Below, piece by piece: positions 1-64,000 of a stretch of 64,000 nt of DNA. The stretch is from positions 16,497,110-16,561,109 of the forward strand of contig NC_134030.1 in assembly GCF_964204645.1 (NCBI RefSeq), in the 5' to 3' direction. This DNA comes from Tubulanus polymorphus. Lineage: Eukaryota; Nemertea; Palaeonemertea; Tubulaniformes; Tubulanidae. The position numbers and the translations under genes were made by a program. Each line of letters opens with the position of its first letter. Positions within the stretch are counted from its first letter, which is position 1. The notes beneath the pieces were generated by a model, which was given only the letters and a program-made list of their open reading frames with translations, was not told the DNA's origin and did no database searches.

Positions 1-1080
1 AAGGGTTGACCTGCTCCTTAGAGCACACTTATATGATCATAATTTTCAAAATATAAATCCTTTCTGCTGTTATTGTAATAGATGGTATTATGGCGTCGAC
101 TGTAAGCATTTCCTCATACAGTGCAAGCATAACACTCATAAAAACCAATATTGCAAACTTCTTCTGAAACTTGACAAAATCTCTTTGTTACCAAGTTGGA
201 ATCAGTACTTATCGTATTATAAGGGTTTTTGCCGCTCCCGCAGAAACCCTGTTGTAATTATGCTGATTATTGTTAATATTATTAAAATCACGCGCTGGTA
301 ACAGCGAACTAGGATGTAGAATCTATGCAGAAATCAATGCAGGAATCATCGTCCGTTGATAAAAGAACATCCTGATATGCCTACAAATAACTGTACGACC
401 TTGAGCGTCAAATCAAGTGTGAAACACGGATTCAGACTAACAACAGTGCGCTTGCGACAATTCTCGGAATCTGATTCACATATCAGTGATTCAAAAATTT
501 GCCATTTTGATGTCGCAAATTACGTTATCGGATTGATATTAGTCTCGATACCTCATTTCCCGCGAACTGTTTAATCCATCTGTGATTCAAAAAGCCACGT
601 TTGGTACCACTACTATGACTTCTGTTTGGGGGATGAAATCAACATTACCTAAATCAAAGACGTTGATGCAGTTTATGTCACATCATGTTCGAATCCTGAC
701 TATGCAAAAATTTTGTTACTGTAATTATGAAGGTAGATCAACCTATTATTAACGAAATCACGGATCAAAACACGCACGGAGAGCATGTGTGACATACAAG
801 TTCATACAACTGCCTCAGGGGGATTTTGAAAGCACCATATATGCGGTTAAGTCGTTTTGACTAGACTTGATACAACAGTACTTTTTACGAGGGGACCTTT
901 ATGGACCCACATATCCAGCATATTGTTGACCCAGGTTGGGCTTCTTGGAAATAGTCATGTTATGGACTTTTTAGAATTATTTCGATGAAATCTTTGTACG
1001 CTTCCTAGTGCAACATATGAAGCAGTTGGGCAGAAACCTGTTATCGCTGCAGCTATATTTTTATGATTTTCTTTTTTTAG
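1..1080. other. Non-coding flank, nothing recognised
   Basis: No exon, repeat or RNA gene could be supported here. Short open frames are random-looking and lack recognisable motifs. The last bases form a pyrimidine tract ending in AG, which is the acceptor for the ankyrin exon that follows, so at least the 3-prime part is probably intron. Confidence 0.5.
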
Positions 1081-1417
1081 GAATTGTTAAAAGGGGGAGC
1101 AGATGTAGATAAAAGTCATATGAGTATTGGAATGTCAATGATGAGTTCGCCCCTACACATCAGTGCCATATATGGATATTTCAATTGTTTCTTCGCTCTG
1201 ATCGTTGCCGGTGCTGACCCGAATAATTGTACAAATAACCACCGCGGGACAATCTATCATTCGTTGGTTAAGTATGACTCGGCAAATGTAAAATTTGTAG
1301 AACTGCTGTATGAAAGTGGTGCAGATGTCTACGTTACCAATGACCAAGGCAAATTCCCCCATGATATCGTTGAATGTGATCTTAATCCAACTGCTGCATT
1401 CATCCAACTCATATTCA
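1081..1417 (+). CDS. Internal exon of an ankyrin-repeat protein
   Basis: This looks like one internal exon of a host gene encoding ankyrin repeats, which normally act as protein-interaction surfaces. It follows a T-rich tract ending in AG at 1079-1080 and ends before a consensus donor GTAAGT at 1418-1423. The frame opens with ELLKGGADVD, the end of one repeat. A helix-turn-helix with SPLHISAIYGYF and IVAGADPN follows, then a third repeat with ELLYESGADV and QGKFPHDIV. This is about two and a half repeats of ~33 residues. The repeat texture recalls ASB (ankyrin plus SOCS box) proteins, but no SOCS box is seen. Other exons were not found, so the parent gene and its function remain unknown. Confidence 0.7.
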
Positions 1418-1517
1418 GTAAGTTTGCTAAAGCTTATTATATCATTTTGAATACATGTATTTTTCTAAGGTGTCCTTGTTGGACACAACCATATAATGAG
1501 CAAATTCTGGGCGAGTA

Positions 1518-1889
1518 GTTAGCTTTCATTAAGTGCCACCCATGTTGTGGGTTATTCATTATGTTAGTTATGGTTGTCTACTTAGAATACTGGTACTCTG
1601 AATTAATTGTAAGTGAAATATAGGGATGAAGCCATGGATTTTTGATTGGTCGGACAAGTACCAAATTTTTTTGGGCGCACATAGTGGTGGCGAGCAGCAC
1701 AGCTTCTGGAGCTCAAAAATGGAACTTCATTTCTCCAAACTTACTCTTGCTTGGTAGTTAACATAATGCAGAATTTAAAAAGTCAAATTTAAGTATTGTT
1801 TTTCATCACTAAAACACTCATGAAAATTGATTCTTTCAACTCTTTCAGTGCTTATGTGATGTGAGAAAAACCCTCAGAGTGCCTATCAT
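1518..1889. other. Intron or spacer, nothing recognised
   Basis: No coding or repeat signal was identified between the ankyrin exon donor and the 3-prime edge of the Gypsy integrase remnant. The exact 3-prime end and LTR of that Gypsy element are not visible here. Confidence 0.35.
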
Positions 1890-2659
1890 TTTTACTAAAG
1901 TGTAGGAAAATCAGTGGTCAGGCCAGTGTCGCTTATGTCTGGGTGGCAAAGTGCTCAGAAGATCATGAAGAGTTCTATTATACCATTTGCACTGTCCATT
2001 GCTCTATGTTCGATCGATGTACATATCACTGTACATGTTCAATCAATGCTGATTCAAAGGCCGATCCTTGGTCCGAATGAATTTGAAGAGGTACACCATA
2101 CTTAACAAACCATTCACTGAAAATGCCTTGGCTGTGGTGTCGGCTGACTGATCCAAGGTAGTAACGGCTTGAGCTTACTTCGTGGAGACATCAGTCATCA
2201 CAAGTACATCTATTTTCCAGCTGCAGGATTGATCGAGCACCATGAATTCAATGGCCAACACTTCCAGTGGATTCTTTGCCAAGAGATGTCCCATAGGCGG
2301 TCTTATTTTAGGTAATGGTCCCTTTGCAAGGATGCTGTATTCACAATTTTTACATTGTGGTTCAACTCCAACACTTAGTCCTGGCCAATAACAACGTGCC
2401 TGAGCAAGCTTCAATGTTCTCTCAAATGCCTGATGCCGGTGTTTGTTATGAAGTGCGTCGAGAATGTGAGATCTCATAGCTTTGGTATCAGCAGTTGTTT
2501 TATTTCACCGTATTCCAGATGCCTGATGTGCCTATACGAAACACCATCCTTGATGGGTCTGATCTTATCCCATTAATTCATATACCCATAACTTCTCTTC
2601 CTTCTCGTCTCCTCTCAGGCGAATTTAGAACTAACCCTGATATTTGTATACTTGGTCTC
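1890..2659 (-). pseudogene. Gypsy A integrase (HHCC zinc domain and DDE core), inactivated
   Basis: The minus strand from 2477 reads HNKHRHQAFERT, then CYWPGL and CKNCEY, the H2C2 zinc domain of retroviral-type integrase. The catalytic core follows. The first catalytic Asp is replaced: the motif reads AIEF where Gypsy integrases have AIDF. A second core motif resembling HSDQG is legible in another frame near 2060. Near 1930-1970 a stretch resembling [19 protein letters not shown] is visible, which follows the catalytic Glu in the family. Multiple frameshifts make this a dead copy. Confidence 0.8.
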
Positions 2660-2664
2660 TCTTA

Positions 2665-3895
2665 CAGGGTTCGTCGCGGTGCTTGAAAAGCTTGAAATGA
2701 CTTAAATTTGCGAAATACTACTCAAGCGCTTGAAAACAGCTTGAAAATAGATCGAAAGCTTGATATGATTATTTTTGACTTGGAATAAAAAGATATGGCT
2801 TGAAATGCTTGATTATCACAAATTTTCTTATTCGCAAATTTTTTTCGATGAAATCGCGGACAGAATATGTTCTTGAGTCGTTTCTACGCGTGCATCATGT
2901 TTTAGGCATCCATAAAGAAATTAATTGAATTGTATTGAATCGCGAGACTCGCTTGCACTGCGATTTGTGGTGAAACTCTCCGGTGTCTGGAGACATGAAC
3001 ATATGGGGAAATTTCAGTCATGCATGTTATCGAGCATCGATGTAAAATGGCATTGGAATCCCACACCAGGTGTGAGAGCCATGTTGAAGGCACCGCGACC
3101 TAGTCAAAGTCATTGAACATTACAAATTTCGTATAAGGCCATCCAAAAATAAACGTCTGTTTGCCGTCACCCGACCGACCCGACTTCAAAGGTACCGAGT
3201 GGAAACTTTTTTCTTGGATTCATTGAAATAAATTTTATTTTTGATACAAATGGCCGACCCACTGCCGATGTATGAGCTACGTTTGTTTGAAGTTAAGTGT
3301 GCATCGTGTGAAAACATGCCTCGACTATAGTTGAAGTTTTCCAGGAAACTGGCAGTGTTCCAATAAGCTGCCATTCATTCTTTGTGACTGTATTAAAGCT
3401 GGTAATGTTATAGCGTGCTTATATTCAATCTACTGTTTCATTTTGAACGCAGATTTGGGATATTGTTTCCACTAAAAGAGGTGATGAAAAATTTGTTGTT
3501 TTTTTTTTGCTCCAAAATTTTGCAAAAAAATTGATTCTACCTACCTAATGACTGGTCCAAAAAATTTTAGTAGGTGTAACGGCAAAACAGACAATTAATT
3601 TGGGATTGCCTAATATCCAAATCTTGATTGATATGGATATTTAAGCTAGGAAATGCTGAAAATCATTGTGATAAACGGGTTTCATCTCTAAAAGGATCGT
3701 ATCAACTCAGAGGTTCCACTGGAATCAAAATTTTACCTCTTTTTTAACATTTTTATGCGAACCTGTTAAAAATAGGCAAATTGGCTGCAACTATCGAAAA
3801 TTGCTTCCAACGTGCCTTAAAAAATAGCTTGAAAATAGTATAAATCTAGCTTGAAATAGCTTGAATTTCACCTGAGCTTGAGACAATGAACCCTG
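2665..3895. mobile_element. Non-autonomous hAT-like element, 5-bp target duplication
   Basis: This 1231-bp element begins CAGGGTTCGTCG and ends with the near-inverse CAATGAACCCTG. It is flanked by direct repeats TCTTA at 2660-2664 and 3896-3900. Removing it rejoins the Gypsy integrase to the preceding pol linker. Subterminal regions carry many copies of a GCTTGAAA motif. No transposase is encoded. CAGGG termini are typical of hAT elements. Most hATs duplicate 8 bp, but 5-bp variants are known, so superfamily assignment is likely rather than proven. Confidence 0.75.
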
Positions 3896-3900
3896 TCTTA

Positions 3901-4287
3901 ATATATGGATCAGCTTTCTGTGCCTCCCTGACTTCTGCAGAAAAAAACGATGGAAACACATCTTGGACCTTTAAATAATCGATAACCAGATGAGTGACTT
4001 CCTGCAAACAGGTCTTTGCAACCAAAGCATGTATGATAGGTGGCAGAATTGGCGTTATTGGTTCGTCATTGACTGGTTATCGACTGAGTGCATCGGCAGG
4101 GACATTCTGTTTCCCTGGTTTGTACTTGATCTCTAAGTTTTACAATGCAATCCACCTCTGTACCATTGCTCCGAGTTAAGACTTTAGACTGCAAATAGCT
4201 CAAAGGGTTATTATCCGTGTACGCAATGAACTGAGCTTCGAAGAGATAATCCTTGAATTTCTCTGTGATCGCCCATATTTCCATCAA
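3901..4287 (-). pseudogene. Gypsy A RNase H core and pol linker
   Basis: From 4287 downward the minus strand reads MEIWAITEKFKDYL, then YTDNNPLSYLQSK, the RNase H segment that in Gypsy elements directly follows the piece ending at 7305. Across one frameshift it continues with a PGKQNVPADALSRQ motif, the conserved end of the Gypsy RNase H. The reading resumes after the hAT-like insertion in the integrase zinc region. The precise restart at 4287 marks the left edge of the DIRS insertion. Confidence 0.85.
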
Positions 4288-4349
4288 GTACTGTACCCTT
4301 TCTGGAAAATCTGGAAAATATTTTAGTTCAACTGATCTGCCTATAGGCT

Positions 4350-4905
4350 CATTTCGCTCGGCGTATTATGCAACTCCAGGTGCTGTGGATCATGGTCATA
4401 GCTGCCTGGATGCTGATTATACTTTGATCAGCCCGGATACTGGTTCAGCACAGTCGGGTATTCGTTTGCCTAAGTCCGGTTTGGTGGTCATGACGTCAAT
4501 CCTGGACAATCTGACCAGGGTTGATTCGTTTCAGGATTTGGCTCTTAAGGTGTTGACGGGCGAGCTTCACGCAACTCAGCCGTCAATGGGGGCTCCGACC
4601 TTGAGTCAGTTGCCCTAAAACTAGAGGGAATGGACCGGATTATCCAATCTTTGGCTCATTCTGTTTCACATGTCATTCCGTTTTCGGTTCGAGGTCAGGC
4701 TAATCTTGTGTTAGCCTCCCGTCAGTCAGTTATGGACTCCAGTTCCAAAGCTTGTCTACCAGATATGATGTCTAATTCATTACTGAGAGCTCAATTGGGG
4801 ACATCTTCGTGTCTCTTCTCCAATTGGCGCGCTCCTGTTTTTGCCGAGCTAAGGAAGATTCGGGAGCTCCAGACCAAGTCCACCGCGTCAAGCCTCGTCT
4901 AGTCA
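4350..4905 (+). pseudogene. DIRS gag-like region
   Basis: Two consecutive plus-strand frames (to 4618, then 4630-4902) read like the DIRS first ORF. They include a LASRQSVMDSSSKACLPD stretch followed by LLRAQLGTSSCLFSN, which in the family precedes the RT. A stop and short spacer separate the two frames, so the ORF is broken. The N-terminal part is short for a DIRS gag. The function would be a nucleic-acid-binding structural protein, inferred from position only. Confidence 0.6.
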
Positions 4906-5114
4906 TAACAATTCCGGTTCATATGGGGGCAAGGGGAATGCTCCAAAAAGGGGCTCTTCCTTTTGGAAAAACTCGATGTGAATTCTTGGGACCAGTGGCA
5001 GGCAGCCACCCACTGGTCCGACCTTTTTAGAGATGGTTGGCCCTCCCGGGTCGTCTCACGTGGCTTCTGTTTGCATTCCTAAGGTGACTGCGCCTGACGA
5101 GGTCACCTCCCGAC

Positions 5115-5732
5115 ATGCGACCAAAACTGGGTCAGGAGGCCTTAATCTCTCCGGCTCTCAAGGAATTGGCCAAGAAAGGAGTGATAGAACCAAATAAACT
5201 TCTCCCGGCTGGTCTTCTCGAATATTCATTGTACCAAAGGTCACAGCGGGGTCAATGGACGGAGATAGATCTGTCATCCCTCAATCGGCACCTAGACATT
5301 CCAACGTTCCGGATGACCAAACCCAGGGACGGGATTCAAGGGCTCCGTCCGGGTCAATGGGCTGCTTCATTGGACCTGAAAGATGGTTATTTTCAGGTTC
5401 CATTTCACCCAAAATCTCGGCAATTTCTCAGGTTAAATTGGAAAGACCGCCAGTTCCAGTTCAGGTCTCTTCCATTTGGCCTCAGTACGGCCCCGTGAGT
5501 TTTCACCAAGTTGGCCAAGTCTGTTCAGAAGGTACTTCAGTCCTCGGGTGCTCGACTGTTCATTTACCTCAACGACTGGTTGATAGTCGCAAACTCGGCT
5601 CAAGAATGTAGGGAGGCAATGACCTCAGTCTTGGACTTAGTCCATCAGCTAGGGTTCCGCGTAAACAGGGAAAGATCTCAGTTGACGCCGGCCCAACAGT
5701 TCACTTATCTCGGCATGGACTTCTATCTTTGA
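5115..5732 (+). pseudogene. DIRS reverse transcriptase, catalytic Asp lost
   Basis: The RT reads IDLSSLNRHL, then SLDLKDGYFQVPFHP and SLPFGLSTAP, the characteristic palm motifs of DIRS RT. After a frameshift near 5498-5511 comes FIYLNDWLIVANS. In active DIRS elements this is YLDDWL, so the first Asp of the catalytic pair is Asn here. A LGFRVNRERSQLTPAQ and YLGMDF segment completes the thumb. The domain is otherwise nearly full length. One substitution at the active site plus the frameshift makes it inactive. Confidence 0.85.
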
Positions 5733-5929
5733 ATCGGCAAAGTCTTTCCGTCCATGGCTCGAGTAGCCAAACTTCAAGAAGCTGTAGCGGGAGTTCCCAC
5801 AACCCCGAGACCGCGCTTGCAACGATATTAGAAGGTCTTCTGGTCTCCATAGAAGGGCAACTGGGAGACCTTGATTTGTGTACCTCCAACCGATCTAAGC
5901 CCAGATCTTCATTGGTGGGCAACAACTAC

Positions 5930-6345
5930 GAATCTTCGTCGCAGGGTGTCTCTGGCCCCGTTAGAAGCTCCAGTTCGTGTATTCACGGATGCCAGTCATC
6001 AAGGGTGGGGCGCATCTGGAGAACTGAGTCAAAGCCGGGAAGTGGTCTCGCTATAAGGCCATCAACCACATAAATTTCCTGGAACTGCTGGCCGTGTGTA
6101 AGGCCCTGAAGTTCATTCACAGGAGAGTAGAGGGCCACCACATTAGCCACGGACAGTTCAACAGTGAGGGTTTACCTTCAGAATCAAGGGGGCACTCACT
6201 CAGAAACCCTCACGGATCCGTGAGCCAAAATTCTTCTTAGGTGCCAGGCAAAGGGCGTTTCCCTGACTGTGGCACATTTAGTAGGGAAAAGGAACGTGAT
6301 GGTGGATGCTCTTTCTCGTCTAGGTCAGGCTGGCGACAGAATGAG
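5930..6345 (+). pseudogene. DIRS RNase H domain
   Basis: The frame around 5970-6056 reads APVRVFTDASHQGWGAS, the TDAS...GWGA start of the DIRS RNase H. Shifted frames further on give INFLELLAVCKALKFIH and, near 6290, LVGKRNVMVDALSR, the motif closing the domain. At least two frame changes occur between these pieces. The domain lies directly downstream of the RT, as expected. Confidence 0.8.
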
Positions 6346-6436
6346 TTCTCCACCAAGAGGTAGCCAATTGGGGCCCACGTAGCGGTCATTTATTCCGCTG
6401 CTGGATCACCTGAAGGGTGTTATTTCTCGGGATTCA

Positions 6437-6650
6437 GTGGCCCGATGGGTCTCTTCACTGATCAGAGACATTTTATTGAAAGAGAATCTTTCCTCGAAGG
6501 TAGTTGTTTCTCATCAAGTGAGTTCTATGGCTACATCTTGTGCAGACTTTTCGGGTGCTCCTTTGGAAGAAGTCTGTCGGGGCTGCCTTTTGAAAATCTC
6601 CATCAAAATGAACGTCCTTTTATTTACAGGATGTTTCAGGCCAGTTAGGC
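6437..6650 (+). pseudogene. DIRS tyrosine recombinase, C-terminal remnant
   Basis: Only the last part of the recombinase remains. It reads VARWVSSLIRDIL, then VVSHQVSSMATSCA and APLEEVC. In the next frame TSFYLQDVSG carries the catalytic Tyr, preceded by two TGA codons where the family has Trp or another sense codon. Only about 90 bp separate this from the end of RNase H, so most of the recombinase was deleted internally. The same deletion may have removed any methyltransferase-like ORF. The copy could not integrate by itself. Confidence 0.75.
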
Positions 6651-6990
6651 TCATTAGCATCGCTCGGTTCTGTCATTATGGCCCAAGGTGTCCGTTCTTT
6701 TCGATCGGACTCTTCAGTGTAGAATTTTTATTTTTGCATTATCAGGATCACGAGGGTTGTATCCGTGGACATAGTTTGAGCTCATATTCGCAAGTATTAA
6801 TTTTGCAAAATTCGGGGGCCCCTGAGCTGGACGGACTCGCTGTGGCCAATCGGTTTTCCCTATGCTACAGTGCTCCATTCCTTGCTTGGGTAAGTGCTCT
6901 CCTTTTTTCCTCTTACCTTGCGATTGAGCAGTGGTTTTTCTATCTACCTTTCCCACCATCCTCGTGCTAGTCTAGTCTAGCAAAAACCAT

Positions 6991-7296
6991 AGAAAGGGTA
7001 CAGTACTAGACGGAAATATTACAATTTTTGGAACTAAAATTTGTATTTACGAGTAGCACTCAACCTTTCTTATGGTGGGAATCCCGCCCAGCTGCCCCGC
7101 ATAGCTTCTTTTTTGGGTCTGCTATGGCATAAAAAGATGGCGGATTTGGCCGAGGGCTAAATGCAATACCGCAGGGCCAGGACATATAGAAAAACCATTG
7201 GCGATCAATCCAAATTTAGAAAATATTGGCAAAAACCATAGGAAAGGGTAAGTGTTACTCGACAATACAAATTTTAGTTCCAAAAATTGTAATTTC
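6991..7296. repeat. DIRS internal complementary region and right inverted terminus
   Basis: Segment 7013-7076 is an inverted copy of 7235-7296, about 62 bp with few mismatches. Segment 6991-7006 is the exact reverse complement of the element left end at 4288-4303. This is the arrangement used by DIRS elements to rebuild both ends through a circular intermediate. No promoter was identified. Confidence 0.85.
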
Positions 7297-7304
7297 AATG
7301 CCAG

Positions 7305-7795
7305 GAGTTCCTACTTCATGGAGCTGTAATTATTCATATTCTTTTCATGCGGAAGGAAACCTGTACTGCTATAATTCATGGCATGTCATCCTGGTCTTGG
7401 GACAACGCAGCATCTAAACCCATCATTGAGGTGTCCTTTTACAAAATGAATTTTTTGGAGAAATCCACAAATCCCAATATCAGTGGGGATGTCGGCTTAT
7501 CTTTGAGTACATTGTTTGCGATTTCATGTTCCTCCCTCCACTTCAGTTTACTGTTCTTGCCCCCTGCATTGGTGATGAGTTTGTGTAAGGGAGTGGCGAT
7601 GTGTCCGAAATTCTATACCAAACAACGATAAAATGAACAAAACGCTACTAAACTATCACAACTCTCCCGTGGCCTGGCGTCTACAGCCTTGGTCTTCTCT
7701 GGATCGGTTGCCATGCCCTCCCCACTTATCATGTGTCCTAGATATTTCACTTGTTTCTGAAAAAAACGACATTTCGACAGTTTGACTTTTCCTGG
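7305..7795 (-). pseudogene. Gypsy A reverse transcriptase C-terminus and RNase H N-terminus
   Basis: The minus strand reads SKCRFFQKQVKYLGHMIS then GEGMATDPEKTKAV near 7790-7690. This is the hallmark connection between the RT palm/thumb and the RNase H of Ty3/Gypsy pol. Downstream a TDAS-type RNase H start and a YSSMK-x-ELLA stretch are legible across frameshifts down to about 7305, where the DIRS insertion interrupts the codons. The upstream palm with the YxDD site is absent, so this copy is 5-prime truncated near 7795. It is inactive. Confidence 0.8.
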
Positions 7796-10700
7796 TACAT
7801 GTATTTTTTAACTGACAGATCGCCGTATTTTTAACTGGTCGTTTCTGATTTGCTGTCATTATATAATTACCAAGATGGATTAGTTTTAGACTGTAGAAGC
7901 ACCAGGCCCGCCACCCCAAGTTGAAAAGATCATTTTTTTCGCCAGCCTTTGGCTGAGCTTATAACCATACATTGGAGCAAATTTAAGTGACATGGTTTCC
8001 AGAATGGCTCTTTTACTCTGCAACTAATGATGTATTCTTACAAATCATGCACTCAAGCGTTATCCATTCTTCAGTCTAGGAAGCCGTGTTTGAAAAAGTT
8101 TAAAATTTACTGGTCTTTTGTGAACATCTGAATACAAAGATGTCAATTTTAAAAAGCCAATCAGAAAAACTTATGATTGGCTTAGCCGCAGAAATCAGCA
8201 GGTGTTCACATGAACCCACGGTTTAGTCTACTGTTGTTTTTTTTACCTCTGGGTTTTATCAGCATTGGTTGACGTTTGTGACGTCATAACAATGCTAGTA
8301 AAATGGATTGAAAATAGAAGTTCGAAAAAATAGCACCGACCCTTCTAATTTTCATAGTAACTTCAAATTGTCACTCTATTCACGTAAAACATTAGAAACA
8401 GCTGAAAATGACTCAAATGTTTCAATTATTCCCCACAACATAGCGTTGACAGATTTCTGATAGCATTTTTATCATAAGTTATCTGGTAGATGAGAGCGGG
8501 TTAAACAATCGCGTAGTGATATGTCCGCATTGACATTGGCAGTTAAGAATGGGGAAGGGCCTCTTCGTAACAGAAAAACATAAAATTATGTACCTCCGAT
8601 TTATAAATATCATAGTGTTTGAATATCATTGTATCTCCAACTATCAGTAGCCTTGGGAACTGGGCTTAATTTTCAGCATCAGAATACGTATTTCTAGAGC
8701 AGTGGAACGGCAGGCCTACTCGTGACTGAAATCTGTATGGGTAAGTTACGTGATCATGCGGGAACACCTTTGCTTAAATTAAAACCATTTCATGATGATA
8801 CGAAACGGTAGGCTACCACCATGATACGATATCACCAATAAAGATAGATCATTTTATTCAATTTCACCAGAGTTGTTTATTGGAGGAAAATCTCATTGTT
8901 AAGTACGCCGAGAACAACCATGTTTTGTCAATAATTAGTTGACTGACAGTTTATTGTAAAATTCCATCGGTTCCATCATATTCTAAGATACGAGTTCACT
9001 TTAAGATGTCCCGTCGCCTCCTGGGCACTCAGAAGGCGGTAGCAGTCCCTTGCTTACGCACTATCAGTGCTGAGTGAGAAATGGGTTTGAGCCCTGCTGG
9101 CTTCGTACAATGTGCGGGTAACACAAAGGCCGTCCCGTCGTGAGGTTAAATAAACAATCCAATAGGGTTTAGTCTTGAGAAACCAAGTTGAACGAAGTAA
9201 AGCCAAACAAACAATCATAAGCCTGCCTTCCTCAGTGACCCCAACGTCGACATCGCTTTCTATGCGATGTGTTACATGCGTGCGTTTGACCAGTTGATCT
9301 ACGTATACATCAGAGGATCTTGCATTCAGAAAAATTGTTCTGTTTTCGTTTTCATTATTCAGCAATAAGGCCAAACAGTTCATGCGAGAAAAAATCACCG
9401 TCAGTTGCGATTACCCTTTCAGTTGTACATCGTTGATACGAATCTCGTGTAGGTGAAAGTGCCGAAATTGTTGTATTAAATGATTTCCAAATCTTGATTG
9501 ATATAAATATCTTAGCTGGGACATGATGGAAAACATCAGAATGTACTAGTTTCGTCTTTTTAACAGCATCGGATTAATGAGGCTTAACAATACAAATAAC
9601 CTAGGCTAAACTAGCCAAATTTTCAAATTCATTTTCAGCATAAACGAAAATCGTTCTCACACAAATTGACCTTAAGTCTGTGGTCCTCCCAATTAACATT
9701 GTCATAGAACATTTGTCAGCAGATGTAATACATCAACCACTTACCATACCACAGTATAATCTACCAATGCTTCAAAGCTCATGGGCCAATTGTTTTATTG
9801 ATTCCTGTGACATCTTCAGTTGATTTGTTTTTGAGGAATTTTTATTTGCACTACTGAAAATTCATCCCTGACAATTTTGCAAGGTTCGGGAAAATACTCT
9901 TTCTCATATCAGCTTGATATGCAAATAAGCCACGTGCTCGAATTGCAAATACAATCAAATATTTCAAATCTAAGTCAATTTAACTTAATTGATCAAAGTA
10001 ACTGCAAATCAAATTTAAATGATATTGAGAGGGGAGAGTATTTTGACAAATATCACCAACAGATTGCATAGTTCATGTAAAGCAAATGTCACAGGGTAGT
10101 CATAGTGCTCTTGTTGGAGCAGTGGCCACATCCCTGAAGTACTATTATAGACTCAATTGGAACCAGTGGGTGTTTATTTGGAATTTGGGGACAATTTGGG
10201 GTGTTTGATATAGCTTCAAAAGAATCTGGATGATAAGTGATCTGATGGTATCCTGACCTGAAAGAACGATTTTTTCTCTTTCAGGGAACCCACGCTCTTT
10301 GTTGTCTGGATGTCGTCTGGTCATTCGACACACTATTGGAAAAAAAAACCTGCCTGTTATTAATGAGTTACCATTACCACAAAAACTGCTTGCCTACCTC
10401 CAGTTCAGATGAAAAATCAATTTCCAGGCTAGCTTTATTTTCATTGAATGCAGATGATATTTGAGCAGTGTTCTAAAATGCTATTCTAAAATGCTATCCA
10501 TGCTATTCACAATGGGCACAATACTTCTAGGGTGCTAGAGGTTTATTCTATGCTTGTGTGACCGGTTCCCTCGCTCCCCCACGGTTCGAATCCAGGATTG
10601 GAAAATATGTTAAATAAAAAACTTTTCTCCGCAAAGTATAAAAATCACATGAAGACATAAGTCCCCTTGGACTGACACTTATTTTAGTATCGAGTACATC

Positions 10701-10947
10701 ACATATCAAAAGTAAAATATCAGAAAGTTAAACTTTTGGTCAAACCTAACAACACGTGTTCGGAAATGCTCAATACGCCGGATTTACGCCAGATATAATA
10801 GCGTATGCAAGCGAAAATGGGCGATGCCATGTTGTTTATAGGGGATATGGGTTATTCCGATATTTTAGGGATGGGAGCATCACACAGTTGGAGGAATTTT
10901 TTGTCCAGTCTAATTAAGACATAACTTAAATCTCATTTTGTGTAATA
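7796..10947. other. Gene-free stretch
   Basis: About 3.1 kb without a supportable gene. Open frames, including one of 114 codons at 9054-9398 on the minus strand, show no motif or splice context. A stretch near 9478-9600 resembles the interior of the hAT-like element (around 3611-3740) and is probably a decayed fragment. A tRNA-type B box lies near 10583. Confidence 0.5.
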
Positions 10948-10955
10948 TTGAATAT

Positions 10956-11809
10956 CAGGTGCCGGTTTAACCCTTAATTATGATTAAACCACTAATCATG
11001 ATTAAGCAAGTTAGGTGTTTCACAAAATGTAATTAACTTTAATTATAATTAAGTTAATTACAAAATTTAATTCTCCTCTAGAGTGTATTTAAACCATTTA
11101 ATCATCACTCGTTTATTATTGAAAACAAAAAGCTGCAGATGTTATTCATGGAATTTGGTGTTTATTAATTGACGAAGGCAATTTACACTTATTCCTAGTT
11201 TTTCAGATTGTTTGGCTGACTAATTTGGATTTTTTGCCTTTTGTAAAAATAATACTCTAAATTTTATTGATTTATTTTCAAACATCCTATGTTTTTGTCA
11301 GCATGACCACCACATACTTAGAAGTATTGAATTAATTGATTTTGTCCATAGATATGATAGATTTCTGTCATTAGAGTACATGTCTATGGAGTTATGGTGT
11401 TAAAAAGTATCACTGCTCGGAAATAAACCCCATTTACGAGGATTTTATTTAACTGACTGGAGGTGAGTTTCTATTTAAAAACTTTAGAGACATCTTGCTT
11501 AGTTGTTCCACTGGTTCCTGAGACCTTTCAGATCGAACTTTAACTCCCAAAGGAGTGAATTTCTCTTTTCCTCTAAACAAGGAAGGTTGTTGATGCTTGG
11601 ACCGCAAATGGCTGTCTAAAGTTCCGCCATTTTGATACAGTTAAATTGTAATTAAGTTGCCTAATTATGTAATTAGTTAATTTGTAAATAAACCCTTCCG
11701 TAAAACCCAATTTTAATCGTAATTAACTAATCATGATTAAAGAAATTTAATCATGATTTAGGTCCTAATTATAATTAAAGTTAATTACGCTTTGTGAAAC
11801 CGGCCCCTG
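10956..11809. mobile_element. hAT-type MITE with 8-bp target duplication
   Basis: An 854-bp element begins CAGGTGCCGGTTT and ends AAACCGGCCCCTG. Flanking octamers are TTGAATAT (10948-10955) and TTGCCTAT (11810-11817), matching at six of eight positions, an aged hAT-style duplication. The subterminal regions are inverted copies rich in TTAATTATAATTAA-like palindromes (about 11021-11075 and 11715-11795). The interior has no coding capacity. It depends on a transposase encoded elsewhere. Confidence 0.75.
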
Positions 11810-11817
11810 TTGCCTAT

Positions 11818-12474
11818 TAGGTAGTTTATTACATGAAAAATTCGAAATTTCCATGCCCGTGTCAGCTATATCGTGAGCCGTTTTTCATTTTCGATATTCC
11901 CTTAGCTTTAAGCCACTAACTATCCCCAATGCAACTAATAGACTCTCCAAGAAGTTAAACCCAGAAATGATTTTGAAGATAGCCAGATTGGAGATTGCGC
12001 TGTATTTCCACAAGAATTTTGATGGATTAGATGATGTACCGTTATCTTACACACCTACGCTTTAGATACCAAAACTATCTTTACTGTCTGTCATACAAAC
12101 TATGTGGTTGTCACGTTTGAAATCAACTGGTGATAGTATGGGGCTAGACTGTAAGTGAAGGAATATGATATGAATGTTTTGTAAATTGATCCTAAAATTC
12201 ACCAGATAGGAAGACCGTTAGATATGCAGCAAGCGCAAATAAGAAGGTAATAAAATAGAAAACTGAGAATGTATTTAGACCTACTATAGGCAAAACAATT
12301 AACAACAGCAAATTTCTATTACAAAACATAATACTGGTAGGTTAATATTTTTAGATCCCCTACGACTATAGAATAGAAAGATACATACAGAATTGTTGTC
12401 AATAACAGTTTAATGATTTTAATAACCAACCAATTTTAATATTCTATTTCGAATTCAATTTAATTATATGTTAC
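11818..12474. other. Spacer, nothing recognised
   Basis: No supportable feature between the MITE and the last exon of the pogo-like gene. It may contain 3-prime untranslated or terminal element sequence of that gene, but no polyadenylation context was convincingly assigned. Confidence 0.35.
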
Positions 12475-13725
12475 CTCAGGAGGCTGATTTTGATTTAATT
12501 CCAGTGGCTTGAATAATTCTACTGGCAATATTGAAGCAGGATCTGATTTCTGAATATAGATACAATACATTTTATATCAGTATATTAAACGAACAAAATA
12601 GGTAAATAATGAATTTGTGACTCACTATATCGCAAACAGTTGTAGTTGATGGTATGTATGCTTCGCTTGGAATTGCTGATGGGTCAAAAGGAAAATTCCA
12701 CACGACCTGAAACCATTAATCAGTATTTCTGGTGATATACTCTGCCAAGCCTTGCGAAATATTTTAAAGTAACAGATTTTGCTGATCTCTCTGCCCGGAT
12801 AGTCATTTGAAAATTTTTTGCGCAACCGGTTCCAGCTCGATTTTAATGTCTTGAAACAGGCTCTGTTTATGCAAAGAAATACCTTTAATATTGGCTAGAA
12901 TGTTGTTCTACGAAGAGAAAAAATTTCACTTTTACCTATCAATGGGTTGCAACCAGCTTGAAGTATGTTTGAGTAATTTGATTACAGTTATCTGGGTCTC
13001 TCTGGCTACTTCGGTCAGTTCTAAATGAATTATGACTGTTATGTCGTCCTTCTGAGATCAGTGTTTGTTGTTGTGTTAACCCAATTGCTGGGAGGAGGCT
13101 TTCCTTGAACCGAAAAGTGGCAATATCCTAGAAAATTTAAAGATAAGACATTGGTTAGAATATATACGATGATTTTAAATCATTGTTTATTTTTGTCATT
13201 TTAATTACCTGTTTGGTCCACCCGGTTTTGGATTCAGACAGGGTTGTTCCAGGAGGAGCATCAACTGAGTCAACCGATTGAAGTGACGCGGCGGTCTTTC
13301 CTCTAAATATGACGTGTGGTGCCAGTATATGACCAGATGCATAACCACAGGCCATAACAGTTTCCGCTTATCCTCGACTGCACGTACCTGCTTCCTTTTC
13401 TGAAAAACCCATCAATTCAAGAAAAGGAATCATCAGGGAGTTTCATAATTATCTCTGTTTCTAGATGATATATTAAACCGACATCGATAAGAATTCAGGT
13501 TCCAGTGTAATTAGCCAATTTTTACATCGAAAATCACCAATTTGGCCCACCTTGCTACAATTCTCCTGAGTACGTGAGTCAGCTGAACCCCTGTAACATT
13601 GAGGTTCCAGATGTACATCGGCTGAATACCAGCCAATACACTCTGGATGCCTTGAAATAACATCTCAACTTTTTTTACGTTTACGCACTGAGGCCTAACT
13701 GCAGCAGTGCCCTCTGGTTTTTTAA
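12475..13725 (-). pseudogene. pogo/Tigger-type DDE transposase with five exons, degenerate
   Basis: Five candidate exons with GT-AG borders are read on the minus strand: 13551-13725, 13209-13399, 12936-13127, 12626-12882 and 12475-12549. Exon 1 holds PMYIWNLNVTGVQL, aligning with the pogo WNxDETG catalytic motif but with Asp changed to Asn. Exon 2 holds ACGYASGHILAPHVIF and DAPPGTT...SKTGWTKQ. Exon 3 holds EVARETQITVIKLLKH and LQPIDR, the third catalytic Asp. Exon 4 holds KIFRKAWQSISPEILINGFR and SCGIF. Frameshifts occur in exons 2, 3 and 4. The DNA-binding N-terminus was not found. Introns are unusual for a young transposon, so this may be an old or host-captured copy that decayed. Confidence 0.75.
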
Positions 13726-13737
13726 ACGATACACTTG

Positions 13738-13876
13738 GGTGTATACATATATACAACATATTCCCATATATACCAAGGATCCACGGATGTGGGATAGTTA
13801 CATGAAACCCAATTGTGTGGCAACGTTTTAAAACCAAAGTATGTGGTATATACAGGAATATGTTGTATATCCCCTT
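13738..13876. repeat. Imperfect inverted repeat upstream of the pogo exons
   Basis: The segment TATACAACATATTCCCATAT near 13753 recurs inverted near 13846-13875, with a spacer of roughly 60 bp. It could form a weak hairpin. No element boundary was identified. Confidence 0.4.
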
Positions 13877-14059
13877 AAATCATTTGTATATCCCACTCTT
13901 TTACTACCCTGTTAGATATATAAAAATTTATAATTCGTATTCCCTTTTTTATTATGATTACGAACTTAATTTAATTAGCCGAAAAATTATATCTTGTTTC
14001 TCCGCACCGGCCCTGTCAGTTTGTAAATTACAATAGAATGTGTCATCAGTTCATTTCTC

Positions 14060-15200
14060 CGGTGTTGTCATATCGCGGAAAGACGGAATCGCGGAATTTT
14101 CCAAAAACGCGGAATTTCTTCATTTTTACTATAAATAGTAAACGGGTTTTCCCACGGGGATATCCACTGTCGGACAGGGCACCGGACCCAGGTTTTCAAC
14201 ACCGGGAAGTAGTATTTGATAATTAATTATATCGCCAGTCAACAACTTAACGATACTGTTCCAAATAATGGAGAACCTAGGCAATACGTGCTTTGCGAAT
14301 TCAGTGATACAGAGTATCGCTGCATTAACTGAAGGATTACAAATCGATGGTACGCAAACGTAGGATTTGTGATGACACCATGGGTCAATCTCAAGGACTC
14401 ACTTCCGAGTTAAGATTTGACTCTGGTCTCTGGATTTAAATTATTGGAAATGAATTGATTCTAAGTAACTCACAACTGTGGAACTGGATCGATGTCAGTC
14501 GAAAATAAATAGACATGATGTATATTTCATTCTGGCTTAGGATTGTTCATGCGTGTTGTGTGTCTACATTGTTGTTATAAGCGAAGAATGTGGTTTATCT
14601 TTTAGAATTAAATGATATTAAAGATTATAAAATGGTTTCGTTTTTTTTTTTTGTGTTTACTGTGTGACTGCTATAACATATGTTCTTATGCTGATTATTT
14701 GGATCAAAAGAATCTTATTGGTACCGGTACTGGACGGCCGTAAAATTATAATAATTTCAAAGGAATTTGAACCGGTACTTGTTTGGTCGTAGGATTTCAT
14801 GTTTGCAACCATCTACAACTACGGTCCGACACCGCGAACGCGCTCAATATTTATCTGATAATATTCGTTTCTGAAGTTCTCAAAAAGTCGATGAACTTCG
14901 ATAACCGAAGTTTGCCTAGTAGAAATAGACATTAGGTGCCTGGTCTCTTTCACCTCACTTGATTCTGACTTCTTCTACAGGTGGCAGCCAGTCAACGGTA
15001 TCGTAATATAATAATTCCATATAAAATTGCCTGCAAATAATGGGATTCGAACCTAAGTCGTTGCATCGATCGGTCCGGTGCCCTGTCCGACAGTGGATAT
15101 CCCCGTGGGAAAACCCGTTTACCATTTAAAGTAAAAATGAAGAAATTCCGCGTTTTTGGAAAATTCCGCGATTCCGTCTTTCCGCGATATGACAACACCG
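14060..15200. mobile_element. Mutator-like element with 129-bp TIRs and 9-bp target duplication
   Basis: Arms 14060-14188 and 15072-15200 are inverted copies with only a few mismatches, starting CGGTGTTGTCATATCGCGG. They are flanked by TCATTTCTC (14051-14059) and TCATATCTC (15201-15209), eight of nine matching. Long TIRs with a 9-bp duplication are the signature of Mutator-like elements. The ~880-bp interior has no transposase, so it is non-autonomous. Confidence 0.82.
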
Positions 15201-15639
15201 TCATATCTCTAACTGTTATTAACTGTTATTGTATGCCTTGTTGTGATTTTTTAAAAGTAATATAGAGGGTAGATAGGCGGCCGCCAGTCAGCTCAGCAGA
15301 CAAGGCTATCAACAAGGTGAAACAAGGCTATCAATATTTTTAGCCGTATCCCCTGCCCAGGATTTTTTTTCAAATTTAATTTATTTCTGCCCTCTAAAGG
15401 GACCTAGAAGGATTTTATTTGTTCTACAGACGCAATTGCTCCGCGTATATCGCGTATAGCTTTATATGTTACAAACCATTTGGGAATCATTCCATAATTT
15501 GATAAGCCTTCATCAACATGAAAGTGTGCGCATTGTTTTCGGGTAACGGCATGATCTCGTAAGAAATGAATTTCAAATTCTGATCCTCAAATGGAAATGT
15601 GAGGTCTCTCAAAGTTGATACTGGTACCTTGTTTCTCAT

Positions 15640-17170
15640 CCAAACCTCTTTTCTTCTTATGATGAGGGCGGGCAAATTTTTAGCCCACTTGGGACTTTGG
15701 TCCCAGCGGGCTATCGCGTTCACTTTTCGTCCATCCTCCGTCCGTCCGTAGACGGAATTAAGTTATTTTGGGAAGTTTTGAAGACGCTTCAAGGTAATGT
15801 CTTGATATTTGGTTTATACATGTATCTACCCTAGACACATCTTCAGGCCAAAAACTGGCCCTGTCAGATTCAAGATGGCCTACTGGCAGCCATTGTTGTT
15901 CGCCAAAATCAGCACTTTTTACACATTTTCGAAGTTTTCAAGGGAAATTTTGAAGACGCTTTTATCAATTACCTTGATTGTTTGTATATATTTGGCCCAT
16001 CAACTTAAGAAAAATTGTGTTGATTGGACTAAAGATTGCCGTCCTATGACCTTTTTAGTGTCCAAAAATGTCAATTTTGGCCCGAATCCTGAGTCCTGTA
16101 GCTTCCTACTGGTTTGCCATTTGTCATTGCAATTTGTGATGGGTATTCTTTGGAAAGGGATGTTTTATACGTGAGACATGTATTTTTGATCAGCTAATTA
16201 TTGCGCAATTGGCAGCCATCTTGGCGTCATCAGTACTCATTCGTAGGTGGGAAAAGGTTTTTCCACATTATATTGATACCTAAGCATATTGTGTTCCATG
16301 TATTGGAAAGTTGCAGCTCATAACGTTTTCTATGATATTGGTGAGTTTCAAGGTCATTGCTTTTTGTATATGGCCACCAGGGGGCATTGAATACAATAAC
16401 TTAGTATTTCTATATTATAGTATTACAGTATTGTACTTACGCATATTTTGTTACCACAATCAATTGCAAAGTTGTAGCTCATGACATCGTCTATGATTGT
16501 CGTGAGTTTCAAGGACATAAGTTATTCAATATGGTCACCAGGGGGCGTTGAATGGTAGAAGAACTTGGTATTTTCTTATCAGATTGGTACCTAGGGATAT
16601 TTTGTTACCATGATCAATTGCAAAGTTGTAGTATATGACATGTTCTATGATTGTGGTGAGTTTCAAGGTCATTGGTTTTGCATATAGTCACCAGGGGGCT
16701 TTGAATAGTAGAATAACTTAGTATTTCCTTTTTAGATTGGTACTTAGGGCTATTTTGTTACCATGATCCATTGCAAAGTTGTAGTGCATGACATGTTCTA
16801 TGACTGTGGTGAGTTTCAAGGTCATTGGGTTTTGCATATGGTCACCAGGGGGCGTTGATTAATATGATGACTTAGTATTTCTATATTATATTTGTACCTA
16901 CGAATATTTTGTTACCACAATCAATTGCAAAGTTGTAGCTCATGTCATCGTTTATGATTGTGGTGAGTTTCAAAGACATAGGTTGTTCTATATGGTCACC
17001 AGGGGGCTTGAATAGTAGAACAACTGTGTATTAACTTATTAGATTGGTACCTTGGATATTTGGTTACCATGATCAATTGCAAAGTTGTAGTTCATGACAT
17101 GTTCTATGATTGTGGTGAGTGTCAAGGTCAGTGGGTTTTGCACATGGTCACCAGGGGGCGTTGGAGTAAA
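15640..17170 (+). mobile_element. Dispersed element with ~154-bp core tandem repeats, copy 1 (Helentron/pearl-like architecture)
   Basis: The element has a unique part (about 15640-16250), including an imperfect hairpin at 15680-15712 and a short CCGT-type microsatellite. Six head-to-tail units of about 154 bp follow. The same arrangement recurs at 29460-30325. Non-autonomous Helentron-type elements of bivalves (pearl family) have a similar layout of short flanks and a few ~150-160-bp core repeats. I infer membership of that class only from architecture. No Rep/helicase is encoded, and exact ends were not fixed. Confidence 0.55.
16371..17164 (+). promoter_or_regulatory. Six tandem CTCF-consensus-like boxes
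   Basis: Boxes of the form TGGYCACCAGGGGGCGTTGA start at 16371, 16532, 16685, 16839, 16993 and 17145, all in the same orientation, spaced 152-161 bp. The core CCACCAGGGGGC or TCACCAGGGGGC matches the conserved bilaterian CTCF recognition core. Because each lies in a tandem repeat unit, the boxes are copies of one ancestral box. Between boxes the units also share a GAGTTTCAAGGTCATTGG stretch. Whether the host CTCF binds here is not known. Confidence 0.5.
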
Positions 17171-18325
17171 GAGACAGGGCGGGAAGTTTTTTCTTTTTAA
17201 ATCCAAAAATTATTTACTATGTATATCATATGAGACGAGAGCAGAAGTTTTTCAGTCTCGATCCATAGAAGGTTAAGTGGGCAGAGAACCAAGACATGTT
17301 CATTTGCTTATTTTTTTAATCTCAAACATCTTAACTACGTACACAATTTCAAACAAATGCAGGCTAAAATGGCATATAAACTCCAAGGTAACATGCCCGA
17401 TTGTTCTGTGAATGTCATTTCTATTATCATGTCCAAAGTCTGACTATGCTAATTTTTCTTTGGGTTGACTGGCTTATTAGGCTCCATTTCATCATAGACA
17501 AATTCAAATGTCCCGGGGGAGGTATTTTTTTCTTCCAAGAAAGAACCGACCATAAATATTCTGATATTTATGTTGGTTTCGGACATTACTTTGTTCTTGT
17601 TATTTTCGCTTTGGGGAGTGACACGAGCGGCTTCGTGATTTGATCAGAAACTAGGTTTCAACTATGAAGGGCTTAAGTTATAATTTGCAAGCTGCCTCTG
17701 AGCTCAAACTTAACACCACATATTCACGCACTGTCACTCAAAACCAATTTGCCCCTTCAGTTCCACTTAAATTTTGGTATGCTAGGGTCAATAACTTAAG
17801 TCCCCATTGTTAACAGTAATGCAATTTGTAGAACCGGGTTGCAACAATTTATCACATATACATACGTCCAAAGTAAGAGAGCTTAATGAATTCCCCGTAA
17901 CTGTAAGAAATACATCCGTTAGAAATGAACGGATAATGAACAGATGTGCCGGTGCTGTGAATTTTATTACAGCAAGGTTCCACTGTAATATGATGTATGA
18001 CCAAGGAAATCAGCAGGTTCAACGAATAATCTCCCATTGCCTGTTTTTACACCTTTTTAAATCCTTTTCAGCTCAACGAACAACCAAGACACTTCTTTTA
18101 TATTAAAAACCATCACTTTATTTCTAACATTTCAACTATAGTATAGTAGTATCTATTTTCATTTGGTTTTTACATTATTACATGATTGATGTTATAAAAC
18201 ATACAATGTAATATACAGTGAAAAAATGTAACAAGAGCAAAAACAAAATTTGAGCTACAAAGAGAGATCACAAGGATTTATCGAAGCCGTGTACTTATAC
18301 CACTTAGGCTACTGAATATGATGTA
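17171..18325. other. Gene-poor stretch with possible pogo-type MITE
   Basis: No gene is supported. At about 17829-17987 a segment starts with GTAGAACCGGGTTG and ends AAGGTTCCACTGTA. This resembles decayed pogo/Tigger-type termini, but the left end is too diverged for certainty. Confidence 0.3.
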
Positions 18326-18329
18326 ACAT

Positions 18330-19090
18330 GTCTTTTTTAAATCAATAGATAGCTTATTGGCACGACACCAAATTACAAGATTTGATGACTCACGGTTGAC
18401 AGTATTAACAAGACTGATGTATAAACAGATGAATTTTTACAGTCATTTATATGGATCAGAAACAACAAAGGACCTAAAATACCTTGGGGAACTCCAATAC
18501 CAATACTAAGCGAAGTTGATTTAAATGCTTCAAGTTGAACAATTTGCGGACGGTCGCTCAGGTAGTTTTTGAACCATATCAGTGCGTTACCTTTTATAAT
18601 AATAGTTTTATAATAATTGTTTAATTGATGTAGTAAAATGCTGTGGTTAACAGTATCAAAACCTTTGGAAGGATCTAAAAATATCCCAATCGATGGTGTT
18701 TTAGATTCGATATTTGCATTATTGAAATTATATCTATAATCAAAGCTATTGCTGTTGAGTGGGTTATACTGAATCCAAACTCGTTGCTATTTAAGATTGA
18801 GAATTTTTCACAAAATGAGGTTACTCTATTATAAACAATTTTTTCCTAAATCTTGGAGAAACAGGATAGGATTGATATAGGTCAATAATTATCAAAACAA
18901 TGGGCATCACCTTTCTTATAAAATGGACGAACTCTGGCGATTTTTTGCTCAAACGGAACAATAACAGATTGTAGGCTGCAATTAAATATACTAGAAAGTG
19001 GGTCTTTGATTGTGTCAATAACTTTCTTTATGATTTTCATTGAGATTTCATCGATACCGATCCCCTTATTTGCTGAAAAGCTATTCACAA
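18330..19090 (-). pseudogene. LINE reverse-transcriptase relic (Jockey/CR1-type)
   Basis: The minus strand from 19088 reads GIGIDEISMKIIKK, SIFNCSLQSVIVPFEQ and ARVRPFYKKGD, the conserved RT fingers of non-LTR retrotransposons. Further down, in shifted frames, a SKGFDTVNHSILLHQL segment (about 18610-18680) and a GIGVPQGILGPLLFLI segment (about 18470-18510) are legible. The FADD catalytic box is not preserved; sequence is lost just before it. Frameshifts and the missing ends show a dead 5- and 3-prime truncated copy. Clade assignment is by general resemblance. Confidence 0.8.
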
Positions 19091-19239
19091 TGTCAGCGAT
19101 CTCATAACCATGAGTTGGAAAGAAGAGAGTTTTCTTCTTTTGGACTATGTACTATGTGTTTTTACATTTTCTGTTTATCAGTTTAACATTGCTAATTCTA
19201 GCGCGAATTTGAGCTTCTGTGCGACTGAGCTTTGACACA

Positions 19240-21770
19240 AATGCTTAATTTTCTCCCTGGGTACCGGTTTCTGGTTTTCGACGAATGTTCCAATGCAATT
19301 TCTGAATTCTTTCTTTCCTGTTACATCCAGAAATTTTCACTTTGCATTGGGCTAAATATGAAAAATGAATCCACGTAAAGATTTTGCAAAATGCTCTCTG
19401 TGGGATTGTTAAGAGAGAGAACAATGATGGAATGCACACTGTTGAAAAAACTCCATTCCAAGCAATGTTTAATTAACTTACCAGTGGAAGACGGATTCAG
19501 GTATCTTAATTGCAGGTTCTCCTAAAAAGTGAACATTTACTGGGGATATCTGAATCATTTGTACATTATTTACTCCCGAAAAGGTGATTGATAAATCAAT
19601 ACATATACCGCCATCCCATATCCCGCCACCACCACTTACAGCCAGGTTTTATCAACGTGCATCTCTTAAAAAATACACAGACAGGCACCCCCCTCATTAT
19701 ACCGTCAAATCCTTCTGCACCGATGTGGGTTGCACTTGATCATCAGGGGCTAATTGTACATTTTAAGTATTTGCATAATCAAAGAACTAACCTGAGCCAG
19801 TGAAAGAAGAAGATGGAACACGACCAGAACGAGTTTTTTCAGGTGTAGCACCGACATTGACATTGCTTTCCGGATCTAAGGAGGGAAAAAAACAGTTTTC
19901 ACTGGGTTAAATATTATACGATCTTAGTGCAGCTGATGTAATACCGGGCTGCCGATTTCATGTATTGGTTTTACCTTGTGTAATACTGCCCTCTCCAGTT
20001 TCAGCTACGGTTTCGTCCGATGCAAGAAGAATAATTCTTATCGTGTACAACTAAACTATTCTTTAGCGCGGGATCTCTGAAAAATATCACATTGATAGAA
20101 TTCAACTTACCAGTTCATTCGTCGTCAAAACTCACAGGAACAGGACACTATGCATTATACGTCAAAACAGAGAAAAGCTTTAAGGTTCAAAGCCCAGATG
20201 AGGAATTTTTACTGAAGTCAAACAGATATCTTATACCTCACAATGGTTTTAAGCTGTAAGATTGAATTTTGGACAAAGATGGTCTTTGACATGACTTAAG
20301 GTTGTGTTTCCACCCATTTCTGCAAGGTTATGAAACCTTAAATAATCACCTTTTAAGTTAATGGCATCCAGACTTTTCCCATGAAAATTCCGCATGATAA
20401 AATTATCTAGGGCGATGAGCAATCGTGCCACTTTGTTTTTTTCAAGTATGGAACTTGACAGCCTGTAGTGATCCATGTGGATATTCAAATTATGGCCCAT
20501 GTGGTCACATACAAGTTTAAGCTCACCAGGCAGCATTTCCATAATCTTGAAAAAAATTTATAACTAAATGATAATTAATAAAGTGACTTCTTGATTTCTT
20601 TTATGACTGGTGGAAAATATCATTACCTGTGATGTTGTAGCTAAGTACTTTCTCATCTTGTCGATCTAATGAACTCTGGTTTCTGGAGACCAGTACACTC
20701 TCTCGTGACCTCTCATTGCCTGGCAGCCATCTAGTGGAGTAGAAGCACTTTTTCTCCGGCTAAAATAGAAAATAATCAACTTCCAGGAGTAAAATCAGAG
20801 CCGAGTATGCAAACACTAAAAATTTTTCTGGCAATACTGTATATTGCCTAAAAAAATTGCACAAATTTTTATCAGTTTAAAGCAAAATGAAAAATATCAT
20901 TCATGAATTAAATTACTGTTTTGGATGATAAAGATGAAAAAGCATAAAGGAGATAGGAGATTTTCGTGAAAACTTCGCTGTTGATTGTTGCTATGCAAAG
21001 ATACCAAATACCGTTTGTAACGCAAGGACTGAGCAGACATCTTCCATTTCAGGCATAGTTTTTTCGGGCTGTGGATTCTCGGGTTTCAACGGGCAAGAGG
21101 ACTTGATGTGGCTCCACAAGCGTTCTTAGTGGAACAACGCAAAGCAGAATTCGCACGGAACAAAATCCCACGGTCTTCTACATATTTTTGATGTTTGGGA
21201 CAATCTTCGTGCCAGCACCAATTCACCCTCACCTTTTTGGATTACCTGTTATTACATCACTTGACTTGAGAAATCCTAATGGTAACGAATCTAAAATAAA
21301 CTGGAAATGGGCTTTTTATTCTTTGAACAAAGGACCCAGTTTTGAGGATCCTGAGGAATGTACAATGATTCTAAATAATAGTCAAAAGCAACAATAAACT
21401 AATGCTTGAGTAACTTTTCATCTAGTAAAATTCCTAAAACCAATACTGAACATGGTAGTAACAAGTGAAAACCATCCACAATTTTAAAAACTCAAGATAG
21501 TGATCCTGTGATCAAATTCAAAATTTAACAATCAATGAAATAATGATGTACACTTGGAAATTATAAAGCTATAAATACCTGTATATTATGTTTGAAATTG
21601 CCTTTATTTTGTAACTACAGTAATTTGTTCTTTTACTCTTTCGAACCATTTGACAGAAGGCCTATCTCTCAGACATCATCTTCTTGGCAGTGCTGAGACA
21701 GATAATGATATGCTATCTTTGACTTGTAACATTTTCCACAGTAGAAGCAGAAGTCTGGTAGTCACGTGTA
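19240..21770 (-). pseudogene. Multi-exon gene with C2H2 fingers and a tyrosine-recombinase-like C-terminal domain
   Basis: Candidate minus-strand exons in order are as follows. 21669-21761: finger FCFYCGKC...YHYLSQHCQE. 21012-21177: second finger PCEFCFALF...LWSHIKSSCP, with one internal stop. 20627-20759: STR-MRKYLATTSQ before a GTAATG donor. 20350-20545: open, with CDHMGHNLNIHMDHYRL and GKSLDAIN. Short exons with good splice sites follow at 20111-20146, 19975-20040, 19792-19875 and 19482-19521. An R-K-x-x-A-T block followed by MGHxxxxHxxxYR resembles the R...HxxR...Y region of tyrosine recombinases, as in Crypton-derived proteins. This type of protein is recurrent in invertebrate genomes, with unknown role. 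A stop and a frameshift suggest decay or sequence errors. Confidence 0.6.
20350..20545 (-). CDS. Open exon with MGH...HYRL recombinase-like motif
   Basis: This is the best-preserved exon of the finger/recombinase-like gene. It lies between an AG acceptor after a T-run and a GTGATT donor, and is open over its whole 196 nt. It encodes ELKLVCDHMGHNLNIHMDHY and then KNKVARLLIALDN and FHGKSLDAIN. The Gly-His pair and downstream Tyr occupy the place of the box II His/Trp and nucleophilic Tyr of tyrosine recombinases. The Tyr is present; full catalytic competence cannot be judged from one exon. Confidence 0.6.
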
Positions 21771-21827
21771 CCACCTACTTTGGGCTTGTATGTTGGTAAT
21801 GTAACTGAAATTCCAAATGGAAAACAT

Positions 21828-22040
21828 TAGTTTACTATATTATTACAACTAAACCCGGAAACCAGTTATGGGATATAGGTTATTCCTACTATATTATCAA
21901 AATAAACCCGGAACCTTAAGTTATGGGATATAAAATATTCATATTATGTTATTACAACTAAACCTGGAAACCTCAAGTTATGGGATATACAATATCCCTA
22001 CTATATTAATACAACTTAACCCAGAAACCAGTTATGTGAC
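21828..22040. repeat. Tandem repeat, about three ~65-bp units
   Basis: Three degenerate units share AACCCGGAAAC and AGTTATGGGATAT with a TACTATATTA spacer. They lie in otherwise unannotated sequence upstream of the finger/recombinase-like gene. No function is evident. Confidence 0.6.
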
Positions 22041-22930
22041 AACTTTTATTGCTCCTATTCACTTTAAAAATTGTTGAACGATAAGAAATGAAATATAAAT
22101 AATAAATATGAAACATATAAGTTAACAGTACACATGTGATTAATGACGTTGAATCAAACATGAATTTATGTATTTACAGTGCAAAAAGCTCCAACTCAAT
22201 TACCTAGGATATAGTTTGAGCCAAGAATCAAGTATTTGGAAGTAATTTGACATGGTAATTGAATTTCTGATACCCTATTTCGAATTACAAAGTATTTCCT
22301 GTTCGTATCATTTGCGCAGTATCACAACATTATGAGTTTTCCGGTTTGCTCGGCTACCCGTACTGGCGGGGTAGTCTAGAGAGGCCAATGAAAACTCCGG
22401 TTTGCTGAACCACCCCTCTTTGCGGGGATGCGGTATGATGTTTGATCTGACAGTTTCAAGTGGTTAATGGCTGTTTCAAGTGCTTACAACGATGCTTATT
22501 ACTTCGTGGTACATGGTGGTTTAAAAAAAGATTTCATAATAATACGCTCACCGCGTGGGCTTCGTAGAAAGACCACTACCTGTGACCTTCCCAAATTTTA
22601 ATTGTCCTGTCCGATTTGGTTTCATCCAATTGAGAGACTGCCTTTTCCAGTTAGGGCATTTTTGGATCACGTCACTCCAGGAAATGACTTAACGCTTTTG
22701 GGCCCCTTCGTCGGTTCCACATGTTTCATTTGAGCTATAGACCATGATGGTCAGTAACTGACCAATTGAGATATCCCCGAGTCTGAACACTTGACTTCGA
22801 CTTTCGGAAATTTATCATGTAATGTTTGTGTTCAAACTACTAAGGAATCATCATTGCAAATTCATCACTGACCATCACTGACCACCATAGACCAATTCAA
22901 ACTTCTCGAATATGAAAACGATATACCGCG

Positions 22931-23918
22931 CAGGGCTTCTAGTGGTCCTATTTTCCTATTTTTTCCTATTTTTCAGTGCTTGTCCTATTTTGTCCTATTT
23001 TTATATGAAAAAGTCCTATTTGTCCTATTTTCTCTCATTTTCCAGCTCGTCGACCACTTTTTATCGACAAAAATGTTCTTTATATCTTTTCATATGATGT
23101 GCAACACCATTTTGAGTGTTTGGTAGAACCTGCAGCATTCATGTTCGGTAAGTCCTGGCTATATAACTTCTTTTCTAATCTTCATATCCTAACATGCCCA
23201 TTGATTTTGTTCAAAATGTCACATGTTGCAGTGCAACTGGGCTTTGGCTATATGAGGGTAACAATCATGTATAACCAGAGGCGGTCGAGAAGTCAATCTC
23301 TTTTCATCCAAACATTTCTTGATTATAATGCTAATTCTTTTGGGTCCGCCTCAGGTATACATTGCCAAGTATCACCACAGGGATGCTCTAGTGTGATCTA
23401 GCTGTGTGCAGTGACATTATGTTTGTAAGTTTATACAGTGTAACCTCGATATAACAATCTCCATGGGACTGAAATCTAGTTTGTTATATCAGGTGATAAT
23501 TGGAATAAATCCACCAATCGGGACAATATTTATAGTTAACCGATAAATCGTTATATCAGGGTTCTTTATAACGAGGTTCCACTGTAGATAAGATTTTAAA
23601 TAGTAATACTGTGATACCTTTTGTATTTACCGGGTACCTCACTACGATGTATTATGAGTTGCTGCTGTCAATCAGTTAATTGTGAAATATTTCTTTCCAA
23701 AAAAAGAAATGAAAAAATGTAATGAATTAATTTGGTTTTCTAGTTTCAGATTACTGAAGTTCATTGGAGACATCTGTGAATATGATGCTGCAGGTTGTAT
23801 CCTCTCTTCATATATTAAAGTCCTATTTTCTGATGGATATCCTATATATTCTATGAAATTTTCCTATTTCTGGACACTCTTCCTATTTTTTTTATGGACC
23901 AGATCACTGGAACCCCTG
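22931..23918. mobile_element. Non-autonomous hAT-like element with 6-bp target duplication
   Basis: The 988-bp element starts CAGGGCTTCTAGTG and ends CACTGGAACCCCTG, flanked by ACCGCG at 22925-22930 and 23919-23924. It carries many copies of TCCTATTTT near both ends. It is inserted in a satellite unit. No transposase is present. The termini resemble those of the element at 2665-3895, though target-duplication length differs. Confidence 0.75.
23436..23584. mobile_element. pogo/Tigger-type MITE, TA target site
   Basis: A 149-bp element begins CAGTGTAACCTCGATATAAC and ends TTATAACGAGGTTCCACTG, flanked by TA at 23434-23435 and 23585-23586. These termini are typical of pogo/Tigger elements. It is nested in the hAT-like element at 22931-23918, giving three layers here: satellite, hAT-like, pogo. 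Confidence 0.8.
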
Positions 23919-24352
23919 ACCGCGTTATGGTGTCAAACTAGAAAGGATTCGCCATTGAAAATTCATAAATTGACCATCACTGACCATCACTGACCAATTG
24001 AAACTTCTTGAAAGAACGATATTACCGGTACCGCATTAGATGTGAAACAAGAAAGGATTCAGTCGCCATTAAAAATTAATAAATTGACCATCACTGACCA
24101 CCACTGACCAATTGAAACTTCTTGAAAGAACGATATACCGGTACCGCATTTGGTGTGAAACTAGAAAGGATTCGACATTAAAAATTCATAAATTGACCAT
24201 CACTGACCACCACTAACCAATTGAAATTTCTTGAATGAACGATATACCGGTACCGCATTTGGTGTGAAACTAGAAAGGATTCGCCATTAAAATTAATAAT
24301 TTGACCATCACTGACCACCACTGCCCAAGTGAAACTTCTCAAACATCGTGGT

Positions 24353-27300
24353 CGAATTCGAAAGTGCTTGTCGTCGTATTACTATTTCTAGAAACCAGCA
24401 GTATGTTTTGCTACTGTTTTTGAATGGCATTGACATGATGGAAATTTATTACCCATAAATGGGTTACACATCTGGATCACAGCACCTCACTTGCCGCAGT
24501 GCGTTATTTTCACTGCATAGTAATGCTAATACATAAACTTTTTTACTACTTGACTCGAATCATCGGAACAGTACTGCGTTTGAAAACTCAACGAATAGAA
24601 AATGTTTGCGGGAAGCGCCTACAAATAAGTTATAATAAGATTAATTAATCGATGCATGAAAAACAATTAAATCACAAGGTGACTAACACCTGTCTTTCAA
24701 CCAATCTGCGCGATACCAATTAATTAAATCATTAAACGCATTGGGTTCCTAATATTTGAAATCATGTGATACAATAGTTGTTCTTTAGACTTGGCCACTT
24801 TCATTTCAGAAAACCGTGTACTAGAGCAGTGGTCACCGAGGCATTAACCATTCCTTCAAGTTTTGAAAATTCGATGGTAACGCGGATTCTTCGCCTCTAA
24901 AAAACTGTTTCGTTAATAGTTTTCTTTATACGAAAAGAGTTCATAGGAATTGAAATGGAGTGATATCAGTCTCAGCTGTAACCCTTTTTCATTGTCAGTG
25001 TTTTTTGGAATTCAAGTAGATTAGTGAAAATATCAATGATGAAGTTCACTTATTATATCAAGTACTGTTTTTACTGTCGCATGCGAGTCGAAACAAAAAG
25101 ATCTATCCAACTGCATATCTTCGGGTATAAACTGTGATATCATTCAGTATGTTATGAATATCTTTAAAAATTTGTGTTCTAGTATAATACCCTAAGGTTT
25201 AACTATCGGACACATAAAAGATTCGCCATAATCAAAGTTTTTAAGAAAATCTTTTTAAGAAAGATCTTTAAAAGAACGATTGGCGTCAAACTAATCCATA
25301 ATGGACTGTTGTGAATTTATTGAATAATCCACCTGAGAAATTTAAAGATTTCGAAGCGAAATTTATTCATATAAATCAAAAATGCATGAAATAACTTGAC
25401 GTTGTTTGCGGGTCTCATGAAACACTTTCGTGCGCTCTTTTTAAATCTAAAATAGCATAAATACATGCGTGTTTCGTTATAAACAAGGTTAAATTCCAAA
25501 CGCACATGAAATATGGAGCCTGTATCACACGATATACACATCTTGAATTTTCTCTAACTACGTAGGCCCTTTCCAAATGGGAATTGTTCAGTTTTTTAAC
25601 GGCCGACATTCAGAGGCACCTAAAAAACCGGTTGTATAGCACTTGAGATTTTCAGTGTAGGGCACATCTCACATCGACTCGGCTCGCGGTCGGTGGTTTA
25701 ATGGGAACACATCTGGTTGTTACTAGTTTAACGGTTGACGAATTCAGAAAACTTTTTTCAAATGTCTTTGATAACTTTTTAAACATGGTATTCTTCTTGA
25801 TTACATTTCGCTGATTCCATAGATATTTTTTCATGAAAATTGCTCCAGTTATAACGGATTTAAACATACATGTAAAATGATTATTTTCAAAATATTCAAT
25901 TTTCTCCGATTTTGAAGAAATTCTGACACAATATCATCTCCACTCGACACATGATTTTACTTCGGCGCCTTTGAAGGGAGTGTCACTTGTTGTTGAGTTC
26001 ATATTTTTACTCAAACAAGAAGATATGCCTGATTCCTTTTTAGAATTTAGATTTCGACGGATATCATCAAATTACTAGAAAGGGACAGCAGCTTTCGGTC
26101 ATCCGCAAAAAATACCTAAAATGCCCTCCTAGGGTTATGGAAAAACATGTCACGAGCAAGAAACGTTTGGGATCGTCCGCCAATGGTATCGCCAAAGAAA
26201 TAATAAGGAGCCAGTCCGTGGTGGCTATTGAAAGCGACGACCGCATGTGAATGCATTGATTGAATGACATCTCAAAAGTCAGATTATATAAAATTAAACA
26301 TGATATATGGATAGGTTATTCCATATATACTGGTAAAAATGATGCCCAATATGTGATATAAATGTTCAATTAAAAAGTAGAAACCGAATCCATAATTCAG
26401 TCTGGTATTGTTATGACATCAAACACTCAAATTTAATCCTTTGTTAGATTGGTAGCCAGTGTAGATGAGCACGAATAGTGGTCCCTAATTTTAATGTGGA
26501 CTGTTCAACAAGTTGGAGTTTGTGTAGAGATGAATGAGTTTAAAATGGAGTGGAATTTAGATAATACTGTTTGAATGTCTATTTAACTCAATCTTTTTAT
26601 TGATCATAAAAAATTGTGGTAAAATATTTGACTCTAGGGTTGGTTTTAGATTGTATCTCTCCATGCCAGAGGTAATCACGGATATTGGACTACACAAAAT
26701 TCCTTGTGTACAGCTCAACGTTTTAAATCCCTGGAAAAGCTCGCCACGGATATATCTCAGTAATGATTAATTTTCCCACAAATTCTCGCCTTCGAAAAAC
26801 CTAAACAACCAATGTACGCTTGCTCTAAGTTTGCCAATGCACTATTGTTACCTTTTCTAGCTATTTGCACTAGCTGTTTGTCGCAAATAGATTGCATCCT
26901 CTATTACATGAGTAAAGGATACAGCTCTGGGACCCGTTTCTCAAAAGATAGTTTAAATTAACCATCATCCAATATGATACGTGACTAAATACACTGAAAA
27001 AGATCAAAATTTCAAACCATGTTTTATCATTAGAAAATTACGACACAACGTTCGATCTCTCGCTAGAGATAATCTTTTTGAATTTGTACACTGAGTTTTC
27101 GTATCGTATTATCGTATTTTCAATTCGCTGCTTTTGAGTCAACAAGTACAAAGTTATTTTAGCAATGAAAATTTAATTGTGATTATAAATGTTAACTATC
27201 CACTGGTAAACTTACTAACTTTTGGCAACTGACCTTAGATCGTGGAATGGCCTCGGGTGGCCTGCTGATCCATTCTTTATTTATACTACTAAAGAAATAT

Positions 27301-28340
27301 ACAGTATAAGACGTAAAAAGTATATGAACATATTGTTTATCTTTATATCGCGATAATTCGTGTACGTATGATTGAAAAACGATATTCTATCGAATCTCAT
27401 GGTACTTATGATTATTGTGTATAGAATCAATAATTAGCAACCCTCCACGGATACGAAGCAGCCTAAGTTTACATCCTACCAAAATTATCCTCGAAACTCT
27501 CAGCATTATTTCAAGAGTCGGTCTTAGAAAATATATGAAGGACGTGTTCACAGGTTAACGAGGCCAAAAATCTTCCCCAAAATTTCAAATTTTTACGAGC
27601 AAAGATAATATACTTCATGCTTTTGGTGCAGAAAAAAATAAATGCAAATTGTGTTTTCAAAGTAAACGATTGAGTGTGGAATTGTTTCGAATTCAAGGTT
27701 TTCCCATTAACACTCCGGTATTTTTCGATAAGTCAAATTATTGTTGTGATGGCCAGTTGAATACTTCATCATTATATTGAAAGATATGTTATACTTAATG
27801 CATCTTTTCTTATGCCTTACAGCTTTCTCTATTGGTTAGTGTTGTGATCACTCATAATTAACCATAAGTTTGAATTCTCACTGATCTACTACATCTCTAT
27901 AACAAAAATATATTTCATATCAGCCAATTAGCTTTGATCTGTGGTCAGTGGACAGCAGCTACGAAACATTTAAAACTACTACATTATCATTCCATCTATT
28001 CATGTATATATAATATGATATGATATCTTCTTTGTTCAGTTTAAAAGTCTTGATCGTAAAAGTTTGACAAGTCTCGCATGTTGGTACCGATACGCACGTT
28101 CACGCGAGTGAAATGTGCACGTTACAGGCTCAAATGCGCACGTTACAATTACAAATGGAAACATTGTTCGTTCAAAACCCTACGTAAAAATCTTATGCAT
28201 TTTAGCGGAATTTCAAAGTTAGCTCGCTACCTACAACAAAAATCGGACAAGACTTTTTCAAGCGACAAATTTAAATGTAAGAGCTAGTAGTACTAACGAA
28301 GGATTAACTAAACATATAAATTACTTATTGGGGTTCTGGT
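24353..28340. other. Gene-free stretch
   Basis: About 4 kb of AT-rich sequence with no exon, element terminus or RNA gene that I can support. Open frames up to ~75 codons are scattered on both strands and lack motifs. Confidence 0.5.
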
Positions 28341-28344
28341 TAGC

Positions 28345-28610
28345 ACTGGTAACTGGTCTGTACTGGTCAAGCATTGGTCAGTTAAAATATTTTTAGATTA
28401 ATGCCCACATCATATCTAGTTATTTGACACCAAACAACTTAATTGTTTGCAAAAAAATAATTTACTATATGGTCAGTACTGGTCATGCATTGGTCAGTTA
28501 AAAGACCATGGTCCACGCCACATTTGATACCAAACATGATTGGATTGTGTCGTTTCGAAAATTTATCCGTTGGGCAATTTGTGGTCAGCCCTGGTTCGTT
28601 AGGTTCTTAT
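28345..28610. repeat. Antisense satellite monomers, ~116-bp period
   Basis: The box TACTGGTCAWGCATTGGTCA occurs at 28361 and 28477, with a weaker third copy near 28580. It is the reverse complement of the TGACCA boxes of the 22.8-24.4 kb satellite, so the same family is present in inverted orientation 4 kb away. Confidence 0.55.
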
Positions 28611-29459
28611 TTTGCGGGCATTTTATCTCGAACCACCGAAAGACCGAATCACTAATTAATTCACCAGATCGTTAATTGCTGCAAATGAAGATTAGTGTTT
28701 AACGAATAGTCCTTGTCTGAACAAAATATCTCTGGTGTGGGTCCTATGGAATCATGTCCTTAACTGTACACCGTACTGTATCCTTGTACTGTATCTTTCT
28801 ATGTTCACTACTACCGTAATTGACTATGATGTTTTCAAGTGGTCTTAAGTACCGCTAATAGCCGAAAGTCGTTGATTTATGTGAAATTTACATACAGCGC
28901 CACCCGTTGATAGTAAAACTAACCCGAGCAATACGGGTGTTAAATAGATACGCTAGCAAACCGGCATTCTCATAATGAATTAAGCCTCTGTTCTACGGAT
29001 TCAATATGGTGTCTCTACGAGCAACAAATCCGCCAAAAAGATGATGTCTCGTTTCACTGCAAAAAATACAATTCCATGCAGACATTTTCGTACCACGGCT
29101 CATGCGCCGAAATGTCAGTAGATGGCGCCACGTACGTTTGAGTTATGTCATCCTGGTTAGCCAGAAATAATTTTTTCAGCGTTATCATTTTAGCTGTTTC
29201 ACCCGCAGTTTCAGCATTTCGACTAGCAGTTTGTCCGATCTTCTTAAAATGACGGATATTTCTTTTAAGTGCTGGGAGATTGTTTTCTATCGGCCACAGC
29301 AGATCTCCTAGCGCACGCAAACAAACAAACATGTCCGCTGTGATGGATAGAAAACATTAGGTGGTGTCGATGAGTCGGTTGGTTTTCGTTCCACAAACAT
29401 ATTCCAATTATTTCAAAAGTGTTCTTTGTGCGTATTAACAGGCAAACTTATTTCTTTCC
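28611..29459. other. Spacer with an unconvincing ORF
   Basis: A minus-strand open frame at 29054-29332 (92 codons) has a charged helix-like composition but no homology that I recognise and no clear splice context. It is left unannotated as a gene. Confidence 0.35.
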
Positions 29460-30325
29460 TTTTGAAGGATTTTAAGCCGTCCGTTCGTTCATCCATCGGT
29501 AGATGGAATCCAGATATTTTGGGAAGTTTTAAAGACGCTCCAATGTAATTTCTATGGGTTACACGTGTATCTACCCTACACACGTCTTCAGGCCAAAAAC
29601 TAGCCCTGTCAGTATCAAGATGGCTGACTGGAAGCCATTGATGTTCACCAAAATCAGCACTTTACACATTTTAGAAGTTTTTGATAGAAATTTTGAAGAT
29701 GCTTTGATCAATTACCTTGAACTTTTATATGTATTTGATTCCCCCAAGGGCCCATCAGTATAATAAAAATTAGGTCGATCAGACTCAAGATGGTCGTCCT
29801 ATGACCTTTTTTGTACTAAAAAATGACAATTTTGGCCGAAATTCTGATTATTGTAGCTTCCTACTGGTTTGCTATTTGTCATTGCAATTTGTGGTAGCTA
29901 TTCTATGGAAATGGATCTTTAATACCGGAGACAGGTATTTTTGATCAGCCAATTATCACGCAATTGGTGACCATCTTGGTGTCAGTAATCAGTACTCATT
30001 CGTAGGTGGAAAAAAAGTTTTTCCACATCATATTTGATCCCTAAGCATATTTTGTTACCACAACCAATTGAAGAGTTGTAGCTCATACCATTTTCTATGA
30101 TTGTGGTGAGTTTCAAGGTCATTGGTGTTTGTACATGGCCACCAGGGGGCATCGAATAGTAGAATAACTTAGTATTTCCTTTTTATATTAGTACCTAAGC
30201 ATATTTTGTTACCATGGCCAATTTCAAAGTAGCTCATGAAATGTTCTATGATCGTGGTGAGTTTCAAGGTCATTGGGTTTTGCATACGGTCATCAGGGGG
30301 CGTTGAATAGTAGAATAACTGTAGT
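29460..30325 (+). mobile_element. Dispersed tandem-core element, copy 2
   Basis: This is collinear with 15720-16720: CCGT-rich start, TTTTGGGAAGTTTTRAAGACG, CTTCAGGCCAAAAACT and two core units. CTCF-like boxes lie at 30136-30155 (TGGCCACCAGGGGGCATCGA) and 30287-30306 (weaker, CATCAGGGGGC). The copy stops abruptly at a mariner-like terminus near 30332. The different number of core units (two versus six) fits copy-number change in such elements. Confidence 0.6.
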
Positions 30326-30331
30326 ACAGGA

Positions 30332-30590
30332 TGACCCAAAAATGTGTCTCTCATGAAAATATCCAATCTTTAATATCTAGGGGATATTTATCTGCGGGGT
30401 TACCTGAAAGATAATGTCTACTAGGACAATCCGCAGACTATCCCTAAACTGAAGACAGCGATCACTGCCAAAATCATGAGAATTCCTAGGGAGGAGTGTG
30501 TCAGAGTAATTGACAATTTTGCACGTCTGATTCAGTTGTGCTTGCAGAGCAGAGGTGGACATTTGGAGCATATCATGGAACGGAAGTTAA
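30332..30590 (+). pseudogene. mariner/IS630-type transposase C-terminal relic
   Basis: The segment starts with a terminus-like ACAGGATGACCCAAAAATGT. Within about 60 bp it then reads RGYLKDNVY, LKTAITAKI, IPREECVRVIDNF and CLQSRGGHLEHIME, the C-terminal region of Tc1/mariner-related transposases. A stop interrupts the first block. The terminus directly precedes the C-terminal codons, so the element is internally deleted. Confidence 0.7.
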
Positions 30591-32440
30591 ACAAGGACTG
30601 GTTGACATTTATCACTGAAACTGCCAGTGTTCTACGATAGTACATCCTGAGTAATCTGATTGGTGCCGCTGCGGCATGTACCTGTGCATCCGGTCTACTG
30701 CGGCAGGGGTTCGTGTTGTGGCTGAGTGTAGCGATGCTATCAGGTTGGAATCCCTGCCGAGGGAGGATGACGGTAGTAGCAATGCAGTTACAGCTCAGAA
30801 AACCCACCATCGCTGCTTTGCAGCTATATTTATTATTATTAATTTATGTCACACTATTTTCACTAAAAGAACATAGGCTTTGTTACCTTGCCACTGTTGC
30901 CGATACAATCCGTATGCTATCCTTCAGCGCACTTCGATCTACAAATACTCCGTGCGTATTACCATCAATCAACGTTACAAAAGCATAGAAACATAGAAAA
31001 CTGGGCCCCATTCAATGAGGCGACATGTTTTTCTGAGTCGTCACCCCGAAATCCACCGGAGGCTGCTCGTCACTTCGAATATCAATTTAAGTGTAATTTA
31101 ACAAATTTATTGCCGCAAGACGTCACATTCTGCAGCGGTCTTCAAACAGTAAATTTTAACAATTATCCATTTTCTTCATCAGTAAGTACACTTAACTGAT
31201 CCACCGGATGTAATTTAATACTCTAAATATTATAAGCACTGTCGAGCTGTAAAGATCGATGAATCAACTTCTCCAACTTTAATCTCCAACTTTAATCCTG
31301 GATCGCGCGAGAACAAATATTTTCGTATAAGATCCGTACTATGAACGTTTAACATGAGACTGCGCATAGTCAACTTGTTTCTTTACATCGTCATTCCATG
31401 GATCCGCTGCGCGTTCTCCTCGCCATGAGAATCAAAGCAAGTACAAATATATTTATTACTCCCTAGTGATTAGGCCACGGGCTTCAAACAGTTAGTTTCT
31501 TAATCGGATATTTACTACGATAAATCATTTGAGTACCGAGTTGAATAGGCCTAAACTAAACATGCCGGACTGATGCAGCGGGGAAAAGCTGTTGTGGTGA
31601 CAAGGTATCAATAAATGGATTTATTACTACCAGTGATTCGGCCGCGAGTTTCAACCATTTATCAATATTCCATTTTTCCTACAGCACATCACGATGTTTA
31701 CCAAATACACGGGATATTTACTAAATGCCTGTATATTACACATTCTTATCTGTAAGCTGGACTCAAGCTTGATATTTGGAGTGAGCGTCGCGGATGCGCA
31801 GTAGATAGGAGATCGTTTCTACGTCGCTTGTAGTGTTTATTGAGTTGTAGGCCTACTGAGCTTTAATGTTTCAAGCAAGCATAGTAAAATTGTTGTGATT
31901 ATTTACGAACTTGTTGACTTCAAACAAAATTTGCATTAAAAAATTCGACAACATTGCTGCGACGTTAAGTAGGCCTACAAACGATTTCTTTCTTCATAAT
32001 CAGAAAATGAACTCGATTTTACGAATTGAATAACCCAGGGACCTATCCCTGTTAAATAAGGTGTAGGAATACGATGTTTAGGAGAAATTCAAAAGGCCTA
32101 AGACCAATATGTCCGGTTGTTAGGCTTACGCATATACATAGGCCTACATAGGCTATACTAGTAGCCTCTATTAGGTTAAAGCCAAGTTCACTGTAAAGGT
32201 GGAATCAGATTTATTAAAATGCATGTATGAGTGATTAACTGGTTTTCACTTACAATGATAAATCACAATTATCAACGATATTTTATTGGCAAAAATGAAG
32301 ATTTTTTTTGAAATTTTGGTCTGAGCAGACAGCTTTATAAACTAGACTTTTCATTTGAGTTTTTTCATCATTAATGAAACTGGTATTTCATTAATTCCTA
32401 ATGACTTAAGTTACCGCGGAGCCCTAGAAAGATTTTTTTT
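30591..32440. other. Gene-free stretch
   Basis: No supported gene. Overlapping open frames at 30676-31199 on both strands lack motifs and splice signals. Confidence 0.4.
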
Positions 32441-32449
32441 TTTTCGTTC

Positions 32450-33045
32450 AAAGGACCTTTCGCTTGAAAAATTTTTCCCACAGACTGAAAATTTTTTTCG
32501 TTTGAACCAATAAATATTTTGTTCGAATGTTCCAATTTGAAAGAATCGATGGAACAAAAATGTTGTCATTGTTCGAACAAACTTTTATTGTCCAAACGAA
32601 ACGTCTTTCGTTCGAACAATTGTTCGATCTAACAGAATCGTTCCCATTCGAACAAAATTTTCTTGTTGGAACATTAAGTTTTTCGTTCAAACACAAATTA
32701 TTAGTTATATTGTTAAATCGAACACAATTGTTATCATTTAATCATTCGATAGAACAAAAAGTTTTTCATTTCAACAATAACATAGCTTTTCATTCAAATA
32801 AATATTCTTGTCAGAATGTAGAAAAGTTTTCGTTCGAACAGAAAGCGTATTGTTGGATCAAACAAAATTGTTTTTATTCGAACAAGATTTTATATGGAAC
32901 ATTACGTTTTTTGTTCAAACAGATATATTGTTTGATGGAAATATATTTTGTTCCAAAGATCGAAATTTTGGTGGCACTAGATAGTCTTCGTTATAATGAG
33001 TAATCTTTATTCAAACAAAATAATCTCATTCGAACACAAAGGCAT
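32450..33045. repeat. Degenerate GTTCGAAC-rich minisatellite
   Basis: About 600 bp consist of irregularly spaced GTTCGAAC-like palindromes separated by AAAATTTT-type spacers, roughly every 20-25 bp. Because the motif is palindromic, both strands show long open frames; these are artefacts of the repeat. Confidence 0.65.
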
Positions 33046-33480
33046 AATCTGAACCTGGATTTTTTTGTATCCAATATCCATATCATGCCTTTCAGGTAGA
33101 AGCCCATCTTTCTGACCATGAACAGAACACAGCTTGTTTAGGTCGTTTTGGAAATATACTCTGTCCGGTATATTTTGGAAGACTCTGTATATGTTATACA
33201 TCTGCATACATCAGGACAGTGAAGAGAAGACGACTTACTACCTTGCGTGACTCCACTAGTTAGACCTATTTATTCCAAGATGAGACAGTTCCTCTGATTT
33301 CGGCAACCTGTTTTCGTTCAGAGAAATCTGCTGAGCCATTTTAACGACCCATCATTGATACCGTTTCCGAATAGCCTGTTAAGTAATTGCTGATGTTGTA
33401 CCTTATCAAATGCTCTTTCGAAATTCATAGATATGAACAGGCCTTACATTCGATTTACATTCGATTCGAGTCAAATAACT
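33010..33480 (-). pseudogene. Second LINE reverse-transcriptase relic
   Basis: Minus-strand pieces read FERAFDKVQHQQLLNRLFGN and GSLKWLSRFL (about 33330-33450). After a frame change MYNIYRVFQNIPD and YFQNDLNKLC (33207-33100) follow. These correspond to the AFDKVxH palm motif and the segment after the catalytic FADD box of LINE RTs. The YxDD-type box itself is degraded. Both ends are missing. Confidence 0.7.
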
Positions 33481-34427
33481 ATCTGGTCCAGTCATCCATG
33501 GTTTCAAAGTAGGTTTAATTGACTGTTTGTCTACCGTCCTTTCATACAACCACGTTGACGGTTGAGCAGGGTTCTAAATTCCCTTCATTTTCATGGCATG
33601 GTTTGGCTGCATCAGCGTACACGCAATCGTGGTCAACACAGTATCCAGACAAGATCAATAATATGAACAAGGATGTGCAGAAAACCCGTTATTGCTGCTT
33701 TGCAGCTATATTTTTATTTGAAATTTAGCCTGTGAAAAAGCAAGTATCAAGGCGGGAACATTATTTACACCAGATGGAACTGTTTATTATTCTTTTTGAA
33801 AATTAGCATGAAGATTGGGTCTGGCGAGATGTCCACCCCTATAAAATGTCTTTGGTGATCAAATATAGAGGTTTTTGTATAGAGGTTTTTGCTCTTTTGT
33901 ATATGGAGGTCATCGGCCTTCAAATATGGTCGCCGGGTCAGCCCCTTATTTAAAATTGGGTTCAAGTATGGCCACCAGGGTTGCCATCCATCTTGGATTT
34001 CTTTTCAGCACGATGCCTACACCAATTCTTGATGCATTATTTCATGTAGGGTGATCTTTGGGGCAGCTAAAATGGGCTTGTCTTTTCATGTAAGGATATA
34101 TTAACAGAAAATGAACATTATCGCCACATAGCCTATACCTCCTAACTATTTTAAAACATGTTACATCGTTACAATGTGAATCATTCTGTAAAACTTTGAA
34201 TACTGGATCATTCTTCTTCTACTGCGTCATGAAGGTACAAGGCACGTGGGCCTCTTGTTCAAAAAACTTGATTAGGCTATAGGCTAGTCATTAGTGTCCG
34301 GCGTTGTTGGGTTGTTTTGTATGGCTACTGTGGCTATTATCATGTTTGCGTTGTAACGATTAGTTAGCACACTAATCTTAAGTTATAGAATAAAATCAGT
34401 TGTTGTATAGCTGGCATACAGCTTCCC
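33481..34427. other. Spacer
   Basis: No gene supported. A weak CTCF-like box (GGCCACCAGGG followed by TTGCC) occurs near 33969. The 3-prime boundary of the mariner-like relic lies at the right edge. Confidence 0.35.
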
Positions 34428-35039
34428 TCAGTCATTCCAATTAATCGTTTGAAGTGTGGGGAGTTGCCTGGGGTCCTGAAACCACTGTCCATCCCTCACA
34501 AAACCTCTATGTCTACCTAAGGTTGTCCAAAACTTCCTAAGAACCCCTAGATAACGCTCCGTATTGACAGTGACTGTGCGTTGGTTCTCATCCTCAAACC
34601 AAAAGGGTTCGATTATCCTGTATTTGGACATAGCAACCCATGCTGTGCATTTGATGGAATGCAGTGGCCTTTGCAGACAGTTCTCAGGAGTTGATGTTCC
34701 CCACAAGATGTTGTTCTTTGATGTTGCATGTCCAGACAAAAGGAAGTGCGCCTCATCAGAGAACCAAACATCGATTTTGTCACAGAACAATCGACACATG
34801 ACTACACGCATATCCTTGTCCCTTTGCGCAAGTTTATGTTTAGTCTGTATCCTATAGGGGTACAAGTTCAGATCCTGCACACGACTTGCGAGGACTGCGA
34901 CCAGCCGACCCTTGGACAGCATCAAAATCGGCTGGTGATCGCGACCTCTTAGGCGACCAGAATGAGAGGCTCTGTTACCAGTAGCATTCAAGTTTAAGAC
35001 TGTCCCCTGGGCCCTGAATTTGTTGACCCGTCTGTACAT
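34428..35039 (-). pseudogene. Tc/mariner-superfamily transposase, truncated
   Basis: A 203-codon minus-strand frame covers the end of the DNA-binding region (KFRAQGTVLN) and the first part of the catalytic domain. Motifs are DVWFSDEAHFLLSG with the first catalytic Asp, QRPLHSIKCTAWVAMS, IIEPFWFEDENQRTVTVN and GQWFQD with the second. At the second Asp the family reads QQD; one codon-scale deletion and a frameshift follow, so the third acidic residue and C-terminus are absent. The frame continues upstream only to about 35039. The copy is inactive. Part of it is duplicated at 49494-49581. Confidence 0.85.
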
Positions 35040-36535
35040 GACCCTGTTTGCTGGATAATGACGACATCCGAATCGTCTTTTGAACAGGAGATAAGTGAAA
35101 TGAATGCAAAATATACACCGATGAAAATATTACTCATTGGCCCTATCTGGCTCTAATATATTATGGTAATATACTCATTGGCCCTATCTGGCTCTGATAT
35201 ATTATGGTGTGAAGCAATGAAGATATCGAAAGTTGTTTAACCTTGGAGAGGTATATCGGTGACACTAGAAAGCCTATAGTATTCCTTGTGGGTTTTTACA
35301 TCATGTCCCAAGTGCCATGGCATCTCATGGCAATCATAATATTGAATGAGTAATCAAATAATTAGCTTCAATGAACTCTATTTTCGGGTACAGAAAAACA
35401 TGTGGTTCCCACATGCTGTCATCAGATCAAGAATTTATTGCTATGGTACAGCCAGGATAAAATATTCCTGTCAGCAACTACGATCTACGAAAATGACTAA
35501 CCAATGAATGACGGAATAACTTCAACTCGGATTTATTATTATTATTTAAGCACTAATTAACGAGTACCGGTTTGCTACAACACAAAAAACAACTACATTT
35601 AGCGGAAAATTGTGATAATTTGACAATTTACAATTCCAGCCATAGCGTAGTGCTGGCATACGTCGAATACGAGTGAGAGGTTAGAACTGTGCATTTACAG
35701 AAATGCCCAGAAAATGTATACAGATAGAAGTTCATGGTTTACCAAATCTATTTAATTCTACGTGAAGCGAAACGCGAAGAATTTGAGGAAAATACTGAAT
35801 ACAAATCCAACACTACTAATACACAACTCTTACAATACCGGTTAAGGAAACACAAATTCAACTTAATACACAGATTACAACATTCCAATTGCAACTAAAA
35901 CGCAATCATTTCAATGGCAACTCAAGGTTTGGTTGCGCATGTGTCCTGGGGCAATTAAAAGCCTTCATAGCATGTTAATTGACGGTGAGAGTCTCAGATT
36001 GAGTACACCCTAGATGCCACTGACTTGCACAAGACGTGCCTCCAAATACCAAAATTATATCTTGGCTGCACCATAATTAACAAACTAAAATTGGTCAATA
36101 AACAAAATTTTCAGTTTTTTGAGGCGACTAATATAATAGCATACATACCTGTGAAACAGTGGCAATGTACTTTCTGAGAGATGTCGAACATATCCTTTCT
36201 GGATGACTTATATCTGGACACGATGTCACGATTTCCTTCAGTTCTGAGCTTCCAGTAAATGGAGTTATCGCATTTGGCCGCTCAAACACATACATGTTTG
36301 CTTTCAGGATCTCCCTTTGACAGCATCTCCCTTTGCACTCAGCATATCTATAGACATGATTCTTCCATACGGCCGTCTTTGCAGGCCGTAACTGCAGGAA
36401 GTTGCGAATATTTTATCATACGACCATAGGCCTTTCTCCACAGGAGTCAACGGATGAAAGTTGACAAGATTCTACCATACGACCTTCTCTGCATGCGTCA
36501 ACAGATAGAAGGTTGAAAGATTCAATCATAAGATT
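34794..36535. repeat. Segmental duplicate block, left copy
   Basis: This block matches 49494-51290 in the same orientation with high identity. It comprises the middle of the mariner-like transposase, about 550 bp of non-coding sequence, and one recombinase-exon unit. The left copy is continuous with the transposase C-terminal part and with the tandem array. The right copy is joined to BEL gag. Confidence 0.85.
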
Positions 36536-38651
36536 TGTTGGATCCTCGGATTCGAATTGGGTGTGGGGGGCGTTGGCAATCCACGAACATAAGATAACGC
36601 GACTTGTAGTATAATGACGTAATGTATGTTTTCTCGATAATATTCAATACGACGACGACGACGAACCACTAAGACGGTTTAACACATTATGTTCCCAAGT
36701 CCCACGACCAGAGCTCAAAGAGAACGGTTTAACTGCCAGAAATGCTTTAATACAGCAATAGTCGCGCTTAAGTGCTTGGTGACCACCAAGGCGTGTATGG
36801 GCGGCCATTCCCGCCAAAAATCAGCTAAATTTGGCGGAAAATTGTGATAATTTGACAATTTACAATTCCAGCCATAGCGTAGTGCTGGCATACGTCGAAT
36901 ACGAGTGAGAGGTTAGAACTGTGCATTTACAGAAATGCCCAGAAAATGTATACAGATAGAAGTTCATGGTTTACCAAATCTATTTAATTCTACGTGAAGC
37001 GAAACGCGAAGAATTTGAGGAAAATACTGAATACAAATCCAACACTACTAATACACAACTCTTACAATACCGGTTAAGGAAACACAAATTCAACTTAATA
37101 CACAGATTACAACATTCCAATTGCAACTAAAACGCAATCATTTCAATGGCAACTCAAGGTTTGGTTGCGCATGTGTCCTGGGGCAATTAAGCGCATAATG
37201 TGCTTTTGAGATGCCTTCATAGCATGTTAATTGACGGTGAGAGTCTCAGATTGAGTACACCCTAGATGCCACTGACTTGCACAAGACGTGCCTCCAAATA
37301 CCAAAATTATATCTTGGCTGCACCATAATTAACAAACTAAAATTGGTCAATAAACAAAATTTTCAGTTTTTTGAGGCGACTAATATAATAGCATACATAC
37401 CTGTGAAACAGTGGCAATGTACTTTCTGAGAGATGTCGAACATATCCTTTCTGGATGACTTATATCTGGACACGATGTCACGATTTCCTTCAGTTCTGAG
37501 CTTCCAGTAAATGGAGTTATCGCATTTGGCCGCTCAAACACATACATGTTTGCTTTCAGGATCTCCCTTTGACAGCATCTCCCTTTGCACTCAGCATATC
37601 TATAGACATGATTCTTCCATACGGCCGTCTTTGCAGGCCGTAACTGCAGGAAGTTGAGAATATTTTATCATACGACCATAGGCCTTTCTCCACAGGAGTC
37701 AACGGATGAAAGTTGACAAGATTCTACCATACGACCTTCTCTGCATGCGTCAACAGATAGAAGGTTGAAAGATTCAATCATAAGATTTGTTGGATCCTCG
37801 GATTCGAATTGGGTGTGGGGGGCGTTGGCAATCCACGAACATAAGATAACGCGACTTGTAGTATAATGACGTAATGTATGTTTTCTCGATAATATTCAAT
37901 ACGACGACGACGACGAACCACTAAGACGGTTTAACACATTATGTTCCCAAGTCCCACGACCAGAGCTCAAAGAGAACGGTTTAACTGCCAGAAATGCTTT
38001 AATACAGCAATAGTCGCGCTTAAGTGCTTGGTGACCACCAAGGCGTGTATGGGCGGCCATTCCCGCCAAAAATCAGCTAAATTTAGCGGAAAATTGTGAT
38101 AATTTGACAATTTACAATTCCAGCCATAGCGTAGTGCTGGCATACGTCGAATACGAGTGAGAGGTTAGAACTGTGCATTTACAGAAATGCCCAGAAAATG
38201 TATACAGATAGAAGTTCATGGTTTACCAAATCTATTTAATTCTACGTGAAGCGAAACGCGAAGAATTTGAGGAAAATACTGAATACAAATCCAACACTAC
38301 TAATACACAACTCTTACAATACCGGTTAAGGAAACACAAATTCAACTTAATACACAGATTCCAACATTCCAATTGCAACTAAAACGCAATCATTTCAATG
38401 GCAACTCAAGGTTTGGTTGCGCATGTGTCCTGGGGCAATTAAACGCATAATGTGCTTTTGAGATGCCTTCATAGCATGTTAATTGACGGTGAGAGTCTCA
38501 GATTGAGTACACCCTAGATGCCACTGACTTGCACAAGACGTGCCTTCAAATACCAAAATTATATCTTGGCTGCACCATAATTAACAAACTAAAATTGGTC
38601 AATAAACAAAATTTTCAGTTTTTTGAGGCGACTAATATAATAGCATACATA

Positions 38652-38900
38652 CCTGTGAAACAGTGGCAATGTACTTTCTGAGAGATGTCGAACATATCCT
38701 TTCTGGATGACTTATATCTGGACACGATGTCACGATTTCCTTCAGTTCTGAGCTTCCAGTAAATGGAGTTATCGCATTTGGCCGCTCAAACACATACATG
38801 TTTGCTTTCAGGATCTCCCTTTGACAGCATCTCCCTTTGCACTCAGCATATCTATAGACATGATTCTTCCATACGGCCGTCTTTGCAGGCCGTAACTGCA
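38652..38900 (-). pseudogene. Recombinase-like exon (array copy 3; copies also near 36148-36400, 37400-37655, 50868-51120)
   Basis: The minus strand reads NAITPFTGSSELKEIVTSC, HPERICSTSLRKYIATVSQ and then a GTATGT donor at the exon edge. This is the same exon type as 20627-20759 (MRKYLATTSQ followed by GTAATG) of the finger/recombinase-like gene. The Arg in SLRKYIAT corresponds to the box II Arg region of tyrosine recombinases. The following MGH...Y exon is not in the unit, so the copies cannot make a full enzyme. Upstream codons are interrupted by frame changes. Confidence 0.6.
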
Positions 38901-39046
38901 GGAAGTTGAGAATATTTTATCATACGACCATAGGCCTTTCTCCACAGGAGTCAACGGATGAAAGTTGACAAGATTCTACCATACGACCTTCTCTGCATGC
39001 GTCAACAGATAGAAGGTTGAAAGATTCAATCATAAGATTTGTTGGA
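38894..39046 (-). repeat. 51-bp repeats in coding phase
   Basis: On the minus strand three degenerate 17-residue units follow each other, typified by MVESCQLSSVDSCGERP and ESFNLLSVDACREGRMV. Equivalent repeats lie in the other array copies. The block near 51120-51290 has one additional unit. The multiple-of-three period may reflect past coding function, though stops now follow. Confidence 0.55.
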
Positions 39047-39300
39047 TCCTCGGATTCGAATTGGGTGTGGGGGGGCGTTGGCAATCCACGAACATAAGAT
39101 AACGCGACTTGTAGTATAATGACGTAATGTATATTTTCTCGATAATATTCAATACGACGACGACGACGAACCACTAAGACGGTTTAACACATTATGTTCC
39201 CAAGTCCCACGACCAGAGCTCAAAGAGAACGGTTTAACTGCCAGAAATGCTTTAATACAGCAATAGTCGCGCTTAAGTGCTTGGTGACCACCAAGGCGTG

Positions 39301-40632
39301 TATGGGCGGCCATTCCCGCCAAAAATCAGCGTTTCGTCTATTTGTCTGTACTTTGACAAAATGTCATAGTACACCGCCAAAATGTGTAAGCGTAACGTCA
39401 AATTGTGTAATGCGGCTAAATAACATGGGGGGCGACACTGTACGGACAGTATTTTGCGGTATTTTTCTCGCTTTGCGATCATCTCACGGTCGTCTCATTG
39501 AAATAATTTTGCGAGTATCAAATCGACAAATCGTATCATATTCCCTAAACCCAATAAAATGAATTTATTATTACTTTTATTAGTTAACTCGGAACTCATG
39601 AACTCAAGATGTCGTCTCAGGTATGGAGGCCCTATATGGAAGCCCTGAGACGACACCTTGGGTTCATGAGTTCCCCAGTTCATAACTTCCAGAGTTTATG
39701 ATATTTCGAGTTTATTTGGGCATGTACAACACTATGAAATTATGCGACATAAAGAATCCTATTATAAGGATGTTAAATCCGATTACGTCATGAATTAACT
39801 AAAAAAATGATGTCCCGCATCAACCAAGACTGGTTGACTGTGCCCAATTCTGCACTGGCAGTCATATGAAGTCGACCGGCAACCAGTCTATCATCAGACA
39901 GCTTTCTTGATGGTTTATAGAAAATAAATAGATGTTTAAAAACTTCTCATAACGAGCGTTTGTTATCTTTTTCATCATTAAAACCCGAGCAGATTCATCG
40001 AGAGTCACCGGTTATTCGGAGTCACCCTTCTCTCTAGCCCGCGCACAGAAAATCCGAGCTACCTACCAGAGGAGGAACGGAGGCGCCCTTCAACATACCA
40101 TTAATCGCTGGTTATTCAGTGTCGTCTGAGCCTGAGACGCGGGTCTTTGATAGAGCATCGTGTTTACATTCGACGTTTCGGTATCGCAGGCTTTTTTCAT
40201 TAGACGAACTCATGAACTTGAGAACTCAGGAAGTTATGAACTCGGAACTCATGAACTCAAGATGTCGTCTCAGGGCTTCCATAGGTTTACGGCAAAGTAT
40301 TTACTTCCGCTATTTTACCGTACATTATTACTATATATTATAGTATTAACTAACTAAAGTAACAATAAAATCATTTTATTGGGTTTAGGGAATATGATAC
40401 GATTTGTCGATTTGATACTCGCAAAATTATTTCAATAAAACGACCTTGAGATGATCGCAATGCGAGAAAAAAAACGCAAAATACTGTCCGTACAGTGTCG
40501 CCCCCTGTGTTATTTAGCCGCAATACACAATTTGACGTTACGCTAACACATTTTGGCGGTGTACTATGACATTTTGTCAAAGTACAGAAAAATAGACGGA
40601 ACGCAGATTTTTGGCGGGAATGGCCACCCATA
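39301..40632. mobile_element. DNA element with ~285-bp TIRs, 6-bp target duplication
   Basis: Arms 39301-39588 and 40345-40632 are inverted copies starting TATGGGYGGCCATTCCCGCC. Flanking GGCGTG occurs at 39295-39300 and 40633-40638. The interior has further hairpins around AACTCATGAACTCAAGATGT (39590-39680 and 40205-40280). No transposase is encoded; the superfamily is uncertain. The first 30 bases of its TIR also occur at the boundaries of the other array units. Confidence 0.78.
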
Positions 40633-40728
40633 GGCGTGAGCCAACGATAATAATATAATAACGGTATAGAAATATATATCTATTAAGCTATTGATCCCTA
40701 AAAATCAGCTCGTACATCCCCCCCCCTC
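40633..40728 (-). repeat. BEL polypurine tract and LTR 5-prime segment
   Basis: The minus strand shows GGAGGGGGGGGA followed at 40716 by TGTACGAGCTGATTTTTAGG. The LTR continues to 40633, where the TIR element interrupts it, and resumes at 39300, ending ...TTATACTACA near 39110. Beginning TGTA and ending TACA is consistent with LTR termini. The reconstructed LTR is only about 275 bp. Confidence 0.65.
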
Positions 40729-41028
40729 CAAACGAACGTAAAGGACGTTTAAACTAATTACGTCGTAATACATAATAAATCGAAACTAATAAACTAAACG
40801 AATGAGCAATACCAACTAATACTAGATATGATCAACTTACTAACGATTTCCAATAATTATTTAAGATCTATAAGATTTTACCTAAGTGCTAATTGGCTTA
40901 ACTAAGTTTTAGCTTACACTAGGAACTCCGTAAATATAATACATACAATAGTTTCTGTTTCCTTCCATAGAACGTCAAAGTCAAGTGATCATATTCAACG
41001 GAACGAATCAGAGTTCTTATAAACCCAG
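40729..41028. other. A/T-rich BEL 3-prime untranslated segment
   Basis: Non-coding tail between the integrase stop and the polypurine tract; no other feature seen. Confidence 0.6.
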
Positions 41029-41973
41029 TTATGTCGAGTCACATTCTAACAAAACGCACTTGTTTATCGGACGGTCGATTGTAGATTTCGCCGTTTTTAT
41101 GGTCACTCGTCTAACGATGTCATCTGTACCAGGCAAGATGGCAATTATTCGACCCAATGGCCATTCGCTACGATGAACACGATCATCGACGACCAGCACC
41201 AGATCGCCGATTTTAATGTTTCTTCGCTTCTTACACCATTTTTGTCTCTCTTGCAACATAGGCAAATATTCTCGAGCATATCGGATCCAGAACTGGTCGG
41301 CCAAATACTGCACGTGCCTCCAGCTTCGACGGCAGTATTGATCGGTTTTCTCGAACTTCCCTGGTGGCAGCCCAGGGCCGGATCTAAGGAGCAGAAGGTG
41401 GTTCGGAGTCAGTGCATGCAAATCGTTGGGATCATCGCTCACAGGAGTCAGTGGTCTTGAATTCATGATTGCTTCAGCCTCACAAATGAATGTACGCAGA
41501 CCTTCGTCGTTCAATATCTGTTGCCGTAGAGTTACGTTCAGGATTTTTCTTATAGAACGGATGCACCTTGCCCATACTCCTCCCCAATGGGATGCAGATG
41601 GAGGGTTGAAAATCCACTGAGTCCCCTTTTGCATGAGACATTCGTGTATCTTGGCCTGATTCCAACTTTCCACTGCATCACGCAACTCTCGTTCACCGCC
41701 TGTGAAGTTGGTGCCATTGTCGCTTCTTATTATCTCTGGTTGTCCTCTTCTTGCAATAAACCGTCGTTGAGCGTTGATAAACGAGGGGGTCGATAAATCA
41801 TCCGTGACCTCGATATGTACCGCCCTTATATTAAGACATGTGAAGACGCAACCATACCGTTTCACTATAACACGACCTCGTTTTGCGTTGTATGGACCAA
41901 ACAAATCGACGCCTACGTTAGTAAACGGCGGCTCGGATAAATTGGTACGATCCACCGGTAGGTCAGCCATCAT
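41029..41973 (-). pseudogene. BEL integrase core, catalytic Glu replaced
   Basis: A 314-codon open frame holds TNVGVDLFGPY (first catalytic Asp), IIRSDNGTNFTGGEREL (second Asp) and SASHWGGVWARCIRSIRK. In BEL/Pao integrases the last motif carries the catalytic Glu in GGVWER; here it is Ala. The C-terminal region with DLVLVVDDRVHRSEWPLGRI is well kept. Length and continuity suggest a young copy apart from the active-site loss. Stop is just before the long A/T-rich tail leading to the polypurine tract. Confidence 0.9.
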
Positions 41974-41999
41974 CTGGGACTCTGGTTTACCATGGTTCT

Positions 42000-42812
42000 T
42001 CTTGCAATCGACGCATCTTCCCAGTACATGTCGAACGGCTGAATTACCATTTATTTACCAATATTTCGTTCTCAGCATTGCGAGTGTAAACTGGCGACCA
42101 CCATGCGCCCAAATCAGATGATAATATTCGATGATCAACTTGGTAACGTGACAGTTCTTCGGTAGAATGATAGGGTATTTCCTAGCGTCGTCTATGGAAG
42201 ATTTCCTCAGCCGTCCACCGACTCGTAATATATATATAATATACCATCAACCATCATAGGATTCAGCTTTCGAATTCTACTCGACTTCTTAACATCACGT
42301 TTTCCACCTTCGGAACTGAATGAGACGACGTCGGGTAACCTCTCAACTTCGTCAGGAAAATGCCATTTTTGAATTATCTTCAGTATAGACTTCTCGGCAC
42401 TTCTCATCTCCAGTACACTAATTGGTTCTGAGGACTGTAATTTATTCACGTACCGCAGCATCCAGGTAACACATTTCGTCAGTCGATACCATGATGAACA
42501 TCTCTTAAACGCGGCGTGGAAACAATCGTCTTCTACGTCAGGTTGCAACCCGCTGTTTTTTACTCTGCCATTTTTCAGGACTAATGTAGTTTTCTTCACT
42601 TCAACGTCATCGTCTGGAACAGGGTGGACTTGAGATGACCGTGGCCATTCGGCATCGGGTTTCCTCAAAAATTCGGGACCATGTTTCCAAACTTCATTCT
42701 TCATGAATGCGTCGACTTTCTGACCACGTGATGCATCATCGGCTGGGTTAGATTTCCCATCTATGAATCTCCATTGTTCTGGTTCAATACGACTTCGATA
42801 TCGGTACATCAA
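42000..42812 (-). pseudogene. BEL RNase H C-terminus and integrase zinc domain
   Basis: The frame 42812-42207 contains KSNPADDASRG, which ends the RNase H module of BEL pol, and a long linker ending KLNPMMVDGILYI. In another frame at 42200-41980 the zinc-binding domain is legible, with a HLIWAHGG His pair and a CVDCKKNHG Cys pair, and one in-frame stop before the second pair. Confidence 0.8.
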
Positions 42813-44380
42813 GTTCTCTTCTCAGCATCTTGTCGTTTTTAACGGACAGCGTGGCTGCAGCTAAAACGAGGAATAGTCGTAGTCTTAATAGTCGGAGCTA
42901 CTCTAGCTTTTCTCATCAAAAATATGGGCTTTCTTCTGCGATCTCAAGGCGTATGTAGCTTACCGATGCGTAACCGACCTCGAAAGCATCCGTGAAGTGG
43001 TGTAGTTGAGCATCTATAACGTCTCCGAATCCCATTGGTTTCAAACATCTATCCATTGTATAACCGTACAACTTGGGCAGGGAGATCAACCATTCATTCC
43101 ATTGAACCAGTTTTTCTTCAGGTAAGTTATCGTCCCATCCCAATTTAAGCTTGACCAATGACTGCATCAGAATCTTTGAAACGAGTATTACTGGCGCTGC
43201 AAAACCAAGGGGGTCGTATAGTGCGCTTGTTACGGACAGAATACCTCTTCTCGTCGCCGGTTGATCACCGGGGGTCACACGGAACCCAAACGTATCTTTC
43301 TCCATATTCCATAATACGCCTAGTGCCCTGTCGACTGGTAACTCTTCAAAGCACATGTTCTTTACCGGAGGTGCCCTCTCTTCTTCCGGAATGGCCTCTA
43401 TCACCTTCTTTGAATTTGAAGCGAATTTGGTTATATGGAAACCACCCATCTGGAGTAGTTTTATGACGTTCAATGCCAATTCTTTGCAACATTCGTCGGT
43501 CTTCACGGATTTCAGCATGTCGTCGACATAGAAATTCTTCATTATAGTATCGGTAACCTGCGGGTCGAACGAACCTTCATTATCGGTAGCTGTTTTTCTC
43601 AATACAAAGTTACAGCAGCTAGGAGGTGCACTTTCATGTGATATTCATCAGCCGTTTTCCAAAATCATCAGTAGACCACCATAAGAACCTCAAGGCATCG
43701 CGTTGTTCAGGGATCACTCTCACCTGATGAAACATTGATTCTACATCAGCAACCAACACAATGGGTTCTTGCCTAAATCCCACCAATATACCAATTAAGG
43801 TGTTTGTCATATCGGGACCATGATACAACTGTTCGTTCAGCGATACACCATTATACGTAGCTGAGCAATCGAAGACGACTCTAAGTTTCTTCTTCTGCGG
43901 GTGATACACTGGGTGGTGCGGCAAATACAATAGCAAACCATCGGTGTTGACTTCTTCAGGCGGTACCATTTCAGCAAAGTCGCAGACTAAAAGATCTTCG
44001 ATAAATTTTCTATATCCAGTTCGACGCTCTACATTCTCGCGAAATCCTGGCATCAATGGTTTCAGTCTTGATTCGGCCATCTTACGATTATTAGGCGGAC
44101 ACGGAGGTGACACCTTAAATGGAAGTGCCATTTCATAATGGCCGCCTTTCAAACTCACGGTACCTTCCATTATAGCCAACACCTTCTTATCATTTACCCA
44201 AATCATCTGCTGATCATCTCCGACGTCCCCAAATTCTCGGTTGAAGTAATACAGCAGTCGTTTGTCCAATGAATCATCAATATTTACCGCATTACTGCTA
44301 CGGATGGGTCTTCTACCATTCTTACCAAGGGGCCCCGTTGACGGCCCATCCGAACATTGTTCGGACAGCATATGGACCAT
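42813..44380 (-). pseudogene. BEL reverse transcriptase and start of RNase H
   Basis: The first frame (44380-43634) has LPHHPVYHPQKKKLRVVFDC, then EQLYHGPDMTNTLIGILVGF and ADVESMFHQVRV, with the first catalytic Asp of the palm. A short deletion/frameshift around 43610-43640 removes part of the segment before the next motif. The second frame (43602-42916) has MKNFYVDDML, the intact YVDD catalytic box, and GGFHITKFASNSKKV. It ends with a connection domain and the start of RNase H (LHHFTDAFEVGYASVSY). BEL RT signature spacing is otherwise kept. Confidence 0.9.
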
Positions 44381-44446
44381 TTCTCACGGCTGGCTTCACC
44401 TACATAGGTTCCATTGCTCTACAGTTATCGTTACCAATTAACAGCT

Positions 44447-45066
44447 CTACGTTAACATCATATTTGGTATGAAGACGCCATCGAAATGAGACCATTTCTT
44501 AACTTCGCTTTGAGACAGAATATCTTCTCTGGTAACAGGAATATCGGGCGTCGAGAAGACCATAGGCAATTCCAATTTCTCCATCTCATCAACATCGCTT
44601 ATCAACAACTTAGTTACCATGGTTCCTGCGTTGTCGGAATGACCCATTGTCAAGAAATAGTGGTTTTCCGAGTGTTGGCGTTCAGCTTATTCATCAACTG
44701 TGTAGTACAAAACGTCGCTGTAGAACCAGTGTCCAAAAGAGCATATACCAATTGAAGTTCACCATTTTCAAATGCTCTTACCAATACTGGAACGATCGGC
44801 ATACTTATCTTCTCCTTTTGACTAGTCTTGGTTATAGAACCATTTTTCACCTTTTCGGGGTTATGCAATGACGAGTGATGTGCGCCATTACAGATGTTGC
44901 ATTTACTTCGAGGTTTCCAACATTCTCTAGACCGATGCCTAGGGAGGAAGCAATTAAAGCATAGGGCTTTATCTCTCACGAATTTCACCTTCTCTTCATA
45001 GGTAAATCTACTGAAACCACTACAATTTACCAGCAAGTGCTCGTTACTGCAATGTGGACATCTCAA
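44447..45066 (-). pseudogene. BEL nucleocapsid zinc knuckles and aspartic protease
   Basis: Zinc-binding Cys/His groups CPHCSNEHLLVNC, CFNCFLPRHRSREC and CNICNGAHHSSLH come first. A VYALLDTGSTATF motif follows, the DTGS active site of a retropepsin-like protease. After a frameshift near 44650 the protease-to-RT linker (LISDVDEMEKLELPMVF, TREDILSQSEVKKWSHF) continues to 44447. The knuckles are intact; the ORF is broken. Confidence 0.88.
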
Positions 45067-45187
45067 CGGTTTCTTAGTCGCTGGTGGTAGATTTACGGTC
45101 GTTTCTGACGATGGACCAACTATTTCTTCCGATTGGCGCGTGATGAATGTCTTCCCCTTTTTATCTGCATATTTGTGATCCTTGATA

Positions 45188-45754
45188 TCAGAGATATCGC
45201 CGAAAACGGTGTGTTGCTATTCTGGCTTCTTTCTCTACAAACTCCGCAATATCGCCAAAGTTGACATCCCGTTGCTGCTTTTCATTAATCGTATCAGCTA
45301 TGCTGCGCCAACGTTTCCTCAGGTCGTAGGGCAGGCGATTCACTACCTTTCGTAGAGAATCTGGGTTTTCGATCTTATTAAGATAGCCAACTGCCTTTAA
45401 CGCATTTCCACAACTGGTCAACTTTATGGAAAACTTCTTCAAACCATTCCTATCTTCCGATCTAAAGGCTGGGCCCTTGGTAATTTCGTCGACGTATGCT
45501 GTAGCAATTCGATAGTTCTGACCATAACGCTTCTTCGGTGCATCTTTAGCTTCTAAGTATGCCGAATCATCACTTCGAGTTAAATAACTTCTTACCAACT
45601 CTTTCACTTCGCCAGACGTGTACTGAGCAAGATAATACATCCTCGACGTATTACTTGACGTTCTTGTTTCGATCAGCTGTTCGAATGCCTTAATAAACGA
45701 TATATACTGCAATGCGTTACCACCAAATATTTGAAAGGCTGAATCCAAGAACAT
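45188..45754 (-). pseudogene. BEL gag, conserved central domain (DUF1759-like)
   Basis: A 188-codon open frame contains QIFGGNALQYISFIKAFEQL, RMYYLAQYTSGEVKELVRS, KKRYGQNYRIATAYVDEITK and SLRKVVNRLPYDLRKRW, the conserved retrotransposon gag block of BEL/Pao. Its first ~40 codons are duplicated in inverted orientation at 48640-48759. A frameshift near 45190 separates it from the zinc-knuckle part. Confidence 0.88.
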
Positions 45755-46179
45755 GTCTATCGCACTTTTGAGCCCAAATGTCTACTTTTACTTAGTAGCC
45801 ACTTGAGAACAATAAGCAATTAACGATATCAGCTACTTTTCCAGTAGTATACATTTCAAAACAGTCACTCTGAAATAGTATTCCTTTCAATTCGGTTGCT
45901 TTTCTATAGTGGCTGTTTCGAAGAGTCTACTATTGAAAAGTGACCATTTTGAAACATCTGGTTTCGATAGTGCACACTAGCAGTAGAGGTGACTGTAAAA
46001 CCACCCGCCTGTTAACAGTGACTGTGTGATAGTAACTCCTACCATAGCAGCTACTCTCAAAACACATCGTTTCTAAAAGTCAACTATTGAAAAGTGACCA
46101 TTTTGAGATCGCTTGCTAGATTCCCTGTTATAAATACATGGTAGCAACATATGCTTCAAATTTGCAGTGATACGTGACA

Positions 46180-48223
46180 ATATAAACATACGGAAAACTC
46201 TACTCACGCTATAGTTTGGGGTATAGTTCCATTAAGAGTGACTCAGTTAAGATCCGAAGATATTGTAGATACTCTTTGAGGATGTGAAATGTAATGAGCG
46301 ATTCCCAACTCTAACCAATAAAAGTCGAGATTGGAATTAAATTTGTTTACAAATTGTCAATAGTTATGTAGTTTTAAGATAAATCTCCTTCTTTCCTTCT
46401 TCTCATGAATTCATTTTGAACAAATGCTGCTATTTTCAAGCATAGGTCTGCATTTATTTTTGATTTAAATTCTTAGATTAAAAGCACAATCATGAATTCA
46501 GGCTAACCTATCATTATTGAAATGGTGGTTTATTTTCAACGGGGGCCTGGATGTCTTTGCATCTTGAATTAAGATGTGCATTTCAGAGTGTTTGAATTTC
46601 CCTGAATTCTAATTTCGCAAAATCATTGATTTTTTTAAAACAAAATATGCTTTTTCCATGTGGATTTTAAAAATTCTAAGAGAGCCCATATTTGGTCGAA
46701 TTTAATAGAAGAAAATTTGTATGGTATTCAAGATATCATTTGGATTACCTTAACAGCCTTTGGTGATCGTCCCTGGGGTCATGAGTGAAGAAATCCCGTA
46801 ATAGAATTTTAAATATGATAAAATTTGTTAAGGTGAAACAGCAACGTTTCGACTGTTGACTAACAGCCATCAGCGGGTGGAATGTAGGCATTCCTAGTGA
46901 AAAGAGCTTTTAGTCAGATGGCTGTCAGTCAACAGCCGAAACGTTGTGGTTCAACTTTAATAAATTTCATGATACAAAATTCTATTGTGGGATTGCTTCA
47001 TTTATCTACAGTTAACACGGTTTAGAGTATTTTATTCGACTTCTTCGGGTCCTGTAGCCGTTTAGATCGAAAATTATTTACTTTTCGGCACAGAAGGGAT
47101 ATACAACGGAGTTTGTCGCTATGAGAGGGATTCCCTGTATATCTGCACCTTAAAGCGGTACCCTTTTTGGTTCTAGCCCGCATTCGCTTCCAAATTCAAG
47201 TATTGGTAACTTTGGTTTACGATAATTTGAGAAAAAGAGTTTAGTTGGAGAAAACTGACGATTATCTTATAATTCAGCGATTCATTGGTTCATCGATTCG
47301 TAAAAATAAAATAAAATCTCATAGAGATATTGCGGTGCTAAGTTTATTACTATTAAGAGAGGTAATTACTTTTGGTTCGTGGTCTTTAGGTGGTTAGTGC
47401 AGTTAGTTCATTCGTTCATCAATCACTGTCTAGTTAGCCAATGTAATTGACCTGCTGACCGATAGCTGCTGCTGAGTTTTTGATAACCTATATAAACAAT
47501 TTACTCAGCAAAGTAGGAAAGTATGTGAAACTGAAATTACAGCCCATCACATTTCTTTCACTACTTAAGCCAAACGAAGTTTTCTCTATCAAATGAAATT
47601 GCTGATTTCAAAATTACGTGAACATCTCAACACTCAACTCTTATACGCTAATCCTTTGATCTTTCATAATAGTTGGTTATTTCATTTCAACCAAACTATA
47701 TAACTACGAAATAAGATTTTGATTAGGGTATCACTTCTAGCAAGCGATAAAACGATATTCAAGAACGAACAAGCAGAGGATGTGTGACAAAGTGAACATC
47801 ACATGGATTACTTAAAACTCGTTTGTATCGAAATAAACAATAAATTCAAGGTTAATTCTAAGTATTTTAGATACATTTTTTTCGTAATTCATTTTCTGAA
47901 CATATGATTTTATTTGTATATTCCTCTCTCATATACCCTTAAAATCAAATTAAGCCTAAAAGACAAATTTATTTTTTGTCTTTCTTTTCTACAAAATCAA
48001 AGATTTATGAACGCACCAGAATGTTTTATAATCGCAAATCTTAAAATTCTAAAAATTCTAGGAGTGGCACTATATTTTCGTATTAATGGATTTAATCCAT
48101 GATGATATAATTTAGGGGATTCTCAGCAACTCAAAAACTTAGATTTTCTATTCACAGAACTGTATTCAAAGCATATAGAGTTCTGTATACAAAGCAGATA
48201 GGGTTTAACAGTACCTTTGAACC
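46180..48223. other. Interior of the foldback element, non-coding
   Basis: AT-rich sequence with only a palindromic MITE (46789-46998) recognised. Open frames such as 47914-48102 lack motifs. Confidence 0.5.
46789..46998. mobile_element. Palindromic MITE
   Basis: A ~210-bp near-palindrome has inverted ends GAAGAAATCCCGTAATAGAA and ATTCTATTGTGGGATTGCTT, and inner inverted blocks CAACGTTTCGACTGTTGAC and GTCAACAGCCGAAACGTTG. It is nested in the foldback interior. The superfamily is unknown. Confidence 0.6.
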
Positions 48224-48789
48224 TGTCACGTATCACTGCAAATCTTTAACAGATGCTGCTATTTTGAACAGGAAATTACCGTGCCATCTCAAAATGGTCA
48301 CTTTTCAATAGTTGACTTTTAGAAACGATGTGTTTTGAGAGTAGCTTTTATGATAAGAGTTACTATCACAAAGTCACTGTTGACAGACGGGTGGTTTTAC
48401 AGTCACCTCTACTGCTAGTGTGCACTATCGAAACCAGATGTTTTAAAATGGTCACTTTTCAATAGTAGACTCTTCGAAACAGCCACTATAGAAAACCAAC
48501 CGACTTGAAAGGAATACTACTTCAGAGTGACTGTTTTGAAATGTATACTACTTGAAAAGTAGCTGATATCGTTAATTGCTTATTGTTCTCAAGTGGCTAC
48601 TAAGTAAAAGTAGACATTTGGGCTCAAAAGTGCGATAGACATGTTCTTGGATTCAGCCTTTCAAATATTTGGTGGTAACGCATTGCAGTATATATCGTTT
48701 ATTAAGGCATTCGAACAGCTGATCGAAACAAGAACGTCAAGTAATACGTCGAGGATGTAGACATGTTCTTTGATTCAGCCTCTCATTTG

Positions 48790-49485
48790 CACTTCAGGTC
48801 TTGGAAGAGTCAGTGAATTCGAGGTTGCTTCCATGCAATGGAGTTGGTAACTCATTTGAAGCTGTTGAGTCTTCAGCAAATTATAGATTGCTTCATCGTT
48901 GGTATTGGCTATCCGATTCACCTCATCGGTGTCGTTTCTCTCAATCTTCGATGGCTGCCAAGCTGGTGCCTCTGGATCGAGGCCGACGCCTTTAACGTCG
49001 TACCTATTGTAGATATCTTCTTTCGGACAACTGTGTGCGAAGCTTCAGTTGTTGTTCTTCAATTCTGAGTCTTTCTTCCTCTTGCTTCAATACCAATCTT
49101 CGTTATGACAATTGTCTCTCGATCTCTAGAGCAGCAAGTTTTGCTTCTAAACCCTTTTTTCGGGCGGATTCTTCGATCAGCTTCACTTTGACGCCACTAT
49201 TCTAACTGCTCTTACTATGGCTACTGCTTGTATGACTGACTGAGTCGTGAGGTGTGACGAAATCCTGGCGTAAGTCTGCTATCCATCTTTCGGCTCTTCT
49301 GCTGAATAATGAGTAAGCTTCCTCTTCTTTCTCGTAGTATGTTTCGGACAGGTCCTTGTCTTCGTCGCTCTTTAGCAATGAGACGTACACATTCGTAATT
49401 CGGCTGGTTCGTCTTCAGTTGGATTGCCCTCCCCATTCGACGTTATATTGCTACCAGTGTTAAACAATGTTGGATCCTCGGATTC
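48790..49485 (-). pseudogene. BEL gag, N-terminal half
   Basis: From 49485 the frame reads ESEDPTLFNTGSNITSNGEG, then after a frameshift LLKSDEDKDLSETYYEKEEE and AERWIADLRQDFVTPHDS. Degenerate frames down to PRPEVQM at about 48790 follow. This is the charged, coiled-coil N-terminal region that precedes the conserved gag domain in BEL elements. Stops occur in each frame. Codons continue at 45720 beyond the foldback insertion. Confidence 0.7.
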
Positions 49486-49493
49486 AACATCAC

Positions 49494-51290
49494 TACACAT
49501 CACTACACGCATATCATTGTCCCTTTGCGCAACTTTATGTTTAGTCACTATCCTATAGGGGTACAAGTTCAGATCCTGCACACGACTGCGACCAGCTGAC
49601 CCTTGGACAGCATCAAAATTGGCTGGTGATCGCGACCTCTTAGGCGACCAGAATGAGAGGCTCTGTTACCAGTAGCATTCAAGTTTAAGACTGTCCCCTG
49701 GGCCCTGAATTTGTTGACCCATCTGTACATGACTCTGTTTGCTGGATAATGACGACATCCGAATCGTCTTTTGAACAGGAGATAAGTGAAATGAATGCAA
49801 AATATACACCGATGAAAATATACTCATTGGCCCTATCTGGCTATATTATGGTGTGAAGCAATGAAGACATCGAAAGTTGTTTCACCTTGGAGAGGTATAT
49901 CGGTGGCATTAGAAAGCCTATAGTATTCCTTGTGGGTTTTTACATCATGTCTCAAGTGCCATGGCATCTCAAATGAAGTCAATCATAATATTGAATGAGT
50001 AATCAAATAATTAGCTTCAATGAACTCTATTTTTCGGGTACAGAAAAACATGTGGTTCCCACATGCTGTCATCGGATCAAGAATTTATTGCTATGGTACA
50101 GCCAGGATAAAACATTCCTGTCAGCAACTACGATCTACGAAAATGACTAAACAGGATAAAACATTCCTGTCAGCAACTACGATCTACGAAAATGACTAAA
50201 CAATGAATGACGGAATAACTTCAACTCGGATTTATTATTATTATTTAGGCACTAATTAACGAGTACCGGTTTGTTACAACACAAAAAACTAAATTTACAA
50301 CTAAATTTAGCGGAAAATTGTGATAATTTGTGATAATAACGCCATAGCGTAGTGCTGGCATACGTCGAATACGAGTGAGAGGTTAGAACTGTGCATTTAC
50401 AGAAATGCCCAGAAAATGTATACAGATAGAAGTTCATGGATTACCAAATCTATTTAATTCTACGTGAAGCGAAACGCGAAGAATTTAAGGAAAATACTGA
50501 ATACAAATCCAACACTACTAATACACAACTCTTACAATACCGGTTAAGGAAACACAAATTCAACTTAATACACAGATTCCAACATTCCAATTGCAACTAA
50601 AACGCAATCATTTCAATGGCAACTCAAGGTTTGGTTGCGCATGTGTCCTGGGGCAATTAAACGCATAATGTGCTTTTGACATGCCTTCATAGCATGTTAA
50701 TCGACGGTGAGAGTCTCAGATTGAGTACACCCTAGATGCCACTGACTTGCACAAGACATGCCTCCAAATGCCAAAACTTATATATTGGCTGCGCCATAAT
50801 TAACAAACTAAAATTGGTCAATAAACAAAATTTTCAGTTTTTTGAGGCGACTAATATTATGCATACATACCTGTGAAACAGTGGCAATGTACTTTCTGAG
50901 AGATGTCGAACATATCCTTTCTGGATGACTTATATCTGGACACGATGTCACGATTTCCTTCAGTTCTGAGCTTCCAGTAAATGGAGTAATCGCATTTGGC
51001 CGCGCAAACACATACATGTTTGCTTTCAGGATCCTGACAGCATCTCCCTTTGCATTCAACATATCTATAGACATGATTCTTCCATACGACCGTCTTTGCA
51101 GGCCGTAACTGCAGGAAGTTGAGAAGATCATACGACCATAGGACTTTCTCCACAGGAGTCAACGGATGAAAGTTGACAAGATTCTACCCTAGGACTTTCT
51201 CCACAGGAGTCAACGGATGAAAGTTGACAAGATTTGACCGTACGACCTTCTCTGCATGCGTCAACAGGTAGAAGGTTGGAAGATTCAATC
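49494..51290. repeat. Segmental duplicate block, right copy
   Basis: This matches 34794-36535: mariner-like transposase middle (minus strand, RDNDMRVVM), non-coding spacer, and one recombinase-exon unit ending in 51-bp repeats. Internal differences include a tandem duplication of ~51 bp near 50104-50205. The left edge joins BEL gag codons at a 17-bp sequence shared with the array. Confidence 0.85.
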
Positions 51291-51661
51291 ATAAGACTGT
51301 TGTTGCAGGACTCACCTGCGGGAGTTTAAGAAGATTCTATCATGCAACTGTTTAATGCGGAAGTTTTCTTGGAATAAACCACCGCGGTTATTATTATATT
51401 TTGTGATCCTGAAAATCCAATGGAAATATGAGTATAAATCTTTAATTGCAGAATGGGATTATTTGATGAAATACAAAGTCAGAATGACCCAGCTAGGCCT
51501 GAGCAAGACCTTGATGACTCTGGCTCCACCTACAAACCCAATCTAGCAACGATTCATCTGATAGGAGGATCCAGGTACTTGGGCTCTGACAACGGATAGA
51601 TGCCAGATTGCCAAGAAAACAAACTTCGTAATTAGTGTCATCATTAAGTATCTAGGCAAAC

Positions 51662-52073
51662 GTAGTCGTTTATTGACTTTAAGATTCTATGAGAACAAAG
51701 CTTTCTCAGACCATAGTAACTAGGCTTGGGAGTCATAAATGGTACAAAGAGAAACATATATTTGAAAAGCTATATTTTTGCAGATCAAATCTATGTCTCC
51801 CATGACATAGTTATTCCTAAAATGAAACTGCCAAATCAAGAAAGTACGTTTTGTAAAAATGAATAATATTGGTTTGCTATACATAGATTTGATCTGCATA
51901 AATATAGCTTTTCAAATATTAGATTTACATTTTTGAAAAATAACATTTTAAAAATCATTTCCTATCTAAGATTATTTTCATTTTTCTCTTTGTACCATTT
52001 ATGACTGCCAAGCCTAGTTAATCTGGTCTGAGAAAGCATTGTTCTCATAGTATCTTAAAGTCAACAAACTACC
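51662..52073. mobile_element. 412-bp palindromic MITE
   Basis: Left arm 51662-51795 and right arm 51885-52073 are inverted copies with few mismatches. They share TTGACTTTAAGAT, ACTAGGCTTGGSAGTCATAA and AAAAGCTATATTT. The element abuts the Gypsy B integrase fragment. It could fold into a long hairpin. No TSD was convincingly identified. Confidence 0.75.
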
Positions 52074-52414
52074 TCCAAATTAGCTTTCAGATCACTAATA
52101 TGCTTGGCTACTTGTTTCGAAAGACTGTCATCCGGAGTCAGTGATGTGTCGATGGAAAGAGGAATTTCTTTACCAAAAAGAATGTGAAACGGAGGGATTC
52201 CTGTGGATTCGGACGGTGATGACCTGATAGCCATCATTACGCTCGGGAGTATGTCAGCCCAATTCGACTGGTCTTGGTTAATGTAGCATCTGAATATCTG
52301 GCCTAATGTCCTATTTTGCCTCTCTACAGTAGCATTGGTCTGGGGATGATAGCTTGATGTGGTAGAGCGAGTTACCTGAAAGAGTTCGCATATGGAAGAA
52401 ACCAGAGAATTCAA
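52061..52414 (-). pseudogene. Gypsy B integrase, C-terminal half
   Basis: The open frame reads TTSSYHPQTNATVERQNRTL, carrying the catalytic Glu of the DDE triad, then WADILPSVMMAIRSS and GIPPFHILFGKEIPL. Just upstream, in another frame, a SDRDRLF segment keeps the second Asp. The zinc domain and first Asp region (52440-52780) are unreadable. Confidence 0.85.
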
Positions 52415-52779
52415 AAATAATCGATCCCGATCAGATACTAAGGATCGAGGCGCGCCGTATCTTGAGAAGATGTCATTATAGAGAACTTAGACCAACTCGG
52501 AAGCTTCCTGCGACTATAATGCAAAACCCTCACACCATCTAGAACAACTATCCACGAGTAAGAAAAAATTGAAAGAGTGGAAAATCTTTGTATTTCTGAA
52601 AATCTTTATAGAGAAGACCATCGTGAATGTGGAAATTCTCAGCCTGAAAATTGTTGGCCAAATGTTTATCCACAGGCAGTCGACGGGTTTCCAAGAAATC
52701 AATCATGGGGGAAACATTCATCACAGTCTCGTTGCGCAGTTTCGAGATCTGCGTCTTGAACAGGTAATACTGTGGTCAA

Positions 52780-53342
52780 GGCACTTGGCTCATCACACGC
52801 GTAAGTGAATTCCACTTCCAACGTCTTTGCAGGCGAAGTCGCTGCAACGTCGAAAGGAGTGGGAAAATCCTCATGATCATTGTCATCCGTAGTTTCGGGG
52901 TAAACTCGTCGAGAAACACCATCAGCATTTGTTTTTTTCGTACCTGGACGATGTACAATTTTAAGATCGTAGCCCTGTAATTAAGCTGCCTAACGGCCTA
53001 CGCGACTATTTGTGTCCTTAACCTTATGAATATATGACAGGGACTAATGATCAGTGTAGATTGTGAAATGTTTAGCAGCTAAATATTCCCTATAAGCGTC
53101 GATACCTACAACAATAGCAAAACATTCTTTATCTCAAGTATCCCATCGACGTTGTGACTGAGATAGGGATTTACCACCATAACAGATTTCTCGTGACCCT
53201 CGTTATCAGTCTGCGCTAAAATGTACGAAATTGCCGAATCGGAGGCATCGGTACAAAGAAGGAATTCTTTTTTATAATCCGGATACGATAAAATGGGGGG
53301 AGAAATCAAATGTTGTTCAAGGTGTTGTTGGTGTCGGTCCAA
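52780..53342 (-). pseudogene. Gypsy B RNase H
   Basis: The frame 53342-53106 has SYPDYKKEFLLCTDASDSAI and YILAQTDNEGHE, the RNase H start. Further down, in other frames near 52960-52900, the closing motif HRPGTKNKCADGVSRR is legible. Intervening frames contain stops. Confidence 0.8.
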
Positions 53343-54494
53343 ACAAATTCCTGGTTTTTCTCAAGGAGACATGTTTTGTTTCGAAGCAATATTAGCACAA
53401 GATTTGACGAAACGCCTGTAAAATCCAGAAACTCCAAGGAAAGCACGAAGATCCCGCTGATTTTTTGGAATAGGAAAGTTTTTGATGACTTCACCTTCGC
53501 AGGGTCCGCCTCGACTCCACTTTTTGAAAAAATATAACCAAGATAGGGAACCTTGTCCATAGAAAATTTACACTTTGATGGTTTCAGTGTCATGTTAGCG
53601 ATGCGCAGTCTGTCAAAAACCATCCTCAACTGCCAAAAAATGGTCCTCGAATGATTTAGAATAAATGAGAATATCATCAATGTACACCAAACAGAATAGC
53701 CAATTGTAACCTCTTAAAACCTCATTCGTGGTCATTTGGAAACTAACAGGACTGTTTTTCAAACCGAAGGGAAGGCGTTTGAACATGTATGCACCGAATT
53801 GGGTAACAAACGTGCTTTTATGTGCTGTGTGAGGGTCCAAACCAATTTGCCAAAAGCAGAGAGTCATATCGAGGGTTGAGAAATACGCTGCACGAGCCTC
53901 TCCGATGGAATCAATTATATCCGTAATTTTTGGTAGCGGAAAAGCCGTGGGTTTGGTCAGTCTATTCAGGGCACGGTAGTCCACTGCAAAGCGGTATTCG
54001 CCTGATTTCTTTTTTACCATAATAACCGGTGATTGAAATGGTGAGTTAGATTGGGTAATGATATCAGCCTTTAACATTTCATCGACCTGTCTATCTTGCT
54101 CAACCCGAATGTGAGGGGGTTGACGATAAGGTCTCTGGGCACAAGGCGGTTTGTCGCCGGTGTCTATAGTATGGGTATACATGTTGGTAGAACCCAGTTC
54201 AGACAGGTTCGTTGAAAACCTATATCTATATTCTGTCAATAGCGTATGGAGAGCTTGCCGTTGGTCGTCAGTCAAGTCCACGTCTGACAAATCGAAATTT
54301 ATGGGATCAGGATTAGAACCTGGTCCATCAGATTCCGGGGCAAACTTTGCTATGTTCCCGATATCGTGTTCTGGCAAAGTAGCGCCGGCCACTGACGTGT
54401 GGCCTATGTCATCTGAAAGGCTGACTATCGGGGTGGACTCATCTAAATGTGATAAATTTGCCAGTACCATACCTCTGGGTATATAAGCCGACAA
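53306..54494 (-). pseudogene. Gypsy B reverse transcriptase
   Basis: A 293-codon frame from 54494 contains PYRQPPHIRVEQDRQVDEML, SPFQSPVIMVKKKSGEYRFA, VDYRALNRLTKPTAFPLPKI, YFSTLDMTLCFWQIGL, KRLPFGLKNSPVSFQM and FCLVYIDDILIYS, with the catalytic YIDD intact. A frameshift near 53615-53680 leads to a second frame with LKPSKCKFSMDKVPYLGYIF, the RT/RNase H junction. Codons before 54340 are the acidic linker. Only one frame break separates these parts. Confidence 0.92.
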
Positions 54495-55057
54495 TCCCTC
54501 TACAATTTTCTACGTGCCCTTCAGACGGTGTCAAAAACAATTTTTATGTAAAATGAAAAGTAATCCATTCTCAAATGATTAATTCAGGTACCCGGGTGAT
54601 TCATATTTAATTTATTTCTGTCCTTTTTCTAAAGGAAAGTGCCCCTTTTCATGGTGAAAGTGCCCTTTTTCTTGAAATAGATACAAAAATCAAAAATGCT
54701 CGCCACGTCTTGTTTGGATAGGGAACTAGGGATAAGGGTTTTATAGGTTTCATGTCGTCACCTTATAAACATTTTGGCCTATTTTTTTGGTTTCAAGAAA
54801 ATTAAACGGGGACTCCACCTTGAGATTTTTTGTTCGTTTATTGAAAGTTAAACAAATCATTAATTCAATTATGAGTTTCTTTTGATTATCGTATATTGAC
54901 AAGTACATGAAATAAATGATTTTGTAATCTCGCGTGGGTGACCCCATCTTTTTGCACATAGCGATACAGCGTGTAAGCGCAGTTTGCGCAGCTTCAATCT
55001 GGGTTAAGAAGACACCACACGATTTGCGCGATCTATCAGTTGCTGTGGTTCACAATA
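54495..55057. other. Spacer upstream of the P2X7C-like gene
   Basis: Nothing coding is supported. The last ~100 bp contain a GC-richer stretch (AGCGCAGTTTGCGCAGC near 54976) that could belong to a promoter or an element terminus, but no consensus element was identified. Confidence 0.35.
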
Positions 55058-55767
55058 ATGGCGGCCATTAACAAAAGATTATCTTCACCTGAAAGCAACA
55101 ATTATGACAGTTTTTCGGACAGCAGTAGTGATGAGAGCTTAGCTGGGTCCGACGAAATAATACGTGCGAACGATGCAGCAGCAGCAGCTATTCAGCCATT
55201 CACGTATGAACCGCGAGTCAGTCGCTCTTCAGGCAGCAGTACTGACGACGATGATTAAAACCAGTTCATCCCGGTTCCGGGTCAGGATAATGCCCAGCCC
55301 CAGGGAGCAGACCGCACCGGTGATATGTTTTGGTGTCTTTGTGGAAATTGCCAATTAATGCCTACTGAGAGGGAGAGCTTTTGTTGCCGTGAACAATGGG
55401 ACCATTTGCGTGAAAAACTTAATTTAAGCGAGGAACAGAACTGTGTCACTGAATTTGGAGATTTTGAAAATGTTTGTGTCAGTTTTATCACAATCCTGTA
55501 CCCGATAATCCAGCTCCAAACAAGTAAGTAAAAAAGAAACAGTCAAGAGATTCTTAAGTTATCTAGATCAAGAAATATGGTGTTATAAAAGGAATGAAAC
55601 TTTTCAGATCAATGAGACTAGCAGCCAATTCATTCTCTGGATATATGATTGTTTGGGCAAACACAACAGACAAGTGATACCAGCATGTGTTGTAGCAAAA
55701 ATACGTCAAAAATATCCTGGAGATGATGAAGAACATTACGTCGGCTTTAAGTTATTTGATGAATAAT
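55058..55767 (+). CDS. Small two-exon gene with P2X7 C-terminal-like cysteine domain
   Basis: Exon 1 (55058-55523) starts MAAINKRLSSPESNNYDSFS, a Ser/Asp-rich tail. It then has AAIQPFTYEPRVSRS and, after an in-frame TAA at 55256-55258, FWCLCGNCQLMPTERESFCC. A 43-bp intron (GTAAGT...CTAG) would join, in phase, exon 2 (55567-55767), with QFILWIYDCLGKHNRQVIP and KIRQKYPGDDEEHYVGFK. The WCxCGxCxxMPT...CC motif and IPxCVxxxIRxxYP...GFK ending match the zinc-binding cytosolic domain of vertebrate P2X7. That domain also occurs as stand-alone proteins in invertebrates, often near mobile elements. There are no membrane helices, so this is not a channel. The stop may be a real lesion or a sequence error. 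It faces the transposase at 56070-57873. Confidence 0.75.
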
Positions 55768-56069
55768 TCTTATAATCCTTATACATTCTTTGTGTATGAA
55801 ATAAATCCATAAGTAAGTCAACAAGAGTTGTTATTGTTGTTGGATATTCAATGTCAATGGTTTATTATTTCTTATATCTACATGCGGGTGTCGAATTTGA
55901 CTTTAAAAAATACACATCCAAATTTAATTTCATTAATAAAAAGCTTCTATAGGATATTACTCCTTCTTAAAACGAGAAATTCTGTTTTTTACCAACTCTT
56001 CTGTATTTGGTCTTGGTACAGGCGCTATTGACAAATGTGCTTTTTCGGGTACAAAAACTACAACAAGAA

Positions 56070-57873
56070 CTAATCTACCACAATTATTTTTTGATGTAAA
56101 TATTCCAACAAATTATTGTGAACGTATTGATATGATTTTTTTTCCATAATGGGACGACAAATCAAATACTTGTTTCTTTTCGTACATTCAAACCTGAACC
56201 GTTTTTTGCCTTTATCAGGCCCTGATTTGATTGTTGCCTGGGAAAGTTCGCTATTATTATTGGGATCTAATGCACTAAGTTGTGATCGCATTATCATGCC
56301 CTTATAGCCAAAGTGTTTTCTTTTTGGCCGGTACTTATTTTGTAGACCATGATAGACCTCAAGTGTCCCTGTATGACAGAATGCACTTAATTTAGCGATA
56401 TGCTTCAAAATTCTTGTATTTAATACAATGGATTTCAAAGATTCAAAGGACTGACAATTTTCCATCATCAACTCTGTTTCTTTTACTTGTTTACGAGTAA
56501 GGCGTCTATGGGCACACTCATGGTACACTGACCCAATTTTTCTATTTTCTATTTCTCAATGTTTATTTACTATATGATGCAGTAACGACACCCATTTCTC
56601 CTTAAGGATTTGGACATCTCCATCAAAACTTGATGCGCACCACCACAAATGATTTATAACCGACTGTTTCGATTTTCCCAACAACTCATTTCCTTTTTGG
56701 TTCAATCTCTTGTTAATCATTTTAAGTATTGATTTAGCAAAATGCCACATATCGAATTGATGACTTATGTGAGAAAACGTATTATTCATCACACTTTCTA
56801 TTTGGATATGCCTGTCAGTGACAATAGAACTAGGATTTATCCCTGCATCTCCAAGGGTTTCATCCCCCTCAAAAATCCTTCCTTCTCCATACCCTGGGAA
56901 TTCTTTACTTCACTTACTTGCACCAACTGAATATCCAATAACTTACAATCTACCGACATGAATGAATAAACATAGTACTCGCGCAATGCCCTGGACTGTC
57001 GCATTGTCCATCCCAGCAAATTTTTAACAGCTTGAATAACAGATAAACGGTTTTCCAGCCAAAATGCATTGGTAAGGGGTGATAAATAAACATCTTGAGC
57101 ATAAAAGTATTTTGTTGAACCAATGATAGGTAAATTCATAAAAGATGCAAAATCTGAAATATTCTGATAAGTGTTACCACTCAATACAATAGCAGCAGGG
57201 AGAATAATATTTCCAATATGTTCTTAGTTTATTAATGGTTGTGAATCCCAGGAAAACTGACAAATTTCAGACGAATCATAGATCCGCTATTAATTCTTTT
57301 TTCAAGCAACAATCGATTAGAATAATTACATTTATCGCACATTAGTAAACTACACATTTCCATTAACTGATTTTCAAATACAACAAACTTTTGTTGCTGG
57401 AGATAGGTTTCACATACATCTTCATTGTCGCTTTCCTCTTCACTCTCTTCTACTGAAAATGATGGGTTAGCAGTATATTCAGTAAATGACAATGAAATTT
57501 CTGATGGATTTTCATCAATACAACACGATTCCGTTCTTTGTTTTTTTGCCTTGCATTGGGAGACTGGCTTAATTGGCGTAGATGTTGTCATAGGTTCATT
57601 ACTAGTAGGCCTTATTGTACGACAATAACTGTGATCCGTACTTAAAGACTGTACGTCGACATATCCGAGCCAAGGTGATGGGTGAGGATTTGAATACGGC
57701 GATAACAGTTCGCACTGAATTCCGACGGATTTTGAAGAACGTTCATGTTTAATATCATCGATAGGCATATAATTCAAACATACAGAAGCACTGATCACTG
57801 GCTCTGCTGAATTAGATTTCGATCCACGATTAGTCGACGTATGGCAAGAGTAATAGGGAATATCTTGTTTCAT
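56070..57873 (-). pseudogene. Kolobok-like DDE transposase, frameshifted
   Basis: Pieces in order on the minus strand are as follows. 57873-57232: a Ser-rich N-terminus with KSVGIQCELLS, then KFVVFENQLMEMCSLLMCDK. 57250-56837: a SQPLIN block with one stop, IILPAAIVLSGNTYQNIS, IIGSTKYFYAQDVYLSPLTN, YVYSFMSVDCKLLDIQLVQV and GMEKEGFLRGM. Near 56810 a VTDRH catalytic motif is legible in a shifted frame. 56792-56556: QFDMWHFAKSILKMINKRL and HLWWCASSFDG. 56528-56070: LSAFCHTGTLEVYHGLQNKY. TDRHxQI plus FDxWHxxKS are features that I associate with Kolobok-type (THAP-linked) transposases. No THAP finger is seen. Three to four frame breaks suggest decay or errors. Confidence 0.65.
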
Positions 57874-58191
57874 ACCACAGGTCGAAAGGTCGAGCTCATA
57901 AAAAATGAAAAATATGAAAATAATAACAATTTCTACTTGAATTAGTCGCGAAATTCATAAAAAATGAAAAATAATTCTCACACACTCGAATTTATTTTTC
58001 ATTTTTACTCGCTAGAAAAAAGTGTGAGTAAAGTGTGAGTGAAATAAATTCGAGCGTGTGAGAATTATTTTTAATTTTTTATGAGTTTCACTCCTAATTC
58101 AAGTAGAAATTGTTATTATGTTCATATTTTTCATTTTTTACTCACTCGCCCCTTCAACCTTTGATATGAAACAACATATTCCCTATTACTC
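57848..58191. repeat. Long palindrome copying the transposase 5-prime end
   Basis: Arms 57848-58010 and 58040-58191 are inverted copies. The left arm includes the first nine codons of the transposase frame; the right arm carries the mirrored copy ending CCCTATTACTC. Inner blocks ATAATAACAATTTCTACTTG and CTCACACACTCGAATTTAT recur inverted. The centre contains GTGTGAGT repeats. It resembles a foldback-type inverted duplication. Confidence 0.8.
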
Positions 58192-58310
58192 TTAAAATAT
58201 TCATATACATGAATAAAATATATATGAATAACATATAAATTGATAGATTATTCAATATAAAAGTGTGAGTGAAATAATTCATATTTAAAACATTGAATAT
58301 TTATATTTGA

Positions 58311-58953
58311 ATGAGTTTTAATAAAAATTTTGTTATAAAAATGAAGAAAGAAGAAGAACCCAACTTTAAAATCGAAATCAATGAAACCAATAAATCATTT
58401 TCACAGTTTAACATTAAAAATTATATTTCAGCAACAAATTTAGTGTCCGCAAGGTATTATAAAATTGAAAATATTACTGTAATTAATCAAATATTATCAA
58501 ATGAAACTAATTACTAAACTAGTAGATACTTTTGATAATGGTGTTAAAAATCCTAAAGTATTCAATACAGTTTTAAAATTATAAGGAATTTTAGATGAAA
58601 ACATAATAAATATTCTTAAAACTCCTTTCAATGAAAGAAATGATGATATAATACTTTCAAAAGATTACAATGATTTGATTAACTTAAGAATCGAATGAAG
58701 ACAATTATATTATTTCAATTTTGATAATAAACAAATTATCTATAATGAAAATTCATCAAATACTGGAATTCAATGTGAATTAGATAATGAAAAATCATTT
58801 AAAGATATTGCAGTTCAATGTAAATTAGATGATGAATTTAGAAAATTCAATCCTAATGAAAAAGTGCATTGTTATTGCGGAGGTAAATATTTAAAATCAC
58901 ATAAATCAAAGCATTATGAAACAATTAAACATAAAAACTGGTGTAAAGTGTAA
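58311..58953 (+). pseudogene. AT-rich decayed ORF with C-terminal CCHH-type zinc motif
   Basis: The first frame (58311-58517) reads KEEEPNFKIEINETNKSFSQ and FNIKNYISATNLVSARYYKI. A one-base frame change near 58495 continues in KLVDTFDNGVKNPKVFNTVL, interrupted by a TAA (~58582) and a TGA (~58696). It ends in KVHCYCGGKYLKSHKSKHYE and a stop at 58953. The C-x-C-G-G...H...H pattern is a compact zinc motif that I associate with AT-rich large-DNA-virus and plasmid-like genes, an unverified impression. Codon use is extremely A/T biased compared with neighbours. The origin may be foreign DNA. Function unknown. Confidence 0.45.
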
Positions 58954-59005
58954 CAATTCTACATTATAATTATTGAATTGAGTTAAATGATTTAAATATC
59001 TAATA

Positions 59006-59611
59006 GACTGTTAAAATGATAAATTGTTTGACAGTTGAAATGATAAATTGTTTGACAGTTGAAATGATAAATTGTTTGACAGTTGAAATGATAAGACAGT
59101 TGAAATGATAAATTGTTTGACAGTTGAAATGATAAATTGTTTGACAGTTGAAATGATAAATTGTTTGACTGTTGAAATGATAAATTGTTTGACAGTTAAA
59201 ATGATAAATTGTTTGACAGTTGAAATGATAAATTGTTTGACAGTTGAAATGATAAGACAGCTGAAATTATAAATTGTTTGACTGTTGAAATGTTAAATTG
59301 TTTGACAGTTGAAATGATAAATTGTTTGACAGTTAAAATGATAAATTGTTTGACAGTTGAAATGATAAATTGTTTGACAGTTGAAATGATAAATTGTTTG
59401 ACAGTTGAAATGATAAATTGTTTGACAGTTGAAATGTTAAATTGTTTGACAGTTGAAATGATAAATTGTTTGACAGTTGAAATGATAAATTGTTTGACAG
59501 TTGAAATGATAAATTGTTTGACAGTTGAAATGATAAATTGTTTGACAGTTGAAATGTTAAATTGTTCGACAGTTTTAATGTTAAATTATTTGGCAGTTGA
59601 AATGTTAAATT
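59006..59611. repeat. 24-bp minisatellite, ~25 copies
   Basis: Units of GTTGAAATGATAAATTGTTT plus GACA are repeated head to tail, with a few shortened units (lacking AATTGTTT) near 59090 and 59254. Because 24 is a multiple of three, one frame stays open as an octapeptide repeat, which I regard as artefact. It lies at or beyond the 3-prime side of the spliced gene at 59664-60901. Confidence 0.95.
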
Positions 59612-59663
59612 GAATTTGTGATTTCTTCCATGAACGCTTTTTAAGCCTAAAATAATCGCTTAC

Positions 59664-60901
59664 TTTTCCATCATAAATGCACCAAACTGCTGAAGAGTCG
59701 TTGAGAGCTGCCATGAATGTTAGTTTATTGGTCACGTCGTCACTGAGTAAAGATTTCTCATCAACATGAAACAGTCGAGTCAACATCTCACTCATATTAC
59801 TGGAATTTGTTTGCTCTGGACATGCTGCTTTTGGAGAAGGTCCTGCAAAATAGGGAAAATTTTTCTTCAAAACCGTTGGCATAAATAGTGCATGGCCCAA
59901 CCAAGGCCTACATAAGATTTTCTTGGTGTCAAAGAGGACTAAATAAAATGTTTTATACATGCATAATAAATAAGTTGTGTTATAATTTCTTAGTATAAAT
60001 AGTGAATAATTGCCACAACAATATTCTTCTTTGAAAAGAAAATCATAGAATAAAGAATAAAATACTTGGTACTCACCGTGACTGTGAATCTCGTCATCTC
60101 GGTTCTGGAAAAGTGAGGACTCTATGCATGGGTTCACAGCTGCAGTTGACTTGTAAAAAAAATCCCTCTTTCACAGATGTAGTGGGTGCTTCAGCATCGT
60201 TGGATTTCTCGGATTGAGCTTGCAGGCCTAGATGATCGGGTGGTAGATGGAGAACAATAAAACTATCCCTTGCATCTGGATTATTCTTAATTTTCCTCCA
60301 CTCTGCTTGTGCAATGGACACAATCTAAAAAGAGAAAGTGGGCGTACAGGGGTTAGGATAAAGACCACTTCACTTAATAGGCTAAATTACCAGAAATATT
60401 ACAATGGTCCCATAGGCCTTGAGACTCATTGCACTAAAATCAGATATAATTCCTTGGCCCTAAATTCTAATAAAAACCAGTACTATTTGGGCATGTTTTA
60501 TGGATTTTCCACTATCTTTGTACCAATTTCAAATTTTAATACTTTAAGTTTCACTTTCATACCTATTTGACTCGTAAATACAGCTAGTACATTGTGTCTC
60601 AATTTGTAAAAACTACCATAGTATAGTGCCTATAAAAAACACTAACTAGAAAGGAATCACACAAAAAATTTAATTGGGCCTACAGTCACAATATATTTTG
60701 TTTTGATTGAATTGGATATCAGTAAAAAAAGCATACCTGTTGCCTTGTTGATTGCCGGCTATTTGCGAATGTTTCTCCATTCTCCCACGCATGAATATAT
60801 GCTTCGATATATTTCTCGTAGGGAGTTGTCGGATTTGTGTAAACACACTGTAGTTTATGTCTTTTAACGGGACGGCCAAAAATATCAACCTGCACAGGCA
60901 T
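59664..60901 (-). CDS. Spliced gene of unknown function (three exons seen)
   Basis: Exon 1 (60737-60901) starts MPVQVDIFGRPVKRHKLQCV and ends ANSRQSTRQQ before GTATGC. Exon 2 (60077-60324) starts IVSIAQAEWRKIKNNPDARD and ends before GTGAGT. Exon 3 (59664-59842) has SSNMSEMLTRLFHVDEKSLL and MAALNDSSAVWCIYDGK before GTAAGC. All borders are GT-AG. Exon 2 contains an A8 run (60155-60162, plus strand). With A7, exons 1-3 splice in phase with no stops, so a homopolymer error is likely and the gene may be intact. The end of the protein was not located. No domain is recognised; the first exon is basic then amphipathic. It lies 216 bp downstream of another spliced gene. Confidence 0.65.
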
Positions 60902-61116
60902 TTTTATACAGGCGATGAATAATATTCAATCACATCTGTGGAACTCCCATTGAGCTACGATAGCCTCTCAGTAAGCATGCGTACCTGGTTCTCGTTATTG
61001 GCAATGAATATACACTGATTTGTTTTACTTCCGCATTTGAAAAACAGCTGTGCGTTCGAATCCCGCTGATGAGTGGATTGTCACTTCCAATTAATCACAG
61101 TATTCGCGGTGAGCTT

Positions 61117-62839
61117 TTAACCCCCTCCCCCATTCCGCGGGTTATTCGAATAGGATGAAGTGTTGAATTTTTGAGACAGCCCCTTAGACAATATTTTCGG
61201 TTTAAGTTTGTTAATGTGTGCATAGTATTTTAGCACATCATCATTGATAAGTACAATGGTGCTGGTTTTGAGAGCTTTCCTGAAACTATCATATTTAGCT
61301 TTCATAGCCTTATCAAACAGCACAAAAGTACCATAGCTTGATTGTATGGCTCGCCAAGTATGGCCCTCTTCCTTTTTTTATAAAAAGCTTAACATGATGA
61401 TGTTCCATATGAATCGGTGTATATTGATCCTTGTCAACTGTTACTAGCTCCCCAGCATCAAGTTCACAATTACCACGGTTATCTCTCTCTGACTGCAATA
61501 CTTCAAGAGCAGCCGTCACATCGTCCCACTTTGGAGCTGTATCCCCATCATGAATTTTTGCTGCTACAGTGATACTATGAGTTTCATCTTTAATATCATT
61601 GTTATCAGCTTCAACGTCGTTGTTTACAAACTCATTATCACTGAAAAATTGTAAAAATATGACCATAAATCAGACTGTTTGAATGTATAGATTCAGTAAT
61701 TATGTATACTAATGTTGTATACTAATTATAATATCTATGTTATTATGTACACATTTGAGAAAATATATTCATATTCATATTTATATTCACTTAAATAAAC
61801 ACTAGCTGCCAGAATATGTTGTATGCAGATATGGGTCATAACCACTGGTCAGGTGCGATGGAATTAATTTATGATTTTCGCGACCAATTGATTTTCACAG
61901 GTTCTGTTATATTGTTGCAACGAATTCTACTTCAATTCGTTAAAAACATAGTATCCAAAGAAAAATAACGCCATTCAGTAAATCATTGCCGTGGCTTTTG
62001 CCGCTGCAGTTCCAACGCAACTGCTAAAAGTCTCTGAAGTGGGCTAAAAAGTTTGTGGAGTTAAGAAAGGCGGCCGGCTGGGCCAATTTCTAAGATCAGC
62101 AGACAGAGAAACCAGGTATAATTTTTAGCCTTACTGTACTACATGTCATTCTGAAAGAAGTAAATGAGTGACGAGGGCATCATGACAAAAAAATTCTTTA
62201 CTTGCTTATTTATTGGAATCACAAGATAAATCTTAAATTTTCCTTGATACGAATAATTTGCCTGATAACTTGATACCGTGAATTCCTCTTTGATGATCTT
62301 CTTGTGGTTATTATTGACAATGCAGAATCTGGTGAGTATTCAACATCATCGCCAGAACTAGAATATCTATAGAATTATGTAAAATTACGTCAGTCGATCT
62401 TATAATGGTCAAAAGAGATAGTCAAAACTTTAAAGATAGAAAGCAAAATAAATTAGAAAATACGTAGCAATATCATAGTAAAGAAAGTGTGGATTCCATT
62501 TTTATGGATCTAGGACAGAACATTTTCCACAAGTGGTGAAATAATTAGAACGTGTTAGGACAAGCGTTCAGACTGAATTCGATTATAGCTCTGGGTCAAA
62601 TCCCACAATTAACAAAAGTTACCGTTGACTTTTGTGCCGCAGTCAGCTTTACTAGATTCTGTCACCACCATTGGTAGTACAAAGTCTTCTCCCTCTCTAT
62701 AAACCACCACACAGGTAAATTTCTCCAGTTCAACTAACACCTCGTCTTCTTCTAGTCTGGCTCCACCTACTCGAAAATGGCCAGGATTGAAGCCAAGTTT
62801 AGCAACACCTACAACAATAACATTGCTTGGTTGAGCCAT
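61117..62839 (-). CDS. Spliced gene of unknown function (at least three exons)
   Basis: A first exon (62623-62839) starts MAQPSNVIVVGVAKLGFNPG and contains RLEEDEVLVELEKFTCVVVY before a GTAACT donor. Another exon (62277-62357) has SGDDVEYSPDSALSIITTRR. The last (61117-61640) starts DNEFVNNDVEADNNDIKDE and contains KWDDVTAALEVLQSERD, with DKAMKAKYDSFRKALK and LKYYAHINKLKPKI near the end. The latter two exons join in phase. The first does not, so a small exon or other donor is missing. The last exon has a T7 run (61373-61379); one more T would keep a single frame to the stop. The protein is acidic in the middle and basic at the end. No family recognised. Confidence 0.55.
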
Positions 62840-62876
62840 GGACGTATAAACTAGAATCTAGTTTATACGTCCATGG
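62836..62876. promoter_or_regulatory. Perfect 41-bp palindrome at a start codon
   Basis: Two perfect 20-base arms, CCATGGACGTATAAACTAGA and its complement, flank one central A. The left arm contains the minus-strand ATG of the spliced gene starting at 62839. The palindrome would form a hairpin in the mRNA leader. It may be regulatory, a transposon footprint or an assembly foldback artefact. Confidence 0.6.
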
Positions 62877-62879
62877 TTG

Positions 62880-64000
62880 AGCTGATACATTTACAGATCA
62901 CAAAGGTTGCATCTGCACCCCCCTGCCCTAGCACGATTCTGAATCAGTATCATTGTATGGTGTATTATTGTCCTGGGATTGGTGTACTAGAGCCAGGCAG
63001 TGGGTGGTCACCAGAGGCGCAGATTCCAGGGGCCATGGCCCCCTATTTTTGATTGGGCTTACTGAGTAAGTTACTTCCTCGGAAGGAAGCATATGGGAAT
63101 GTTACTGTATTAATGACTGTGAGCATCATTTAATACTGCAGTAACAGTAACACTTAGTGTAGTAGGCCTACAATTGGGCCTGTATAGGGCCTAATCGAAA
63201 ACTTGAATTTTAATTCAAAAATAAACACTGACTTAGCCTAATACGTACATGTATTCTTTAGTTCTTCTATGGACTGTACAGAAACTAAATACGTCTCGGA
63301 GGTCACGCTGCTCGAAATACGCTGCAAAACCATGACTGCCACTTGACTTAAGAAGTTCTTCTGCTGTCTTGAAGGCGATGTTGCGCGCCACGTCAATGCA
63401 ATGTGAAAAGGTCAAAACTGCCGCCAAATAACAATGAATTTGAAAAAAACCTCTTGGTTGATGGCGCCACCATACAGTATTATGCGATCGGCAATTGGCA
63501 AACTTGAACGTTTGGCATCGACAATTAGCAATCGGCAATGAGCAATCGGCATGTCCCTCCAGGTATTCGGTACACTGAAACAAAGATTCTACCGAGTCAG
63601 GGCATTCAGCTAGCAATTCATCATCGCTTATCAAATAATCCCATCACATATTTTTGTCCAAATCAATCGTCGTTATGTCGGGTTGTTCTCCATCATATGG
63701 GTGACCCCTAGTGAAAATTAGTTACGCTTTTAGTACACTAATTATTGGCCTACTAATTATTGATGTTGAAATAAAATTGGATCATGAGGCCATGTCATGT
63801 ATTGAGACATGTGATGATTTTAAGTAAAGAAGATTGATTTCATTAAGAATATTCGATTAATACAGTTGCTTATAACAATTTTTTAGTGCATTCAGATTGT
63901 ATTTTGGCGCTAGTAATAGGGAAAGTGGGCTTTCAGATCAGAGGTCGAAGGTCGACCACTCATCACCACAAGTAATTTTTTTCCCTTATAAATGGGAGAT
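62880..64000. other. Upstream flank, weakly coding at best
   Basis: A minus-strand open frame at 63233-63634 begins SDDELLAECPDSVESLFQC and could be a first exon. However, it runs through a short CGGCAAT/GCAATCGGCA repeat (63488-63552) and has no recognised motif. Nothing else is supported. Confidence 0.35.

Follow-up and report, generated by a model that had tools for sequence, protein, structure and literature searches.

The window, by which we mean the whole 64-kb stretch of Tubulanus polymorphus DNA that was analysed, holds two copies of a HINE, a Helentron-type rolling-circle transposon that is non-autonomous; the element agrees with this kind in most of the features tested. Eight short boxes resembling the binding site of CTCF lie within these two copies. 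The relevant features are listed here by window position, with p values from the human CTCF matrix described below.

15676..17163, + strand: HINE copy 1, with an intact 5' end and six central units and without a 3' end (from similarity to other copies)
15681..15713, + strand: 5' subterminal inverted repeat (subTIR) and hairpin, TAGCCCACTTGGGACTTTGGTCCCAGCGGGCTA (matches the opening 24 bases of the family 5' pattern with a single mismatch)
15727..15755, + strand: GTCY-type block of short repeats (CGTCC/CCGT), with limits judged by eye (pattern match at 15735 with 1 mismatch)
16260..17163, + strand: tandem array with a period of 154 bp, 5.9 copies and 79% matches (TRF)
16371..16390, + strand: CTCF-like box 1, TGGCCACCAGGGGGCATTGA (p 2.8e-9)
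16532..16551, + strand: CTCF-like box 2 (p 7.5e-8)
16685..16704, + strand: CTCF-like box 3, imperfect in its first bases, TAGT (p 6.6e-6)
16839..16858, + strand: CTCF-like box 4 (p 7.5e-8)
16993..17012, + strand: CTCF-like box 5, with 1 base missing 3' of the core (p 6.1e-6)
17145..17164, + strand: CTCF-like box 6 (p 7.5e-8)
29478..30326, + strand: HINE copy 2, with the GTCY block, the non-repeat left part and two units; start approximate (parallel to copy 1 by eye)
30136..30155, + strand: CTCF-like box 7, TGGCCACCAGGGGGCATCGA (p 1.9e-9, the best in the window)
30287..30306, + strand: CTCF-like box 8, CGGTCATCAGGGGGCGTTGA, imperfect in its first bases, CGGTCATC (p 3.3e-6)

Elsewhere in the window, 16-bp and 51-bp tandem repeats recur every 1,252 bp (at 36304, 37556 and 38808), such that positions 36304-39034 apparently represent a triplicated 1,252-bp unit. 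A 24-bp satellite of about 26 copies with 90% matches occupies 59006-59612. Retroelement-like ORFs (integrase, reverse transcriptase and gag-like) lie on the - strand at 41029-45781 and 52061-54509, and by eye these are BEL/Pao-like and gypsy-like. A search of the window with Rfam yielded no RNA family at gathering score, and this class of explanation was set aside.

The first-pass annotation of this DNA had proposed eight CTCF-like boxes that share one orientation and are spaced at about 154 bp. All eight were found where it had placed them, with 0-3 mismatches to its consensus and all on the + strand, and the successive steps of the window array (161, 153, 154, 154 and 152 bp) agree with the spacing that it had given. 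Chance matching is ruled out as the origin of the box set, given that 100 shuffled controls produced zero boxes. The annotation had also claimed a close match to the CTCF consensus and suggested a matrix scan, for which we used the human CTCF matrix MA0139.1, with hand-entered counts, at a cut-off of p<1e-5. All eight boxes pass this cut-off. Of the 13 matches in the whole window (versus 1.3 expected), five are sites other than the boxes, and the five best matrix sites in the window are all boxes. The boxes of the unit consensuses reach p 8.7e-10 (TGGCCACCAGGGGGCGTTG) and p 7.5e-8 (TGGTCACC...) on the hand-entered human matrix. Two features count against the CTCF reading, specifically an unfavourable T at matrix position 17 of the box and an unfavourable T at position 4 in three of the four unit consensuses.

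The annotation had further located the boxes within the core repeats of an element dispersed in the genome; these are indeed the ~154-bp central repeats of the HINE family. When copy 1 was compared with the loci of 11 other copies, identity was 86-90% across 1.3-1.5 kb, and the match to them ends directly 3' of the sixth box. The 3' end motif is absent from the window at up to 6 mismatches, and no ORF of at least 130 aa overlaps 15676-17163. The second copy with two boxes, also noted previously, belongs to the same family as copy 1. Its GTCY match lies at 29478 and its tandem array spans 30040-30326, and neither the 5' hairpin and end motif nor the 3' end motif was found at this locus.

Complete copies (five measured) are 1,396-1,440 bp long and carry 154-bp arrays. 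The order of parts is a 5' subTIR with hairpin, the GTCY block, the box-ending units, a 3' subTIR and a CTAGTT end. The family 5' end reads TTTTTAGCCCACTTGGGACTTTAGTCCCAGCGGGCTA with small variants, as judged by comparing the window copy with 11 others, and the 3' end reads CCCAAGTGGGCATGGTGTCCCTGGACCCCTAGTT in the five complete copies, one of which is altered at two places. HINEs are expected to have a subTIR pair of 12-15 bp, and in all five copies this pair comprises GCCCACTTGGGA, directly following the 5' run of T, and TCCCAAGTGGGC, at 23 nt from the 3' terminus. The 5' subTIR also has a complementary inverted repeat, with TAGCCC...GGGAC pairing with GTCCC...GGGCTA. The stretch in locus L009 that is homologous to the 5' hairpin of copy 1 has a DNA fold of -9.9 kcal/mol (z -4.5), and a 3' palindrome candidate, GGTGTCCCTGGACCCC, permits imperfect pairing with a fold z of 0.13, no better than that of shuffles. 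The element ends are TTTTTAG (TTATTAG in L005) and CTAGTT, and no flank repeat is seen by eye in the five complete copies. We had considered the box itself as the 3' terminus of the element, where the first alignments stopped, but complete copies run about 80 nt past the core to CTAGTT. Likewise, what seemed to be a second, unrelated repeat with the box at 1,127-bp spacing consists, in the four loci read (L151-L154), of tandem duplicates of the same HINE. A degraded relative (L155) is roughly 68-75% similar and retains one perfect box alongside a damaged one; because the box itself led to this locus, it is uninformative on conservation.

Elements with much of this anatomy have been described elsewhere. 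According to excerpts of PMC7492417, Cg_HINE of Crassostrea gigas has a 5' subTIR with a complementary inverted repeat, a microsatellite, central tandem repeats that are mostly 140-180 bp in short arrays, a right flank of about 60 bp with a 3' subTIR and palindrome, and insertion at oligo-T sites with no target-site duplication. This likeness is one of anatomy and, unlike here, CTCF goes unmentioned in PMC7492417 (0 occurrences). The same excerpts class the bivalve Pearl elements, with up to six central repeats of about 160 bp, as HINEs, a likeness by description. The DINE-1/INE-1 elements and mite HINEs, as partly presented in PMC4067079, have subterminal inverted repeats, a 3' palindrome, TT or T-rich insertion and optional central tandem repeats, and are mobilised by Helentrons. 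In the mite HINEs treated in that portion of PMC4067079, the 3' subTIR lies 38-60 bp from the end, versus 23 nt here, and CTCF is again unmentioned in the paper (0 occurrences). Genes of autonomous Helentrons are present in the T. polymorphus genome, as exemplified by an ORF at L130 with Helitron_like_N, PIF1 and Exo_endo_phos and an adjoining ORF with OTU. Rep matches number 58 genome-wide, and in four of these loci (L016, L017, L129 and L130), searched with limited flanks, no autonomous partner bearing the ends of the element was found.

The copies of this element in the T. polymorphus genome number well over a thousand. The genome-wide count that had been suggested gave 1,529 5' ends and 2,464 3' ends, each within 3 mismatches, and 3,748 exact 16-mer boxes, with reversed controls of 0, 0 and 0. 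The perfect 11-bp core of the box, CACCAGGGGGC, occurs 5,874 times versus 8 for the reversed pattern, and 3,748 of these 5,874 cores carry the GTTGA extension of the element. On contig C1, the exact 5' ends among the matches listed number 67, all at 8.07-28.84 Mb, and 63 of them lie below 20.6 Mb of the 32 Mb, a distribution that may reflect selection, insertion bias or chromatin. For the array sample we took 80 exact 5' ends from the 100 that were listed, out of 1,529, which biases the sample to young copies. In these 80 copies, 217 of 233 boxes reach p<1e-5 on the hand-entered human matrix, and matches outside the boxes of the same arrays amount to 2 in 71,280 bases versus 1.4 expected. Boxes passing the cut-off number two or more in 62 arrays and none in 12 (the box is absent from the stretch read in 12 of the 80), and in 49 of the 80 arrays the one-way CTCF-like sites number three or four. 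Of the 39 arrays with four units, all four cores are perfect in 18, three in 14, two in six and a single one in the remaining array.

The same units hold a further motif, TCAAGGTCA, which we take to be an extended half-site of NR5A/ERR-type nuclear receptors. It occurs at window positions 16348, 16663, 16816, 17122, 30113 and 30264, all six inside 154-bp units, on the same strand as the box and upstream of it. In the 80 sampled arrays there are 78 same-strand and 0 opposite-strand occurrences.

A critical question is whether the box is better conserved than the unit as a whole, since the first-pass annotation had regarded equal conservation as telling against CTCF recognition. The answer is divided. 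Over all 386 unit matches, of which 234 passed the coverage filter for divergence bins, a sample likewise weighted to young copies, the core is the most conserved 11-mer of the unit, with 97.4% identity versus a mean of 89.8%. Non-CpG private mutations, however, are about as frequent in the core (0.98%) as elsewhere (1.10%, p 0.80). The four unit consensuses agree at 108 of 154 columns, and their longest unbroken identical block is the box core plus GTTGAATA, a 19-bp stretch with a permutation p of 0.034. An alignment of the 39 of 80 sampled copies with a 3' end at the expected distance gives core mismatches of 1.8% versus 4.1% elsewhere, and gaps that are more frequent in the core (1.5% versus 0.2%). 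Core mismatches total 30 over the four units, whereas the other offsets that were compared average 71 and go no lower than 30. Furthermore, non-CpG variants common to two or more copies reach 0.59% in the core versus 2.82% elsewhere. The box was probably kept, under moderate constraint, while the source copies multiplied, since it outranks every other block in conservation across the unit types.

The inserted copies give no significant sign of host selection on the box. Private mutations at G/C sites (0.90% in the core versus 1.50% elsewhere, p 0.11) and the number of shared-variant sites (4 of 40 in the core versus 98 of 522 elsewhere, Fisher p 0.20) do not differ significantly, and constraint after insertion was rejected on these grounds. 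Private mutations are thus not significantly depleted in the box, and host preservation of the copies is accordingly unsupported.

These data can also be explained if the box is conserved for element replication or for the copying of tandem units, for example as a Rep, helicase or junction signal, with the likeness to CTCF being coincidental or inconsequential. We consider this account unlikely, but it has several points in its favour. Each unit terminates in the box, and 66 nt separate the last box from the end motif CATGGTGTCCC in most sampled arrays that have this motif. A second stretch of the unit, CTATGATTGTG, approaches the box in conservation and occurs in perfect form 4,516 times genome-wide (control 79), such that the 5,874 perfect cores, a number that counts non-element ones, are only somewhat more numerous; the two blocks occur together 2,325 times. 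The lack of significant host-level constraint on private mutations fits this explanation as well. However, the likeness to CTCF covers most of the 19-bp matrix, on which the unit consensuses score p about 1e-9 to 1e-7, and the same core is independently enriched in the host genome. Moreover, some oyster HINEs with similar ends have unrelated central repeats (excerpts of PMC7492417), which argues that the central repeats are no fixed replication signal.

Enrichment of the core CACCAGGGGGC above chance outside the element is seen over the initial 6.13 Mb of contig C1, a region free of exact 5' ends among the matches listed. This region has 17 perfect cores among the matches listed versus 0.18 expected from the reversed control, 16 of them in the first 1.41 Mb and three of the 17 belonging to one small cluster. 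By eye, none of the 17 has unit-like flanks, and the GTTGA extension is found at 0 of 17. At the eight matrix positions that were not part of the search, these cores have a log-odds sum of -34.4 versus -101.4 for random local sequence (sd 17.6, p 5e-5), a score that is above random yet negative. The signal comes from position 16 (R in 15 of 17) and position 18 (T in 13 of 17), and positions 1-3 are unlike the hand-entered human matrix. A related pattern, CCASYAGRTGGCR, occurs 1,702 times genome-wide versus 25 for the control. The human matrix is a poor fit to the flanks of 20 of its sites (p 0.97). Four of the 20 (L131, L135, L137 and L144) have a common extension, CCACYAGATGGCGAGYGTGATTT, that could be a longer host motif or a short repeat. 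This misfit and the shared longer extension make the CCASYAGRTGGCR class weaker evidence, and it may include sites of another factor.

The host genome encodes a CTCF with 11 fingers; two exons of its gene, on contig C3, match human CTCF at 62% (ZF1-4) and 52% (ZF5-9), with a third exon holding the last two fingers. A PDB search identified the query peptide as CTCF. Fingers ZF3-7 of CTCF contact the core of the site, and an ortholog with altered specificity had been named in advance as a finding that would undermine the proposal. The base-reading residues (-1, 2, 3 and 6) are as in human at 4 of 4 positions in each of ZF3, ZF4 and ZF5, so in these fingers the protein is unaltered at the base-reading positions, but the corresponding residues of ZF7 (2 of 4, R and D) and ZF6 (1 of 4, Q) are only partly kept. 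A bilaterian origin of CTCF is given in the excerpted text of PMC10658181.

Given that C2H2 genes are numerous in this genome, with 205 matches to the CTCF query, it is appropriate to ask whether the box and the matching non-element sites are instead read by another host zinc-finger or YY1-like protein. The CCASYAGRTGGCR sites often contain AGATGGCG, which we take to be a YY1-type core as well, and the longer AGYGTGATTT extension common to four of the 20 sites is unexplained by CTCF. We nevertheless judge this alternative improbable. The flanks of the non-element cores fit CTCF at the same positions 16 and 18 noted above, the core CACCAGGGGGC is presumably not a YY1 site, and CTCF fingers 3-5 are unchanged.

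On balance, the sequence evidence makes it fairly likely that this is a HINE whose central ~154-bp repeats each end in sequence recognisable by host CTCF. If so, host CTCF would bind the unmethylated boxes, each insertion would lay down often three or four one-way CTCF-like sites, and the array might create a nucleosome-poor, cohesin-stalling or insulating patch where chromatin permits. The spacing of the boxes had been likened to a nucleosome plus a short linker. This remark is doubtful, in that CTCF has a footprint of several tens of bases and 154 bp less this footprint should leave less than a full nucleosome between neighbours; full occupancy would therefore give a nucleosome-poor patch. 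Methylation and silencing are common among transposable element copies and would keep CTCF from binding. A GCG to GCA change, which removes the CpG, barely lowers the matrix score (24.6 for window box 1 versus 25.7 for the consensus), and therefore deamination would be expected to keep the site and remove its methylation sensitivity.

A precedent is the mouse B2 SINE, a dispersed element that spreads CTCF motifs, and by analogy our element may work like a CTCF-spreading transposon. B2 differs in that it is a retrotransposon with a single-site layout and proven CTCF occupancy, versus the predicted sites described here. To our knowledge, the spread of CTCF sites by transposons is known mainly from mammals. 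HINEs and CTCF-carrying transposons are both already known as kinds, and we found no report of CTCF sites in a Helentron or HINE, or of a tandem CTCF array, in the titles and abstracts of the matches listed from the open-access literature.

A rival account is that the host has recruited these element-borne CTCF sites as boundaries, with individual insertions now kept by selection. One-way arrays would suit boundaries, again by analogy with rodent B2, and near-consensus sites number in the thousands. However, the box shows no significant shortage of private mutations relative to other positions, and the 67 5' ends on C1 among the matches listed (8.07-28.84 Mb) leave the first 1.41 Mb, where 16 non-element cores lie, without any. 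We therefore hold recruitment of this kind to be very improbable, slightly more so than reading by another zinc-finger protein. A bolder proposal, which we offer tentatively and think unlikely, is that CTCF recognition is part of the body plan of this rolling-circle transposon. Such an element would spread one-way arrays, supply most of the perfect CACCAGGGGGC cores and be able to redraw chromatin domains where it inserts. CTCF binding would aid the element itself, through openness or through guidance to accessible replicating DNA, hence the box as the best-kept part of each unit.

If CTCF binds, a single invertebrate family with thousands of tandem oriented sites would permit a direct test, within one species, of direction-dependent loop stalling outside vertebrates, a matter left open by the echinoderm data in the excerpts of PMC13317027. 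There, the boundaries of two echinoderms are enriched for CTCF motifs, less so than in zebrafish, and show no orientation pattern, and thus site direction may not matter outside vertebrates. Squid boundaries are enriched for a CTCF-like motif, as stated in part of PMC9023564. If true, our interpretation would likewise point to a function for the central repeats in one family of HINEs.

Some additional arrangements of the core occur outside the element. At L100 (C1:83926-84206), three non-element cores lie about 35 bp apart, with TTCATCCGGTTT in two spacers, and form a separate small cluster. In addition, nine CACCAGGGGGCGCT cores in one orientation extend over about 430 kb of contig C3 (G000:C3:22903049-23334860). 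Four of these nine loci were compared, of which three (L156-L158) have flanks that are 96-99% alike and one (L159) is unrelated, and the series may be a tandem gene cluster in which each unit has its own CTCF-like site.
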